The notes beneath the pieces were generated by a model, which was not told where the DNA came from, did not search any database, and saw only the letters and a list, made by a program, of their open reading frames with translations. This document shows, in pieces, positions 1 through 64,000 of a DNA stretch of 64,000 nucleotides (positions within the stretch are counted from its first letter, which is position 1; each line of letters starts with the position of its first letter). This DNA comes from Catillopecten margaritatus gill symbiont (lineage in GTDB: Bacteria > Pseudomonadota > Gammaproteobacteria > PS1 > Pseudothioglobaceae): assembly GCA_037956075.1 (NCBI GenBank), contig CP138327.1, positions 1,240,001 through 1,304,000 on the forward strand. Reading direction: 5' to 3'. The translations under genes were made by a program, and so were the position numbers.

Positions 1-586
1 CTTTGTTATTACTGTGGTGGCTACCCCCTTGGAAGGTATTAGGGGAAATTCTGGAGCCGATGTAGCCGATGAGGATAGCGATGAGAACGATATAAGGAAA
101 TGGGATAGAGAATTGAAAGATGGCGATAAAGGCTAAGATAGCTAGTATTTTTAAGATATTGTTAGATAGGGCTTTGCTACCGATACGATAAGCAGCGAAT
201 AGCACGATGGCGGTTACTGCGGGCTTGATACCATATAAAATTCCTGATACTGCACTCATATCGCCATAGGTTAAATATATCCAAGTTAATGCGCTTAAAA
301 TAAATAAAGAAGGTAGGACAAATAATATGCCTGCCACTAATCCGCCACCCACGCCGAACATAAGCCAGCCGATATAAGTTGCCAGTTGTTGTGCTTCTGG
401 GCCAGGTAATACCATGGTGTAATTGAGTGCATGGAGGAAACGATGTTCGGAAATCCAGCGGCGTTTTTCTACTAATTCTTGGTGCATCATGGAGATTTGA
501 CCAGCGGGGCCGCCAAAACTAATGAAGCCAAGTTTGAGCCAGTATAAAAAGAATTGGGCGAAGGTTGGTCTTAAAGGGGTGTTCAT
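1..586 (-). CDS. chrA: Chromate transporter ChrA-like, N-terminal part (runs off window)
   Basis: Reading the minus strand from the ATG at 586 gives an open frame of 195 codons that leaves the window without a stop. The protein starts with a short cytosolic segment, then a GGPAGQ motif and a PGPEAQQLA motif, which are hallmarks of the ChrA (CHR) family of membrane transporters, followed by several hydrophobic helices. ChrA proteins export chromate or related anions driven by the membrane potential. Only the first CHR half is visible, so whether this is a long (two-domain) or short ChrA cannot be said. It lies downstream of prk on the same strand but a terminator separates them. Confidence 0.85.
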   Translation of the reverse strand, partial: MNTPLRPTFAQFFLYWLKLGFISFGGPAGQISMMHQELVEKRRWISEHRFLHALNYTMVLPGPEAQQLATYIGWLMFGVGGGLVAGILFVLPSLFILSALTWIYLTYGDMSAVSGILYGIKPAVTAIVLFAAYRIGSKALSNNILKILAILAFIAIFQFSIPFPYIVLIAILIGYIGSRISPNTFQGGSHHSNNK

Positions 587-624
587 TGAATTATTACCTT
601 AATGTAAAGATTTTATTTTAGACA

Positions 625-652
625 AAAAAAACCCGACTTGTGTCGGGTTTTT
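625..652 (-). terminator. Intrinsic terminator after prk
   Basis: A perfect 6-bp stem CCCGAC/GTCGGG (632-637 and 642-647) with a TTGT loop is flanked by a run of A on the left and T on the right. It lies between the end of prk and the start of the chromate transporter gene, both on the minus strand, so it should end the prk transcript. The symmetric tails would let it work on either strand. Confidence 0.8.
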
Positions 653-670
653 AACAATATACTTTAGAGA

Positions 671-1558
671 TTATTTATTTTTGATCATCTTGTGAATAAT
701 TGGATATAAGATAACTTCCATTGCTAAGCCCATCTTATTGCCTGGCACTACAATTGTGTTGCGTCTGGACATAAACGAACCTTCAATCATCGCTTTAACT
801 CGTACAAAATCAACGGGTGTTTTTGTTAAATCATTGAAACGAATAACCACAAGTGACTCGTCTGGTGTGGGTATGTCACGGGTGATAAAAGGGTTAGAAG
901 TATCTACTGTAGCAATACGCTGAAAGTTGATATCCGTTTGTGAAAATTGCGGGGCAATGTAATTAATATAATCGGGCATTCTGCGTAAAATTGTATCAAC
1001 GGTATCTTCTGCTGAATAGCCTCGTTCTGCGTTATCACGATGAATTTTTTGAATCCACTCAAGGTTTACACTTGGAACAACACCGACTTTTAAATCGCCG
1101 TATTGTGCCATATCTACGCCATCTGCAACGACTGCACCGTGCAAACCTTCATAGAATAATAAATCTGTACCTGCACCGACTTTTTCCCAAGGGGTGAATT
1201 CACCTGGGTTTAAATCAGAGCCTAATTTTGCATTGTGTTCAACTGCTTCTTCGTCAGAGTGGATGTAGTAACGACGGTCGCATTCGCCTGTTGTGCCATA
1301 ATCTTTGAAAGTTTTTTCAATTTTGTGAAATTCATTTGCGTCTGGACCGAAGTGTGAGAAGTTTTTGTTGCCTTTTTCTTCCTCTGCTGCTACTGCAACT
1401 TTCATTGCTGCACGATCATATTTGTGATAACTGTCACCTTCAACGATTAATGGTTTGATATTTTCTTTACTAAAAATGTGCTCAAATGCACGCTTTACAA
1501 AAGTAGTGCCTGCACCTGATGAGCCTGTAACTACTACTACTGGATGTTTCTTTGACAT
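671..1558 (-). CDS. prk: Phosphoribulokinase (Calvin cycle)
   Basis: Phosphorylates ribulose 5-phosphate to ribulose 1,5-bisphosphate, the substrate of RuBisCO, in the cytosol. The 295-residue protein has the P-loop GSSGAGTT at residues 12-19, the EGD segment with Asp42, and the FYEGLHG strand typical of the proteobacterial (octameric, class I) enzyme, whose usual length is about 290. An AGGAG ribosome site precedes the ATG. It is the strongest sign in this window that the organism fixes CO2. No RuBisCO gene or CbbR regulator is next to it; its neighbour is gyrB, 26 bases upstream, so its regulation as part of a cbb operon is not visible here. Confidence 0.95.
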   Translation of the reverse strand: MSKKHPVVVVTGSSGAGTTFVKRAFEHIFSKENIKPLIVEGDSYHKYDRAAMKVAVAAEEEKGNKNFSHFGPDANEFHKIEKTFKDYGTTGECDRRYYIHSDEEAVEHNAKLGSDLNPGEFTPWEKVGAGTDLLFYEGLHGAVVADGVDMAQYGDLKVGVVPSVNLEWIQKIHRDNAERGYSAEDTVDTILRRMPDYINYIAPQFSQTDINFQRIATVDTSNPFITRDIPTPDESLVVIRFNDLTKTPVDFVRVKAMIEGSFMSRRNTIVVPGNKMGLAMEVILYPIIHKMIKNK

Positions 1559-1584
1559 ATTATTTTCTCCTGGTATAAATAAGT

Positions 1585-4050
<2,466 letters not shown>

Positions 4051-4067
4051 TTACGCTTATTTAGTCG

Positions 4068-5156
4068 TTAATCGGATTGGGTTATTTCCCCTTTGTTAAT
4101 ATGAAAAACAGTACATTCTACTGTTTTTATGGCGGGTAAATTATGACTAATATCAGTCATAAAAGTTTGTACTTTTAATGCCTTTAAGTGTTGCAAAATA
4201 ATATTAATTTTAGTGTTATCTAATTCAGAAGATAAATCATCGATTAAAACAATGGGTTTAGTACCAAGATTAATTAGTAAAACAACTTGTGTTAACCAAA
4301 AAATAATAGATAAGGTTTTTTGTTCGCCCCTTGAAAAAAAACATTCACTTCTATCGCCAAAAGTAAAATTAATATTGGCTTTGTGAGAACCGTAATTTAA
4401 ATATTTGATTCGTAATAAAGAAGATGTATGTTTTTGTAAATATTGATAAATACTCTGTTCATTGGTTGCATCTACTTCTTTTGGCCAACCTGATGAAAAT
4501 TTATAATTGAATTTTTGTTTTGAATTAATTAGTGCTTCTAAAGTTTTAATTTTGTCAGAAAATAAAGTTTTTTTTAATTGTTGTAAGTAGTTCAATCTAT
4601 TTTTATTAATTATAGCAGCAGATTTTGCTAATTCTAAAAACCAAAAATCTAACTCATTAGTTTGATTTTTCCCAAGCAATGTATTAATATTTTTCAGAAC
4701 CTTGTTGTAATTTTTAAAATTTTTAATAGTTTCTGGTTTCACGTGAAACACTCCCCAATCTAAATAAGAGCGTTTATTTTTAGGCGTACCATTAACAATA
4801 AATCCTTTATCTGGTGTAATAATTTGAATAGGTAATAAATGACTAAGTTCTGAAGCGTTAGCAACTTTTTTTTGGTTAATAGTTACACTGGTTTTGATTT
4901 TTGATTTTTCTAATTTTATTCTATTTTCATTAATTTCAGCATTTAATTGAAAAACACTGGACTTAAAGTTAATAATTTCTTTAAGAGTTTTTGTTTTAAA
5001 TGATCGGTTGTGGCCTAAATAATAAATTGCTTCAATTAAATTTGTTTTACCTTGAGCGTTATCACTGATAAATAGGTTAATATTTTTACAAGGTGTAATA
5101 AATTGAGATATTAAATTACGAAATTGATGAATGGATAATTTATTAATAACAGCCAT
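4068..5156 (-). CDS. recF: DNA replication and repair protein RecF
   Basis: SMC-like ATPase that helps load RecA at gaps in DNA. The 362-residue protein has the family N-terminus (LSIHQFRN), a P-loop DNAQGKT near residues 32-38, and the signature plus Walker B region SRGEQKT and VLIDDLSSELD near the C-terminus. Position between dnaN and gyrB confirms it. The P-loop differs a little from the common GxNGxGKT form (Ala in place of Gly), a modest divergence. Base composition is very AT-rich, like dnaN beside it. Confidence 0.95.
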   Translation of the reverse strand: MAVINKLSIHQFRNLISQFITPCKNINLFISDNAQGKTNLIEAIYYLGHNRSFKTKTLKEIINFKSSVFQLNAEINENRIKLEKSKIKTSVTINQKKVANASELSHLLPIQIITPDKGFIVNGTPKNKRSYLDWGVFHVKPETIKNFKNYNKVLKNINTLLGKNQTNELDFWFLELAKSAAIINKNRLNYLQQLKKTLFSDKIKTLEALINSKQKFNYKFSSGWPKEVDATNEQSIYQYLQKHTSSLLRIKYLNYGSHKANINFTFGDRSECFFSRGEQKTLSIIFWLTQVVLLINLGTKPIVLIDDLSSELDNTKINIILQHLKALKVQTFMTDISHNLPAIKTVECTVFHINKGEITQSD

Positions 5157-5178
5157 ATAAAAAATATTTAGGCGTTAA

Positions 5179-6282
5179 CTAAACTCGCATTGGCATAACA
5201 ACATATTGATAAGTATCATCACCGATACTACTTAATAAACAAGATTGATTTTCACCATTTGGTATAACCATATTTATATTATCAGTAGTTAGATTTTCTA
5301 AAATTGAAATAAGATAATGGATATTAAAGGTAATTTCTATTTCTTTATTAAAATTATCAATGTTAATTTTAGTTTTAGCTTGACCACGCTCTGAATGTGA
5401 GAATATATTAATTTGATTATCTTTAAAAGCTAATTTCACACCTTTAGTGCGTTCTTCAACAAAAATTGATGCTTGTTGTAAATTATCTAAAAAGTTTTGA
5501 CGATTAATGACAATGGTATTTTCATGATCTGTTGGAATAACCTGAGAATAATTAGGAAAATTACCATCAATAAGACGACTAATAATAGTTGTATTATTAT
5601 TGGTTAAATAAAAATAATTATCTGTAAGATTAATATTTACCTCTGAATTTTCATCCTTATTTAGAATCTTAGTTAGTTCTAATACTGCTTTCCTTGGCAA
5701 GATAACAGTTTTTTTATCCATTAAACTATTATCATGTTTAATCTCACCAATTGCTAAACGATGGCCGTCAGTAGCAACTACAATAATATTATTTTTATCA
5801 ACTTCAAAATATAAACCATTTAAATAAGCACGGATATCTTGATTAGCCATTGAAAAAGAAGTTTTTTCAATTAAATCCTTTAAAACAAGTCGTTTTATAT
5901 GGATAATTTCACTGTTTTCAATTTCTGGTAAAGAAGGAAATTCTTGCGTATCAAATGTATTGAGTTCAAATGAATTATTATTAGTTTTTATATAAACTTT
6001 TGATTTTTCAATAATAAACTCAATAATTGTATCTTCTTTAAGTTTACGAATAATGTCAATTAAATCCTTTGCATAAATTGTAAAACTGATGTTTTCTTGA
6101 CTTTGAATTTTTTTTGATGCGCGTAATTCAATTTCCATATCAGTTGTGGTTAGTATGAGCTCACCATCTTTAAGCTGAATAAATACATGTGAAAGGATAG
6201 GTAATGTTGCTTTTTTTTCAACAACACCGATTACAGTTTGTAAAGGTTCTAATAATTCTTTGACGCTGAGTTGTGTGTTCAT
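5179..6282 (-). CDS. dnaN: DNA polymerase III beta subunit (sliding clamp)
   Basis: Ring-shaped processivity clamp of DNA polymerase III. At 367 residues it has the usual length for the three-domain clamp; recognisable segments are LPILSHV near the start, ATDGHRLA in the middle, and the C-terminal YVVMPMRV, which closely matches the conserved end of the family. It lies 22 bases upstream of recF and is separated from dnaA by a 213-base AT-rich gap containing DnaA-box-like sequences. Confidence 0.97.
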   Translation of the reverse strand: MNTQLSVKELLEPLQTVIGVVEKKATLPILSHVFIQLKDGELILTTTDMEIELRASKKIQSQENISFTIYAKDLIDIIRKLKEDTIIEFIIEKSKVYIKTNNNSFELNTFDTQEFPSLPEIENSEIIHIKRLVLKDLIEKTSFSMANQDIRAYLNGLYFEVDKNNIIVVATDGHRLAIGEIKHDNSLMDKKTVILPRKAVLELTKILNKDENSEVNINLTDNYFYLTNNNTTIISRLIDGNFPNYSQVIPTDHENTIVINRQNFLDNLQQASIFVEERTKGVKLAFKDNQINIFSHSERGQAKTKINIDNFNKEIEITFNIHYLISILENLTTDNINMVIPNGENQSCLLSSIGDDTYQYVVMPMRV

Positions 6283-6495
6283 AAAATTCTCTTTAATTAA
6301 ATAATTATTGTTATTATTAGTAAGTCATTTTTTTGTTAATAACTAAAAATTCTTTTTAAAAAACAATAAATTAAACTGTTGATAATAAGGTCTTATTTTA
6401 TGTAAAAATAATGACAAATGTTTGTAAATTTCAATTATTTGTAAAGTTGTTAAAGTTATCTACAGTTAATTGTAAAACGCTTCTGTGGATAATGG
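6283..6495. other. oriC: Candidate replication origin (oriC) between dnaA and dnaN
   Basis: This gene-free gap is extremely AT-rich and holds three 9-mers matching or near the DnaA box consensus TTATCCACA: TGTTGATAA at 6377-6385 (minus-strand TTATCAACA), TTATCTACA at 6456-6464, and TGTGGATAA at 6484-6492 (a perfect box on the minus strand). The dnaA-dnaN gap is a common origin location. Gene direction changes nearby: everything from 1 to 7794 is on the minus strand and the genes from 7904 onwards start on the plus strand. Strand-skew analysis of the full chromosome would be needed to prove it. Confidence 0.6.
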
Positions 6496-7794
6496 TTATA
6501 AATTGGTTAATTTTAGCTTAAGTAATTCATATTCATCCTTTGTTTCAGAGTCATTTACTATCTTTTCTTTAATTTTTTTAATAGCGTGTAAAACTGTGGA
6601 ATGGTCTCTATTTCCAAAATGTTTTCCAATTTTTGATAAGGAAAGGTTGGTCATTTCATGGGCAATAAAAATAGCCATTTGTCGAGCTAAGACAATGTGC
6701 TGTTTACGGCTTTTTGAACTCAAGTCTGCCATAATGATACCGTAATGCTTAGCACTTTCTTTTTGTATGTCGTTAATATCAATGTTTTTAATTTTAGGTT
6801 TGATTAAGTCTCCAAGAGCCACATCAATAACCTCTTTAGTAATAATAAGATTATCCAGTTTAGAGAAATCAACAAATGCCTTAAGTTTGAGTAGTGCACC
6901 TTCTAAATCGCGTACATTTGAAGTAATATTGCCTGCAATATAGAGCGCTATATCTTCATTTATATTAATATTAATTGTCTCATTTTCTGCTTTCTTAAGT
7001 AAAATAGCGGCACGCATTTCCAACTCAGGTGGCAGCAAAGATAAGTTTAACCCTTGTGCAAACCTTGTTTTTAAACGGTCCTCTAAAGACTTAATGTTTG
7101 TTGGCGGTTGGTCGCAGGTGAATATAATTTGTTTTTTAGTGGTAAATAAAAAATTAAAAATATGAAAAAATTCTTCCTGAGATTTTTCCTTGCCTGCAAT
7201 TAAATGAATATCATCCACTAGTAATAAATCAGCAGATTGGTAATAAGATTTGATATTTTCAATAGTCTTGTGGCGCAAACTGGTGGTAATATTTCTAACA
7301 AAATCCATTACAGGTGCGTAAATCACTTTAGATTTTGGATTTTGTGCTTTTACTAAATGCCCTGCAGCTTGCATTAAATGTGTTTTTCCCAACCCTGATC
7401 CTCCGTAAATAATGCATGGATTGTAAGGAGATTTTTTAGGATTTTCTGCAATTTGCCGAATTGCACCATATGCAATTTGATTGGCATTACCCATAACTAA
7501 GTTATCAAATGTATATTCTGGGAATAGTGGTGTCGAATGCCTTGTATTTTTTTTGCTTTGCTGGTTTTCAATGCCAATCTCAATTTCAAGGGTTTTATCA
7601 TGCTGTGCAACCGCAGCTTTAATTTTTTGTTTTAGATTTTTTTTGAGATAATCTACCGTTGAAATATTGGGCGCTAATAAGGTTAAAACACCCTTCTTCT
7701 CTATTGCCTTTACTGGTTGAATCCAGACGCTGAATTGCCCTACTGGCACAGTGTCTTTTAGGATTTCAAGGGATTTTTTCCAGGTTGCTGACAT
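6496..7794 (-). CDS. dnaA: Chromosomal replication initiator DnaA
   Basis: AAA+ ATPase that binds DnaA boxes and opens the origin. The 432-residue protein has the N-terminal domain (starting SATWKKSLEILKD), a linker, the P-loop GGSGLGKTH, Walker B DDIH, the arginine-containing sensor region, and the C-terminal DNA-binding helix-turn-helix with the signature RDHSTVLHA. It is the first gene of the dnaA-dnaN-recF-gyrB cluster. The linker domain II looks short, in line with a compact protein. Confidence 0.98.
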   Translation of the reverse strand: MSATWKKSLEILKDTVPVGQFSVWIQPVKAIEKKGVLTLLAPNISTVDYLKKNLKQKIKAAVAQHDKTLEIEIGIENQQSKKNTRHSTPLFPEYTFDNLVMGNANQIAYGAIRQIAENPKKSPYNPCIIYGGSGLGKTHLMQAAGHLVKAQNPKSKVIYAPVMDFVRNITTSLRHKTIENIKSYYQSADLLLVDDIHLIAGKEKSQEEFFHIFNFLFTTKKQIIFTCDQPPTNIKSLEDRLKTRFAQGLNLSLLPPELEMRAAILLKKAENETINININEDIALYIAGNITSNVRDLEGALLKLKAFVDFSKLDNLIITKEVIDVALGDLIKPKIKNIDINDIQKESAKHYGIIMADLSSKSRKQHIVLARQMAIFIAHEMTNLSLSKIGKHFGNRDHSTVLHAIKKIKEKIVNDSETKDEYELLKLKLTNL

Positions 7795-7903
7795 AAAGGT
7801 ATTTGGTTTTGTAAAAATTATAACTAAAAATTGTTATTTTAGCCGTTGTTTTTGTTTTTTAGAGATTAAAATAAACAGATATTTTTATTGTAGAAGTTTA
7901 ATT

Positions 7904-8422
7904 ATGAAAATGCTCGAAATTATTTTTGAAAAAATATTATGGAATTCACGCTTGATGGTACTTGTGGCTGTCATTGCATCACTGCTTTTATCCTTGCTTT
8001 TGTTTGTGATTACCGCTGTTGATGTTGGCACATTAATAACCCATATTGGCGATTATTTAAATGCAGACGCTGAATCCAGAAAGATTTTAAAAATTGAAAT
8101 GGTGGCACATACTGTTGGTGCAATTGATGGATTTTTACTGGCAACGATTTTGTTAATATTTTCGCTGGGACTATATGAATTGTTTATTAGTGATATTGAT
8201 GATGCCAAAGATAACGAAAGATCCTCCAAGGTTTTGGTCATTAATTCACTGGATGATTTGAAATCAAAACTGGCTAAAGTTATTTTGATGATTTTAGTCG
8301 TAACATTTTTTGAAGTTTCCCTGTCAATGGCTTTTGAAGAAGCACTTGATTTGGTGTATTTTGCCTTTGGCATTTTAATGGTTTCTTTAGCGCTTTATTT
8401 CAGTGCAAAATCATCGCATTGA
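7904..8422 (+). CDS. UPF0114 (YqhA-like) inner membrane protein
   Basis: A 172-residue membrane protein with about four hydrophobic segments, including one starting near residue 15 and two near the C-terminus. The opening FEKILWNSRLMVLVAV and the central HTVGAIDGFLLAT pattern resemble the UPF0114/YqhA family, whose function is unknown. The open frame extends further upstream, but the ATG at 7904 gives the family-typical start and avoids overlap with the dnaA promoter region. It faces away from dnaA with 109 bases between the starts. Confidence 0.75.
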   Translation: MKMLEIIFEKILWNSRLMVLVAVIASLLLSLLLFVITAVDVGTLITHIGDYLNADAESRKILKIEMVAHTVGAIDGFLLATILLIFSLGLYELFISDIDDAKDNERSSKVLVINSLDDLKSKLAKVILMILVVTFFEVSLSMAFEEALDLVYFAFGILMVSLALYFSAKSSH

Positions 8423-8479
8423 TTGATTTTTAACACTACTTAGAGTAACATTGCTCATTTTTCACAGTAGATAATTATT

Positions 8480-9229
8480 ATGCGTCAAACAATCGTAGCA
8501 GGTAACTGGAAAATGAACGCCTCAAAAGAAACAGTTAATACTTTGGTGTTAGGCATTCTTAAAGGTTTGCCCGATGTAAAAAATTCAAAGGTAATCGTTT
8601 GTGCACCCTCTCCTTATTTATCTCAGGTTGAAGCATTAGTAACTCATTCGCAGTTAAATTTAGGTGCACAAGATTTAAATGTCAACGCCTCAGGTGCCTT
8701 TACTGGCGAAGTCAGCGCAGATATGATTAAAGATTTTGGTGCTGAATATGTGGTTGTTGGGCATTCAGAGCGTAGAAGTTTATATGGTGAAACCGATGAA
8801 ATTGTTGCTGACAAAGTGCAAGTGGCTCTTGATAACGGCTTAACCCCATTATTCTGCATCGGTGAATTATTAGAAGAAAGAGAGTCTAATAACACCGAAG
8901 CCGTCGTCACTCGCCAAATCAACGCTGTGATTAACAAAGTAGGCATTGAAGCCTTCAAAAATATCATTGTCGCCTATGAGCCAGTTTGGGCAATCGGCAC
9001 CGGCGTTACTGCCACGCCACAACAAGCACAAGATACGCATGCATTTATTCGTCGCTTATTGGCAGAAAATAATGCAGACATCGCACAATCAACCCCTATT
9101 CTTTATGGCGGCAGCATGAACCCTGCTAACGCAGAAGAATTAATTGCTTGTGAAGACATTGACGGTGGTTTGATTGGCGGTGCATCACTTAAAGCAGAAG
9201 ATTTTTTAAGCATTTGTAAGGCGGGTTAA
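8480..9229 (+). CDS. tpiA: Triosephosphate isomerase
   Basis: Interconverts dihydroxyacetone phosphate and glyceraldehyde 3-phosphate in glycolysis, gluconeogenesis and the Calvin cycle. The 249-residue TIM barrel has the substrate-binding GNWKMN at residues 8-13, the catalytic His in VVGHSERR, the catalytic Glu in AYEPVWAIGTG, and the phosphate-binding GGS near the C-terminus. It is followed 2 bases later by secG, the common gammaproteobacterial tpiA-secG-tRNA-Leu order. Confidence 0.98.
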   Translation: MRQTIVAGNWKMNASKETVNTLVLGILKGLPDVKNSKVIVCAPSPYLSQVEALVTHSQLNLGAQDLNVNASGAFTGEVSADMIKDFGAEYVVVGHSERRSLYGETDEIVADKVQVALDNGLTPLFCIGELLEERESNNTEAVVTRQINAVINKVGIEAFKNIIVAYEPVWAIGTGVTATPQQAQDTHAFIRRLLAENNADIAQSTPILYGGSMNPANAEELIACEDIDGGLIGGASLKAEDFLSICKAG

Positions 9230-9231
9230 TT

Positions 9232-9573
9232 ATGTCATTCCAAGTTATTTTAATTATTCATATTTTATTGGCACTCGGTCTAATTGCATTGATTCTAATG
9301 CAACACGGCAAAGGTGCTGATGCAGGTGCCGCATTTGGTGCAGGTGCATCAGGTTCTGTCTTCGGTGCTCGTGGTGCAAATTCCTTTATTTACAAACTCA
9401 CTGCGAGTGTCGCAACGGGTTTTTTCATAACCAGCCTCTCTTTGGCTTATCTTGCGACCAATGAAAATACGGGAACAGCAGAACAACCAACAAGCGTAAT
9501 GGAGCAAGCACTTCCAGCGCCCGTTTCTGATGTTCCGAATATGGACGCAGAAACAACCGACATTCCACAATAA
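9232..9573 (+). CDS. secG: Protein-export membrane protein SecG
   Basis: Small subunit of the SecYEG translocon. The 113-residue protein has two hydrophobic helices joined by the conserved Gly/Ala-rich loop around GAGASGSVFGARGANSF, which is diagnostic of SecG. The C-terminal 30 residues are acidic and Pro/Thr-rich, a variable tail. It sits directly after tpiA and just before tRNA-Leu, so the three are probably co-transcribed. Confidence 0.95.
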   Translation: MSFQVILIIHILLALGLIALILMQHGKGADAGAAFGAGASGSVFGARGANSFIYKLTASVATGFFITSLSLAYLATNENTGTAEQPTSVMEQALPAPVSDVPNMDAETTDIPQ

Positions 9574-9579
9574 ATCTTT

Positions 9580-9665
9580 GCCGATGTGGTGGAATTGGTA
9601 GACACGCTACCTTGAGGGGGTAGTGAGCTATGCTCGTGCGAGTTCGACTCTCGCCATCGGCACCA
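9580..9665 (+). tRNA. tRNA-Leu (anticodon GAG)
   Basis: The acceptor stem pairs GCCGATG (9580-9586) with CATCGGC (9655-9661) followed by ACCA, so the CCA end is encoded. The D-arm GTGGAATTGG, an anticodon arm CTACC-TTGAGGG-GGTAG with anticodon GAG, a long variable arm typical of class II tRNAs, and the T-arm with GTTCGACTC are all present. Length 86 bases. It follows secG by 6 bases, the usual place for this leucine tRNA in gammaproteobacteria. Confidence 0.97.
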
Positions 9666-9670
9666 TTTTT

Positions 9671-9799
9671 GCGTCGTCTTTTCCTATTTTACTGCGTTGT
9701 ATTTCAAAAAATACTCAGTTACATAGGTGGACTATGCGCCTTCGTATTTTTTGAAATACGCCTTGTGAAATAGAAAAATACCAGCAAAAAAACGACAAC
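9671..9799. repeat. Long imperfect hairpin repeat, family copy A
   Basis: The segment folds into one long stem: an outer arm of roughly 30 imperfect base pairs and a perfect 16-bp inner stem (9699-9714 with 9744-9759) around a loop that contains the small palindrome CATAG-GTGGA-CTATG. The loop and its surroundings resemble, in opposite orientation, the loops of the repeats at 17291-17479 and 46371-46552, so I treat the three as one family. It fills the space between tRNA-Leu and folA and encodes no plausible protein. Confidence 0.65.
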
Positions 9800-9803
9800 T
9801 AAT

Positions 9804-9835
9804 AAAAAGTCTTGTGTTTCTACAAGCTTTTTTTA
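9804..9835. terminator. Intrinsic terminator after tRNA-Leu / repeat
   Basis: CTTGT (9811-9815) pairs with ACAAG (9822-9826) and the stem is extended by A/T pairs on both sides (AAAAAG and CTTTTTTT). The T run serves the plus-strand tpiA-secG-tRNA transcript; the A run could also help stop folA transcripts from the other side. Confidence 0.65.
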
Positions 9836-9894
9836 TTTATGGGACATATGGTTTAGTTGTTGATACCTTCTTCTATACACCCCCATTTATAACC

Positions 9895-10380
9895 TTATTT
9901 TCTATCTAAAATCGTGAAGTGATAAGCGTGTTTATTCTTTTCATCGGGGGTGTGGGATTCTCTAAAAACCTCGATGAAGTCGTCTCGATTGAATTTTGGA
10001 AAGTGGGCGTCGCCTTCAAAGGTGCCTTCGATTTGGGTAATGTAGAGTCGGTCAATGGTTGGTAGCATTTGTTCGTAGAATGAGGCACCGCCCATTATCA
10101 TGACTTCGTCGTCGTCTTTTGCAAGGGCTAATGCGTCGTCGATGCTGGGGACGACTTCGCAGCCTTTGGCTTGGAAATTGGGGTTACGGCTGACGATGAC
10201 ATTGCGGCGATTGGGGAGGGGGAAGCCGATGGATTCGTGGGTTTTGCGACCCATTAGCACAGTTTTTCCTGTTGTGGTTTTTTTGAAATAGGCTAAATCG
10301 GCGGGCAGGTGCCAGGGTAAGGCGTTGTTTTTGCCAATGAGCTGGTTGTCGTCCATGGCGACGATAATTGATAATCTCAT
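9895..10380 (-). CDS. folA: Dihydrofolate reductase
   Basis: NADPH-dependent reduction of dihydrofolate to tetrahydrofolate. The 161-residue protein has the family landmarks: IVAMDDNQLIGKNNALPWHLPADL at the N-terminus with the acidic active-site residue, VLMGRKTHESIG for cofactor binding, and IMGGASFYEQ. Length is normal. Its start at 10380 lies only 23 bases from the divergent maf start at 10404, so both promoters must overlap or lie partly inside coding sequence. Confidence 0.97.
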   Translation of the reverse strand: MRLSIIVAMDDNQLIGKNNALPWHLPADLAYFKKTTTGKTVLMGRKTHESIGFPLPNRRNVIVSRNPNFQAKGCEVVPSIDDALALAKDDDEVMIMGGASFYEQMLPTIDRLYITQIEGTFEGDAHFPKFNRDDFIEVFRESHTPDEKNKHAYHFTILDRK

Positions 10381-10403
10381 AGGGTTGTTTCAAATAAAGT
10401 AAA

Positions 10404-11033
10404 ATGATCTATTTTACAAACACTTTGCTGCCTGTGTCGTTAATTCTTGCCTCGTCTTCGCCTTTTAGAAAAACCTTGCTTGCACAGTTGGGTTTGCAAT
10501 TTGATACGGTTTCTCCAGATATTGACGAATCTCGCAAAGACGGGGAGACGCCTGAGCAGTTGGTGTATCGATTGGCGCAGGAAAAGGCGTGGGCAGTGGC
10601 AAAGACGCAGAGTGGGTTGATTATTGCATCGGATCAGATTTCAACGCTTGATGAGGGTATGAGGGTGGGTGATGTGGTTTTGGGTAAGCCACATACGCAT
10701 GAAAATGCGGTAAAACAACTTCAAGGAAGTTCGGGGAATGTCGTTACTTTTAAGACAAGTTTGGTACTTTTAAATACAAATACCGACAATATACAAACAA
10801 TTATCCATACATCTAAGGTATTTTTTAAGGTCTTGAGCTTGGAAACGATTGAAAATTATTTGCAAGCAGACCAGCCGTATAAATGTGCGGGGAGTTTTAA
10901 GTCGGAAACGCTTGCAGGTGGTAGTCTTTTTGAGCGTATAGAGGGCGATGATCCTGATGCATTGGTAGGTTTGCCCCTTATTCAACTGACTGAAATGCTA
11001 AAAAATGAAGGTGTCGAAACCTTAAAATATTAA
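10404..11033 (+). CDS. Maf-family nucleotide pyrophosphatase (YceF type)
   Basis: Predicted to hydrolyse non-canonical nucleotides; E. coli YceF prefers 7-methyl-GTP. Key segments are LILASSSPFRKTLL, the acidic ASDQ motif, and CAGSFKSE plus VGLPLIQL near the end, which match the YceF subgroup better than YhdE. The annotated ATG adds about ten residues before the conserved core; an in-frame GTG at 10434 would give the family-typical N-terminus and leave more room for promoters between it and folA, so the exact start is uncertain. Confidence 0.85.
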   Translation: MIYFTNTLLPVSLILASSSPFRKTLLAQLGLQFDTVSPDIDESRKDGETPEQLVYRLAQEKAWAVAKTQSGLIIASDQISTLDEGMRVGDVVLGKPHTHENAVKQLQGSSGNVVTFKTSLVLLNTNTDNIQTIIHTSKVFFKVLSLETIENYLQADQPYKCAGSFKSETLAGGSLFERIEGDDPDALVGLPLIQLTEMLKNEGVETLKY

Positions 11034-11037
11034 TCTT

Positions 11038-14000
11038 ATGCAGTCTCTTTATCCACAGGGTATTACGCCTTTCAAATCTGGTCAAAAATTTTATTGGGGC
11101 TCACTTTATGGCAGTGCACAGGCGTTGGCGTTGATTGAATTTGCCAAAGCACAAGCACAGGTTATTTTGGTGGTGGCGAATGATATTAGCCATTTTGAGC
11201 AATTGTATAAATCACTTAATTTTTATAACAATGATTTAGAGGTTTTGCGATTTGATAATTGGGAAGTGTTGCCGTTTGACCATTTTTCCCCGCACCCAGA
11301 CATCACTTCTAGCCGACTGGATACGCTGTCTAAATTACCGAGTTTGAAATGCGGGATTGTTATCACTACTTTGGAATCGTTATCGCAGCAGTTATGTCCG
11401 ATAGAGTTTAGTAAACAATACAGTTTTAGCTTGAAAAATGGTGATGATTTAGAGATAGAAAATTTCTCCCAACGCTTGTTAAAAATCGGCTATAACCGTG
11501 TAACGACGGTGCGTGAGCATGGTGAATTTAGCGTTAAAGGCTCGTTGATTGATTTGTTTCCGATGGGTGCAAAGTTGCCCTATCGGATAGATTTATTTGA
11601 CCAAGAAATTGAGTCCATTCGTATTTTTGATGCATCCACCCAGCGCTCTATCGAAGAAGTTGAGGCGGTGTCTTTATTGCCCGCCCGTGAATTTGCGACC
11701 GATCAAGCCAGTATTGAAGTGTTTAAAGAAAATTATCTAGCAACTTTTGGCGATACTAACGGCTTTATTTTTGACGAAGTCAGCGAGTTACGCCTACCAA
11801 GCGGCATTGAATTTTATCTTCCATTATTTTTTACTCACACTAATACGCTATTTGATTATTTGCCAAGTGACACCATTATCGCTACCAATCAAGGTTTTGG
11901 CGAGTTGTTGGAATCGGGTTATGAGGAAATTGACAGTCGCCACCAACAAGCCAGTCAAAATTACGAGCGCTTGCCACTGCCGATTGAAAAAGTATTTATT
12001 GAAAAAGATAAATTATTTGGGGAAATCAAACAACGCCAACAACTGGTTATCGGCAGCTCCAAACTGGAAGATAAAACTGGCAGATTAAATTTTGCCAGTA
12101 AATTGTTGCCACCGCTAACAATTAACGCACAAAACAAAAACCCACTGAGTAATTTCCTTAATTTTGAACAGAAATTCAACGGCAGAATTTTAATCGTCTG
12201 CGAATCTGAAGGGCGACAAAGTGTGCTGAGTGATTTACTTATTAATCATGATCGCACCCCAGTCTCCGTCGAACATTGGCAAGATTTTATCAATAGTGAC
12301 AAACCCCTTTGTATTACCAACGATGAACTCACCGAAGGCTTACTGACAGACGATATTGCCATTATCACTGAGGTCAATTTATTCGGTGCTGATGTGGTTA
12401 AACAGCAACGCCGTCGGCGTGCCAAGCACAAAGATTTTGACGAAGCCATCAAGAGTTTGGTGGAAATCCAAATCGGCGACCCAATTGTGCATGAAAGTTA
12501 CGGCGTGGGGCGTTATTTAGGCTTAAAAACTCAGACTTTTGATGAATTAGCACAAGATTTTTTAATGCTTGAGTATGCCAACGAGTCAAAATTAATGGTG
12601 CCGATGACTTCGCTGAACTTAATTTCTCGTTATTCAGGAGCGTCGCCAGATGTTGCTCCTTTGCATAAACTCGGCACTAATCAGTGGAGCAAGGCCAAGC
12701 AAAAAGCCCATGAAGCCTTGCACGATATTGCTGCCGAATTGCTAGAAATTTATGCCAAACGCCAAGCACAAGTGGGTTTTTCTTTCCCCGAACCAAACGA
12801 TTCTTATTCCTCCTTTGTTGCCAGTTTTCCTTTTGAAGAAACCCCCGACCAACTCAAAACCATGGGTGAAGTGTTAGCAGATATGCAGTCGCAAAAGCCA
12901 ATGGACAGATTGGTGTGTGGTGATGTGGGTTTTGGTAAAACTGAAATTGCGATGCGGGCGGCATTTTTGGCGGTTGAAGCGGGTAAGCAGGTGGCAATTT
13001 TGGTGCCGACCACGCTATTGGCTAATCAGCATTTTGAGTCGTTTAAAGATAGGTTTATCAAATATCCTGTTGAAATTGCCGCTTTGTCCCGTTTTCAAAG
13101 CACCAAAGAACAGACAATAATTAAGCAAAAATTGCTTGAGGGTAAAGTGGATATTGTTATCGGTACGCACAAACTCATTCACGGCAGTATTAAATACAAA
13201 AATCTTGGGCTGATTATTATCGATGAAGAGCATCGTTTCGGCGTCAAGCAAAAAGAATCTTTGAAAAAAATGCGAGGTGAAAGCGATATTTTAACAATGA
13301 CTGCCACCCCAATCCCTCGTACGCTAAATATGGCACTCGGTTCGCTCCGAGAACTCTCCATCATTGCTACCCCACCGCAAGGACGCAGTGCCATCCAGAC
13401 TTTTGTAAATGAATGGAGTGATGCCACCATCAAGGAAGCCTGTTCACGAGAATTGCACCGTGGCGGGCAAATATTCGTCCTCCACAATGACATTGATACC
13501 ATCGACAATATGGCAGAAAACATCAGCGGATTAATGCCCAATGCCCGTGTGCGTATTGCCCACGGGCAAATGCCAACGCGTGAATTAGAGCAAATTATGA
13601 GCGATTTTTACCACGGTCGTTTTCAAGTTTTAGTTTGCACCACCATCATTGAAACAGGCATTGACATCCCCAACGCCAACACCATCATCATTAACAACGC
13701 CCAAAATTTTGGGCTGGCACAACTACACCAACTGCGTGGGCGAGTTGGTCGCTCGCACCATCGGGCATACGCCTATTTAGTGATTAAATCACATCAATCC
13801 TTAAGTAAAAATGCCAAAAAACGCCTGGATGCCGTTGAATCTTTGGAAGAACTCGGTGCAGGATTTATGCTCGCCAATCACGATTTAGAAATCCGTGGTG
13901 CAGGCGATTTACTCGGCGATAATCAATCAGGAAAAATCAGCGAAATCGGTTTTAATATGTATCACGACTTGCTCAAACGCACCGTCGAAGCCATGCGTGC

Positions 14001-14490
14001 TGGCAGAAAAATCAACCTCAACGACCCCCTTAACCACGAAATTGAAATTGACACAGGACTTGCCTGCATCATCCCCGAAACCTATCTCGGCGATGTCCAT
14101 GAACGCCTAGTTTTATACAAACGCATCGCCAACGCCAAAAACAATACTGAGTTAAAAGACTTACAAATCGAAATGATTGACCGTTTTGGACTGCTCGCCG
14201 ATGCCAGTAAAAATTTATTTGCTGTTACCCGCTTAAAACTATTCTGCGAAAAAATCGGCATCGATAAAGTATCAATATACAATGACAAAGCACACCTAAC
14301 CTTTGGCAACAAAACCACAGTTGAACCCATAAAAATCATTAATTTGGTACAAACTCAGCCCAAAACCTATCGCATTAAAGGGCAAAATCAACTTATTGTC
14401 AGTCACGAAATGTCCGAAGATATTGGGCGTATTGAGTGGGTTGAAGATGTGCTCAGGCGATTGATTGGTAAAGACAAGGCAAGGCTTTAG
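11038..14490 (+). CDS. mfd: Transcription-repair coupling factor Mfd
   Basis: Removes RNA polymerase stalled at DNA lesions and recruits UvrA. The 1150-residue length is standard. From N to C: UvrB-like domains (DNWEVLPFDHFSPH, SRLDTL), the RNA polymerase interaction domain around GDPIVHESYGVGRY, then a superfamily 2 translocase with the P-loop GDVGFGKTE near residue 628, DEEHRFG near 729, TATPIPRTL, and the LRGRVGRS motif, and the C-terminal TRCF domain. It begins 4 bases after the maf stop, suggesting one transcript. Confidence 0.98.
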   Translation: MQSLYPQGITPFKSGQKFYWGSLYGSAQALALIEFAKAQAQVILVVANDISHFEQLYKSLNFYNNDLEVLRFDNWEVLPFDHFSPHPDITSSRLDTLSKLPSLKCGIVITTLESLSQQLCPIEFSKQYSFSLKNGDDLEIENFSQRLLKIGYNRVTTVREHGEFSVKGSLIDLFPMGAKLPYRIDLFDQEIESIRIFDASTQRSIEEVEAVSLLPAREFATDQASIEVFKENYLATFGDTNGFIFDEVSELRLPSGIEFYLPLFFTHTNTLFDYLPSDTIIATNQGFGELLESGYEEIDSRHQQASQNYERLPLPIEKVFIEKDKLFGEIKQRQQLVIGSSKLEDKTGRLNFASKLLPPLTINAQNKNPLSNFLNFEQKFNGRILIVCESEGRQSVLSDLLINHDRTPVSVEHWQDFINSDKPLCITNDELTEGLLTDDIAIITEVNLFGADVVKQQRRRRAKHKDFDEAIKSLVEIQIGDPIVHESYGVGRYLGLKTQTFDELAQDFLMLEYANESKLMVPMTSLNLISRYSGASPDVAPLHKLGTNQWSKAKQKAHEALHDIAAELLEIYAKRQAQVGFSFPEPNDSYSSFVASFPFEETPDQLKTMGEVLADMQSQKPMDRLVCGDVGFGKTEIAMRAAFLAVEAGKQVAILVPTTLLANQHFESFKDRFIKYPVEIAALSRFQSTKEQTIIKQKLLEGKVDIVIGTHKLIHGSIKYKNLGLIIIDEEHRFGVKQKESLKKMRGESDILTMTATPIPRTLNMALGSLRELSIIATPPQGRSAIQTFVNEWSDATIKEACSRELHRGGQIFVLHNDIDTIDNMAENISGLMPNARVRIAHGQMPTRELEQIMSDFYHGRFQVLVCTTIIETGIDIPNANTIIINNAQNFGLAQLHQLRGRVGRSHHRAYAYLVIKSHQSLSKNAKKRLDAVESLEELGAGFMLANHDLEIRGAGDLLGDNQSGKISEIGFNMYHDLLKRTVEAMRAGRKINLNDPLNHEIEIDTGLACIIPETYLGDVHERLVLYKRIANAKNNTELKDLQIEMIDRFGLLADASKNLFAVTRLKLFCEKIGIDKVSIYNDKAHLTFGNKTTVEPIKIINLVQTQPKTYRIKGQNQLIVSHEMSEDIGRIEWVEDVLRRLIGKDKARL

Positions 14491-14575
14491 CAAAATATAC
14501 GAGCATCGTATGTTTGCTTGAAAATGGAGATACAAAAAATAGTAAAATACTAACTTTCTACACGATTAAAAAATT

Positions 14576-14758
14576 ATGTTATTAATAAGCGAAGTGATGA
14601 TTGCAAATCCAGCGTTGGATTCTTTTGAGGATTTGGTGGGGGTTTTGAAGACGATTGCAGGGCAGTCAGATGAGCGGTTTTTTCAGATGGATGTGAAGCC
14701 AGATTATGGGGATACGCCTGAGAATTGGGAAGACCGTTTAGAGGCAGCTTTTTATTAG
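14576..14758 (+). CDS. Small hypothetical protein
   Basis: A 60-residue acidic protein (calculated start MLLISEV, or an internal ATG seven residues later). No motif I recognise: it is soluble, with a C-terminal half rich in Asp, Glu and aromatic residues (DYGDTPENWEDRLEAAFY). It lies 9 bases upstream of the next gene in the same direction, which supports it as real and part of the trpF-trpB operon, but its coding status rests only on position and codon pattern. Confidence 0.5.
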   Translation: MLLISEVMIANPALDSFEDLVGVLKTIAGQSDERFFQMDVKPDYGDTPENWEDRLEAAFY

Positions 14759-14767
14759 GAGATTGAG

Positions 14768-15484
14768 ATGGGATTTAAGTATTTGAATAAGGACGAGAAT
14801 ATTTTTGACGGCGATGACGGCGAAGATGTTTATGCAAATGAAGAGCAGTTGACGGCACGATTGGCGTATTTTGAGGGCGAACTTGCTAAGATGAATGAGG
14901 GCACGACAGCGGAAGAGCGAATTAAGGTGTTGTTGGAAATTGGGCGGATTCAGGTTGAACGATACAAGGGTGCAGATGCTTGGGAGAAGGCATTTACAGC
15001 GTTTACGCTGGCACAGGATGATGGGTTGTGGGAGTTGGCAGTTGAGGCGTGTGATGTGATGTTTTTGTCGGAAGGTCCAGATGCATTGGTGGCGCTTGGG
15101 CATGCTTTGTGGTTGGGGATTACCTTTCCAATTGACCCTGAGATTACGGTGGCAATGTTGCAACATTTGGTGGAGGAGTCGCCAGAAGAGGCAGATACTC
15201 GTGCGATTGCGGCGGCGGCGGCACATTATGTTACTTCAATGCGGTGTGGGGCGGATGATGATTTGACTTTTTTCACTTCGCAAATGCTTGCCAGTGTGGC
15301 GGATAAGCACTCGCATGTGACTGACCAGACGACTTTTGATATGTGGCACAGGACGCTGCAATTGGATAAGCCCGAGGTGTTTTTGAAGAAGTTATCGGGG
15401 GCAATTGACCAACTGGTGGAAGAAAAATGGTGGGTTGATAGGGATGCAATTAGGGCAAAATTAGAGAATGAAACCCAAGGTTAA
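14768..15484 (+). CDS. Conserved-looking hypothetical protein, acidic, helical
   Basis: A 238-residue, strongly acidic, predicted mostly helical protein with a good ribosome site (AGGAG) 8 bases before the ATG. The middle (residues 40-150) looks like paired helices with small residues, reminiscent of TPR-type solenoids, but I cannot assign a family. Its last 17 bases overlap the start of trpF, so translation is coupled to tryptophan synthesis genes. No signal peptide or membrane segment is visible. Confidence 0.75.
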   Translation: MGFKYLNKDENIFDGDDGEDVYANEEQLTARLAYFEGELAKMNEGTTAEERIKVLLEIGRIQVERYKGADAWEKAFTAFTLAQDDGLWELAVEACDVMFLSEGPDALVALGHALWLGITFPIDPEITVAMLQHLVEESPEEADTRAIAAAAAHYVTSMRCGADDDLTFFTSQMLASVADKHSHVTDQTTFDMWHRTLQLDKPEVFLKKLSGAIDQLVEEKWWVDRDAIRAKLENETQG

Positions 15485-16082
15485 AATTTGTGGATTTACC
15501 AATGCAGAGAATGCACGAGCCGCATCGCTTCTCGGTATAGATGCTGTCGGTTTGGTGTTTTACGATAAATCGCCACGGTGTGTGGAAGTGGCAACGGCGG
15601 TGGAAATTATCAATGCGTTGCCGCCGTTTGTGAATCGTGTGGGGTTGTTTGTGAATGCGGATTCGGATTTTATTGATGAAATATTGTGCGAGGTGCCACT
15701 CGATACTTTGCAGTTTCATGGCGATGAATCTCCAGCGGAATGTGGTCAATATGCGATGCCGTTTATCAAGGCTTTGCGAGTAACTGCGGAAATGGATATT
15801 GCCAAAATGGCACAGGAATATCATCAAGCCAGCGGATTATTATTGGATGCTTTTCACGAAGAAGCGTATGGTGGCACGGGCAATCAATTTGACTGGGGAT
15901 TGGCAAAAGTTGAGATTGATTTACCGATTATTTTGGCAGGCGGTTTGAATCCTGAGACGGTTTTTAATGCCGTTAAACAAGTGAATCCGTATGCACTGGA
16001 TGTGTCGAGTGGTGTGGAAAGTTCAAAGGGAATTAAAGATATGAACAAGGTTAAACATTTTATCCAACAAGTGAAATTATGA
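15468..16082 (+). CDS. trpF: Phosphoribosylanthranilate isomerase
   Basis: Third step of the tryptophan pathway after anthranilate formation. The 204-residue TIM barrel starts with [13 protein letters not shown], including the catalytic Cys, followed by [10 protein letters not shown], the LQFHGDE strand, and the catalytic Asp in LLLDAF; GGLNPE and DVSSGVE close the phosphate-binding site. It overlaps the preceding hypothetical gene by 17 bases and trpB by 4, so the operon is translationally coupled. Confidence 0.97.
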
Positions 16083-17284
16083 GTGATTACAATTTACCCA
16101 ATGATAAGGGGCATTTCGAAGAATTTGGTGGTGTTTTTATTGCAGAAACACTAATGGCAGCTGTGACTGAATTGAAAGAGTCCTATGAAAAGTATAAAGA
16201 TGATGTAGATTTTTTGGCAGAATTTAAAGACGACCTTAAGCATTATGTGGGGCGTGAAACCCCACTTTATCATGCGAAAAATCTCAGTGAAAAGTTGGGT
16301 GGGGCGCAGATTTATCTAAAACGCGAAGACCTTAATCACACGGGTGCGCATAAAGTCAATAATGCGATTGGGCAAATGCTATTAGCAAAACGCATGGGTA
16401 AAACACGCATTATTGCTGAAACAGGTGCAGGGCAGCATGGCGTAGCGACGGCGACGGTGGCGGCGCGTTTGGGTTTGGAATGTGTGATTTATATGGGTGA
16501 AGTTGATGTGGCGCGTCAAGCATTAAATGTATTCCGTATGAAACTTTTGGGAGCAACCGTTGTGCCCGTCACTTCGGGCTCGAAAACGCTGAAAGATGCG
16601 TTGAACGAGGCGATGCGTGATTGGGTAACAAATATCGATGACACTTTTTATATCATCGGCACCGTGGCTGGACCACATCCTTATCCGATGATGGTGCGTG
16701 ATTTTCAAAGCGTTATTGGCAAGGAAGCCAAGGCACAATTTGCCGAACAAGTCGGTGGCTTGCCAGATGCTTTGGTGGCTTGCGTGGGCGGTGGCTCAAA
16801 TGCGATTGGCTTATTCCACGAATTTATTGGTGATAAATCTGTTGAAATTTATGGCGTGGAAGCGGCAGGACATGGTATAGAAAAAGGCCCAACCGCACAC
16901 GCAGCACCTCTTTGTGCTGGTAGCATCGGCGTCCTACACGGCAATCGTACTTATTTAATGGAAGATGAAAATGGGCAGATTATCGAAGGGCATTCAATCA
17001 GTGCAGGACTAGATTACCCAGGTGTTGGTCCTGAGCATGCGTATTTAAAAGACAGTGGTCGTGCGCAATATGTGGCAATTACCGATAAAGAAGCCTTAGA
17101 TGCATTTCACACACTCACCCGAACTGAAGGGATTTTGCCTGCGTTGGAATCCTCACATGCCATTGCTTATGGCATCAAACTTGCTCAAGAAATGGGTAAG
17201 GATAAGCATATTATTGTCAACCTATCGGGGCGTGGCGATAAAGATATTCACACGGTTGCTGAAATTGAAGGGATTGAGTTTTAA
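16079..17284 (+). CDS. trpB: Tryptophan synthase beta chain
   Basis: PLP enzyme that joins indole and serine to make tryptophan, working with TrpA. The 401-residue protein has the PLP-lysine motif [21 protein letters not shown]-like segment (AETGAGQHG), and the phosphate-binding GGGSNAIG. Usual gammaproteobacterial order would put trpA directly behind it; here trpA lies 6 kb away beyond glmU, rpmE, hemE and an inserted cassette. A structured repeat follows the stop codon. Confidence 0.98.
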
Positions 17285-17290
17285 TACTTT

Positions 17291-17479
17291 AGGGCACCCC
17301 CAAAAACCCCAGCACAATTTATACCCCTCAAGGGGGTACTGAAAAGAGTGAAACACATAAAACAGCCCCTTTCCCGCCTAAAAAGGCGTCAAATAGCTGG
17401 CTATTCTCCTTATTTTTAGGCAGAAAATGGACTATTTTCTGTATTCCCTAAATCGCACTGGGGTTTCTGGAGGCGCCCT
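17291..17479. repeat. Structured hairpin repeat, family copy B
   Basis: Bounded by a 22-base imperfect inverted repeat (17291-17312 with 17458-17479). Inside are a TACCCC/GGGGTA hairpin (about 17322-17338), a stem GCCTAAAAA (17376-17384) with TTTTTAGGC (17413-17421), a nested AATAGC-TG-GCTATT hairpin (17392-17405), and a CAGAAAAT/ATTTTCTG hairpin (17421-17441). A second copy lies between mazE and mazF at 46371-46552. It overlaps the 3' end of the downstream MFS gene, whose last residues it encodes. Confidence 0.8.
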
Positions 17480-18638
17480 TTAATTTTAAGGAACGCCACA
17501 AAATAATTAATTGCATTATCAGTAAAGGGACTGTTGATAATAAGACGATTTCCCAACCAAAACCAAATACTAGCCATCCAGCAGATAGGGATGCGATTGC
17601 TTGTAGTCCGAAAATTAAAAAGTCATTGACTGATTGCACTTTGAATTTTTCCGATTCGTTGTAGGATTGCGGCAATAAACTGGTGCCGCCGATGAATAAG
17701 AAATTCCAACCCAATCCCAATAAAACGAGTGCCACCCAGTAATTCATGAGTGCATGCGATGAAAAGGCGATAGCAATGCAAATAAAGAAAAACAAAACAC
17801 CTGCCAACATCATTTTTCTAAGCCCAAAATATTTGACGACGATTGGCGTGAATAACGAAGGCAAAAACATTGCAATGACATGCGATTGGATAACAAATTT
17901 GGTGTGCTCTAAGGAAAAGCCATCTATCACATGCATGCTCATCGGCGTGGCAGTCATAATGTAACTCATTACGATATACCCCACAGCAGCGCTTGACATA
18001 GCAACAATAAAAATCGGTTGCTTGATAATTTGTGACAAACTTCTGCTAGATACTACTTGCTCTTTCTCGGTAGTTTGAACGGGTTGATAAAACCATAACA
18101 AAACAAATGCAATGACAAAACACCCACTTAGCAAAACAAAAGAACCCACAAATTCAGTGGAAAATAAATGCATACCTGCGGTTGCCAACTCAGGGCCAAG
18201 AAAAGCGGAAATCAAACCCCCACTCAAAATAACAGAAGTGGCTGTTGCACTTAAATTTTTATCAACGCTTTCGATAGCGGCAAACCTAAATTGATTCATC
18301 GTTGCCGTGGTAACGCCAAATAAAAAACTGGATAAGCAAAATAAATAAAAAGACTGGGTTTGCAATGCTGTGATTGCTAAATAAATATTTAGCAGGGTAA
18401 AAATACAAACACCAAGAAAGGTTTTATGCCTGCCAATAATAGCCATAATACGGTTGATAGGCATAATGCCACTAGCAGTACCGACGACCAATAATGCCAC
18501 AGGTAGTGTCGATAAACTTTTGCTAGGTGCCAAGGCATTGCCGATGATGCCGCCGATAAAAATCACAAAAACACTGAGCGACATAAACAATGCCAAGCTG
18601 CTTGTTAATAGCCAAACATTACGAGGTAAAGAATACAT
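17448..18638 (-). CDS. Major facilitator superfamily transporter
   Basis: A 396-residue integral membrane protein with about 12 hydrophobic helices and an MFS-like loop (MPINRIMAIIGRHKTF) between helices 2 and 3. Substrate unknown; no motif points to a specific family beyond general drug or sugar-type MFS. The start overlaps the glmU stop as TAATG, so it is coupled to glmU. The last roughly ten codons lie within a dispersed structured repeat, so the original C-terminus may have been altered. Confidence 0.85.
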   Translation of the reverse strand: MYSLPRNVWLLTSSLALFMSLSVFVIFIGGIIGNALAPSKSLSTLPVALLVVGTASGIMPINRIMAIIGRHKTFLGVCIFTLLNIYLAITALQTQSFYLFCLSSFLFGVTTATMNQFRFAAIESVDKNLSATATSVILSGGLISAFLGPELATAGMHLFSTEFVGSFVLLSGCFVIAFVLLWFYQPVQTTEKEQVVSSRSLSQIIKQPIFIVAMSSAAVGYIVMSYIMTATPMSMHVIDGFSLEHTKFVIQSHVIAMFLPSLFTPIVVKYFGLRKMMLAGVLFFFICIAIAFSSHALMNYWVALVLLGLGWNFLFIGGTSLLPQSYNESEKFKVQSVNDFLIFGLQAIASLSAGWLVFGFGWEIVLLSTVPLLIMQLIILWRSLKLKGASRNPSAI

Positions 18639-19996
18639 TATTTTTTAGTGGGTTTATTCCAGTTTTTAAGACTTATTTGCTTAGAGCGACTCAGAGTCAA
18701 CTGCTCTTCTGGTGTGTCTTTGGTGATGGTTGAGCCTGCACCGATGGTGGCATTTTTGCCAATGGTAACGGGGGCAACAAGTTGTGAATCTGAGCCGACA
18801 AATACGCCGTCTTCAATGGTAGTTTGATGTTTGTTAACGCCGTCATAATTACAAGTAATCACACCAGCACCAATATTGACTTCCTCACCCATCACGGTAT
18901 CGCCGACATAACTCAGGTGTGAGATCTTTGAGCCTTTGCCAATGATGGATTTTTTCACTTCGACAAAATTACCAATTTTAGCATCCTCGCCGATGTTGGT
19001 TTCTGGGCGAATGCGAGCAAATGGACCAATGGACGCACCGTCACCGATGATGGCATCTTCAATGATTGAATTTGGTAAGATAGCAACATTATTGCCAATT
19101 TTAGCGTTTTTTAGAATACAATTCGGTGCAATTGTCGTGTTATTACCCAAAGAAACATTACCCTCAACTAAAACATTGACATCAATTTCACAATCTTGCC
19201 CAAAATTCAACATGCCACGACAATCGAAGCGGGACGGGTCTTTGAATGTCAAGCCCTCTTGCATAAATTGCGTCGCTTGATTTTTTTGAAAAATCCTTTC
19301 TAATTCTGCTAATTGCACTTTGTCATTCACACCTGCTACCTCAAATTCATTATCGGCAATGACGGAGGCGATGGTTTTGCCATCGTTCACTGCCATTTCG
19401 ATAATATCGGTTAAATAAAGTTCCCCTTGAGCATTATCGGTATCTAATTCACCCAAATAACGCCTTAATAAGCCACTATTGATCGCCATAATGCCTGTAT
19501 TCACCTCAGAAATAGAAAGTTGCTCATTATTTGCATCTTTTTGTTCAATAATGGCTTGAATTTTATCATTTTTACGCAAAATACGCCCATAACCAGTCGG
19601 ATTCTTTAAAATAATGGATAATAATGCCACACCATTTCCTTGCGCCTGGGCAATTAATTTTTTCAGCGTAGATTGCTCAATTAAAGGCACATCACCGTAT
19701 AAAACTAAAGAAATCGTGTCATTTTCAATATGGGGCATCGCCTGTGCCACAGCGTGTCCAGTGCCTAATTGTTCAATTTGTTCAACCCAGTTGATTGAAT
19801 GGTCATTAATCGCCCGTTGCACCTGCTCACCGCCGAAGCCATATACAATATGCACTTGCGAACAAAGCGCCTGTGCCTGAGTCAGCACATGCTCGAGCAA
19901 AGTTTTATCCGATAAAGTTTGTAGTACCTTCGGCTTGGTGGAGTTCATTCGCGTGCCTTTTCCAGCAGCGAGAATAATTGCATTTATATTTGTCAT
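18638..19996 (-). CDS. glmU: Bifunctional UDP-GlcNAc pyrophosphorylase / GlcN-1-P acetyltransferase
   Basis: Makes UDP-N-acetylglucosamine for peptidoglycan and LPS. The N-terminal uridyltransferase domain carries AAGKGTRMNSTKPKVLQ and LYGDVPL; the C-terminal half is a left-handed beta-helix of hexapeptide repeats with the acetyltransferase residues around ICNYDGVNKH-like segment (TCNYDG) and GSDSQLVAPV. Length 452 is typical. It is divergent from rpmE, whose promoter lies in the 53-base gap and overlaps the glmU start. Confidence 0.98.
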   Translation of the reverse strand: MTNINAIILAAGKGTRMNSTKPKVLQTLSDKTLLEHVLTQAQALCSQVHIVYGFGGEQVQRAINDHSINWVEQIEQLGTGHAVAQAMPHIENDTISLVLYGDVPLIEQSTLKKLIAQAQGNGVALLSIILKNPTGYGRILRKNDKIQAIIEQKDANNEQLSISEVNTGIMAINSGLLRRYLGELDTDNAQGELYLTDIIEMAVNDGKTIASVIADNEFEVAGVNDKVQLAELERIFQKNQATQFMQEGLTFKDPSRFDCRGMLNFGQDCEIDVNVLVEGNVSLGNNTTIAPNCILKNAKIGNNVAILPNSIIEDAIIGDGASIGPFARIRPETNIGEDAKIGNFVEVKKSIIGKGSKISHLSYVGDTVMGEEVNIGAGVITCNYDGVNKHQTTIEDGVFVGSDSQLVAPVTIGKNATIGAGSTITKDTPEEQLTLSRSKQISLKNWNKPTKK

Positions 19997-20017
19997 TCCT
20001 GCATTTTAGTATATAAT
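19990..20017 (+). promoter_or_regulatory. Sigma-70-type promoter for rpmE
   Basis: TTGTCA at 19990-19995 and TATAAT at 20012-20017 are separated by 16 bases, close to the sigma-70 optimum, and lie about 30 bases upstream of the rpmE ATG. The -35 hexamer overlaps the first codons of the divergent glmU. Confidence 0.6.
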
Positions 20018-20049
20018 GCTTTCTCTTTAAAGATTTAACGATTAATTTT

Positions 20050-20262
20050 ATGCAAACAGATATTCACCCAAATTATGACGCAGTAAAAGTAGTATGTTCA
20101 TGTGGCAACGCTTTTGAATCTCGTTCAACCATCGGTAAGGAAGAACTCCATTTAGATGTATGTTCTTCTTGCCACCCTTTTTACACGGGTAAACAAAAAA
20201 TTATGGACTCTGCGGGTCGTGTCGAGAAGTTTAAATCTCGTTACGGTGCATTTAAGCGATAA
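20050..20262 (+). CDS. rpmE: 50S ribosomal protein L31 (zinc-binding form)
   Basis: The 70-residue protein starts MQTDIHP and retains the zinc ligands Cys16, Cys18, Cys37 and Cys40 (CSCGN and CSSCHP), so it is the C+ type rather than the zinc-independent YkgM paralogue. HPFYTGKQK and the basic tail are typical. It is a single-gene unit with its own promoter and a strong terminator after it. Confidence 0.98.
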
Positions 20263-20280
20263 GCAAGCATTGTCTAATAA

Positions 20281-20305
20281 AAAGCCACATTTTGTGGCTT
20301 TTTTT
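20281..20305 (+). terminator. Intrinsic terminator after rpmE
   Basis: AAAGCCACA (20281-20289) pairs with TGTGGCTTT (20293-20301) around a three-base loop and is followed by a T run. Confidence 0.85.
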
Positions 20306-20365
20306 ACGCCAGATTACTAAAGAAATTGTTATAATCACTCGTTATTGTAACAACCCCAATTAACT

Positions 20366-21400
20366 ATGTCATTTGACTACATAAACGCCCTACAAAAAAA
20401 GCCCACTTCCCGCACCCCCATTTGGGTAATGCGTCAAGCAGGACGCTACTTACCAGAGTATCGTGTCACGCGAAAACAAGCGGGTGATTTTATGTCCCTG
20501 TGCAAAAATAAAGAATTGGCATGTGAAGTAACCATGCAGCCGATTGATAGATTTGACCTAGATGCGGCGATTTTATTCTCTGATATTTTGACTATCCCAG
20601 ATGCAATGGGTTTGGGCCTATATTTTTCAGAAGGCGAAGGCCCTAAATTTAGCAACCCAATTAAAACCCTAAAAGACATCGAGAATCTACCCGTTGATGT
20701 CAATAACGACTTAACCTATGTGTTTGATGCAGTTTCGACCATCAAAACAGCACTTAATAATCGTGTGCCGTTGATTGGTTTCAGCGGCAGTCCGTGGACA
20801 TTGGCAACTTATATGATTGAAGGTGGTAGCAGTAAAACTTTTGCCAACACCAAAAGGATGTTGTTCAACGACCCGAAAGCCCTACATTTATTATTGGATA
20901 AGTTAGCCAACAGTGTCATCGCTTATCTAAACCAGCAAGTCTTATCAGGTGCAGACAGTTTAATGGTGTTCGACACTTGGGGTGGCGTGCTCTCTAAGCA
21001 AAATTACCTAGATTTTTCACTCGATTATATGGCAAAAATCGTCAAAGGCGTCAAAGCATTACACCCCAATATTCCCCTCACTTTATTCAGTAAAAATGGC
21101 GGCAAACACCTAACCCACATCGCCAACACGGGTTGCGACGGCGTAGGCATTGACTGGACGGTGGAACTCGGTGATGTGCAAGCAGAAATCGGCGATAAAG
21201 TTACCATCCAAGGTAATCTTGACCCTGCGGTAATGTATGCCACACCTGAAATCATTGAACGAGAAGTTAAAAAAGTCTTATCCCAATTCAAAGGCAACAC
21301 AGGGCATATTTTCAATTTAGGTCACGGCATCACCCCTGATGTTGATCCTGAAAATATGAAGGTTTTGGTGGATTGCGTGCATAAATTTAGCCAGAGGTAG
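20366..21400 (+). CDS. hemE: Uroporphyrinogen decarboxylase
   Basis: Decarboxylates the four acetate groups of uroporphyrinogen III to give coproporphyrinogen III in heme synthesis. The 344-residue protein has the signature [18 protein letters not shown] near the N-terminus with the substrate-binding arginines, the catalytic Asp in [20 protein letters not shown], and FNLGHGI near the end. It is followed 5 bases later by an unrelated ATPase gene, the start of an inserted cassette. Confidence 0.98.
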
Positions 21401-21405
21401 GTGTT

Positions 21406-22779
21406 ATGAATAAATTAGACATTAAAGTTAAAAATTTAGGAAAACTTAAAAGCGGTATAGTCAAAATACGCCCTTTGACCGTGTTGACTGGCGAAAATGG
21501 CACAGGCAAGAGTTTTTTTACAAAAACACTTTATTCAATTTCTAGTGTTGTTAATAAAAATTTACTTTACATTGAAGCTATTAACAGTATTCAAAAAAGC
21601 CGCTTAGGAATTAGTATTTTTGACAATTCTTTAACGCGCAAAAGTCAAGAAGATAAAAAATACATCCAATTATTAAAATCAAATCTTGATGAGCTTTACT
21701 CTTCATTGTCGGAAATAAAAGACTACTCTATAGATGCTTATATTCAAGCTTATTCCATTGTAACCAAAACACAAAGTGAAAATTTTAATAAATTTATAAA
21801 ATATTTGAACCGATTAGAAACAAAGCAAAAAATTAAATCTGTTCGCTTTTCTGTTAATCTTTTAACAAAAGAATTAAACTCCTTAATTTCTAACTTGACA
21901 ATGGCAAGAGAAGCATATATTAAGTTACTAGATAAATCTTTAAAACAAGAATTACAAGAAAATTTCCAAATAGCTAATATATCAGAACTGATTTCTTTTG
22001 ATGGAGACAAAACAAGCCTATCTACTGGCGAGTTTAAGATATCTTTTGATACAGATAATTTTATTGATTTTGAATTAAATTCTGATTTTATTAACGATAT
22101 ATCCAACCTTTCAAGAGTGGTATTTTTTGAATCTCCTGCTTATTGGAGTGTTAGAGATGCTTTAAACGAAGCAAAAAAAGTAGAAAAGCCAGGAGACTTA
22201 ACTGGCGTATCAAAATATTTTTATGATTTAGATAAAACTTTAAATACCAAATCAACCAACCCTCCATTAGAGATTATTTCAAAATTAGCTACTGAATTAA
22301 AAACAGAAATTGGTGGCGAGTTTATTTTTGACAATGGTCGCTTATCTTTTATCAATAATGATGAAAAAGCCATTGATAAAAATTTAATTTCTTTCGGTAT
22401 GACTAATTTAGGCATGATTCAGGCATTACTAAAAAATAATGTCATTAGCGAAGGTTCGTTTGTATTCTTTGATGAACCAGAAACCAACTTACACCCTGCT
22501 TGGCAAGTTTTATTAGCCAAAGTATTGATTCAATTAGCAAAAAGTGGTGTTAATGTGGTGATGGCAACGCATAGTTTGGACATGATTAAGGCGCTAGAAG
22601 TCCATACCAAAGATGAGAGTAGTGACTTTATTGCGGTTAATCACTTTACAAAGGAAGGTGGTTTATTTGAATTTGATTCTGATGATATTACTGAAAATTT
22701 AATAGAATCTAGAAATGAATTAATGAATGCCTATGAGGATTTATTTTTAAGTGAATTATATAATCCAGAAAATGAATGA
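21406..22779 (+). CDS. AAA-family (ABC/OLD-type) ATPase, putative defence protein
   Basis: A 457-residue protein with P-loop GENGTGKS at residues 29-36, Walker B FFDEPETNLHPAW (acidic pair at 356-357), and the H-loop ATHS at 387-390, the pattern of AAA_15/AAA_21 ATPases related to RecF and OLD nucleases. The middle is a helical insertion rich in Lys and Glu; no TOPRIM or other nuclease domain follows the ATPase core. Together with the overlapping nuclease-like gene behind it this forms a two-gene cassette placed between hemE and trpA. Its AT-rich composition and Lys/Asn/Ile-rich protein differ from both neighbours, suggesting transfer. Role in phage defence is inference. Confidence 0.8.
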   Translation: MNKLDIKVKNLGKLKSGIVKIRPLTVLTGENGTGKSFFTKTLYSISSVVNKNLLYIEAINSIQKSRLGISIFDNSLTRKSQEDKKYIQLLKSNLDELYSSLSEIKDYSIDAYIQAYSIVTKTQSENFNKFIKYLNRLETKQKIKSVRFSVNLLTKELNSLISNLTMAREAYIKLLDKSLKQELQENFQIANISELISFDGDKTSLSTGEFKISFDTDNFIDFELNSDFINDISNLSRVVFFESPAYWSVRDALNEAKKVEKPGDLTGVSKYFYDLDKTLNTKSTNPPLEIISKLATELKTEIGGEFIFDNGRLSFINNDEKAIDKNLISFGMTNLGMIQALLKNNVISEGSFVFFDEPETNLHPAWQVLLAKVLIQLAKSGVNVVMATHSLDMIKALEVHTKDESSDFIAVNHFTKEGGLFEFDSDDITENLIESRNELMNAYEDLFLSELYNPENE

Positions 22780-23269
22780 TTTAACAGAATTTTGTATGAC
22801 TATCGCCCATGCTAAGAATGTAAAAGGTATAGAAAGTGCAAGTTGCAATGCAATTAAATTTGACGATGGCGATGGATTTGTTAAAAGTTTGACAACAAAT
22901 TATGCGCAAGAACATAAGGTGGACTATATTGAGATTGTTGAGCAAGGTGCTATATTGATAGAGTTAAAAGATATAAAAAGTAAAGTGAACTATCTATTAA
23001 CAAAGAAGAAAGCCAAAGAAGAAATACAAGAAAGTTTATTATCAAATCTTGAAAATAAATTTACAAGGTCTTTAGGGATAATTCAAAGAGAAATAAACCC
23101 CAACCTTGTTTCAATAATAAATTACTTGGTAGTCGCTAATGGCACAGAAAGCACTATATTAGATAAGTATTTACCAGAAAATTTAAAGAAAGAGCCTTTT
23201 GTAATTTGTAAAACCGATGAAATTTGTAATAAGTTATCAACATTAACCACAAGAATATGCCAAGAATAA
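22772..23269 (+). CDS. Small nuclease-like protein paired with the ATPase
   Basis: A 165-residue protein starting at the ATG at 22772, which overlaps the ATPase stop by 8 bases; the frame is open further upstream but this start fits a coupled operon. Residues Asp51 and Glu64-Leu-Lys66 form a D-(12)-ExK arrangement on predicted strands (VDYIEI then AILIELKD), the core of PD-(D/E)xK nucleases. I know no named family for it. Its last 13 bases overlap the start of trpA, so the cassette is tied into the trp/acc operon by translation. It could alternatively be a non-catalytic partner. Confidence 0.65.
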   Translation: MNDLTEFCMTIAHAKNVKGIESASCNAIKFDDGDGFVKSLTTNYAQEHKVDYIEIVEQGAILIELKDIKSKVNYLLTKKKAKEEIQESLLSNLENKFTRSLGIIQREINPNLVSIINYLVVANGTESTILDKYLPENLKKEPFVICKTDEICNKLSTLTTRICQE

Positions 23270-24057
23270 CCCAAATATTTAACCACTTAAAAACTAAAGG
23301 CAAAAAAGCCTTTATTCCATTCATCACAGCGGGCGATAGTGGATTGGATAATACTTTTGAACTCATGCAAACGCTGGTGGAAAATGGTGCAGATGTAATT
23401 GAGTTGGGTGTGCCGTTTTCTGATCCAATGGCGGATGGGCCTGTGATTGCCAAATCGCATGAGCGAGCGGTAGTTGATGGGGTGAGTTTGCGTGATGTGT
23501 TGGACTTGGTGGCGAAATTTAGGCAGACGAATGACACCACGGCGATTGTGTTGATGGGGTATCTTAATCCGATTGAAGTGTTTGGCTATCAAGCATTTGC
23601 TGAGGAGGCAGGCAAAAGCGGTGTGGATGGGGTGTTGGTAGTGGATATGCCACCAGAAGAAGCGCATGATTTAAAGAAAAATTTAGGCAACAATGATATT
23701 GATTTTATCTTTTTAGTTGCGCCGACAACGACGGATGAGCGCTTAGAATCTTTGGCAAAAATTGCCTCAGGTTTTGTGTATTTTGTTTCTTTAAAAGGCG
23801 TAACAGGCGCAGGGCATTTGGATGTGGGTGCGGTTAAATCTAACCTTGTGCGTATTCGTCAATTTATTGATTTACCCGTGGGCGTGGGTTTTGGCATTAA
23901 GGATGCGGCAACGGCTAAGGCAGTTTCTGAGTCGGCAGATGCGGTGATTGTTGGTTCGGCATTGGTTGCATTTATTGAAAAATACAGTGCAGATAAAGAT
24001 AAAATGGTGGCAAGTGTTGGCGCATTAGCCAATGAAATTTCAGGAGCAATCAAATGA
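23257..24057 (+). CDS. trpA: Tryptophan synthase alpha chain
   Basis: Cleaves indole-3-glycerol phosphate to indole for TrpB. The 266-residue TIM barrel has the catalytic Glu in ELGVPFSDP and the catalytic Asp in the following loop (DPMADGP), and the phosphate-binding GVGFGIKD and VGSALV. The start MPRITQIF matches the family N-terminus, even though its first 13 bases lie within the preceding cassette gene. It overlaps accD by 4 bases. Confidence 0.98.
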
Positions 24058-24893
24058 GTTGGTTAGAAAAAATATTACCTTCAATTACCAATGTTGTTAA
24101 AAAGAACATTCCAGAAGGTCTGTGGAACAAGTGTCCAAAGTGTGAAACTACGCTGTATTCGGAAGAATTAAAAGACTTGAATTATATATGCCCGAAGTGC
24201 GATTATCATATGCGTATTTCGGCCCGTGTGCGGATTAATGCATTTCTTGATGAAGAGGGGCAGGAAGAAATTGCGGGTGATTTAGTTGCTGTGGATCCAT
24301 TGAAATTTAAAGACCAAAAGAAATATAAAGACCGTTTGATTCAAGCACAAAAAGACACCGATGAAAAAGATGCGTTGATTGTGAAAAGTGGCACTTTGCA
24401 CGGCATGAAAATTGTGGTTGCGGCGTTTGAATTCAAATTTATGGGTGGTTCAATGGGTTCGGTGGTGGGTGAAAAATTTGTGCGTGCAGCGCAATTGAGT
24501 ATGGAAACTAATGCACCCTTAATTTGTTTTTCTGCCTCAGGTGGTGCACGAATGCAGGAGGGTTTATTATCGTTGATGCAAATGAGTAAGACTTCGCTAG
24601 TATTGAAATTATTAAGCGATAAAAAAATCCCTTTCATCTCAGTATTGACCGATCCGACGATGGGCGGTGTTTCTGCCAGTTTTGCGATGTTGGGTGATAT
24701 TCATATTGCCGAGCCAAATGCGCTGATTGGTTTTGCTGGCCCACGAGTAGTAGAGCAAACGGTGCGCGAAGAGTTACCAGAAGGCTTTCAACGCAGTGAA
24801 TTTTTGCTTGAAAAAGGGGCAATTGATATGATTGTCCATCGTCATGAATTACGCGATAAAGTGCATACGGTGCTGCAAGCCTTACATGGCTAA
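24054..24893 (+). CDS. accD: Acetyl-CoA carboxylase, carboxyltransferase beta subunit
   Basis: Transfers the carboxyl group from biotin to acetyl-CoA with AccA, the committed step of fatty acid synthesis. The 279-residue protein has the N-terminal zinc ribbon (CPKC at 27-30 and CPKC at about 46-49), then the crotonase-fold core with [12 protein letters not shown] and [11 protein letters not shown]. The trpA-accD order is common in gammaproteobacteria; folC, which usually follows, is absent here and slpA follows instead. Confidence 0.98.
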
Positions 24894-25293
24894 ATATAAA
24901 ATTTTATACAAACTGACCCACGCCAGTGGCGAGTTGGTGGACGAATCGGGCGACACGCCTTTTGAGTTTGAAATCGGCGATGGGCAACTTGATTTGTGTT
25001 TGGAATCTTGCATTGAAGAAGCCGAAGTGGGCGTGTTGCGCACTTTCTTATTAGGTGCTGATGAAGCTTTCGGTGCGTCGTATAATGAAGCCATTCAAGT
25101 GATGAATCGTGCTGAATTTCCTAAAGAATTAGCCATTGAAGTTAAAAATGGTGTTGAATTTGAAACGCCAGCAGGCGATTCTTATGTCGGTTGTATTGAT
25201 AAAATTGATGGTGATAATATCACCGTGAATTTTAATCACCCACTGGCAGGGTGCGATGTGTCGTTTCAAGTAGAAGTGTTGGAAAAATTATGA
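24886..25293 (+). CDS. slpA: FKBP-type peptidyl-prolyl isomerase SlpA
   Basis: Cytosolic prolyl isomerase and chaperone with an FKBP domain carrying an IF loop insertion. The true start is most likely the ATG at 24886 (MAKYKILYK), which overlaps the accD stop by 8 bases and gives a 135-residue protein; the longer open frame has no family match. Recognisable segments are [13 protein letters not shown] and the C-terminal FNHPLAG. It is followed by ispH with a 4-base overlap, the usual slpA-ispH pairing. Confidence 0.93.
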
Positions 25294-26210
25294 AAGTATT
25301 GTTAGCCAATCCCCGTGGTTTTTGCGCTGGCGTTGACCGTGCGATTGAAATTGTTGAAAGTGCGTTAAAACTACATGGCGCACCAATTTATGTGCGTCAT
25401 GAAGTGGTACATAATAAATTTGTGGTCAATGACTTGAAAACCAAAGGCGCTATTTTTGTCGAAGAAATTGACGAAGTGCCCTCAGGAAAAGTGGTGATTT
25501 TTAGTGCCCACGGCGTTTCTCAAGCAGTGCGTCAGCAAGCTAAAAAAATTGGTGCAATTATTTATGATGCTACTTGCCCCTTAGTAACCAAAGTCCACAA
25601 AGAAGTGGTACGCAAGCAAAAACAAGAACACCAAGTCATCTTAATCGGTCACGAAGGACACCCCGAAGTTGAAGGCACACTTGGACAATCCCATCAAAGT
25701 TCAAGTATTAATTTGGTTGAAACGGTGGACGATGTGGCACAACTTGATTTAAATGGCGAGATTTCTTACACCACACAAACCACACTTTCTGTAGATGATA
25801 CCCAGCAGATTGTTGATGCTTTAAAAATCAAATTTCCTGAAATTAAATCACCGAAAAAAGACGACATTTGCTACGCCACGCAAAACCGACAAGATGCGGT
25901 AAAAAAATTAATGCAAGATTCAGATTTATTATTGGTACTTGGCTCCAGCAACTCCAGCAACTCCAACCGCTTGCGTGAAATTGCCACAAAAATGCAAAAA
26001 AATGCCTACTTGATTGACGGTGCCAGCGAGATTGACGATCAATGGCTAACAGGCGTTAATACCGTCGGCGTTACCGCAGGTGCCTCAGCACCAGAAGTTT
26101 TAGTGCAAGAGGTCATTGATTATTTGCAAAACTTTGGCGCCACCAAAGTCATTGAAATCAGCGGTGCCAAAGAAAATGTACACTTCCCTATCCCAACACA
26201 ATTAAGATAA
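25290..26210 (+). CDS. ispH: 4-hydroxy-3-methylbut-2-enyl diphosphate reductase
   Basis: Last step of the MEP isoprenoid pathway, making IPP and DMAPP. The ATG at 25290 overlaps the slpA stop and gives the family N-terminus [18 protein letters not shown]; the three cysteines that bind the iron-sulfur cluster are in GFCAGV (Cys13), ATCPLV and [18 protein letters not shown] and SNSSNSNRL carry further conserved substrate-binding residues. The predicted length is 306 residues, normal for the family. Confidence 0.97.
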
Positions 26211-26216
26211 AGCCAC

Positions 26217-26239
26217 TTACACGGGCAAGGCCCGTGTAA
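26217..26239 (+). terminator. Strong hairpin after ispH
   Basis: A perfect 10-bp stem TTACACGGGC (26217-26226) with GCCCGTGTAA (26230-26239) around a three-base loop lies between ispH and the PfkB kinase gene. No clear T run follows (the sequence continues AAATAAAATAA), so it may be an attenuator or an RNA-stabilising hairpin rather than a full intrinsic terminator. Confidence 0.5.
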
Positions 26240-26265
26240 AAATAAAATAACAAAAGGAGAAATAT

Positions 26266-27207
26266 ATGTCACAAACAGCCCTAATCTGCGGTTCTTACGC
26301 ATTCGATTCCATCATGGTTTTTCAAGATAAATTCAAAAATCACATCCTGCCCGATAAAGTGCATATGCTCAATGTCTCTTTTTTAGTGCCGACGATGCGC
26401 AAAGAGTTTGGCGGTTGTGGTGGTAATATCGCCTACAATCTACATTTATTGGGTGCTAATTCTGTGCCGATGGCAACTGTTGGTGAGGATTTTACCCCGT
26501 ATATGAACTGGATGAAGGACCACCAAATGAACACCACACATATGAAAATTATCGAAGGCTCTTATACTGGACAGGCGTTTATCACCACTGATATGGATGA
26601 CAATCAAATTACCGCCTTTCACCCCGGTGCAATGAGCGATTCACACCTTAACAAAGTCAGCGATGCTGGCACCGTGGACATTGGCATTGTTTCACCCGAC
26701 GGTCGTGACGGCATGATTGAACATGCCAAACAATTTGCAGACGCCGAAATCCCCTTCATTTTTGACCCTGGTCAAGGCATGCCAATGTTTTCAGGCGAAG
26801 AGTTAACCGCTTTTGTTGAACAAGCCACTTTCGTCGCCGTCAATGACTACGAATCACAAATGTTGCAAGATAAAACGGGCTTAGATTTAGCCACCATCGC
26901 CTCAAAAGTCAAAGCTCTCATCATCACCAAAGGTGGTGAAGGTAGTGAAATCCACACCAATGGCAAAATTATCAACATTGCCCCTGCCAATGTCACTGCC
27001 ACCCAAGACCCAACTGGCTGTGGTGATGCTTATCGTGCAGGTTTGCTATATGGCTTAATGAACGATATGGACTGGAAAACTACAGGTCAATTGGCAGGGT
27101 TATTAGGCGCAATTAAAATCGCCCATCTCGGTACGCAAAATCACAAATTTGATTTAGCAGGGATTAAAAAACTTTATCAAGAAAATTATGGCGAGGCTTT
27201 GTTTTAA
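26266..27207 (+). CDS. PfkB-family carbohydrate / nucleoside kinase
   Basis: A 313-residue ribokinase-fold kinase with the first PfkB signature GGCGGNIAYNLHLLGA near residue 47 and the second, DPTGCGDAYRAGLLYG, holding the catalytic Asp near the C-terminus. The N-terminal GSYAFDSIM and the overall layout resemble bacterial proteins annotated as adenosine kinase, so a nucleoside substrate is likely, but motif reading cannot fix it. It has a strong AAGGAG ribosome site. Confidence 0.85.
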   Translation: MSQTALICGSYAFDSIMVFQDKFKNHILPDKVHMLNVSFLVPTMRKEFGGCGGNIAYNLHLLGANSVPMATVGEDFTPYMNWMKDHQMNTTHMKIIEGSYTGQAFITTDMDDNQITAFHPGAMSDSHLNKVSDAGTVDIGIVSPDGRDGMIEHAKQFADAEIPFIFDPGQGMPMFSGEELTAFVEQATFVAVNDYESQMLQDKTGLDLATIASKVKALIITKGGEGSEIHTNGKIINIAPANVTATQDPTGCGDAYRAGLLYGLMNDMDWKTTGQLAGLLGAIKIAHLGTQNHKFDLAGIKKLYQENYGEALF

Positions 27208-27571
27208 TTTATTTTTTATAAATGGTATAAGCCGTTATTTTTAGTGTCTTCTACTGCTTTCCTGAATGTAAATGAAGGGCTTTGCCTGTAAATATTACTT
27301 GATTATACTCGGGCGAGTATTCACACTCACGGCAACCACTCTTCTCGTGTCATCCTGAGCGCAGTCAAAGGATCTTATACTGCCTGCGTAAGGTCTTATT
27401 GGTTATACCTAAGGTGATTAGAAGAATCAAAATGCCATTCCTAGTATTCTTTGATTGGTCAAAAATTAAAAAAACTATGTAAGAAATATTGTTTTAATTG
27501 TAATTAAAATTATTTTTGTTGAGCAGTTGCATTAAAATAACCCAAACTTTCAACCCTTTATTAAGAGAAAA
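27208..27571. other. Gene-free gap with a palindrome and a CATCCTGAGCG repeat
   Basis: Within this 364-base gap are a palindrome ATACTCG-GG-CGAGTAT (27305-27320) and, around 27350-27378, a TGTCATCCTGAGCG...GGATCTTAT segment that belongs to the same dispersed type as the array at 35704-36008. The rest is AT-rich leader for parC. I see no gene, though very short peptides cannot be excluded. Confidence 0.6.
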
Positions 27572-29809
27572 ATGAACCAAATCGGTCTTGAGCAACAAAG
27601 CGTCGCAGAATTCAGCGAACGCGCTTATCTTGATTACTCAATGTATGTCATTCTTGATCGTGCACTACCGTTTGTGGGCGATGGGTTAAAGCCTGTTCAG
27701 CGTCGTATTGTTTATGCAATGAGTGAATTAGGACTGAAATCAACGGCTAAATTTAAGAAATCTGCTCGAACAGTGGGCGATGTTTTAGGTAAATTCCACC
27801 CGCATGGCGACAGTGCTTGTTATGAGGCGATGGTATTGATGGCACAGCCGTTTTCTTACCGCTATCCGTTTATTGATGGGCAAGGAAACTGGGGTGCACC
27901 TGATGACCCGAAATCATTTGCGGCAATGCGTTATACCGAAAGTAAACTCTCTCGTTATGCCGATTTATTGTTGGCAGAAATCAATCAAGGCACGGTCAGT
28001 TGGGCGGATAATTTCGATGGCTCATTGCAAGAACCTGAGCATTTGCCTGCGCAAGTGCCGAATTTATTATTGAATGGCACTTCGGGTATTGCCGTGGGTA
28101 TGGCGACGGATGTGCCGCCGCATAATTTGACCGAAGTGGTGAATGCATGTATTCAATTATTGGACAAGCCATCGACCGAATTGGACGAACTTATGGGGAT
28201 TATGCCTGCCCCAGATTATCCAACGAGTGCGGATATTGTGTCTTCTGCGGCGGATATTAAGCAGATTTACGAAACAGGACACGGCAGTGTCAAAATGCGT
28301 GCAACTTACCAGAAAGAAAAGGGTGAAATTGTAGTTGAAACTTTGCCATATCAAACTTCTGGCTCGAAAGTTATTACTCAAATTGCCGACCAAATGCGTA
28401 AGAAAAAATTGCCTTTGGTAGAGGATATTCGTGATGAATCCGACCACGAAAATCCGACCCGAATCGTCATCGTTCCGCGTTCAAATCGTGTGAATATTGA
28501 GGCATTGATGTCGCATTTATTTGCCACCACGGACTTGGAAAAAAACTACCGTGTGAATATGAATGTCATCGGTTTAGACGGCAAGCCGCAAGTTAAGCCA
28601 TTGGTGCCAATGCTGAAAGAATGGTTGACTTATCGCACCCAAGTTGTGACCAATCGTCTGACCCATCGCTTGGATAAAATTCTCGCCAGATTGCATATTT
28701 TAGAAGGTTTGTTAATCGCCTTTTTGAACATTGATGAAGTAATTGAAATCATTCGTACCGAAGAAAAACCGAAGCCAGTTTTGATGGAACGCTTCAAACT
28801 CAGCGAGATACAAGCAGAAGCAATTTTGGAATTAAAGCTTCGCCATCTTGCCAAGTTAGAAGAGATGAAAATCCAAGGCGAGCAAGCAGAATTGGCTCTC
28901 GAAAGAGAAAAATTAGAGCTATTATTGTCCAGCGAAATGCGCCTAAAAACTTTCATTAAAAATGAATTAAAAGCCATCGTCAAGGAATTCGGCGATGATA
29001 GGCGTTCAAGCATCAAGCCAAGCGTCACCCAATCTCAAGCGTTCAGCGAAGACGATATGATGCCCGCTGAAAATGTTACCGTGGTATTAAGCGACAAAGG
29101 TTGGGTGCGTAGCGCCAAAGGGCACGACATCGACTCCAGCGCACTGAACTACAAATCAGGCGACAGTTACCTCACCAGCGCCAAAGGTCGTAGCAATAAA
29201 AACGCCATTTTCTTAGACTCAACGGGGCGCTCTTATTCACTCAGCGCACACTCTTTACCAAGTGCTAGAGGACAAGGTGAGCCACTTACAGGTCGATTAA
29301 CCCCACCAATGGGTGCTGAATTTGTGGATGTGATTATGGGCGATGATGAGCAAAATATCTTGCTGGCATCTAATGCAGGTTATGGTTTTATTGCCACCAT
29401 CGGTGATTTATTATCAAAGAAAAAAGCAGGAAAGGCATCCTTATCATTGCCAGGTACATCAAAAGTAATGAAAATTGTTAAAGTTGATGATTTAGACAAT
29501 CAATTTGTTGCTGTTACTACTAATCGCGGGCGTTTATTGGTATTTCCAATCACTGAGTTGCCGATTTTGTCAAAGGGCAAAGGCAATAAGCTCATTCAAA
29601 TTCCATCAAAAGAAATGAAATCTGGTGAAGAGTTTGTCGTTAGTATTTGTGTTTTATTAGAGGCACAAAACTTAAAAGTTACCGCAGGAAAACGCCATTT
29701 AACCATCAAGTTTCAAGATTTAACTAACTATATCAGCACCCGCGCCAAGCGTGGAAACTTATTGCCAAAAGGCTATCAAAACCTCTCTAAAATTGAAGCG
29801 GTTGACTAA
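27572..29809 (+). CDS. parC: DNA topoisomerase IV subunit A
   Basis: Breakage-reunion subunit that decatenates daughter chromosomes with ParE (not in this window). The 745-residue protein has the catalytic tyrosine in [27 protein letters not shown], and KFHPHGD. It lacks the Gly-rich GyrA box found in the gyrA product at 32964-35549 and has a shorter C-terminal beta-propeller, which separates it from GyrA. Confidence 0.96.
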
Positions 29810-30544
29810 ATGAATTTAGTAGAAATTCTTTCACTTTCTGTTAAAGACTTTTTTACCAAAGAAATAATATTTAAATTATTTTTAGTGATTATCGTCAGTA
29901 TATTAATCGCTTATATCGGTGGTTTTTACCTACTTGATTCCCTCTTTAATTATGGAAATCATTACAATGAAGCCGATATTTCCAACTCTATTGAAACCAA
30001 TTTAGGTGCCATTCCTTTGGTTGGCATTTACATTGCCTCTATTGTTATCTGGATTGTTGTTGCTTTGTTGGCAGTGATAGGGGCTTTTTTAGGTTTTTAC
30101 GCCAGCGTTTTATTCAGCCTAATTATTGCTGGACTTTTAACCCCCTCTATTGTCAAAGTTTTAATCCAAAGAAGGGGTGGTTCGATTGAAGATATTCAAG
30201 GATTTGATAATTTCTTTACTGCTATTTTTAAAATACTCGGCATTGTTGCCCTTCATTTTTTAACCTTCGTTTTACTAATACCATTGATGTTTATTCCTTT
30301 GGTCAATGCCTTGCTAATTTTTGCCGTTTTATACAGTTTTTTCCGCTATATGCTCGTCTATGATGTTGGCTCAAACTACCTTGCAAAAAAGGATTATAAA
30401 AACATTGTCAATTTCTACAACTTAGATATATTTATGATTACTTTAGTGGGTTATTTCGCATCATCCATCCCATTCATCGGTATTTTTTCTTCCATATTTA
30501 CCGTCATTGCTTTATTTAATTATTTTCATTCAAAGTCCACTTAA
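29810..30544 (+). CDS. EI24 / CysZ-like integral membrane protein
   Basis: A 244-residue membrane protein with roughly six hydrophobic helices. The pattern of long helices with FYASVLFSLIIAGLL and the FRYMLVYDVGSNYLA stretch resembles the EI24 domain family, which includes CysZ sulfate permease and many uncharacterised proteins. It starts directly after the parC stop. Function is not clear: sulfate transport would suit a sulfur-metabolising cell but the similarity is only to the broad family. Confidence 0.65.
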   Translation: MNLVEILSLSVKDFFTKEIIFKLFLVIIVSILIAYIGGFYLLDSLFNYGNHYNEADISNSIETNLGAIPLVGIYIASIVIWIVVALLAVIGAFLGFYASVLFSLIIAGLLTPSIVKVLIQRRGGSIEDIQGFDNFFTAIFKILGIVALHFLTFVLLIPLMFIPLVNALLIFAVLYSFFRYMLVYDVGSNYLAKKDYKNIVNFYNLDIFMITLVGYFASSIPFIGIFSSIFTVIALFNYFHSKST

Positions 30545-30619
30545 TTCAAGGTGTAATACTGTTTGAGTAGTCGGTATAATAACCCTTTTTCAATTTTTCC
30601 GAATTAGTCGCATAATTAT

Positions 30620-30994
30620 ATGTTCGTCTTAAAAATTGTCACCGACTTCGGTGCAGCCCATTCCTTACGAGATTATCCTGGTGATTGTGCGCGTTTGCAC
30701 GGACATAATTGGGGGGTTGAAATGTCTGTTGAGGCTCAAGAGCTTGATGTGAATGGCATTGCGATTGATTTTCGTGAAATTAAAAAACAAACTAAAACGG
30801 TTGTTAAACGGTTGGATCATCAGTATTTGAATGAAATTCCACCTTTTGACAAACTCAATCCAACGGCTGAAAATATTGCAAAATATATGTTTCAAGAAGT
30901 TGGAAAACTTATTAATAATCAAGATGTTCGTGTTTCTGAGGTGATTATCTGGGAAACACCAAGGGCGTCTGTTGCCTATTCGGAGCCAAAATAA
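30620..30994 (+). CDS. queD: 6-carboxy-5,6,7,8-tetrahydropterin synthase
   Basis: Second step of preQ0/queuosine synthesis, converting 7,8-dihydroneopterin triphosphate. The 124-residue protein has FGAAHSL with a zinc-binding His, the active-site Cys in CARLHGHNW with two further zinc histidines, and the C-terminal IWETPRASVAY. It overlaps folE2 by one base (TAATG), which makes the substrate. A TATAAT hexamer lies at 30575-30580 upstream, without an obvious -35 partner. Confidence 0.95.
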   Translation: MFVLKIVTDFGAAHSLRDYPGDCARLHGHNWGVEMSVEAQELDVNGIAIDFREIKKQTKTVVKRLDHQYLNEIPPFDKLNPTAENIAKYMFQEVGKLINNQDVRVSEVIIWETPRASVAYSEPK

Positions 30995-31785
30995 TGAGCA
31001 CATGTAATTTACCTGATACACAAAATAACGCAGACACTCGCAAAATTGTGATTGATAAAGTGGGTATTAAAGATATTTCACACCCAATTACCTATATCGA
31101 CCGTGATGGCAATAAAAATCCGACGGTGGGTAATTTCACGATGACGGTAACTTTGCCAGAGCATGTGAAAGGCACGCATATGTCGCGTTTTATTGAGATT
31201 TTGAATGCGGGGCCTTGTGAATTTAATAGTGGTGATTTTGGCAAAATTATTGACAAAGTGCATGAAAAATTAGATACTGAAACAGCACATGTGACGGTTA
31301 ATTTTCCTTTTTTTCGTAATAAAAAAGCCCCTTCTTCAGGTGTGGAATCGCTGATGGACTATCAGGTGACTTTGTATGGGATATTGAATGAAGGTGTGAC
31401 CGAAGTAATGATGAAAGTCGTGGTGCCAGTAACCAGCCTTTGCCCGTGTTCAAAAAGCATTTCTAAATATGGTGCCCACAATCAGCGTTCGCACATTACT
31501 ATTAAAGCGAGAATTGCCAAGGGTAAAGCCTTGCATGTGGAAGACTTGATTGACTTGGCGGAAAAAGAAGCATCCTGTGAGTTATATGCGATTTTAAAAC
31601 GTGAAGATGAAAAAGTGGTGACAGAGAGAGCCTACGATAACCCTGCTTTTGTTGAAGATTTGGTGCGTGATATAGCAGTGGGCTTGAATGCGAACGACAA
31701 CATTGATTATTACCGTTTAGAGTCGGAAAATTTTGAGTCTATTCATAATCATTCGGCTTATGCGGTGATTGAAAATCGCAAATAA
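30994..31785 (+). CDS. folE2: GTP cyclohydrolase FolE2 (type IB)
   Basis: Makes dihydroneopterin triphosphate from GTP, feeding folate and queuosine pathways. The 263-residue protein shows the FolE2 marks LCPCSKSIS with the active-site Cys, the HNQRS segment, and FNSGDFGKI. FolE2 is the metal-flexible form, often used when zinc is scarce. It is coupled to queD, so a main role in preQ0 synthesis is likely; no folE1 is visible in the window. Confidence 0.95.
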   Translation: MSTCNLPDTQNNADTRKIVIDKVGIKDISHPITYIDRDGNKNPTVGNFTMTVTLPEHVKGTHMSRFIEILNAGPCEFNSGDFGKIIDKVHEKLDTETAHVTVNFPFFRNKKAPSSGVESLMDYQVTLYGILNEGVTEVMMKVVVPVTSLCPCSKSISKYGAHNQRSHITIKARIAKGKALHVEDLIDLAEKEASCELYAILKREDEKVVTERAYDNPAFVEDLVRDIAVGLNANDNIDYYRLESENFESIHNHSAYAVIENRK

Positions 31786-31788
31786 TTT

Positions 31789-32856
31789 ATGTTAAAAAAG
31801 ATATTACAGAAAATCAGCAATATTCGTATCACTAAGGCGGAATCGATTACCCCGCCAATGGTGTATATTAAGCGACATGAGGTGAAAAAGCCTGAGTCCG
31901 ATTTTATTGTGGATGCACGCCAAACGATTGCCAATATTGTTAAAGGCAAAGATAAGCGATTGTTGGTTATCGTTGGTCCGTGCTCTATTCATGATACTGG
32001 GGCGGCGATAGAATATGCTAAAAAACTGGCAAAATTAAGAGATGAGCTGAAAGATGATTTGTTCATTGTGATGCGTGTGTATTTTGAAAAGCCACGCACC
32101 ACCGTTGGCTGGAAAGGCTTGATTTATGACCCAGACCTTGACAACAGCAACAACATGGAAAAAGGCTTTGATTTAGCCCGTAAATTGTTACTCGATTTGG
32201 CAAAAATGCGTTTACCAACAGCAACAGAATACTTAGACCTAATTACTCCACAATATATCGCAGATTTAATTTCATGGGGTGCCATCGGTGCACGCACCAC
32301 AGAAAGCCAGACACACCGTGAATTAGCCTCAGGCTTATCTTGCCCTGTTGGATTCAAAAATGGCACAGATGGCGGTGTTCAGGTGGCGATTGATGCGGTC
32401 GTTTCTGCTGGCAGTTCGCATATGTTTTGGTCAATTAATAAAAAAGGTATGATTAACCGCTATACAACGGCAGGCAATCCAAATTGTCATGTGATTTTAC
32501 GTGGTGGCATAGACGGGACAAATTTTGACGGTGAAAATGTTAAGAAAACAATTGAAAAACTTGCCGCCGCCAAGCTGCCACAACGGCTAATGGTAGATTT
32601 TTCACACGCAAACAGCGAGAAAAAATTCAAAAATCAAATTAAAGTTGGCGCAGATATTGCCAAGCAAATCAGCGAAGGTTCTGAGCAAATTTCGGGCGTC
32701 ATGATTGAATCACATTTGAATGAAGGAAATCAGCCAGTCGGATCACTAAAATCACTCGAATACGGTGTCAGTATCACTGATGGCTGTATTAATTGGAGTG
32801 ACACTGAAAAACTGCTCAAAACATTGGCAAATTCTGTTCAAAAAAGAAATAGTTAA
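31789..32856 (+). CDS. 3-deoxy-7-phosphoheptulonate synthase (class I, AroF/G/H type)
   Basis: First enzyme of the shikimate pathway, joining phosphoenolpyruvate and erythrose 4-phosphate. The 355-residue protein has VIVGPCSIHD with the metal-binding Cys, RVYFEKPRTTVGWKG, GARTTESQTHRE, and FSHANSEK, all typical of the microbial AroG-like class. The gene follows folE2 by 3 bases. Which amino acid inhibits it cannot be told from sequence by eye, so I do not choose between aroF, aroG and aroH. Confidence 0.95.
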   Translation: MLKKILQKISNIRITKAESITPPMVYIKRHEVKKPESDFIVDARQTIANIVKGKDKRLLVIVGPCSIHDTGAAIEYAKKLAKLRDELKDDLFIVMRVYFEKPRTTVGWKGLIYDPDLDNSNNMEKGFDLARKLLLDLAKMRLPTATEYLDLITPQYIADLISWGAIGARTTESQTHRELASGLSCPVGFKNGTDGGVQVAIDAVVSAGSSHMFWSINKKGMINRYTTAGNPNCHVILRGGIDGTNFDGENVKKTIEKLAAAKLPQRLMVDFSHANSEKKFKNQIKVGADIAKQISEGSEQISGVMIESHLNEGNQPVGSLKSLEYGVSITDGCINWSDTEKLLKTLANSVQKRNS

Positions 32857-32904
32857 ATTGTTGATTATTAATAACTTTTTCATATAAATAATTTACCTAT
32901 TTAT

Positions 32905-32934
32905 TTGCAAAAAATAGCCTATTTAGGGTACAAT
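32905..32934 (+). promoter_or_regulatory. Likely sigma-70 promoter for gyrA
   Basis: TTGCAA (32905-32910) and TACAAT (32929-32934) are separated by 18 bases and lie about 30 bases upstream of the gyrA ATG. No other plausible promoter pair is seen in the 107-base gap. Confidence 0.5.
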
Positions 32935-32963
32935 AAAAGCCAATTTAATCATGCTATTTTATT

Positions 32964-35549
32964 ATGTCTGACAACACTGATAACCCTCAAAATTTAGACG
33001 ATACTTTCGAGCCTAATTTCCCCATAGTTACTATTGAAGATGAAATGCGTGATTCTTATTTAGAATACGCCATGAGCGTCATCGTTGGTCGTGCCTTGCC
33101 GGATGTGCGAGACGGGCTCAAGCCTGTGCATCGTCGTGTCTTGTATGCGATGGATGTGTTGGGTAATGACTACAATAAAGCCTACAAAAAATCTGCCCGT
33201 ATCGTTGGTGATGTGATTGGTAAATATCACCCTCACGGCGATACTGCCGTTTATGACACGATTGTCCGTATGGCGCAGCCGTTTTCAATGCGTAGCATTT
33301 TGATTGATGGACAGGGTAACTTTGGTTCTGTCGATGGAGACCGTGCAGCGGCAATGCGTTATACAGAAATTCGTATGGCAAAACTCTCGCATGAATTATT
33401 GCGTGATTTGGATAAAAAAACGGTTGATTTTATTGACAACTATGATGGTTCGGAATCAGAGCCAAGCGTGCTACCAACGCGCGTGCCAACTTTACTGGTG
33501 AATGGTTCGTCAGGTATTGCGGTGGGTATGGCAACAAATATCCCACCACACAATTTAGGTGAGGCGATTAATGCATGTTTGAAAGTTATTGATAATGAAA
33601 ATGTAAGCCTTGATGAATTGTTAGAAATTATGCCAGGCCCAGATTTCCCAACAGCGGGTATTATCAATGGCGCATCAGGCATTCGACAGGCCTATGAAAC
33701 AGGTAAAGGTAAAATTTATTTGCGCTCTGTTTCACATGTGGAAGGTGAAGACAAGCAAAGTATTGTTGTTACAGAATTACCTTATCAGGTTAATAAAGCC
33801 AAGTTGATTGGCAAAATTGCTGAATTGGTTAAGGATAAGAAGGTGGATGGCATTACTGGTTTGAGAGATGAATCGGATAAAGATGGTATGCGCATGGTGA
33901 TTGAATTGCGTCGTGGTGAAGTGCCAGAAGTGATGCTTAATAATCTCTACAAATTGACCGAAATGCAAACGGTTTTTGGTATCAATATGGTTGCCATTGA
34001 TAAAGGAATGCCGAAGTTGATGACATTGAAAGGGATTTTAGATGCCTTTATTGCTCATCGCCGTGATGTTGTCACTCGCCGCTCTATTTTTGAACTCAAC
34101 AAGGCAAGAAGTCGTGCACATATTTTAGAAGGTTTATCGGTTGCATTAAGTAATATCGATGAAATTATTGAATTAGTCAAAGCCGCACCAAGCCCAACAG
34201 ATGCAAGAGAGCAATTAATGGCAAAAACTTGGGAAGGGAGTGTGATTAAGGACTTGATTGGTGAGCGTGATATGGCGCTGTTTAAGCCAGAAGAATTAGC
34301 GGCTGATTTAGGTTTGCAAGCTAATGGTGAATATCAGTTATCACTCAAACAAGCACAGGCAATTCTTGATTTAAAATTGCATCGTTTAACGGGTTTAGAA
34401 AAAGACAAAATTTTCGATGAATTTAATGAGCTGTTGGAGCAAATCAAGTACCTATTAGACATTTTGCAAACCCCTGAAAAATTGATGCAAGTGATTCGTG
34501 AAGAGTTGGTGGAAGTGCGTGATAATTTTGCCGATGATAGAATGACTGAAATTTTAGAAAACAAAATTGACTTAACTTTGGAAGATTTAATCGCCCAAGA
34601 AGAGCGTGTGGTAACCCTATCACACGGCGGTTATGTGAAGGCACAATCATTGGGCGATTACCAAGCACAGCGCCGTGGCGGAAAAGGTAAGGCAGCGACG
34701 AAAATGAAAGATGAAGACTTTGTTGACCAGTTATTTGTGGCAAATTCCCACGATACCGTGCTGTGTTTCTCATCAACAGGCAAAGTCCACTGGCTTAAAG
34801 TATATGAATTGCCAATGGCATCACGCACCGCACGAGGCAAGCCCATCATTAATTTATTGCCACTCGAAAAAGAAGAGGTCATTAACGCTATCTTGCCAGT
34901 GTCTGAGTTCACCGATGACCAGTTTGTGTTTATGGTAACCAGTAGCGGCACCTGTAAAAAGACCTCGCTAACGAACTTCTCTCGCCCAAGAAAAGGCGGT
35001 ATTATTGCCATTGAGCTCAGAGATAGCGACAAATTAGTCGGCGTTGAAATCACTTCGGGTGAAAATGACATTATGTTATTTTCAGCAAATGGTAAGTCCA
35101 TCAGGTTCAAAGAATCCGATGTTCGTGCTGTCGGAAGAACAGCCATTGGTGTACGAGGTATGAAACTCAAAGACGACGAAATCGTCTCCGCCATCGTTGC
35201 CGACAGCGAAAGCCCAATTCTCACTGCCACTGAAAAAGGCTACGGAAAACGCACAAACCTCGATGAATATCGTGCCCAAGCCCGTGGCGGCTCAGGTGTT
35301 ATTTCCATCAAAACTTCGGATCGTAACGGCAAAGTTGTCGGTGCTATCCAAGTGACCGATGAAGATGAAATGATGCTCATTTCTAATAAAGGCACTTTGG
35401 TCAGAACCCGTGCCGTAGATGTCTCCATCATCGGTCGTAATACTCAGGGCGTTACACTGATTAATATTGCTAAAAATGAGAAGTTGGTATCGGTGGCCAA
35501 GATTGCTGAGGCTGAAGATGAAGAAAATGACGAGCAGGAAGAGATATAA
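32964..35549 (+). CDS. gyrA: DNA gyrase subunit A
   Basis: Breakage-reunion subunit of gyrase, partner of GyrB (1585-3993). The 861-residue protein has the catalytic tyrosine in [10 protein letters not shown], the quinolone-pocket region around [11 protein letters not shown] (Gly82/Asp86-type positions), and in the C-terminal domain the GyrA box QRRGGKG that is needed for DNA wrapping. The last 30 residues are strongly acidic (DEENDEQEE), as in E. coli. The quinolone-pocket position usually occupied by Ser or Thr reads Thr here, i.e. no common resistance change is seen. Confidence 0.98.
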
Positions 35550-35703
35550 TTTTTGATAGAGTAATAATGTTGTGTATCAATATTAAAAAATAGTTATGAA
35601 AATACCCTTCTTGTAGCTCAGTTTAAAATATGAGTTTATAAAAATAATAATTTATAATTGTAAAAAGAGCAAACTATTTTATTATTTTCAGATGTTACAC
35701 AGT

Positions 35704-36008
35704 CTGTTATTTCGAGCATTACCTATCATTTAAAGTGCCATTCTGTCATTTCGAGCGCTCTACCCTGTCATTTCAAACGCCCACCACTTTGTCATTCTGA
35801 GCGCCACCAATCTTGTCATTCCGAGCGCCACCAATCTTGTCATTCCGAGCGTTAGTCGAGGAATCTTATGAGTTAATAAAAGATCTCTCCGCTTCGGTCG
35901 AGATGACAGGGTTGGTGGTGGTCAGAATGATGTGGAGGAGGCACAAGATGACATGAAGGAGATGCGAAATGACAGGGAGTAGGCACGAAATGCCATAGAG
36001 CAGGCAAG
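35704..36008. repeat. Array of TGTCATTYYGAGCG units forming a long inverted repeat
   Basis: Seven forward units starting near 35704, 35723, 35743, 35765, 35789, 35813 and 35837 (spacing 19 to 24 bases) end in a centre of GTCGAGGAATCTT and AAGATCTCTCCGCTTCGGTCGAGATGACA, followed by about five inverted units up to 36008. The last forward units are nearly identical; outer ones decay. It lies between the converging ends of gyrA and msrAB, so it could also serve as a transcription stop. Most of the 460-base gap from 35550 is this array; the first 150 bases are plain AT-rich sequence. Confidence 0.85.
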
Positions 36009-36009
36009 T

Positions 36010-37221
36010 TTAGTCTTTTTTATCAGCCACAAAATCTAATACAGTTGCATTAATACAAAAACGACGCTGTCCATTTTGACCGTCTTCAAATACATGTCCT
36101 AAATGAATTCCTGTGCGTTTTGCGATGACTTCAATGCGATTCATATCGTAACTATTGTCGGGTTTTTCAATTGTTGCACCATCAATAGCTTTGGTGAAGC
36201 TGAGCCAGCCGCTTTTGGAGTTGAAACGGTCGTCAGTATCAAATAATGGAGTGCCTGATAATTTATCAACAAAAATACCGTCGGGAGTGCCTTTAAAAAT
36301 ATCATATTGTTGGCAGAATCTACCTTCTGTACCTTGGTTAAAGGCAATGTCAAAGGCAGATGAATGGCCAAGTTTGAATTTGCCTAAGGCTTGGTAAAAT
36401 TCTTGCGGGGACAAGTAACCTTGAAAGCCTACTTGCTCTACGCCATCCTCAATGAATAAAATGGTTGGTGTGGCAAAGGTTGGGGTCTTGAGGGTGTAGC
36501 CTTTAAGATTGTGTGCAAATGCATTTCTAAGTGGAATATTGCCTTGATAACCATCCAACACTTTTTGCTTGAAGGCAACACAAAACGGGCAGTAAACATC
36601 GGACTCAATCACCACAATCTCTTTGCCTTGTAAGGGTGTCAAAATAAGCTCTTTTAGGTGTGTATTATAAGCATCACTAACCTTCCCCTTGATAATCCCT
36701 TTATTGGCAAATTTCACCCCAGTCTTATGGCTAGGACAATAGCCATTTGGATTATTGGTTAGATAATTTTGATGATAGTTCTCTGCTCGCCAGAATTTAT
36801 CTAAGATACTGATTTCGGTTACAATTTCACCAAAATTTTTCTCATTTAACAATATTTGATATTCTTTTTTGGTTTGTAAGGCAATCTGTTGTTGTTCATC
36901 TGTTGTCCAATAAATTGCAGAACGATAGTTATTACCTTTGTCATTACCTTGTCCATCAGTTTGTGTTGGATTGTGGAGCTCCCAGAAATTTTTGATTAAA
37001 AATTCGGTAGAAACCAGTTTTGTATCGTAAGTTACTTTCACCACTTCGGTGTGGTTGATGGTGTGCTGATTGCTTCTGTTGTCTAATACTTGTTGGTAGG
37101 TTGGGTGAGCGTAATCACCGCCAGCATAGCCAGAAACCACTTCAACCACACCCGATATTTGTTTAAAATTCTTTTCTACACCCCAAAAACACCCAGCAGC
37201 AAGGATAATTTCTGACAACAT
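36010..37221 (-). CDS. msrAB: MsrA-thioredoxin-like-MsrB fusion (methionine sulfoxide reductase)
   Basis: Repairs oxidised methionine. From N to C: MsrA (residues 1 to about 170) with catalytic Cys11 in AGCFWG; a thioredoxin-like domain (about 195-285) with CPFC at 211-214 and a cis-Pro in FATPTIL; MsrB (about 298-403) with catalytic Cys389 in RRFCIN and HLGHVFEDG. The MsrB part lacks the two CxxC zinc pairs of many MsrBs (KLSGTPLFD in place of CxxCGxxLF). No signal peptide is visible, so it should be cytosolic. The gene begins one base after the prfC stop. Neisseria PilB has the thioredoxin part first; here it sits in the middle. Confidence 0.93.
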   Translation of the reverse strand: MLSEIILAAGCFWGVEKNFKQISGVVEVVSGYAGGDYAHPTYQQVLDNRSNQHTINHTEVVKVTYDTKLVSTEFLIKNFWELHNPTQTDGQGNDKGNNYRSAIYWTTDEQQQIALQTKKEYQILLNEKNFGEIVTEISILDKFWRAENYHQNYLTNNPNGYCPSHKTGVKFANKGIIKGKVSDAYNTHLKELILTPLQGKEIVVIESDVYCPFCVAFKQKVLDGYQGNIPLRNAFAHNLKGYTLKTPTFATPTILFIEDGVEQVGFQGYLSPQEFYQALGKFKLGHSSAFDIAFNQGTEGRFCQQYDIFKGTPDGIFVDKLSGTPLFDTDDRFNSKSGWLSFTKAIDGATIEKPDNSYDMNRIEVIAKRTGIHLGHVFEDGQNGQRRFCINATVLDFVADKKD

Positions 37222-38790
37222 TTAATGCTCTCGTGTGGCGCTAAAAATGATATTAGGATGACGCTCTTGAGTGAGCTGTAAATTAACCATAGATGGTGCA
37301 AGATAGGTCAAAACGCCTGCAGAATCAATCGCAACATTATTACCAGCTTTGATTTTGAGTTGTTCAATATCTTTTTCATCGCCTGTTATCCAACGAGCTG
37401 TGGCAACAGCAATGGTTTCAAATTGACAATCAACGCTGTATTCATATTTTAGGCGATGAGCAACCACATCGAATTGCAAAATACCGACCGCACCAAGAAT
37501 TTGCGAGTTGTTGATGAGTGGGCGGAATACTTGCGTTGCCCCTTCTTCTGAGAGTTGATCCAAGCCTTTTTGCAAGGCTTTGGCTTTGAGCGGGTCTTTC
37601 AAAACGGCACGACGAAATAACTCGGGGGCAAAGTTTGGAATGCCTTTAAAACTCAGTTTTTCGCCTTGAGTAAAGGTGTCGCCAATGCTGATGCCACCGT
37701 GATTGTGAATGCCGATCACATCCCCTGCATACGCCACTTCGGCAGAAGAGCGTTCACGCGACATAAAGGTTACTGCATTGGCAATTTTGATTTGCTTGCC
37801 CGTGGCAACTTGCAGGACTTTCATGCCTTTTTTATATTCGCCACTGACGATGCGCATAAAGGCTAAGCGGTCATGGTGTTTTGGATCCATATTCGCTTGA
37901 ATTTTAAACACGAAACCTGTGAGTTTGCCCTCATCAGGTTTGACTTCACGCACATTGGATTCACGATTTTTTGGTGTTGGTGCGTATTTAAGAAAGCCAT
38001 CTAATAGGTTTTGAATGCCAAAGTTTGAAATGGCTGAACCAAAAAAGACAGGGGTTTGTTTGCCCGTTAAAAATTGATTGACATTAAAAGGCGTGGTCGT
38101 TTCACGAATAAGTTCCACTTCCTCACGCATCTCAAGCACAACATCTGCGCCTAAAATTTCATCTAATTCTGGATTATCAACACCCTTGATAATAATTTCC
38201 TCACCAATCTCAGAGTTCTTCCCCGCTTCGTATAGATAAACCTTGTCCTCCAATAAATGCACCACCCCTTTAAACGCCTTGCCCATCCCAATTGGCCAAG
38301 TAATCGGCGCACATTCAATATTTAAAACCGTTTCTACTTCATCCATCAAATCAATCGGGGCTTTGCCTTCACGGTCTAATTTATTGATAAAAGTCAAAAT
38401 TGGTGTATCCCGTAATCGACAAACTTCCATCAATTTAATCGTGCGCATTTCCACACCTTTGGCAACATCAATCACCATCAATGCCGAATCCACCGCCGTT
38501 AAGGTGCGGTAAGTATCCTCAGAAAAATCCTCATGCCCTGGGGTGTCAAGTAAGTTAATGATGTGATTATCATAATCAAATTGCATAATCGACGAAGTAA
38601 TCGAGATGCCTCTTTCCTTCTCCATCTCCATCCAATCAGAAGTTGCATGGGTGCTGGCCTTTCTCGCCTTCACACTGCCCGCTGTTTTAATCGCACCCGC
38701 ATACAAAAGCAGTTTTTCAGTTACCGTGGTTTTCCCTGCATCAGGGTGGGAGATAATCGCAAAAGTGCGCCTTTTAGAGACTTCACTCAT
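37222..38790 (-). CDS. prfC: Peptide chain release factor 3
   Basis: GTPase that recycles release factors 1 and 2 from the ribosome. The 522-residue protein has G1 [10 protein letters not shown]3 DTPGHEDFS and G4 NKLDRE, plus the RF3-specific domain II and III with [12 protein letters not shown]. Length is standard. The start overlaps the end of the upstream membrane-protein gene by 8 bases, so it is read from the same minus-strand operon. Confidence 0.97.
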
Positions 38791-39505
38791 GTAGCCACAA
38801 TTCCTTAACTTTCCTTTGTAACTCCTTAACAGTCGGTCTTTCTAGTTCGCAGCCTTGATTGTGTCGAACTGTAAAGTTGTCAGGATCAATGATGGCGCCA
38901 ATTATTTTTAAGTCATGTGCATTCTTACAGGATAAATACACCTCTGCCGCTGTTGTGCTGACAATTGTGAATATACCTAAATTAGGCACAGACTCTGCAG
39001 GCATTGAGTTAATGTTAAGAACGGTTGCTTTACGAATGCGATGTCGTATTCTTTCGATAACAGCAGTTATTTCTGTACGAATTTTTTTGTTTATTCCCGA
39101 CTGTTCAAGGTAATAAATATTGGCAGAAAGCCCTTTGTTTTTATCTACAAGTGTCTCATTTTTAGTTGTTATTTGTTTTCTTTCCTGTGCAAGCATTTTA
39201 TTTTCATTTTCTATCTTGCTTTGCTTTTCCATAAGCGCCTTTATTTTAGCCATCATCTTATCTTTTTCTTTGGAGAGCGCTTTATTTCTAGCTATTATTT
39301 GGCTTTGTTCTGCTGCCAATGCCTTGCCTTCTTGTTTAAGCACCTTGTACTTTTCCACTATGCCATTGCCATTATTAAACAGTGCAACAATGGGTAGGCG
39401 GGAAAGCGAATCATACAAGGTATTGTGGGTGGTAGCGCTAATAAGTGTGGCCACATTTAAAGCGAGTAGTGAAAGTATCGTGCTAATAAGGAGTATTTTT
39501 TTCAT
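38783..39505 (-). CDS. Membrane-anchored coiled-coil protein, module copy 2
   Basis: A 240-residue protein with an N-terminal hydrophobic segment (residues about 4-25), a long Lys/Glu/Gln coiled coil with heptad-like pattern (about 50-130), then a conserved domain with [23 protein letters not shown] and AEVYLSCKN. The same framework appears in the 178-residue neighbour at 39684-40220, so the two are paralogues; this one has the longer coiled coil. The PAESVPxLGI stretch is hydrophobic and may be a second membrane segment. It overlaps the shortened deaminase gene by 4 bases. Function unknown. Confidence 0.75.
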
Positions 39506-39687
39506 AGTATTTTTTTAATGATGAGTTCTATGCCCACTTGAATAATGCCTTTGGCACATTCTGAGCAAGTAGGTAATCCATAAACATATAAAGTAGTACC
39601 ATCTAACGAAGTACCTGAATAAGTAGCATTATAGATTGCATTCATCTCAGCGTGTACTACAAATTTGTATTTAGAAACTTCGTTCAT
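39502..39687 (-). CDS. Shortened deaminase-like protein (duplicate remnant)
   Basis: A 61-residue protein nearly identical in its core to the middle of the 150-residue deaminase at 40217-40669: [20 protein letters not shown], then LDGTTLYVYGLP, CSEC and GIIQVG. It lacks the first 60 residues and a further roughly 30-residue segment before the shared LIIKK end. The zinc ligands His12, Cys41, Cys44 and the catalytic Glu14 remain. The 4-base overlaps with both neighbours are kept, so it is still translated in the operon. It could be decaying, or kept as a small zinc-binding partner. Confidence 0.75.
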   Translation of the reverse strand: MNEVSKYKFVVHAEMNAIYNATYSGTSLDGTTLYVYGLPTCSECAKGIIQVGIELIIKKIL

Positions 39688-40220
39688 AATCCAATTTTAC
39701 TTTTTATTTCTTTAATGGTAGGAACTTGTAAACCACAAACTTTATCACTTTGATTATTGGGGTTATTGGGGTTAACTATATTATTGATTTTATCCAAGTC
39801 TTTCATATTCTCACAAGATAAATAGACTTCCATCCCTGCTGCTGTTAAAATTGTTACAATACCTAAAATAGGGACAGATTCTGCAGGTATTGTAGCAACA
39901 CCAGTTATGGCGATTTTTGCAGTACGATTCCGTATTCTATTGACAATAGAGGGTATTTTTTTGTGAACATTTATAAAACCTTTGTTTATAATTCTAAGTT
40001 CCTTCATTTCTTTTTTCTGTTTCTTTATAAGAGCCGTATTTTTCAGTTCAGATGTTTTGTGCTTTGTTTTTATGCTGTTATCAAATAAGGAAGGAATAGG
40101 TACATGTGAAAGCAAACTGTATAAAGCATTGTAGGCAGTGGCACTCACAATGGTCGCTACATTCAAACTAAGTAGCGAAAATACCAATCCAATAAGAAAC
40201 ACTCTTTTAGCTGTTTTCAT
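39684..40220 (-). CDS. Membrane-anchored protein, module copy 1
   Basis: A 178-residue paralogue of the protein at 38783-39505. It has an N-terminal hydrophobic segment with the shared SLLSLNVAT and SATAYNALY pattern, a short charged linker, then the shared domain: NRIRNRTAKIA, PAESVPILGI, EVYLSCENMKDL, and a C-terminal VPTIKEIKSKI. The middle hydrophobic stretch around PAESVPILGIVTI may cross or lie in the membrane. It overlaps the full-length deaminase gene by 4 bases and the short deaminase by 4 bases. No known family assigned. Confidence 0.75.
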   Translation of the reverse strand: MKTAKRVFLIGLVFSLLSLNVATIVSATAYNALYSLLSHVPIPSLFDNSIKTKHKTSELKNTALIKKQKKEMKELRIINKGFINVHKKIPSIVNRIRNRTAKIAITGVATIPAESVPILGIVTILTAAGMEVYLSCENMKDLDKINNIVNPNNPNNQSDKVCGLQVPTIKEIKSKIGL

Positions 40221-40669
40221 TTTATTTTTTTGATGATGAGTTCAACGCCAGCCTCATCAAACATAGCTTTTGAAAGTTTGACGCTGTCATTCCAATTATC
40301 CAGTTCCTTGGATTTTTCGATAATGACTTTTTTAATACCGACTTGGATAATGCCTTTAGCACATTCTGAACAAATCGGCAAACCGTGGACATATAAGGTC
40401 GCACCATCGAGTGAAGTGCCTGAATAAGTGGCGTTATAAATCGCATTCATTTCGGCATGAACCACGAATTTATATTTGGTTTCTCTGTCGTTATAACGCG
40501 CTTTGGCGTCATCAATACCACGAGGGAAACCGTTAAAACCTTGGGATAACACTTCTTTTTTACTGCCAACTGTTACCGCACCGACTTGCGTAGAGGGGTC
40601 TTTTGACCAAGAGGCAATCTCCTTGGCAAGGCTTAAATAGCGTTCGTCCCATTTCGTTAACTGGCTCAT
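40217..40669 (-). CDS. dCMP/cytidine-type deaminase
   Basis: A 150-residue zinc deaminase of the CMP/dCMP family: the HAE motif at 71-73 and the PxCxxC-type pair Cys100 and Cys103 bind zinc, and [11 protein letters not shown] before them matches dCMP deaminases. It may convert dCMP to dUMP; the exact substrate is not proven. It overlaps mraY by 4 bases and is followed by a paired membrane-protein gene. The whole pair is repeated downstream in shortened form. Deaminases of this fold also occur in phage defence (for example AvcD), so a defence role is possible. Confidence 0.85.
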
Positions 40670-41751
40670 CGTATCTTAATAGATACCAAAGCAACCAAAA
40701 CTAAAACCAAAGTAATCATCCAAAAACGCACGATGATTTTTGGTTCAGACATACCTTTTTTCTCATAGTGATGATGAAGTGGCGCCATTAAGAAGATGCG
40801 TGTTTGGGTGCGTTTGTACCAAGCCACCTGAATAATAACTGACAGTGTTTCAGCAACGAAGATACCACCCATAATAAACAGCAAAATCTCTTGACGAACG
40901 ATAATAGCAATAACCGCTAAAATTGCACCCAATGCCAATGAGCCGACATCACCCATAAACACATCAGCGGGATAGGTGTTAAACCATAAGAATCCTAATC
41001 CAGCACCAATCAATGCAGCAGAAACCACAAACATTTCACTGGCAGCCGGCATAAAGGGCATGTGTAAGTATTCGGCAAAGCTGTAGTTGCCACTGATATA
41101 AGCAAAAACCGCAAGTGCGCCGAGAATTAATACAACGGGCATAATTGCCAAGCCGTCCAGTCCATCAGTTAGGTTGACCGCGTTAGAGCTACCAACAATG
41201 ACAAAATAGGAAAAAATTGCCAAACCAATTGTGCCTAAAGGTATGGATAAGTCTTTGAAGAAAGGAATAAGCAAGTCAGTGGAAATGGGTTGCTGTGAAT
41301 TGCTCACCAGCCAAATACCAATACCAATCGCGCCCAAAGACTGTGCTAAATATTTTTGTCTGGCACTTAGTCCGTCGGAAGATTTTTTCTTGATTTTTAG
41401 GTAATCATCAGTAAAACCAATTCCGCCAAAAATTAGCGCAGTAACAACAACAATCCAAAGGTAAGTATTGTGTAGGTTACCCCAAATTAACACGCTACTG
41501 ATAAAAGAGAATAGGATCAATATACCGCCCATAGTTGGCGTGCCTGCTTTAGCCAAATGCGATTCTGGTCCATCATCACGCACTACCTGTTCAATTTGGT
41601 GTCGTTGTAACCGATTGATAAAGAGACGGCCAAAAGCCAAGCTGATAAATAATGCCATCAACATCGCCAAAATTGCACGCGTGGTTAAGTATTGCAGGAC
41701 ATTGAACCCTGGGTCAAACTGGGTGAGAAAATTGAGAATTTCTAGAAACAT
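40666..41751 (-). CDS. mraY: Phospho-N-acetylmuramoyl-pentapeptide transferase
   Basis: Makes lipid I in peptidoglycan synthesis at the inner membrane. The 361-residue protein has about ten hydrophobic helices and the family motifs [14 protein letters not shown] with the paired catalytic aspartates, [13 protein letters not shown], and the histidine run in [11 protein letters not shown]. Usually mraY sits in the dcw cluster; here it is isolated with a cyclophilin gene upstream and the deaminase module downstream. Confidence 0.97.
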
Positions 41752-41752
41752 A

Positions 41753-42742
41753 TTATTTGATTGATAGCAGCTCTAAATTAAGAATAACCAGTAAATTGTC
41801 TGCTATATCCTTGTTAAAAACTTGCATATAGCGAGCGATAATAGTGCGTTTTTCACCGACTTGCATTTCACTTACTGATTCATCAATAGCTTTTACGATT
41901 TTGTTCATTCCTACTGCAAAAGTCAACGGCTCTCCTGCCTCATGCACTTTGGTGCCATCGGCTAAATCAATGGATAAATTGATTTTTGCAATATTACCTG
42001 TGTTGGGTCTTGCACCGTTACCTTGGTGGTTAATTTGCATAAAGTAACCTGATTTTGTGGCAGTTGCTTCTTTGTAATTGGCTTTCACAAAATTGATGAG
42101 TTTTTCATATTTTTGTGTTTGCCTTGCTTTTTCTTTGTCTAAGTTTTTTTGGTTGTGCGCTTGAAATGCCTTTTCATCTGTTTGGAATTTTTTAGCTTTC
42201 TCACCCACACGAATAATCTTTAATTTACGAATAAAATCCCCTTTCTTAATGCGATTGACTATGCCCATGCCTTTGACCACATGACCGAAAACAGTGTGCT
42301 TACCATCGAGATGTACAGTGGCAGTGTGGGTGATAAAAAACTGAGAGCCGTTAGTGTTTGGACCTGCATTTGCCATGGACAAAATACCTGGTCTATCATG
42401 TGTTAAATCTGTAATTTCATCGGCAAACTTGTAACCCGGACCACCTGTGCCATTGCCTTCGGGATCGCCCCCTTGAATCATAAAGTCTTGAATGACACGA
42501 TGAAATTTCAAGCCATTGTAATAAGGTTTGCCTAGTTGCTTATTGGAAAACTTTGTTCCCTCTGCCAAACCAACAAAGTTAATCACCGTAAGCGGGGTTT
42601 TTTCGTAGGCAAGTTTAACAATGATATCACCTTGATTGGTATGCAGGTTCGCATATAATCCATCATCTAATTTTGCATGAGATTGAACGGATACAAATAA
42701 AACAAAAAGCAGAAACAAGGCGCGCACAATCATCATGGACAA
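41753..42742 (-). CDS. Periplasmic cyclophilin with C-terminal FKBP-like domain
   Basis: A 329-residue protein with a signal peptide (hydrophobic residues 5-20, cleavage likely after SHA), a cyclophilin domain (about 28-175) with [21 protein letters not shown] and NGSQFFIT, a lysine-rich linker and an FKBP-like part near the C-terminus ([26 protein letters not shown]). Two isomerase folds in one chain would act on periplasmic proteins. Three nearby ATGs make the exact start uncertain by a few residues. Confidence 0.85.
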
Positions 42743-42788
42743 AGTGTTTTAAATAAAGTCATTATGTTACCAAAGATACACCCGTTAA

Positions 42789-43073
<285 letters not shown>

Positions 43074-43076
43074 CAA

Positions 43077-43139
43077 TGTAAGAGGTTCAACCTCTTACAT
43101 TTCAGGCAATAAAAAGGCGGTCTGTTGACCGCCTTTTTT
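43077..43139. terminator. Two hairpins forming a bidirectional terminator
   Basis: A perfect palindrome TGTAAGAGGTT-C-AACCTCTTACA (43077-43099) is followed by GGCGGTC (43116-43122) paired with GACCGCC (43127-43133), flanked by AAAAA and TTTTTT. The second hairpin ends transcripts from both the ferredoxin gene and the convergent aminotransferase gene. Confidence 0.88.
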
Positions 43140-43154
43140 ATGGTTTAAAGAAAC

Positions 43155-44270
43155 CTATTTACCAAGTGTTTCTTTAAGTGCCGCCAAACACAGTGTAATG
43201 TTTTCTTTCCTTGAAGAATGACCCATCAAGCCAATACGCCATACCTTACCTGCATAAGCCCCCAGTCCTGCACCAATTTCTAAGTTGTAATCATTCAATA
43301 AAGTCGCACGCACTTGCGCATCGTCAGCACCTTCTGGGATGAACACAGAGTTTAACTGTGGTAAACGGTCGGCTTTATCCACCAAGAAATTAATCCCCAT
43401 TGCTTCCAAACCATCACGCAATAACGCATGATTAGTTTGATGACGCGCCCAAGAATTTTCTAAACCTTCGTCAGTGAGCATCACCAATGACTCGTGTAAA
43501 CCGTATAAAGTATTCACAGGTGCAGTATGGTGGTAAGTGCGTTTTGCACCCTCGCCCCAATAACCCATCACCAAATTCAAATCTAAAAACCAAGAAGTTA
43601 CAGGCGTTTTGCGATTGCGAACTTTAGTCAAAGCGCGTTCGTTAAAACTCACTGGCGAAATACCTGGCATCGCCGATAAACATTTTTGCGTGCCCGAATA
43701 AATCGCATCAATTTCCCATTCATCAACCCGCAACTCAGAACCACCCAATGAAGTAACCGCATCAACAATGGTAATACAGTCATTATCATGTGCAATTTTA
43801 CAAAGTGCTTTCGCATCTGAACGCGCACCTGTTGAAGTCTCAGCATGAACAAATGCCAATATTTTTGCATCAGGATTATCTTTTAACGCTTGCTCAACTT
43901 TATCCGTAGAAACTGCTGTGCCCCAGTCATCATTAACGATAATTGCCTCACCGCCAAAACGCGTTACATTTTCCTGCATACGCATTCCAAACACGCCATT
44001 AATACAAATCACAACCTTATCACCCGGCTCAACCAAATTCGCAAAACAAGTCTCCATCCCCGCAGACCCTGGTGCAGATACTGGCATCGTCAATTCATTT
44101 TCAGTCTGAAAAGCATATTTTAATGCTTCCTTAGTCTCGTCCATCATCCCTACAAAAGTAGGGTCAAGATGCCCAATGGTAGGTCGTGCCATCGCTGACA
44201 AAATTCTTGGATGCACATCAGAAGGGCCAGGGCCCATTAAAGTTCGAACTGGTGGGTTAAATGATTTCAT
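43155..44270 (-). CDS. Class V aminotransferase, alanine/serine-glyoxylate type
   Basis: PLP enzyme expected to convert glyoxylate to glycine. The 371-residue protein has the N-terminal MGPGPSDVHPRIL, APGSAGMET and VDAVTSLGG motifs and the PLP-binding Lys in GTQKCLSAMPGISP, typical of serine-glyoxylate and alanine-glyoxylate aminotransferases. With the glcD, glcE and glcF genes a few kilobases away and prk in the window, it fits photorespiratory glycolate salvage in an autotroph. Amino donor specificity is not resolved. Confidence 0.92.
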   Translation of the reverse strand: MKSFNPPVRTLMGPGPSDVHPRILSAMARPTIGHLDPTFVGMMDETKEALKYAFQTENELTMPVSAPGSAGMETCFANLVEPGDKVVICINGVFGMRMQENVTRFGGEAIIVNDDWGTAVSTDKVEQALKDNPDAKILAFVHAETSTGARSDAKALCKIAHDNDCITIVDAVTSLGGSELRVDEWEIDAIYSGTQKCLSAMPGISPVSFNERALTKVRNRKTPVTSWFLDLNLVMGYWGEGAKRTYHHTAPVNTLYGLHESLVMLTDEGLENSWARHQTNHALLRDGLEAMGINFLVDKADRLPQLNSVFIPEGADDAQVRATLLNDYNLEIGAGLGAYAGKVWRIGLMGHSSRKENITLCLAALKETLGK

Positions 44271-44351
44271 AGTATTATCGTATTTAAAATTAAATCAAAC
44301 ATTATAAATTAGTTGGGCAAAAAATTTACGCATTTTGTTTAAGTGTATTAA

Positions 44352-44514
44352 GAGACTCCTGCATTGGGTATGAATACCGCCTAAAAGCCAACTTTCATCC
44401 ATTTGATAACTTTTACAAAACCTGTATTAACCCTGCTAGGACTGGCTTTGTAAAAATTACCAACTGAATAAAATTTAACTTTTATCCGGTATCCATACCC
44501 AATGCAGGAATCTC
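44352..44514. mobile_element. MITE-like element with terminal inverted repeats and 5-bp target duplication
   Basis: The ends form a 28-base inverted repeat with two mismatches: GAGACTCCTGCATTGGGTAT... from 44352 pairs with the complement of the sequence ending at 44514. A direct repeat ATTAA flanks the element on both sides (44347-44351 and 44515-44519), as expected for a 5-bp target-site duplication. The 163-base body carries a second inverted repeat (ACTTTTACAAAACC with GGCTTTGTAAAAATT) and no open frame. It makes up about half of the 312-base gap from 44271 to 44582; the rest is AT-rich and holds the brnT promoter. Confidence 0.8.
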
Positions 44515-44582
44515 ATTAATTTTATAGTTACTCATATTTATCACAAAAGATACTTAAAATATATATATTATAATTTTGCAAT

Positions 44583-44861
44583 ATGAATGTAAATTTTAAT
44601 TGGGATAAGTCTAAAAATAAAATTTCAGTAAAAGGTAGAGGTATCTGTTTTGAAGATGTTGTGAATGCTATTTATGAAGGTAAAATATTGGATAATATTA
44701 AGCACCCAAACTCAATAAAATATCCTAATCAATTTATGTATGTGATTAGGATGATAGGCTATGTTTATGTTGTTTCATATATTAAAAAAGACAATGAAAT
44801 ATTTTTAAAAACCATTATTCCAAGCAGAAAAATGCACAAACTATACGAGGATAAATTATGA
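44583..44861 (+). CDS. BrnT-like toxin (DUF497)
   Basis: A 92-residue basic protein with the BrnT layout: FNWDKSKNKISVKGRGICFEDV near the start, a central strand region and IIPSRKMHKLYE near the end. BrnT is a RelE-fold ribonuclease toxin, and here as in brnTA the toxin gene comes first. It overlaps the antitoxin by 4 bases. A TATAAT hexamer lies at 44569-44574, only 8 bases before the ATG, so transcripts may be almost leaderless. Confidence 0.75.
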   Translation: MNVNFNWDKSKNKISVKGRGICFEDVVNAIYEGKILDNIKHPNSIKYPNQFMYVIRMIGYVYVVSYIKKDNEIFLKTIIPSRKMHKLYEDKL

Positions 44862-45130
44862 TTTTAGACGAATATGAACAAGACCTATTAGAGGCAATTG
44901 AAAGTGCGAATAGTTTTGAGCAAGTAGATAATTTTGAAGAAGAATTATTAATAGCAAAAACCGCCGCTAAAAACTATCTTAATAAAACTAAAAACATCAA
45001 TATAAGAATCGCAGAACGAGATATGTTAATGCTAAAAAGAAAAAGTGCCAAGGCAAATATCCCCTATCAAACGATACTTTCATCGTTGGTGTATCAGTTT
45101 GTGGAAGATAAAATAACTTTAAAAATATAA
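44858..45130 (+). CDS. BrnA/CopG-like antitoxin
   Basis: A 90-residue acidic protein whose C-terminal part (NINIRIAERDMLMLKRKSAKANIPYQTILSSLVYQFV) reads as a ribbon-helix-helix DNA-binding domain of the CopG antitoxin kind (COG5304). The N-terminal acidic half would hold the toxin-binding part. It is encoded right behind, and overlapping, the BrnT-like toxin, supporting a type II module. Confidence 0.8.
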   Translation: MILDEYEQDLLEAIESANSFEQVDNFEEELLIAKTAAKNYLNKTKNINIRIAERDMLMLKRKSAKANIPYQTILSSLVYQFVEDKITLKI

Positions 45131-45181
45131 CGCTTGAATGATTTGTTAGATGTTTTTAAATAATTAATGTTTGTGTCCCCT

Positions 45182-45240
45182 TATCTCCTACGACCAAACT
45201 CACCTGACGCGTTAGCGGTCAGGTGGAGTGCCTTGTTATG
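45182..45240 (-). repeat. attC-like palindrome at the end of two small genes
   Basis: On the minus strand the sequence starts near TAACAAGGC and continues into CACCTGAC (stem, 45218-45225), a nine-base loop, GTCAGGTG (45201-45208), then GAGTTTGG and GTAGGAG. That order resembles the imperfect palindrome of an integron attC site with degraded outer core sites. The stop codon of the upstream gene (TGA at 45219-45221) falls within the palindrome, as in gene cassettes. No integrase gene is in this window. Confidence 0.45.
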
Positions 45241-45686
45241 TGTTTTTTCCAAAACTCTATCACTTTATTGCACAGGTCGATTATTTCGACTCTATCTTTT
45301 CCAAAAAACAAATACTCAAACTTTGCTGGCAGTTTCGTGGGTATAGAAACTCCTTGCTTGATACTAACAAAACTACCTTTTGGCTTGCTATGCTTAGCAT
45401 GATTACAAAATAATCTAATCAATCTCAACTTGTTATCAATATTACCAAGATTGCTGGAATCTAATTCATGAAATTTCATGACGTCTTCTTTTTCATTTGC
45501 CAATTTTTTCATTGTCTCGTTAGAATCAGAGTTTCCTATCCAACTAGGGAGGCAATTTAGCGATAAAAGACAATTTGTTGCATCGTAGATATTGTAAGTT
45601 TCTTCAAACCTATCCAGCTCCGTCTCGGCTTTTATAAGCCAGTCAGCATAGCAAGATAGTGTTGGTATTTTAGAAAAATCTTTCAC
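45219..45686 (-). CDS. Hypothetical cassette protein
   Basis: About 155 residues if started at the GTG at 45686, which overlaps the TGA of the upstream gene as GTGA; an in-frame ATG at 45737 would give 172 residues but overlaps the upstream gene by 55 bases and seems less likely. The protein is helical, with a middle part rich in Asn and Leu and the segment RLIRLFCNHAKHSKPKGSF. I recognise no family. Its stop lies inside an attC-like palindrome, suggesting gene-cassette origin. Confidence 0.6.
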   Translation of the reverse strand: MKDFSKIPTLSCYADWLIKAETELDRFEETYNIYDATNCLLSLNCLPSWIGNSDSNETMKKLANEKEDVMKFHELDSSNLGNIDNKLRLIRLFCNHAKHSKPKGSFVSIKQGVSIPTKLPAKFEYLFFGKDRVEIIDLCNKVIEFWKKHITRHST

Positions 45687-45847
45687 AACAAAATTAATGC
45701 CGCAATTCCTACAGCTATTCCAATAACTATCAAACAACCAATAGCAGTGCTAAAACCAGGATTCTTCTGCCCACAGTGCGGGCAAGTTCTTGCTGTTTTA
45801 GAAACATCTTTTCCACAAGATTTACAAGCAGTGAGATTTTTACTCAT
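45683..45847 (-). CDS. Small zinc-ribbon membrane protein
   Basis: A 54-residue gene not evident at common length cut-offs. It reads MSKNLTACKSCGKDVSKTA at the start, with CKSCG (Cys8, Cys11) and CPHCG (Cys22, Cys25) making a zinc ribbon, followed by a single hydrophobic helix (about residues 34-54). Zinc ribbon plus membrane helix is a common plan for small bacterial membrane proteins that partner with larger ones. The 4-base overlap with the next gene supports expression as a pair. Confidence 0.7.
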   Translation of the reverse strand: MSKNLTACKSCGKDVSKTARTCPHCGQKNPGFSTAIGCLIVIGIAVGIAALILL

Positions 45848-46085
45848 GTTCAGACTCCGTAAGACACATAACTATTTATTAGTTACAAAATATATCAATA
45901 ACTATGTGTATCTTATTAACAATCAATATATTTGAGCAACTTTAACTAAAAATATATTTAATGTCAGTCGTTTTAAATTGAAAGCATTAAACATAACGAT
46001 AAAACCACAATTTTTAAATTGCAATTTTAATAGTTTATTATACTGAAAATTTCAAATTATAACAACAACAGAAAATTGCCTTGGT

Positions 46086-46109
46086 TATAATATATCTACA
46101 TTGTAGATA
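46086..46109 (+). promoter_or_regulatory. -10 box and operator palindrome of mazEF
   Basis: TATAAT (46086-46091) is followed at once by the perfect palindrome TATCTACA-T-TGTAGATA (46093-46109), 17 bases before the mazE ATG. An operator in this position would be bound by the AbrB-type antitoxin (with the toxin) to repress its own operon, as in E. coli mazEF. The rest of the gap from 45848 is AT-rich with no gene seen. Confidence 0.7.
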
Positions 46110-46125
46110 CAACTAGGAAAGTATA

Positions 46126-46377
46126 ATGCGTATAGAAAGCAGGGTGCAAAAATGGGGTAATGGCTTAGCAATAAGAATGTCGGGTGCATTGAGGACGATA
46201 CCCAATCTTAAAGAGGGGGATATTCTTTCTATTGAGGTTAAAGAGGATGGGTTTAGTGCCATTAAATCTAAAAAGAAAAAATGGAGCGAGGCAGAATTAT
46301 TGTTAGGAATGGACAGCAATAATGCCCACGCTGATTTAGCCGTTGATTTACTCCCAAGTGAATATGGGGACTGTTGA
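46126..46377 (+). CDS. MazE-like AbrB-family antitoxin
   Basis: An 83-residue protein with an N-terminal swapped-hairpin domain (RVQKWGNGLAIRMS, LKEGDILSIEV) and an acidic C-terminal tail, as in MazE/ChpBI antitoxins. It should bind both the palindrome upstream and the toxin encoded behind it. Normally the toxin gene follows with a few bases or an overlap; here 181 bases with a structured repeat lie between the two genes. Confidence 0.85.
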   Translation: MRIESRVQKWGNGLAIRMSGALRTIPNLKEGDILSIEVKEDGFSAIKSKKKKWSEAELLLGMDSNNAHADLAVDLLPSEYGDC

Positions 46378-46552
46378 ATATTGAAAGCACAACTTATGAA
46401 ATACATAAAACAGCCCCTTTCTAGCGCCACACAGCAGTCCTCTAGGAGGGTTTACCCAAAAAGGCGTCAAATAGCTGGCTATTCTCCTCATTTTTGGGTA
46501 AAAAATGCACTATTTTCTGCATTCCCTAAGTCGCACTCTCAACATTCAACAG
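46371..46552. repeat. Structured hairpin repeat, family copy C, inside a mazEF operon
   Basis: The outer ends are a 14-base inverted repeat (CTGTTGAATATTGA at 46371 with TCAACATTCAACAG ending at 46552), extended by ATATGGGG/CCCCATAT outside. Inside, TACCCAAAAA (46453-46462) pairs with TTTTTGGGTA (46491-46500) around the nested AATAGC-TG-GCTATT (46470-46483). The loop is identical to that in the repeat at 17291-17479, while the stem arms differ but remain complementary. It separates mazE from mazF. Confidence 0.8.
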
Positions 46553-46558
46553 CCCCAT

Positions 46559-46894
46559 ATGAATAAATATATCCCCGATAGAGCCGATATTATTTGGCTT
46601 GATTTTGAGCCGACAAAAGGCAAAGAAATTGGCAAATATCGCCCCGCATTAATATTATCCTCTAAAGAATATGCACAAAAAACGGGGTTAATTATTTGCT
46701 CACCCATCAGCACTAGCATTCGTGGCGGTGCAACAGAAGTGCTTATTGATGGATTGGATAATCCTAGTGTTGTCGCGGCATCTATTGTCAATACGCTGAG
46801 TTACAAAAACAGAAAAGCGAAATTAATTACCAAGTCCAGTCAAAGCGTAGTTAATGAAGTTTTGGCTAGATTATTACCTTTAATGGGCGGATAA
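46559..46894 (+). CDS. MazF/PemK-like endoribonuclease toxin
   Basis: A 111-residue protein starting at the ATG at 46559 (MNKYIPDRADIIWLDFEP), the family N-terminus with the conserved GDIxWxDF-type strand and KGKEIGKYRPALILS, followed by CSPIST and the C-terminal LARLLPLMGG. MazF toxins cleave mRNA at short sites. The open frame extends upstream into the repeat but has no family match there. The split from mazE by a repeat may alter the toxin to antitoxin ratio. Confidence 0.88.
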   Translation: MNKYIPDRADIIWLDFEPTKGKEIGKYRPALILSSKEYAQKTGLIICSPISTSIRGGATEVLIDGLDNPSVVAASIVNTLSYKNRKAKLITKSSQSVVNEVLARLLPLMGG

Positions 46895-46899
46895 AACAA

Positions 46900-48330
46900 A
46901 TGAAAACCATACAACAACTACAAAAAAACCTACCTAAAAACACCGTCCTAACAGGCGAAGAAAATACTCGCCCCTTTGAGTGTGATGGGCTGAGTGTTTA
47001 TCGACAAAAGCCGTTAGCCGTGGTATTGCCTGAGAATATTGCACAAATTAAGCAAGTATTAAAAATATGCAAGGCGAATAATACGCCAGTGGTAACTCGT
47101 GGGGCGGGGACGGGTTTGGCGGGTGGGGCGATGCCGCTTGAAAAATCGGTGGTGTTGGGATTATCAAAACTCAATAAAGTCAAGTCGATTGATGCTTCAA
47201 AACGCTTGGCGGTGGTGGAGCCAGGGGTGCGGAATATTGCGATTAGTGAGGCGGTAGCGGAGTTTGGATTATATTATGCGCCTGACCCGTCGAGTCAGAT
47301 TGCTTGCACGATTGGCGGCAATGTGGCAGAAAATTCAGGCGGGGTGCATTGTTTGAAATATGGGTTGACAGTGCATAATATTGAAGCCTTGAAAATACTC
47401 ACAATTGACGGCGAGGAATTGAATTTGAGTCGTGATGATGAGGGTTTGGGGCTGTTAGCATTGATGAATGGCTCAGAGGGTTTGTTGGGGGTTGTTACTG
47501 AAATCACCGTCAAACTCACCCCGACACCCGAACTGGCACGGGTGGTAATGGCAGCCTATGACTCCGTGCGTGATTGTGCGAATGCGGTGGCGGATATTAT
47601 CAAGGCGGGGGTGATTCCTGCTGGGTTGGAAATGATGGACAGTTTTGCCATTGAAGCCGCCGAAGGCTTTGCCAATGTCGGCTACCCACTTGACGCACAG
47701 GCGTTATTGCTGTGTGAATTAGACGGCACAACCGAGCAAGTGCAAGCGGAACTTGATAGCGTTTTAAAAGTCCTATCAGGTGCCTCATCGTTGAGGGTAT
47801 CTGAGAGCGAAGAAGAGCGATTAGATTTGTGGAAAGGACGCAAATCGGCATTCCCTGCGGTGGGCAGATTATCCCCCGATTATTATTGTATGGATGGCAC
47901 CATTCCTCGCCGTCATTTGGCAGATATGTTGGAAAAAATTAACGAATTATCACAAAAATATCAACTCAGAGTCGCCAATGTTTTCCACGCAGGCGATGGC
48001 AATTTACACCCGCTTATTTTGTATGATGCGAATGTCAAAGGCGAGTTAGAAAGAACCGAAGAATTTGGCACAGAAATCTTAAAACTCAGCGTTGATATGG
48101 GCGGCACAATCACGGGTGAACATGGCGTAGGTGTGGAAAAATTAGACGCAATGTGCCACCAATTTAACCCCAAAGAATTAGCAATTTTCCACAAAATTAA
48201 AGCCGCATTTGACCCCAAATCCCTCCTCAACCCCGGCAAAGCCATCCCAGAACTCCATCGCTGTGCCGAGTTAGGGGCAATGCATGTCCATCACGGCAAA
48301 TTACCCCACCCAGAATTGGAGCGATTTTAA
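46900..48330 (+). CDS. glcD: Glycolate oxidase subunit GlcD (FAD-linked)
   Basis: Oxidises glycolate to glyoxylate together with GlcE and GlcF at the membrane. The 476-residue protein has the PCMH FAD-binding domain (VTRGAGTGLAGGAMP, CTIGGNVAENSGG) and the C-terminal FAD-oxidase part with FHAGDGNLHP and GTITGEHGVG. It follows mazF by 5 bases and overlaps glcE by one base. In an autotroph this enzyme would remove the glycolate that follows RuBisCO oxygenation. Confidence 0.95.
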   Translation: MKTIQQLQKNLPKNTVLTGEENTRPFECDGLSVYRQKPLAVVLPENIAQIKQVLKICKANNTPVVTRGAGTGLAGGAMPLEKSVVLGLSKLNKVKSIDASKRLAVVEPGVRNIAISEAVAEFGLYYAPDPSSQIACTIGGNVAENSGGVHCLKYGLTVHNIEALKILTIDGEELNLSRDDEGLGLLALMNGSEGLLGVVTEITVKLTPTPELARVVMAAYDSVRDCANAVADIIKAGVIPAGLEMMDSFAIEAAEGFANVGYPLDAQALLLCELDGTTEQVQAELDSVLKVLSGASSLRVSESEEERLDLWKGRKSAFPAVGRLSPDYYCMDGTIPRRHLADMLEKINELSQKYQLRVANVFHAGDGNLHPLILYDANVKGELERTEEFGTEILKLSVDMGGTITGEHGVGVEKLDAMCHQFNPKELAIFHKIKAAFDPKSLLNPGKAIPELHRCAELGAMHVHHGKLPHPELERF

Positions 48331-48905
48331 TGAAAAATTCAACAGACAGAATTACACAACTCCAAACCCTAGTCAAAGCATCCGAGCACTTGCACATTAA
48401 TAGCGAATGGCTTGATTATTCAGGCGTGATAGAATATTACCCCGAAGAATTAGTAATAACCGTCAAAGCCAGCACCCCCATCGGCGAAATCAAAAAACAA
48501 CTCGCACAAAACAACCAAGCCCTAACTTTTTACACCAAAAACGACAGCGATAGCATCGGCGGCGTCTATGCCAACGGCGGACAAGATATCTCCGACAGCG
48601 TTCTAGGTATAAAAATCATCGACGGCACTGGCGAATACCTAAACTTCGGCGGTCAAGTCATGAAAAATGTCGCCGGCTACGATGTCGCCCGCCTTTTAGT
48701 CGGCTCAAAAGGGCGTTTGGCAATCATCACTCAAATCAGTTTTAAAGTCTTGCCGAGTGCTTATGTGGGGAAACTATTGCCACCTGTAAAAAGTCAGGCT
48801 AATTCTGTTTTGCGTGATGAGGTTGAGCAAAGGTTAAAAACTGTTTTTGATCCTAGGAGTGTTTTAGATGACATATTTGACGATAAAATGGAGAGTATTG
48901 AATGA
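48330..48905 (+). CDS. glcE: Glycolate oxidase subunit GlcE, shortened
   Basis: The first 150 residues match GlcE well (GVIEYYPEELVITVKA, GGVYANGG, GQVMKNVAGYDVARLLVGS, SFKVLP), the FAD-binding domain. After that the protein jumps within about 20 residues to a segment EQRLKTVFDPRSVL that looks like the C-terminal end of full-length GlcE (about 350 residues). About 150 middle residues are therefore missing and the usual NPGR end is replaced by DDIFDDKMESIE. The stop overlaps the start of the HamA gene as ATGA. Whether it still works is open; related proteins of similar short length may exist. Confidence 0.8.
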   Translation: MKNSTDRITQLQTLVKASEHLHINSEWLDYSGVIEYYPEELVITVKASTPIGEIKKQLAQNNQALTFYTKNDSDSIGGVYANGGQDISDSVLGIKIIDGTGEYLNFGGQVMKNVAGYDVARLLVGSKGRLAIITQISFKVLPSAYVGKLLPPVKSQANSVLRDEVEQRLKTVFDPRSVLDDIFDDKMESIE

Positions 48906-49792
48906 TAACATTTGAAGTTTTAATAAATACAAATAATCCAGATATTATTGATAACAATTATGTATTAAGTTTGATTAATGATTTTGAAAGTGGAAGCTGG
49001 AGGTATGAAAAATTTCAAAATTATATTTGGAATAATATCTCGGAAACAGCATTATCAAAGGTAGAAAGAGATAGTCTTATAAATAAACCTATTTCTGTTT
49101 TGGTGGAATCTGCAAAGAAATTGCGTATAACTGATAACGATAAGATTGGCGAAGGCAGTGAATTGTGTGAAATATTACTTTATGGCATTATGAAAGAACA
49201 TTATTCTGCATTACCTGTTGTGCCTAAAATTTTTTATAAACAAAATCCCAATGATAATGCGAAGGGTGCAGATAGTGTTCATATTGTTATTGAAGATAAT
49301 GACTTTTCTTTATGGTTTGGTGAGGCTAAATTTTATAAAAATATTGATGGAGCAATTATTAGTGCAGTTGATTCTGTTGATAGCTTTCTTAGAAATGACG
49401 AGCAAATAAAAAAAGAAAATAGCATTATTACATCAATTTCTGATATTGATAAAATGGGTTTATCTGACGAGTTAATAGAAAAGATAAAAGCAACTCTAAG
49501 TGGTGAAAACTCACTTGACGATATAAAGACAAAAATCAATATCCCAATTTTATTATTACATGAATGTGCTATTACAAAGAAAACGAAGGATCTTACAGAT
49601 GAGTATAAAAATAAAATAATTTCTTTTCATCGGGATGAAGCCAATAAATATTTTAAAAAGCAAGTTGAGAAAATGTCTGATATTTTTAAATATGCAGATA
49701 TTAAGTTTCACTTAATATTGTTTCCAATTCCAGATAAAAAAGTTATTGCTGATGCTTTTGTAGCAAATGCAAATCATTACAGAGGGCAATAA
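48902..49792 (+). CDS. hamA: HamA-like nuclease (DUF1837), Hachiman-type defence
   Basis: A 296-residue protein with the DUF1837 layout: GEGSELCEILLYGIM (Glu87/Glu90), GADSVHIVI (Asp124) and FGEAKFYKN (Glu141, Lys143), i.e. the E-D-ExK core of a PD-(D/E)xK nuclease. In Hachiman the HamA nuclease is held by the HamB helicase and released to degrade DNA upon phage attack. Here HamB follows by 2 bases. The start overlaps the glcE stop by 4 bases. AT-rich and Lys/Asn-rich compared with glcD, in line with transfer. E. coli AbpAB is an alternative name for a related pair. Confidence 0.8.
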   Translation: MITFEVLINTNNPDIIDNNYVLSLINDFESGSWRYEKFQNYIWNNISETALSKVERDSLINKPISVLVESAKKLRITDNDKIGEGSELCEILLYGIMKEHYSALPVVPKIFYKQNPNDNAKGADSVHIVIEDNDFSLWFGEAKFYKNIDGAIISAVDSVDSFLRNDEQIKKENSIITSISDIDKMGLSDELIEKIKATLSGENSLDDIKTKINIPILLLHECAITKKTKDLTDEYKNKIISFHRDEANKYFKKQVEKMSDIFKYADIKFHLILFPIPDKKVIADAFVANANHYRGQ

Positions 49793-49794
49793 AA

Positions 49795-51849
49795 ATGGAT
49801 ATTTTTAAAACTTGCCAAACAATAAATGACCTTATTGCTTCAAAAGAAGAGAGAGCAAGAGAGGAGTTAATTAAATTATTAGATTATTGCAAAATTCAAA
49901 AAATTCCATACGATGAACTTATTAATCACTTGATTAGACAACTTGGGCTTTATCCGTATTTGGATACAAAAACATCTTCTTGGCAAGAAAATTTTATTTA
50001 TGAGGCTTTCAAAGTTGATATTGGAGGTCAAATAAAAACATTACATAGAGAGCAATCATCTGTTTTAAAAGATTTAATAAGTGGAAAAAACCTAGCAATT
50101 ATTGCCCCAACTAGTTTTGGAAAAAGCTTTATTGTTGATGCTTTTATAGCATTGAAACAACCTAAAAATATCGCAATCATTGTTCCAACAATTGCACTGA
50201 CTGATGAAACAAGAAGAAGACTACAAAAGAAATTTTCAAATAAATATAAAATTATCACTACCTCAGAGGTGGAATTAGGTGAAAAAAATATTTTCATTTT
50301 TCCGCAAGAAAGAGCCTTGCATTATGTAGATAAAATAGCAGAGTTAGATATGCTTGTAGTTGACGAATTTTACAAGGCTAGTGCTGATTTTGATAAAGAA
50401 CGGTCAAAACCATTATTAAAGACAATTTTAGAATTAGGTAAAAAAGCAAAACAAAAATATTTTTTAGCGCCAAATATTTCAGGGATTAAATCAAACCCAT
50501 TTACAGAGAACATGGAAATAAAACCCATTTATTTCAATACTGTTTTCTTAAATATTCATGACATCTATAAAACCATTGAAAACAATGATAAAAAATCGGA
50601 ATTATTAAAAATACTAAACAATACAAAAGATAAAACTTTAATTTATGCTGGGACATTTCCAGAAATAGATAGATTGTCAAAAATTATAAAAGAGAGTGTT
50701 TCTGATTTGGACAATAGCCTACTTAATAATTTTTCACAGTGGATTTCTACAAATTACTCTGAGAATTGGGATCTAGTTGATTTAATTAAGCAAGGAACAG
50801 GGGTGCATAATGGCAGGTTACATCGTTCATTAAGTCAAATTCAAATTAAATTATTTGATGAAGATAATGGACTTAAAAATATAATTTCTACATCGTCCAT
50901 AATTGAGGGAGTAAACACATCAGCAAAAAATGTAATTTTTTGGGGTAAAAAAAATGGAATATCGAATTTAAAGTATTTTGGCTATAAAAATTTAATTGGT
51001 CGTGGCGGGCGAATGTTTAAGCATTTTATTGGTGAAATATATTTATTTGAAAAGCCACCAGAAAAAGAAAGTATACAATTATCTTTAGAAATGCCAAAAG
51101 AATTAATAGATGAAAATAATATAGAAAAATTGACTAATGAAAAACTTCAAAAAGAGGTTGTCAGTTTTCATATAAAAATGAGTAATCAACTAGGTGAGGA
51201 ATCTTATAAAAAATTGCAAAAACAGTCTTTTTTCAAAGAAAATAATTGGACTTTAATAGAAGCATTAGTAGATGATATGAAAGAAAAGCCTGATGAATGG
51301 AAAGGACTTAACTATTTGAATACTACTAATACAAAAAATTGGGAATGTTTTTTATATAAGGTGTTAAAAATGGCAAAAATAGCCCCATATCGAGAATTAG
51401 TAGATTTTATCAAAATATCTTCTTCGAGTTGGGATACAAATATTCCAAATTTAATTAATCAACTTAATATTACAGCCGATAAATTTTTTGAATTAGAAAA
51501 AAAAGTGAGTTTTAACGTTTCAAATGCATTTAATTGTGTCAATATTTTGCAGAAAGAAATGTTGCCACATTTAAAAACAGATATATCTTCTTTTGTGATA
51601 AAAACTCATTATGCTTTTTTACCAAAAAATGTATATTTACTTGAAGAATACGGACTACCAAGAATGATTTCTAAAAAGATACAGTTATCAGGATTGGTAA
51701 ATATAGAAAATAACGACAGGAATTTACATTCTATTATCGATAATTTTAATGAAATAACTTACGAAAAAATTATTAAACAAGTTAAAGTTTTAGATGATTT
51801 TGACAAGTATGTTTTGAAATATTTTTTTGAAGGAATTAAAACCTCTTAA
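49795..51849 (+). CDS. hamB: HamB-like superfamily 2 helicase, Hachiman-type defence
   Basis: A 684-residue helicase: P-loop PTSFGKS at 105-111, Walker B VVDEFYKA with DEFY at 190-193, motif V region STSSIIEGVNTSAKNVI at about 366-381 and motif VI LIGRGGRMF at 400-408. The remaining third is a helical C-terminal part with no motif I know. It pairs with HamA upstream by 2-base spacing. The system lies between glcE and glcF, i.e. inside the glycolate oxidase operon. Confidence 0.8.
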   Translation: MDIFKTCQTINDLIASKEERAREELIKLLDYCKIQKIPYDELINHLIRQLGLYPYLDTKTSSWQENFIYEAFKVDIGGQIKTLHREQSSVLKDLISGKNLAIIAPTSFGKSFIVDAFIALKQPKNIAIIVPTIALTDETRRRLQKKFSNKYKIITTSEVELGEKNIFIFPQERALHYVDKIAELDMLVVDEFYKASADFDKERSKPLLKTILELGKKAKQKYFLAPNISGIKSNPFTENMEIKPIYFNTVFLNIHDIYKTIENNDKKSELLKILNNTKDKTLIYAGTFPEIDRLSKIIKESVSDLDNSLLNNFSQWISTNYSENWDLVDLIKQGTGVHNGRLHRSLSQIQIKLFDEDNGLKNIISTSSIIEGVNTSAKNVIFWGKKNGISNLKYFGYKNLIGRGGRMFKHFIGEIYLFEKPPEKESIQLSLEMPKELIDENNIEKLTNEKLQKEVVSFHIKMSNQLGEESYKKLQKQSFFKENNWTLIEALVDDMKEKPDEWKGLNYLNTTNTKNWECFLYKVLKMAKIAPYRELVDFIKISSSSWDTNIPNLINQLNITADKFFELEKKVSFNVSNAFNCVNILQKEMLPHLKTDISSFVIKTHYAFLPKNVYLLEEYGLPRMISKKIQLSGLVNIENNDRNLHSIIDNFNEITYEKIIKQVKVLDDFDKYVLKYFFEGIKTS

Positions 51850-51880
51850 TTTTCAACAAAATAAGCAAGTAAAAAATAAA

Positions 51881-52075
51881 ATGAATAACGCCCCACTAAT
51901 TATTTACCAAGCTAAAGATGGCAAAGTCAAAATTGAAACACATTTTGAAGGTGAAACAGTTTAGTTATCTACGGAACAAATATCTGTGCTTTTCAGCGTG
52001 GTAGAACAGTTATCGCAAAGCATCAAATTTCGTCAATGGGTAATGACTGATTTGAAAAAGTTGGTTTCTATTTTT
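51881..52075 (+). pseudogene. Decayed RhuM-family gene
   Basis: The ATG at 51881 opens a protein reading APLIIYQAKDGKVKIETHFEGETV, then TAG where a Trp codon is expected, then LSTEQISVLFS: this is the N-terminus of RhuM-type virulence/abortive proteins. A shift of frame gives RGRTVIAKH, the next RhuM segment, and then in the first frame FRQWVMTDLKK, which belongs further downstream in the family. So there is a stop, a frameshift and an internal deletion. No intact gene remains in the 278-base gap. Confidence 0.75.
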
Positions 52076-52127
52076 AAATTAGGGCATAATAACACCTATT
52101 ATTTTGTCCATTATTAAGTGTTAAATT

Positions 52128-52373
52128 ATGAATGTTAATCACGCCCCTTTATATAGTAATATTTCTGAACTAAGAAAACATCCTAGTCAAATTATCAAAG
52201 AGGCACAAAATGAAGTAACGGCTATTTTTAATCATGGTGAGTTAATTTCTTATTTGGTTCCGCCAGATATTTTAGATGGATTATTAGAAATGAAAGCCGA
52301 TAAAGAGGCATTAGAGCGTATTGCTAAAATGGATTTATCTCAAGCGGTTAGCGTAGATATTAATGCCTTATAA
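52128..52373 (+). CDS. Phd/YefM-like antitoxin
   Basis: An 81-residue acidic protein with the Phd fold start (YSNISELRKHPSQIIKEAQN, AIFNHGELISYLVPP) and an acidic helix at the C-terminus (ADKEALERIAKMDLSQAV) for toxin binding. It overlaps the RelE-like toxin gene by 11 bases, the usual antitoxin-first order of such modules. Confidence 0.88.
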   Translation: MNVNHAPLYSNISELRKHPSQIIKEAQNEVTAIFNHGELISYLVPPDILDGLLEMKADKEALERIAKMDLSQAVSVDINAL

Positions 52374-52635
52374 ACTCAAATTTATGCCTAAAGCATTAAA
52401 ATCTTTTAACAAATTAAACCCTACAATAAAACAACAATTCAAAAAACAACTGCTTAAAAGATTAGACAACCCATTATTAGAAAAATATCGATTACATGGG
52501 GATTTGAAAGGGCACTATAAAATAAAATTACAATCTGCTGGGTATAGAATGATTTATCGCGTTTTTAACCAAGAATGTGTTGTTTTGGTCGTTGAAGTTA
52601 ATAGGCGTGACAAGATTTATAAAAATAACAATTAA
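52363..52635 (+). CDS. RelE-like mRNA interferase toxin
   Basis: A 90-residue basic protein with the RelE pattern: YKLKFMPKALKSFNKL at the start, HGDLKGHYKIKLQSAGYRMIYRV in the middle (with the Lys and Arg residues that contact RNA) and VLVVEVNRRDKIYK at the end. The toxin acts in the ribosomal A site in the well-studied family members. It ends 14 bases before glcF. Confidence 0.9.
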   Translation: MPYKLKFMPKALKSFNKLNPTIKQQFKKQLLKRLDNPLLEKYRLHGDLKGHYKIKLQSAGYRMIYRVFNQECVVLVVEVNRRDKIYKNNN

Positions 52636-52649
52636 ATTTAACGAAGAAA

Positions 52650-53774
52650 ATGCAAACCATTGACATAAAAAACCTAAAAGCCAACGACATCATTCGCAAA
52701 TGCGTGCATTGCGGATTTTGCCTTGCGACATGTCCGACTTATCAACTGTTGGGCGATGAGTTGGACTCGCCACGGGGACGAATTTATTTAATTAAATCGG
52801 CGTTGGAAAATAACGATACCACGACCAATAGCCTGCAACATTTAGACCGATGTTTGACTTGTCGTTCGTGTGAAACGACTTGTCCATCGGGGGTGGAATA
52901 TGGGCAGTTGATAGATATTGGCAGGGAACTCGTTGAGGAAAAACGCCCCTTGTGGCAAAAAGTTTATCGCTCTGGTGTGCGTCGATTTTTAACCACGCCT
53001 GTTTTATTTAATAGTGTCGGGTTTTTATTTCGACATTCTAAAATTCAAACGCCTGTCATTACCCCTAAAAAATCAGCAAAAAAAGTTTTGTTATTAGGGG
53101 GTTGCGTTCAACCAACTTTAGCACCAAATATCAATCACAGCATCAAAAATATTCTCACCAAATTAGGCTATGAAATTACAGAGACCCCACAAAAACAATG
53201 TTGTGGTGCTATCGATCAGCACTTAAATGCACATGATGAAGCTCGTGAAAAAATAAAAATCAACATTGATAACTGGCTGAAGGCAGACACAGAAACCATT
53301 ATTTCCAGTGCCAGCGGTTGCGGTTTGATGGTCAAAGACTACCCAACTTTATTCGACAAATCGGATGCTTATTATCAAAAAGCCCAACAAGTCGTCAACA
53401 AGACAAAAGACATCGCCGAACTCCTGGCAAACGAAGATTTATCACAACTCAAATTAGCCAAAGTCAACATTTCATACCACGAACCCTGCACCCTGCAACA
53501 TGGGCAACAACTCAGCGGATTAGTCACCTCAATCCTACAAAAAATTGGCTACAAACCCGCCCCAGTCAAAGACGCACACCTGTGCTGTGGCTCCGCAGGC
53601 ACCTACTCAATTTTTCAACCAAAACTCTCAAAACAATTCCAAAGCAACAAACTCAAAAATTTAACAACTAGCAACCCAGAAATGATTGTTACTGCTAATA
53701 TTGGTTGCTTGATGCACTTGCAAGCAGGCACTAAAGTCCCTGTGAAACATTGGGTTGAGCTGTTGGATGTCTAG
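52650..53774 (+). CDS. glcF: Glycolate oxidase iron-sulfur subunit GlcF
   Basis: Passes electrons from the flavin subunits to the quinone pool. The 374-residue protein has two [4Fe-4S] motifs, CVHCGFCLATCP (Cys18, 21, 24, 28) and CLTCRSCETTCP (Cys68, 71, 74, 78), and two cysteine-rich CCG motifs (QCCGAI and LCCGSAG) of the heterodisulfide-reductase type. It should follow glcD and glcE directly; in this genome about 3.7 kb of defence and toxin-antitoxin genes lie between glcE and glcF. Confidence 0.95.
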   Translation: MQTIDIKNLKANDIIRKCVHCGFCLATCPTYQLLGDELDSPRGRIYLIKSALENNDTTTNSLQHLDRCLTCRSCETTCPSGVEYGQLIDIGRELVEEKRPLWQKVYRSGVRRFLTTPVLFNSVGFLFRHSKIQTPVITPKKSAKKVLLLGGCVQPTLAPNINHSIKNILTKLGYEITETPQKQCCGAIDQHLNAHDEAREKIKINIDNWLKADTETIISSASGCGLMVKDYPTLFDKSDAYYQKAQQVVNKTKDIAELLANEDLSQLKLAKVNISYHEPCTLQHGQQLSGLVTSILQKIGYKPAPVKDAHLCCGSAGTYSIFQPKLSKQFQSNKLKNLTTSNPEMIVTANIGCLMHLQAGTKVPVKHWVELLDV

Positions 53775-53799
53775 AATATAAAAACAATTAAACAAGAAA

Positions 53800-54114
53800 A
53801 TGAACATCAAAAACATACAGAAACAACTCGCCAATTTCGCCGATGAACGCAATTGGAATCAATTTCACAATCCTAAAAACCTGGTAATGGCAATGTCGGT
53901 TGAGGCATCGGAATTGGTGGAAATTTTCCAGTGGCTTACGCCTGAACAAGCTGAGGCGATTATGGCTTCGAGTGAAAGTGAGCATGTGAGGGAAGAAATT
54001 GCGGATGTGATTATTTACTTGATTCGTTTGGCGGATAAGTTGGATATTAATCTTGAAGATGCGATAGCGGATAAGATTGTTAAGAATGGTGAAAAGCACC
54101 CCATAAATGAATAG
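53800..54114 (+). CDS. MazG-like nucleotide pyrophosphohydrolase (iMazG / RS21-C6 type)
   Basis: A 104-residue all-helical enzyme that hydrolyses NTPs or dNTPs to monophosphates. The metal-binding residues are in VEASELVEIFQW (ExxxE-type) and REEIADVIIYLIR (EExxD). Short single-domain MazG proteins of this kind often clean damaged dCTP or similar nucleotides. It lies between glcF and a second toxin-antitoxin pair. Confidence 0.9.
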   Translation: MNIKNIQKQLANFADERNWNQFHNPKNLVMAMSVEASELVEIFQWLTPEQAEAIMASSESEHVREEIADVIIYLIRLADKLDINLEDAIADKIVKNGEKHPINE

Positions 54115-54121
54115 TTAGACT

Positions 54122-54148
54122 AAAATGGACATTTTGGACAAAATAGAC
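54122..54148 (+). promoter_or_regulatory. Three 9-base tandem repeats before the second antitoxin
   Basis: AAAATGGAC (54122-54130), ATTTTGGAC (54131-54139) and AAAATAGAC (54140-54148) lie head to tail and end 4 bases before the antitoxin ATG, where a ribosome site is expected. They could be a compact operator for the Phd-type protein, covering the translation start region. No clear -35/-10 pair was assigned. Confidence 0.4.
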
Positions 54149-54152
54149 AATT

Positions 54153-54407
54153 ATGCAAAAAATATCAAGTAGTCATTTAAAACAAAATATTTCATTTTTG
54201 CAAAATGCACTGAGGTCGGATGTGCTTGTCACCAAGCAAAGTAAGCCTTTCGTGGTAGTGATGGATTATCAAAAATATAAGATGTTTGAGAATAAAGTAA
54301 CACCGGGTTTGGAAGATATATTGTTGTCTATTAAAAATAGTTTTGATGACATTGAGCAAGGGAAAACGCACCCGATAGAAAATTTGTGGCATCAATTGGA
54401 TGATTGA
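54153..54407 (+). CDS. Phd/YefM-like antitoxin, second module
   Basis: An 84-residue protein with the Phd/YefM start (ISSSHLKQNISFLQNALRS, VTKQSKPFVVVMDYQKY) and an acidic C-terminal helix. It overlaps the next gene by 8 bases. It differs clearly from the antitoxin at 52128-52373, so the two modules are not a recent duplication. Confidence 0.82.
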   Translation: MQKISSSHLKQNISFLQNALRSDVLVTKQSKPFVVVMDYQKYKMFENKVTPGLEDILLSIKNSFDDIEQGKTHPIENLWHQLDD

Positions 54408-54708
54408 TTATTCGGATACTTTTCTTAAGGAAGCGAAGCAATTATCAGAGAAATACAAAGGTTTTAAGAGTGATTTACAGGTGGCAGTGGGCGAGATACA
54501 AAATAGAAATTTAGGCACTTCATTGGGTAAGGGTTTATATAAAAAGCGTGTAAAAAATTCATCAAATAATTCTGGAAAAAGTGGTGGGTTTAGGATGATT
54601 GTGTATCAGATAAGAAACGATAGGATTGTTTTAATGTCGGTTTATTCCAAGTCACAAAAAGAAAATATATCCAGTTTGGAATTGCAAAATATTTTAGGGA
54701 GTCTATAA
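54400..54708 (+). CDS. RelE/ParE-like toxin, second module
   Basis: A 102-residue basic protein of the RelE superfamily (COG4737-like subgroup): YSDTFLKEAKQLSEKYKGF at the start, LYKKRVKN and GGFRMIVYQI in the middle with the basic residues expected in RNA interaction, and VYSKSQKENIS near the end. It follows its antitoxin with an 8-base overlap. Its stop (TAA) is directly followed by the GTG of rlmD. Confidence 0.82.
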   Translation: MIDYSDTFLKEAKQLSEKYKGFKSDLQVAVGEIQNRNLGTSLGKGLYKKRVKNSSNNSGKSGGFRMIVYQIRNDRIVLMSVYSKSQKENISSLELQNILGSL

Positions 54709-56025
54709 GTGGGCAGAAGAAGAAAACCAAAACCGAAATTTTATGAATTAGAAATAGAATCGCTTTCTCACGAGGGGCGAGGGATTGCGCATATTGATGA
54801 AAAGGTGATTTTTGTCAGTGGGGCGTTGCCGGGGGAGAAGGTGAGGGCGGAGCGTGTTTTTTCACGGGCGAAGTTTGAAGAGGCGGATGTGCTGGAGGTT
54901 TTGACGGCATCGGATAAGCGGATTGAGCCGAAATGTGCGGTGTTTGGGATTTGTGGCGGGTGTTCATTTCAGCATTTGTCCAGTAGTGATCAGATTCAGG
55001 CGAAATGGGATTGGTTAAAAGAGGCATTTGCTTCGCAGGCAAAAGTTGAGCCTAAGAATTGGCTGGAACCTTTGCAAGTACAGGATTGGGGGTATCGGCG
55101 TAAGGCGAGGTTGGGGGTGCGATTTGTTGCCAAAAAGGATAAAGTTTTGGTGGGGTTTCGGGAGAAAAAATCGGGCTGGATTGCGAATATGGATAGGTGC
55201 GAGGTTTTGCATCCGCTGTTGGGCGATAATCTTGTGGTGCTGGGTAATTATATTGAAAAATTGTCGATAAAATCGCAAGTTCCACAATTGGAAGTGTCGG
55301 TTTCTGAGAGTAGCACGGTGTTGATTTTGCGACATTTAGAGCCGATGACGGCAGCAGATGAGCAAATATTGTCGGATTGTGAGCAGGAATTAGGTGTGGT
55401 TTTTTATACGCAAAGCGGTGGAGAAGATACGGTTAAGCCGTTGAATGAAGCGGCTGTGTTGAGTTATTCTCATCCCGAACACAGTATTGTGATGGAATTT
55501 TTGCCAACGGATTTCACTCAGGTAAATTTCAAACTCAATCAAAAAATGGTGTCTTTGGCAATTGATTTGTTAGAGTTAAATGAGGACGATGAAGTGATTG
55601 ATTTATTCTGTGGTTTGGGGAATTTCACTTTGCCGATTGCCCGTTATGCCAAACACGCTGTGGGGGTTGAAGGCGATTCTGGATTGATTGAGCGTGCCAA
55701 AGAAAATGCACGGAAAAATGACATTCATAATACGGATTTTTACAAGGCAGATTTGTTTAAAGAAGTGGAAGGTTTTGAGTGGTTTCGAGGCAAAAAATAC
55801 AATAAAGCACTGATTGACCCTGCCCGTTCTGGGGCAATTGAAATCGTGGAATTATTGCCAAAATTAGGTGTGGAACGCTTGGTTTATGTGTCGTGCAATC
55901 CTGCAACTTTGGCACGAGATACTGAAAAATTAATTGAAATGGGTTATAAATTAGAAACCGCAGGAGTGATGGATATGTTCCCACAGACGGCACATGTTGA
56001 ATCTATTGCGTTGTTTACAAAATGA
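54709..56025 (+). CDS. rlmD: 23S rRNA (uracil-1939 C5)-methyltransferase RlmD
   Basis: Modifies U1939 of 23S rRNA using SAM. The 438-residue protein has an N-terminal TRAM domain (YELEIESLSHEGRGIA), iron-sulfur cysteines in PKCAVFGICGGC and the later SAM-binding DLFCGLGNFTLPIA, and the catalytic Cys in VSCNPATLARD. It starts with GTG immediately after the upstream toxin stop. The GTG start is supported by conservation of the following GRRRKPKP basic tail and TRAM domain. Confidence 0.95.
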   Translation: MGRRRKPKPKFYELEIESLSHEGRGIAHIDEKVIFVSGALPGEKVRAERVFSRAKFEEADVLEVLTASDKRIEPKCAVFGICGGCSFQHLSSSDQIQAKWDWLKEAFASQAKVEPKNWLEPLQVQDWGYRRKARLGVRFVAKKDKVLVGFREKKSGWIANMDRCEVLHPLLGDNLVVLGNYIEKLSIKSQVPQLEVSVSESSTVLILRHLEPMTAADEQILSDCEQELGVVFYTQSGGEDTVKPLNEAAVLSYSHPEHSIVMEFLPTDFTQVNFKLNQKMVSLAIDLLELNEDDEVIDLFCGLGNFTLPIARYAKHAVGVEGDSGLIERAKENARKNDIHNTDFYKADLFKEVEGFEWFRGKKYNKALIDPARSGAIEIVELLPKLGVERLVYVSCNPATLARDTEKLIEMGYKLETAGVMDMFPQTAHVESIALFTK

Positions 56026-56468
56026 TAAAAATCAATATTATCAACCAAACCTTGACCTTTAAAAGTCAAACTTATTCGATTAGCAGTGCCAAGAATGGTG
56101 TTGGTGAAACAGAGGGTTCGTTTTGCACGCCGACAGGCAAGTTCAAAATTGCTGAGAAAATTGGCGATGGACTAGAAGCAGGGGCGGTGTTGGTTGGGCG
56201 AGTGCCGACGGGTGAGATTTTTTCGCAAGTTTTATCGGATGAAAACCCTGATAGGGATTGGATTTTAACGCGCATTCTTTGGCTAGAAGGTGTTGAAGTG
56301 CATAATAAAAACACCAAAGACCGCTATATTTACATTCATGGCACACCTGATGAAGTGCTGATGGGTGTACCAGGTTCAAAGGGTTGTATTCGGATGCGTA
56401 ATCAAGCATTGATTGCGATGTTTAATGCAGTTGAAGTGGGTGAAAATGTTGTTATAATAAAATCATGA
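56022..56468 (+). CDS. L,D-transpeptidase (YkuD domain)
   Basis: A 148-residue protein that is nearly only the YkuD catalytic domain: YSISSAKNGVGETEG, TPTGKF and the active-site IYIHGTPDE...SKGCIRM with the catalytic Cys. No signal peptide is visible, which is odd for an enzyme of peptidoglycan cross-linking; it may be cytosolic or act on another substrate. It overlaps rlmD by 4 bases and the rhodanese gene by 4 bases. Confidence 0.85.
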   Translation: MIKINIINQTLTFKSQTYSISSAKNGVGETEGSFCTPTGKFKIAEKIGDGLEAGAVLVGRVPTGEIFSQVLSDENPDRDWILTRILWLEGVEVHNKNTKDRYIYIHGTPDEVLMGVPGSKGCIRMRNQALIAMFNAVEVGENVVIIKS

Positions 56469-56866
56469 GCCGGTTAATACACCACCTTCCAAAAAAAGCC
56501 TTTGAACGCTTACAAGCCAATCAGGACGCTGTTTTGATTGATGTGCGTTGTGAGGCAGAAAATAAATTTGTTGGACGAGCGCCTGATTGTATTTTAATTC
56601 CTTGGTTGGATGAACCCGAGTGGGAAGTTGATGAAGTGCAATTTATAGCGGCTTTTGAGCGTTTTGGGGTTGATAAAAAAGCCGAAGTTATTTTAATTTG
56701 CCGTAGTGGTTATCGCTCAAATGATGCAGGGAAATGTTTAATTGAACATGGTTTTACTAATGTTGCACATGTGGCGAGTGGCTTTGAAGGGGATTTGGAT
56801 GAAAACAATCAAAGGGGCAATCTTAATGGCTGGCGACATGATGGGATGCCTTGGGAGCAGTGCTAG
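56465..56866 (+). CDS. Single-domain rhodanese
   Basis: A 133-residue sulfurtransferase domain with the active-site loop CRSGYRS (catalytic Cys) and the earlier LIDVRCEAE. It lacks a signal peptide. Sulfur-oxidising bacteria commonly carry many rhodaneses, but this one sits in a cell-wall-related gene group and its donor and acceptor are unknown. Confidence 0.9.
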   Translation: MSRLIHHLPKKAFERLQANQDAVLIDVRCEAENKFVGRAPDCILIPWLDEPEWEVDEVQFIAAFERFGVDKKAEVILICRSGYRSNDAGKCLIEHGFTNVAHVASGFEGDLDENNQRGNLNGWRHDGMPWEQC

Positions 56867-56879
56867 TCACGCATTTTAA

Positions 56880-58235
56880 ATGAATAAACTACTCGCAACC
56901 TACCTAGACAAAAGAATGCTGTTCATTTTTCTAAACGGCATTGCCAGTGGTTTCCCGTGGGTGATTATCGGCTCGGCAATGACTTTGTGGCTCAAAGATG
57001 CGGGATTGACACGCACAGCAATCGGGTTTTTTGGTTCGGTTTTTGCAGTGTATTCAATTAATTGGCTATGGGCACCTTTGTTGGATAGAGTGCAAATTCC
57101 TGTGCTGACTAAGCGATTTGGGCAGCGTCGTTCGTGGCTTTTGCTGTTGCAAAGTTTGTTACTTTTGTTGATTATTGCCATTTCTTTTACCAACCCAAAA
57201 AACAGCTTAATGTGGGTAAGTTTGTTGGCCTTGTCGGTCGCCATTGTGTCAAGTACGCAAGACATCGTGATTGATGCCTATCGAATTGATGCGTTCAGTT
57301 TAGAAGAAAAAGACAAGTTGCCTGCGACGGCGGCAATGGCGACTTCTGGCTGGTGGGTTGGTTATGGTTTTCTTGGGGCGGTGGCATTATATTTGTCCGA
57401 TTTTGGCAAAGATTGGTCGTCAATTTATTTGATTATCAGCGTGTTTGCGGTGGGTTTTATTTTAAATACGCTGTGGTTGGATGAGCCCGAAAGTCAGCGT
57501 TACGCTGTACAAGAAAAAGCACAGCAAGAGTACGAAAATTTATTAGGCGGGCACGGGCTGTGGCAAAAAACCAGCGCATGGTTTTTATCCACCGTGGTTG
57601 AGCCACTCAAAGACTTCTTTGTGCGTTTTGGCAAAACCGCTTTGGTTATTTTATTGTTCATTGTCTTTTTTAAAATCGGCGAGGCATTTTTGGGCAGAAT
57701 GTCATTGGTTTTTTACAAAGAAATTGGCTTTACCACAGGAGAAATTGCCACTTATTCCAAGTTAGTTGGCTCGGTATTAACGATATTCTTTTCCATTGTT
57801 GCCAGTGTCATTACCGTGCATTACGGTTTGGTGCGTGGGCTGATGATTAGTGGTGTGGCAATGGCGTCCACCAATTTAATCTTCTCTTATTTGGCATTCG
57901 TAGGTCCAGATACCAATGTCTTTGCAGCGGCAATTTTATTGGATAATTTCACCGCCGCTTTCTCAACGGTTGCCTTTGTGGCATTCATTTCCCACTTAAC
58001 CAATCGTGCTTATACCGCAACGCAATACGCATTAATGGCATCCGCAGGTAATTTTGGCAGGACGCTATTTGCAGGCGGTAGTGGTTGGATGGTGGACAGT
58101 TTAGAGGCGCAAAATTGGGTAGAAAATTTTGGCGGAGAATGGGTGGTATTCTTTGCGATAACGGCTTTAATGGTGATACCAAGTTTGATTATGTTGGTTT
58201 GGATTAGTAGAAAATTTAAGGATATTTTTGTATGA
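56880..58235 (+). CDS. ampG: AmpG-type muropeptide permease
   Basis: Imports GlcNAc-anhydroMurNAc peptides for peptidoglycan recycling. The 451-residue MFS protein has 12 or more helices and the AmpG-type features NGIASGFPWVIIGSAMTLWLKDAGL, WAPLLDR and STQDIVIDAYRID. It overlaps nagZ by 4 bases, which would then act on the imported muropeptides, a strong functional pairing. Confidence 0.9.
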   Translation: MNKLLATYLDKRMLFIFLNGIASGFPWVIIGSAMTLWLKDAGLTRTAIGFFGSVFAVYSINWLWAPLLDRVQIPVLTKRFGQRRSWLLLLQSLLLLLIIAISFTNPKNSLMWVSLLALSVAIVSSTQDIVIDAYRIDAFSLEEKDKLPATAAMATSGWWVGYGFLGAVALYLSDFGKDWSSIYLIISVFAVGFILNTLWLDEPESQRYAVQEKAQQEYENLLGGHGLWQKTSAWFLSTVVEPLKDFFVRFGKTALVILLFIVFFKIGEAFLGRMSLVFYKEIGFTTGEIATYSKLVGSVLTIFFSIVASVITVHYGLVRGLMISGVAMASTNLIFSYLAFVGPDTNVFAAAILLDNFTAAFSTVAFVAFISHLTNRAYTATQYALMASAGNFGRTLFAGGSGWMVDSLEAQNWVENFGGEWVVFFAITALMVIPSLIMLVWISRKFKDIFV

Positions 58236-59212
58236 TGGGTGCAATAATGATGGATGTATCGGGCTTGATACTCACGGAAGCGGAAAAAGTTCAATTGGCA
58301 AAGCCGAGTATTGGCGGGGTGATTTTATTCTCACGAAACTTTGAAAGTATTGAACAAGTGAGAGAATTGATTAAATCAATGCGTTTGGCGAATCAAAATT
58401 TATTGATTTGCGTGGACCATGAAGGTGGTAGAGTGCAGCGCTTTAAAAAGGGGCTTACCCGTTTGCCAGCAATGGCAAAACTCGGTGAGGCTTACGACCA
58501 AAACCCAAACTTGGCTTTGGAACAAGCCCTTTCTTGTGGCTTCGTTTTGGCAGCAGAATTGTTGGCAATTGACATTGATTTTTCTTTTGCCCCCGTGCTG
58601 GATTTAGACCACGGCAACTCCTCGGTGATTGGCGACAGAGCCTTCCACTCCAACCCCGATGCTGTGGTTAAATTAGCAGGTGCGTTGATTGCAGGTATGC
58701 ACGAGGCAGGAATGAAATGCGTGGGCAAACACTTCCCTGGACACGGTTTTGTGGTGGCAGATTCGCACTTAGATTTGCCAGTTGACGAGCGTCCGCTGGA
58801 AGAAATTAATCGAGATATGTCAATTTTTAAAGACCTGACAAACCACGGTTTAGACGCAGTAATGCCTGCCCATGTGGTGTATTCCGAAGTCGATAAAAAG
58901 CCAGCAGGTTTTTCATCAAAATGGATTAAAGAAATTTTGCAAGCACAACTCGGCTTTAATGGCGTAGTATTCAGCGATGATTTATCCATGCAAGGCGCAC
59001 ATTTTATTAAAGACATTAACGAGCGTGTCAAAGTATCGCTTGAAAGCGGTTGCGATATGGTGCTGATTTGCAACAGCCCCGATTTGGTCGCAGAAGTGAT
59101 TGATGAGCCGTGGCCAGAGAGTGAAAAATTACAAACAATGAAAGGGCGCATTGCCGATGCGTATAAAATAGCGCTTGAAATTCATCAACAAGCCATTCAG
59201 GAATTATTATGA
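58232..59212 (+). CDS. nagZ: Beta-N-acetylhexosaminidase NagZ
   Basis: Cytosolic glycoside hydrolase family 3 enzyme that removes GlcNAc from anhydromuropeptides. The 326-residue protein has VDHEGGRVQRF, the KHFPGHG motif with the catalytic His dyad region, and SDDLSM with the catalytic Asp. The ATG at 58232 overlaps the ampG stop; the second ATG three bases on would give the family-typical MGAIMMDV start. It overlaps the next gene by 4 bases. Confidence 0.95.
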   Translation: MMGAIMMDVSGLILTEAEKVQLAKPSIGGVILFSRNFESIEQVRELIKSMRLANQNLLICVDHEGGRVQRFKKGLTRLPAMAKLGEAYDQNPNLALEQALSCGFVLAAELLAIDIDFSFAPVLDLDHGNSSVIGDRAFHSNPDAVVKLAGALIAGMHEAGMKCVGKHFPGHGFVVADSHLDLPVDERPLEEINRDMSIFKDLTNHGLDAVMPAHVVYSEVDKKPAGFSSKWIKEILQAQLGFNGVVFSDDLSMQGAHFIKDINERVKVSLESGCDMVLICNSPDLVAEVIDEPWPESEKLQTMKGRIADAYKIALEIHQQAIQELL

Positions 59213-59487
59213 GCAAAGAAACCCCAGACTTCGAAATTCGCTTACTCAGCGCCGTTAGAAAAACCCTTATTTCCGTCGCCAAAGACACCATGACCAAGCC
59301 AGGTATGCGTCATCCACTCACAGAACAAACACAAAAAATGATTACCGATTGTTTAGATGTGGTCGTTTCTCGACAAGTTGCGATTGAAAAAGACAGCGGC
59401 ACCCACACGCAAATGAAGCCAGTTTATACCGATGAGCAAACAGTACAAAGTGTTTCTGTTGACGATTTGAAAAAAACACTAAACTGA
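59209..59487 (+). CDS. Hypothetical protein behind nagZ
   Basis: A 92-residue soluble protein with mixed charge, which starts by overlapping nagZ by 4 bases. It shows a helical first half (ETPDFEIRLLSAVRKTLISVAKDT) and no recognised domain. Its place in the ampG-nagZ operon suggests a peripheral role but no function can be read from the sequence. Confidence 0.65.
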   Translation: MSKETPDFEIRLLSAVRKTLISVAKDTMTKPGMRHPLTEQTQKMITDCLDVVVSRQVAIEKDSGTHTQMKPVYTDEQTVQSVSVDDLKKTLN

Positions 59488-59500
59488 GACCTTTGCATAA

Positions 59501-60232
59501 ATGATTTTTTTAGCAGCCATTCTTGGTTATTCGATTAGCGGATACACAGGTGCATTAATTGGCGCCGCAATGGCTTGGGTCGTAAAATCTGCCATGAAAT
59601 CCTCTTTTGCCAACCAACAAAATGAGGCGACAGGGCAGTTTCTCAACTCCCTCTTTTCAATGCTTGCAAAAATAGCAAAAGCAGACGGCATCATCAGCAA
59701 AGAAGAGATTGATGCCGTTACTCGGTTTATGGATACCATAAAACTGAACAATGAAGATAAAAAAATAGCCATCAATGCCTTTAGAAATGCATCATCAGAC
59801 GAGCGTTCAATTTATGAATATGCCAGCCAATATCAAGCAGTGGCAAGTAAGGAAATGCGAGAAATTACTTACGCCGTGCTTTGGGATGTCGCCTATTCTG
59901 ATGGCGTAATTCACCCTCAAGAAGAAGATATTTTAAGAAAAATACCTCAATATTTAGGATTAAATGGCAACATTTATCACAAATATAGCAACACATCTTC
60001 AAGTAATACCAATCAAACAAGTGGCATAGACGAACATTACGAACTGCTTAATTGCACCCAAACCAGCACCGATAAAGAAATAAAAAGAGGCTACAGGAAA
60101 GCAATAGGCGCATATCACCCCGATAAAATTCAAGCAAAAGGACTGCCTAAAGAATTTATGGATTTTGCCAACGAGCAATCAAAGAAGATTAACAAGGCAT
60201 ACGATGCCATTAAAAAATCAAGAAGTCTTTAA
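59501..60232 (+). CDS. TerB-like and DnaJ-domain protein (DjlA-type)
   Basis: A 243-residue protein with a short N-terminal hydrophobic segment (about residues 2-28), a TerB/DjlA-type helical domain with acidic KADGIISKEEID and YSDGVIHPQEED repeats (metal-binding type), and a C-terminal J domain with the HPD motif in GAYHPDKI. That order matches DjlA, a membrane-bound co-chaperone of DnaK. The linker is rich in Ser, Thr and Asn. Confidence 0.88.
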   Translation: MIFLAAILGYSISGYTGALIGAAMAWVVKSAMKSSFANQQNEATGQFLNSLFSMLAKIAKADGIISKEEIDAVTRFMDTIKLNNEDKKIAINAFRNASSDERSIYEYASQYQAVASKEMREITYAVLWDVAYSDGVIHPQEEDILRKIPQYLGLNGNIYHKYSNTSSSNTNQTSGIDEHYELLNCTQTSTDKEIKRGYRKAIGAYHPDKIQAKGLPKEFMDFANEQSKKINKAYDAIKKSRSL

Positions 60233-60282
60233 CCCAAATCCAAAAATAGAAAATGCAAATCTAACGCCAACCCTCACTACCA

Positions 60283-60332
60283 CAGCAGAAGGTGAATTGG
60301 CTTTAGCCAAGAGAGGCTACCCTGGGGTATTT
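60283..60332 (+). repeat. 50-base copy of the IS3 transposase 5' region
   Basis: These 50 bases (from CAGCAGAAGGTGAATTGG to GGGGTATTT) are identical to the minus-strand sequence 63233-63184 inside the IS3-family element, in inverted orientation. No other part of the IS is recognisable next to it. The copy contains a 39-base segment that also looks like an insertion within the transposase frame. No gene remains between 60233 and 60438. Confidence 0.9.
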
Positions 60333-60394
60333 CAAAGTGGAACCACTGGGTGGCACTAAGATTTTTTTTAAAACACTGTGATAGCAATGATTAA

Positions 60395-60440
60395 CGCCCT
60401 ATTCACACTTTCTATCTTTGGATTAGGGCGATATTTTTTT
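60395..60440 (+). terminator. Possible terminator between the DnaJ-domain gene and aldehyde dehydrogenase
   Basis: CGCCCTA (60395-60401) pairs with TAGGGCG (60424-60430) across a 22-base loop, followed by ATATTTTTTT. The loop is long, so the strength is uncertain. It lies between convergent genes. Confidence 0.4.
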
Positions 60441-61959
60441 AGAAAAATCCAAGGGGGCTAACGCTATAACTAACCAACAAGTTTTTAGTTTGTTGGTAAT
60501 GATCTAGCATCATCTTGTGTGTTTCGCGCCCTATGCCTGATTTCTTGTAACCACCAAATGCAGCGTGTGCGGGGTATAAATGGTAGCAATTTGTCCATAC
60601 GCGCCCAGCTTGAATGCCACGACCCATACGATAAGCGAGATTCATATCACGAGTCCAAACGCCCGCACCTAAGCCAAACTGAGAATCATTAGCAATGGAC
60701 AGAGCTTCTGCTTCATCTTTAAAGGTAGCAACAGATACTACAGGGCCGAAAATCTCTTCTTGAAAAATACGCATATTGTTATTACCTTTGAATAAAGTTG
60801 GTTCAATATAGTAGCCATTTCCAAATTCAGAACCAACCTGAGCGACACCACCGCCCAATATCAACTCAGCACCTTCTTTGGCTCCAATATCCATATAGTC
60901 TATAATTTTATCAAATTGCTCTTGAGAGGCTTGAGCGCCTACCTGAGTATCGGTATCAAGTGGATTTCCTCGAATAATTTTCTTGGAGCGTTCAATAATA
61001 ATGGCAATAAATTCATCATAGATGCTTTCTTGAATTAAGGCACGAGAAGGGCAGGTGCAAACTTCTCCTTGATTAAAAAATGCCAATACAGCCCCTTCGG
61101 CACATTTGCTAATGTAGTCATCTTCTTGTTGCATAATATCTTCAAAAAATATGTTGGGGGATTTTCCGCCCAGTTCAACAGTTGAAGGAATGATGTTTTC
61201 AGCGGCACATTTTAAAATATGAGAACCGACTGGGGTTGACCCAGTGAAAGCAATTTTATCAATGCGTGTGCTAGTGGCTAGTGCTTGCCCAGCTTCTTTA
61301 CCATAACCATTGACAACATTTAAAACGCCTGGTGGTAGCAAGTCGCCAATAATTTCCATCAGTATTAAAATTGATACAGGTGTTTGTTCAGCAGGCTTTA
61401 GCACAACACAATTACCTGTAACCAATGCAGGTGCAAGTTTCCAAGCTGCCATTAACAAAGGGAAGTTCCAAGGGATAATTTGACCAACTACACCAAGTGG
61501 CTCATGAAATTGATAAGATACTGTGTTTTCATCTAACTCCCCCATAGTACCCTCCTGAGAGCGAATACATCCAGCATAATAACGAAAATGGTCAACACAA
61601 AGTGGCACATCGGCAGCTAGAGTTTCTCGTATGGCTTTGCCATTATCCCAAGTCTCTGCAACAGCAAGCATTTCAAGATTTGTTTCAATTCTGTCAGCAA
61701 TTTTTAATAATAAATTTGATCTTTCTGTCACAGAGGTCTTGCCCCAGGTAGTTTTGGCAACATGGGCCGCATCAAGTGCTAAGTTAATATCTTCTGAGGT
61801 TGAGCGAGGAATTTCACAAAAACCTTCTCCAGTAACAGGGGAGCCATTAGTAAAGTAGTTACCTTTAACAGGCGGTGTCCATTCGCCATTAATGTAATTT
61901 GCATAGCGTGCTTTAAATGTAATGACTGAGCCTTCAGATCCTGGTTGTGCGTAAATCAT
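60439..61959 (-). CDS. NAD-dependent aldehyde dehydrogenase (AldB/ExaC-like)
   Basis: Oxidises an aldehyde, probably acetaldehyde or a similar short one, to the acid. The 506-residue protein has [24 protein letters not shown], the catalytic Glu in [10 protein letters not shown], and the catalytic Cys in [11 protein letters not shown], the last matching the AldB/ExaC subgroup. It has an AGGAG ribosome site. An AraC-type gene faces away from it beyond the IS at 62017-63330, probably its regulator before the insertion split them. Confidence 0.93.
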
Positions 61960-62016
61960 AGTATTCTCCTAGTTATATTTTATAATGTTCGTATCGTAGT
62001 ATAGTATACATTACAT

Positions 62017-63330
62017 TACCCCAAAACTTCTGACAACTTTTTAAATTTTCTTATATAGAAGCCTTCTTCTTTTTCTGGTTCAATTCTACACTTTCTTGAT
62101 ACACATTCATTGGTTTTTTATATTCCAATGTCTCGTGGAATCTTCGATGATTATAGAACTCAATATAATCATCTACATCAGCGACTAGCTCACTAATAGA
62201 TTGATACTCGTTTAAATAAATTCTTTCACATTTGGCACTTCGCCAGAAGCGTTCAATGCAAATGTTATCTGTAGCCCTACCTTTTCCATCCATTGATATT
62301 GTAACGCCTAAATCTTTTAAGCGTTTGGTATGCACTTCACTGGTATATTGAGCACCTTGATCGGTATTAAATATCTCTGGATGTGGGTGTTTATCTAGTG
62401 CATCATTTAATACACCCATTACCAATTGTGTATCCATAGTGTTGGATATTCTATGTGATAATACAGCCTTTGAATGCCAGTCAATAACAGCAGCCATATA
62501 AACCATACCGCCTGCAATCTTGATGTAAGTGATGTCTGTAGACCACACTTGATTAGCCTGATTAATATCAAGCCCCTAAGCTTATAACTGTATTTTTTAT
62601 GTGCTTTGATTGGTATTGTAGTATGGAGTGATTTAACTGCCAATACTGCCTTTAATCCTAACTCTTGGCGATAGCGTGCAACGGTGTTTAAACTGACTTT
62701 GCAACCCTCTTCAAGTAATTGTTGATGAACTTTTTTTTCACCATAGATGGGTATTTGTTCAAACACTTTGGTAATGTGTTTTTTAATTGTTTGCTTGGTG
62801 TGATTGACACTTGACTTGTAATAAAGCCCACTTCTGTTGACGCCTAACAATTGACATTGATGATTAACCGATAATAAGGATGGCTTGAGGTCAACTAATT
62901 GTTTGAGATTAGATGAGCCCAAGCTGACGAGCTTTTTTGATAACCACTCCTTTTCTACAGTTACCTTGCCAACGAGTGTAGTTAAGCGCTCATTTTGCTT
63001 TTGTGATTTAATAAGCGCTTCTTTGTATTCTTTGACTGCTTTTGATGGTTCCATAGCAATCTCTGCGTTGGCAAGGAAGGTCTTCTTCCAGTTTGCTAAA
63101 TTCTGTGGAAGAATATTGTGTTTGCTGGCAATCTGTGCTAAAGTGCTTTCATTTTGTAATAACTCAAGCACTAATTTTGTTTTAAATACCCCAGGGTAGC
63201 CTCTCTTGGCTAAAGCCAATTCACCTTCTGCTGAGGTGTATTTGGTTCGTTTTTTACTCCGATTTTTTTTGTTTAGTTTAACTTGTTCGAAATAAGAAAG
63301 TTTAGAATGTTGTCTGAAATTGTTGGGGTA
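62017..63330 (-). mobile_element. IS3-family insertion sequence, decayed
   Basis: The element is bounded by imperfect terminal inverted repeats of about 38 bases: TACCCCAAAACTTCTGACAA (from 62017) and the complement of TTGTCTGAAATTGTTGGGGTA (ending 63330). The transposase is disrupted (see next entry). I could not see a clear target-site duplication. It sits between the aldehyde dehydrogenase gene and its divergent AraC-type regulator and so breaks their shared control region. Confidence 0.85.
62051..63219 (-). pseudogene. IS3-family transposase, frameshifted
   Basis: The N-terminal OrfA part (TLAQIASKHNILPQNLANWKK) and OrfB part (GVNRSGLYYK, YGEKKVHQQL) share one frame up to RG near 62575, where a one-base change at a GGGG run shifts the frame; the rest continues as LDINQANQVWSTDITYI with the DDE catalytic residues (WSTDIT, NTDQGA, ERFWRS). 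The frame before the ATG at 63219 is open for about 15 codons and reads KRTKYTSAE without a start codon, then 13 residues (GELALAKRGYPGV) that break the usual YTSAEFKTK join. So start and frame are both damaged; a programmed shift is possible but less likely. Confidence 0.8.
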
Positions 63331-63356
63331 TTATAGTATGTGATGTGTTGATATTC

Positions 63357-63395
63357 TTGATTCACAGTCCAAAATGCTTGACTTACAGTCCAAAA
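63357..63395 (+). promoter_or_regulatory. Two direct repeats, likely AraC-type operator
   Basis: TTGATTCACAGTCCAAAA (63357-63374) and TTGACTTACAGTCCAAAA (63378-63395) are direct repeats with 16 of 18 identical bases, spaced 21 bases apart, i.e. two helical turns. They lie about 45 bases upstream of the AraC-type gene start, between it and the IS, where a shared operator for the regulator and the divergent dehydrogenase would be expected. Confidence 0.65.
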
Positions 63396-63437
63396 AAGGT
63401 TAAAAAAATAGGCTTACAACCTAAATGATTATTAATC

Positions 63438-64000
63438 GTGAAAAAACATTTGGACATATCATCACTTGAAAGATATAAAAATAGAGAATTATTAGTTGAA
63501 AATAAAATTTCTTTTCTGGGTCCCGATAGTGAACTAAGCATCTACGATACTTATAAAAAGGCAAATAGAGTTGTACTCAGTGCTGATCAGGTTATGTACT
63601 GCAGTATGATTACAGGCAAAAAAATTATGCATAATTTGGATAATTTAGAATCACAAATATTTTTACCACACGAGTCTTATATTATAAAACCGAGCGGTTG
63701 CGTTGAAATTGACTTTCCAGATGCACGAGAAAACACACCAACAACCTGTTTAACAGTAGAAATATCCAAAGACAAAATTAATAAAATTTCTGAAAAGATG
63801 CAGGATTTATTCCCTGCTAACATAGTTAACAAGGATTGGGAATACCAATCTGAAAATATGCACCTACACCATGCGGTTGACACACAAAATCTGCTTAATC
63901 GACTAGTTGATCTGTTTACGAGCAATCATCCAGACAAAGAAGTTTTGGTGGGTTTTGGCATTTCAGAACTGGTTACCCGCCTGCTAAGACAACAAAGTAG
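63438..64000 (+). CDS. AraC-type transcriptional regulator, N-terminal part (runs off window)
   Basis: A GTG at 63438 (no ATG start is available, since the frame closes just upstream at 63426-63428) opens 187 codons that continue past the window. The protein is soluble, with a beta-rich middle (KPSGCVEIDFPDA, TTCLTVEIS) and helices after it (NLLNRLVDLF, GFGISELVTRLLR), resembling the N-terminal sensing domain of AraC regulators of alcohol and aldehyde metabolism (for example those near exaC). The DNA-binding domain is outside the window, so the call rests on the divergent gene order and operator repeats. Confidence 0.6.
   Translation, partial: MKKHLDISSLERYKNRELLVENKISFLGPDSELSIYDTYKKANRVVLSADQVMYCSMITGKKIMHNLDNLESQIFLPHESYIIKPSGCVEIDFPDARENTPTTCLTVEISKDKINKISEKMQDLFPANIVNKDWEYQSENMHLHHAVDTQNLLNRLVDLFTSNHPDKEVLVGFGISELVTRLLRQQS

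Follow-up and report, generated by a model that had tools for sequence, protein, structure and literature searches.

The two repeats found in the window (the whole stretch of 64,000 nt that was analysed, from the genome of the Catillopecten margaritatus gill symbiont) are two copies of a non-coding MITE, the whole length of which forms one imperfect hairpin of about 75 bp. Our overall explanation, to which we assign a probability of roughly 0.8, is that this MITE has a hairpin core, has swapped its TIRs and transposases, keeps its pairing on one strand and survives outside the mRNA of its neighbours. The features of the two copies and of the adjoining genes are summarised in Table 1.

Table 1. 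Features of the two MITE copies and their neighbouring genes in the window
Feature	Position	Strand	Remarks
MITE copy 1, type A, 187 bp	17292..17478	-	minus is the strongly folding strand
Left TSD TTTA, copy 1	17288..17291		4-bp TSD in line with the type A statistics
Right TSD TTTA, copy 1	17479..17482		
Left TIR type A, GGGCACCCCCAAAAACCCCAG, copy 1	17292..17312	+	
Right TIR type A, GGGCGCCTCCAGAAACCCCAG on minus, copy 1	17458..17478	-	
27-nt segment, copy 1	17322..17348	+	only in some type A copies; absent in L002 and L005
Covarying stem arm GCCTAAAAA, copy 1	17376..17384		
Covarying stem arm TTTTTAGGC, copy 1	17413..17421		
MITE copy 2, type B, 190 bp	46367..46556	-	between mazE-like and mazF-like genes
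Left TSD ATATG, copy 2	46362..46366		ATATG occurs once in the L334 and L335 empty sites
Right TSD ATATG, copy 2	46557..46561		contains the mazF ATG
Left TIR type B, GGGACTGTTGAATATTGAAAG, copy 2	46367..46387	+	
Right TIR type B, GGGGCTGTTGAATGTTGAGAG on minus, copy 2	46536..46556	-	
30-nt internal insert, copy 2	46421..46450		also found elsewhere within G022, G024 and G046 copies
Covarying stem arm TACCCAAAAA, copy 2	46453..46462		
Covarying stem arm TTTTTGGGTA, copy 2	46491..46500		
mazE-like antitoxin gene	46126..46377	+	PF04014, E = 2.3e-4, under its gathering score
mazF/pemK-like toxin gene	46559..46894	+	PF02452, E = 8.7e-20; original ATG within the TSD
MFS transporter gene	17448..18638	-	PF07690; stop codon within MITE copy 1
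PLP-dependent enzyme gene, probably trpB (by homology)	16079..17284	+	PF00291; ends 7 bp before MITE copy 1

Both repeat copies described in the sequence-only reading are present and share a direct repeat of 83 nt with an identity of 90%. Their loop region is identical, as had been stated, and their stem arms differ between the copies while pairing within each of them (GCCTAAAAA with TTTTTAGGC in copy 1 and TACCCAAAAA with TTTTTGGGTA in copy 2). In both copies, these arms turned out to be the inner part of a single hairpin that covers the whole element. A local ATTTTCTG hairpin had been proposed for both copies, but was found in copy 1 only, while ATTTTCTG pairs with the opposite arm in copy 2. 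The folding energy of copy 1 is -109 kcal/mol on the minus strand compared to -68 kcal/mol on the plus strand. Without internal inserts the MITE is about 160 nt in length, and its core hairpin accounts for about 120 nt. An insert of about 30 nt (CCCTCCTAGAGGACTGCTGTGTGGCGCTAG or relatives thereof) occupies varying positions among copies and genomes (L072, L129, L120, L122, L123) and is possibly a tiny mobile unit. On the folding strand, a short ORF (MQKIVHFLPKNEENSQLFDEFLGKKRAVLCIS) was rejected as a coding sequence; its three codon positions vary equally.

A DNA search of the 1.54-Mb host genome yielded about 18 copies or fragments, and 14 matches have E values of 1e-49 to 1e-24, far outside what chance would give, with one copy that is split by a nested insertion counted twice. 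The element is short, non-coding, multicopy and dispersed, as is typical for MITEs. Searches with the TIR patterns gave 15 and 20 matches, compared to none for the same patterns read backwards as a control. Two forms with a common core occur in the host genome, one with type A ends (GGGCACCCCCARAAACCCCAG) and one with type B ends (GGGACTGTTGAATRTTGARAG). Two copies, L007 (G000, 359266-359626) and L014 (G000, 1020014-1020368), are interrupted by a MITE of a different, 163-bp family. A covariance model built from 11 copies found matches in 23 further genomes, all belonging to the same family apart from one doubtful match outside it. Named matches in the databases were Ca. Thioglobus pontius and Ca. 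Ruthturnera, which places the MITE in the Thioglobaceae, marine bacteria that oxidise sulfur and in which it is common. Phage records, plasmid records and viral contigs contained no matches to the MITE.

The presumed mobility of the repeats is borne out by TSDs and empty sites, and the TIRs have a length of about 20 bp. At the empty site of copy 2, seen in genomes G002 and G007 (L334 and L335), the joined mazEF flanks align without interruption and contain ATATG only once (GAATATGAATAA). At this site, the stop codon of mazE and the start codon of mazF overlap, which shows that copy 2 inserted into the mazE/mazF overlap. After the insertion, the duplicated ATATG preserves the ATG of mazF, and the stop codon of the mazE-like gene (TGA, 46375-46377) is provided by the MITE. 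The element has hence separated an overlapping gene pair by means of its own stop codon and a duplicated ATG. In the split MazEF-like pair (46126-46894) the translational coupling of mazF may be lost, or an in-frame ATG at 46505, within copy 2, may serve as an alternative mazF start. Clean empty sites were obtained for copy 2 only; for copy 1 none was found in the relatives checked, in which the flanking genes are differently spaced or arranged.

The outer ends of the two copies had been described as unrelated inverted repeats. They are indeed inverted and differ in sequence, but this description is incomplete, since they represent swapped TIRs flanked by TSDs of 4 or 5 bp. In other genomes, one and the same core was found with ends of types A, B and C (type C being GAGACCACTGCATTAACCCAG) and with some less frequent ones, amounting to at least three TIR types. 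The swap affects both sides and occurs at one border, between AG and the following TGCG... The TSD length tracks the TIR type, with 4 bp for type A and 5 bp for types B and C. For type A, an exact TSD at k = 4 was present in 20 of 26 copies (93% identity; mean of 2.8 exact TSDs after shuffling). For types B and C, TSD identity peaks at k = 5 (mean 0.80 and 0.59, respectively) and not at k = 4, with background values elsewhere. These sequence comparisons suggest that the same core adopted different TIRs on both ends, with a matching change in TSD length. The evidence for TIR switching is that cores are shared; a tree of these cores, based on 120 columns, has poor resolution and requires few switches.

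Given one core with different end sequences, the forms were probably moved by different enzymes. In relatives, transposases with a PF01609 domain are flanked by related ends. At L230 of G022 (positions 883-2105), the ends are type B-like (GGGACTGTTGAA/GGGGTTGTTGAA) with a 12-bp match, and the TSD is imperfect (ATCAT/ATCGA). Loci L224 and L229 of G006 have the ends GAGACCTTTGCAT, the latter with the TSD AATAA, while L223 of G011 has the ends AAGACCCCTGCAT and the TSD TATTG. The IS ends at these three loci (GAGACC..TGCAT or AAGACC..TGCAT) resemble type C, and the type C relatives have 12 of 15 TIR positions alike and a 5-bp TSD. Loci L223 and L224 score above the cut-off of NCBIfam IS5_4. Types B and C thus have candidate movers in IS5-like insertion sequences, the TIRs of which match or resemble theirs. 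No partner of type A was found among the insertion sequences and transposases in the relatives searched, and none of the IS elements seen shares more than the TIR with the MITE. Each end type would likely be moved in trans by a different cut-and-paste transposase of the DDE type. An autonomous element with whole type A, B or C TIRs was considered and rejected; the mate-less TIR matches examined adjoin ordinary genes.

The mover initially suggested was a REP-associated tyrosine transposase, which fits neither the TSDs nor the symmetric TIRs, whereas DDE (IS5-like) transposases are candidates. An element of the REP/REPIN type, moved as ssDNA by such a Y1 transposase, would account for the conservation of the hairpin and for the strand asymmetry, and 12 matches to Y1_Tnp (PF01797) are present in the host genome. 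However, the clear TSDs contradict this explanation, the TIRs are identical at both ends and the ends are common with DDE insertion sequences, which makes it highly improbable. To our knowledge, Y1 insertions (IS200/IS605, RAYT) leave no TSD. The lack of a TSD and the asymmetric Y1-type ends that characterise REP/RAYT elements were not observed here.

Collecting the copies with a covariance model, as the sequence-only reading had proposed, confirmed that the arms covary and supported the folding. In 11 full-length copies, 96.7% of the pair cells are paired, compared to 88.2% after shuffling and 40-53% after sliding. Cells changed on both sides numbered 82 (36 when shuffled), and 20 pairs are changed on both sides in these copies. 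Among 26 lineage consensuses, 20 of 49 core pairs show at least two Watson-Crick types. Intermediates are mostly G.U on the minus strand of the window (910 G.U compared to 168 A.C over all pairs), and in 77 of 78 copies the better fold is that of the minus strand (mean -69 vs -43 kcal/mol). Pairing of the TIRs follows from the fact that the ends must match.

The strong covariation and the consistent folding strand would also be expected of a structured RNA gene or cis-regulatory RNA that is kept for the host, with every copy selected to fold. Several observations argue against it: the copies reside at different loci, with TSDs, and several of the close relatives lack them; at most tandem sites the folding strand runs antisense to the genes; and private mutations are about equally pairing and non-pairing. 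In addition, the MITE is without an Rfam match at the gathering score; in the window, cmscan detected only a tRNA, and weak matches near the element were mostly to microRNA hairpin models far under the cut-off. We therefore regard a host RNA as improbable.

The mutations private to single copies (72 to G.U and 48 to A.C) show no clear bias; taken as a proxy for the mutation process, they predict 52% G.U. Post-insertion selection on the structure was rejected on the basis of these private mutations. Among the fixed core pairs, 10 have a majority of G.U and none a majority of A.C (p = 0.0014 with private mutation rates taken as symmetric; since common descent accounts for the sharing of fixed pairs, independent events are few). 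The compensatory changes had been taken as a sign that folding is selected. The covariation holds, but resident copies acquire non-pairing changes at an approximately neutral rate. A folding constraint, if any, thus acts on source copies rather than on each resident copy, since selection among source copies fits both the G.U-biased fixed pairs and the unbiased private changes.

Alternatively, selection on folding may be absent altogether, with a palindrome that was perfect at its single origin and has been decaying since, and with a strand bias that stems from mutation or from a founder effect. This is consistent with the near-neutral decay of resident copies, with transposase recognition as sufficient reason for the symmetry of the TIRs, and with founding events that are few and shared by descent. 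Against it stand the fixed pairs, which deviate from the predicted G.U share, and the diversity of Watson-Crick types in the core pairs. Moreover, a transcription- or replication-linked G+T skew would affect the opposite strand, because the folding strand is antisense. We consider this alternative fairly unlikely. Under selection among source copies, multiplying lineages would keep the minus-strand pairing by compensatory and G.U changes, which we hold with moderate confidence.

With respect to tandem neighbours, the folding strand is antisense at 31 sites and sense at 6 (p = 4e-5, codon-usage gene calls with orthologous insertions merged); the remaining sites are convergent (14) or divergent (4). 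Simpler ORF-based gene calling resulted in 39 antisense and 10 sense sites. The likeliest cause of this bias is the harm done by a strong hairpin in mRNA. Copies would survive mostly where the strong hairpin stays out of the mRNA of a neighbour, probably because an RNA hairpin of 75 bp would be a target of RNase III or an obstacle to transcription and translation. The orientation bias and the one-sided mismatches could instead stem from replication, if hairpins on the template of the lagging strand are avoided. A few G000 copies suggest the same direction, and both causes make coinciding predictions since genes tend to be co-directional with replication. The GC skew, sampled in three genomes that are too rearranged and gene-confounded to separate the effect of replication direction, does not tell the two causes apart, and we judge the replication-based cause to be somewhat unlikely.

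Two other MITE families of about 160 bp in the genome likewise show one-strand asymmetry, with an antisense to sense ratio of 11:3. A copy of the 163-bp family is located in the window at 44352-44514, with the ends GAGACTCCTGCATTGGGTATG.../GAGACCCCTGCATTG and a full-length hairpin (-96 vs -59 kcal/mol for the two strands). The 161-bp family is represented by a single end without mismatches (GAGACCTTTGCATAA) at about 59486. Both families (L193-L222, L399-L418, G000) seemingly have the apical core TCCTAGCARGGYTAA in common while their TIRs differ, so that end swapping may extend beyond the MITE family described here. The window also contains an inverted repeat of 100 nt (60237-60336 and 63180-63279; 78% complementary, 2.8 kb apart).

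Taken together, the element would be a foldback of a selfish, 'operon-tolerant' kind that has switched transposases in the course of its history. A more far-reaching version, which we regard as quite doubtful, is that the core repeatedly exchanged both ends together with transposase and TSD length, that one strand was kept folded since folded RNA or ssDNA aids multiplication, and that the paired arms let a new end be copied across by hairpin template switching. Bacterial MITEs are usually viewed as deletion relics bound to one insertion sequence. One core with three end types and two TSD lengths points to non-autonomous elements being able to persist beyond their own transposase when they take on the ends of a different one. 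One-strand pairing and antisense bias in three MITE families lead to the testable proposal that long RNA hairpins limit settlement in operons.

Like REPINs and RAYT-associated REPs, the present repeats are dispersed and palindromic and occur in gammaproteobacteria with Y1 transposases in the genome. They are distinguished from these by TIRs and TSDs, by a much longer single hairpin and by the absence of any sign of Y1-type ends. Transposons of the Tn3 family generate 5-bp target duplications. TIMEs derived from Tn3 (PMC4133298) are also non-autonomous and modular, whereas the TIRs described here are not of the 38-bp Tn3 type and the core is a hairpin. With IS5-family MITEs (NF033581/PF01609) the element has in common a short TSD and, in types B and C, TIRs resembling those of IS5-like elements of the same genera. 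Unlike in IS5-derived MITEs, the core is not IS-derived as far as seen, and the type A ends with their 4-bp TSD are without a partner here.

The closest resemblance is to long-hairpin bacterial MITEs, i.e. units of 100-200 bp, the transcripts of which fold into long stems (PMC2229807; PMC10969869). In the case of ERIC, effects on the mRNA depend on how the element is oriented with respect to the gene (PMC2229807). As in ERIC/IRU, Correia/NEMIS, RUP and QMITE1/2, the element measures 100-200 bp, is non-coding and intergenic, and has TIRs and a long stem. These families appear to differ from it in host group and ends. No description of the present family was found in the literature searched, which does not prove its absence. 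In contrast to the known long-hairpin MITEs, one core is combined here with several TIRs and two TSD lengths, pairing is maintained on one strand, and the orientation bias is strongly antisense. The element is thus a new MITE family of a known kind, that of the long-hairpin bacterial MITEs, with modular ends and one-strand pairing as its unusual characteristics.
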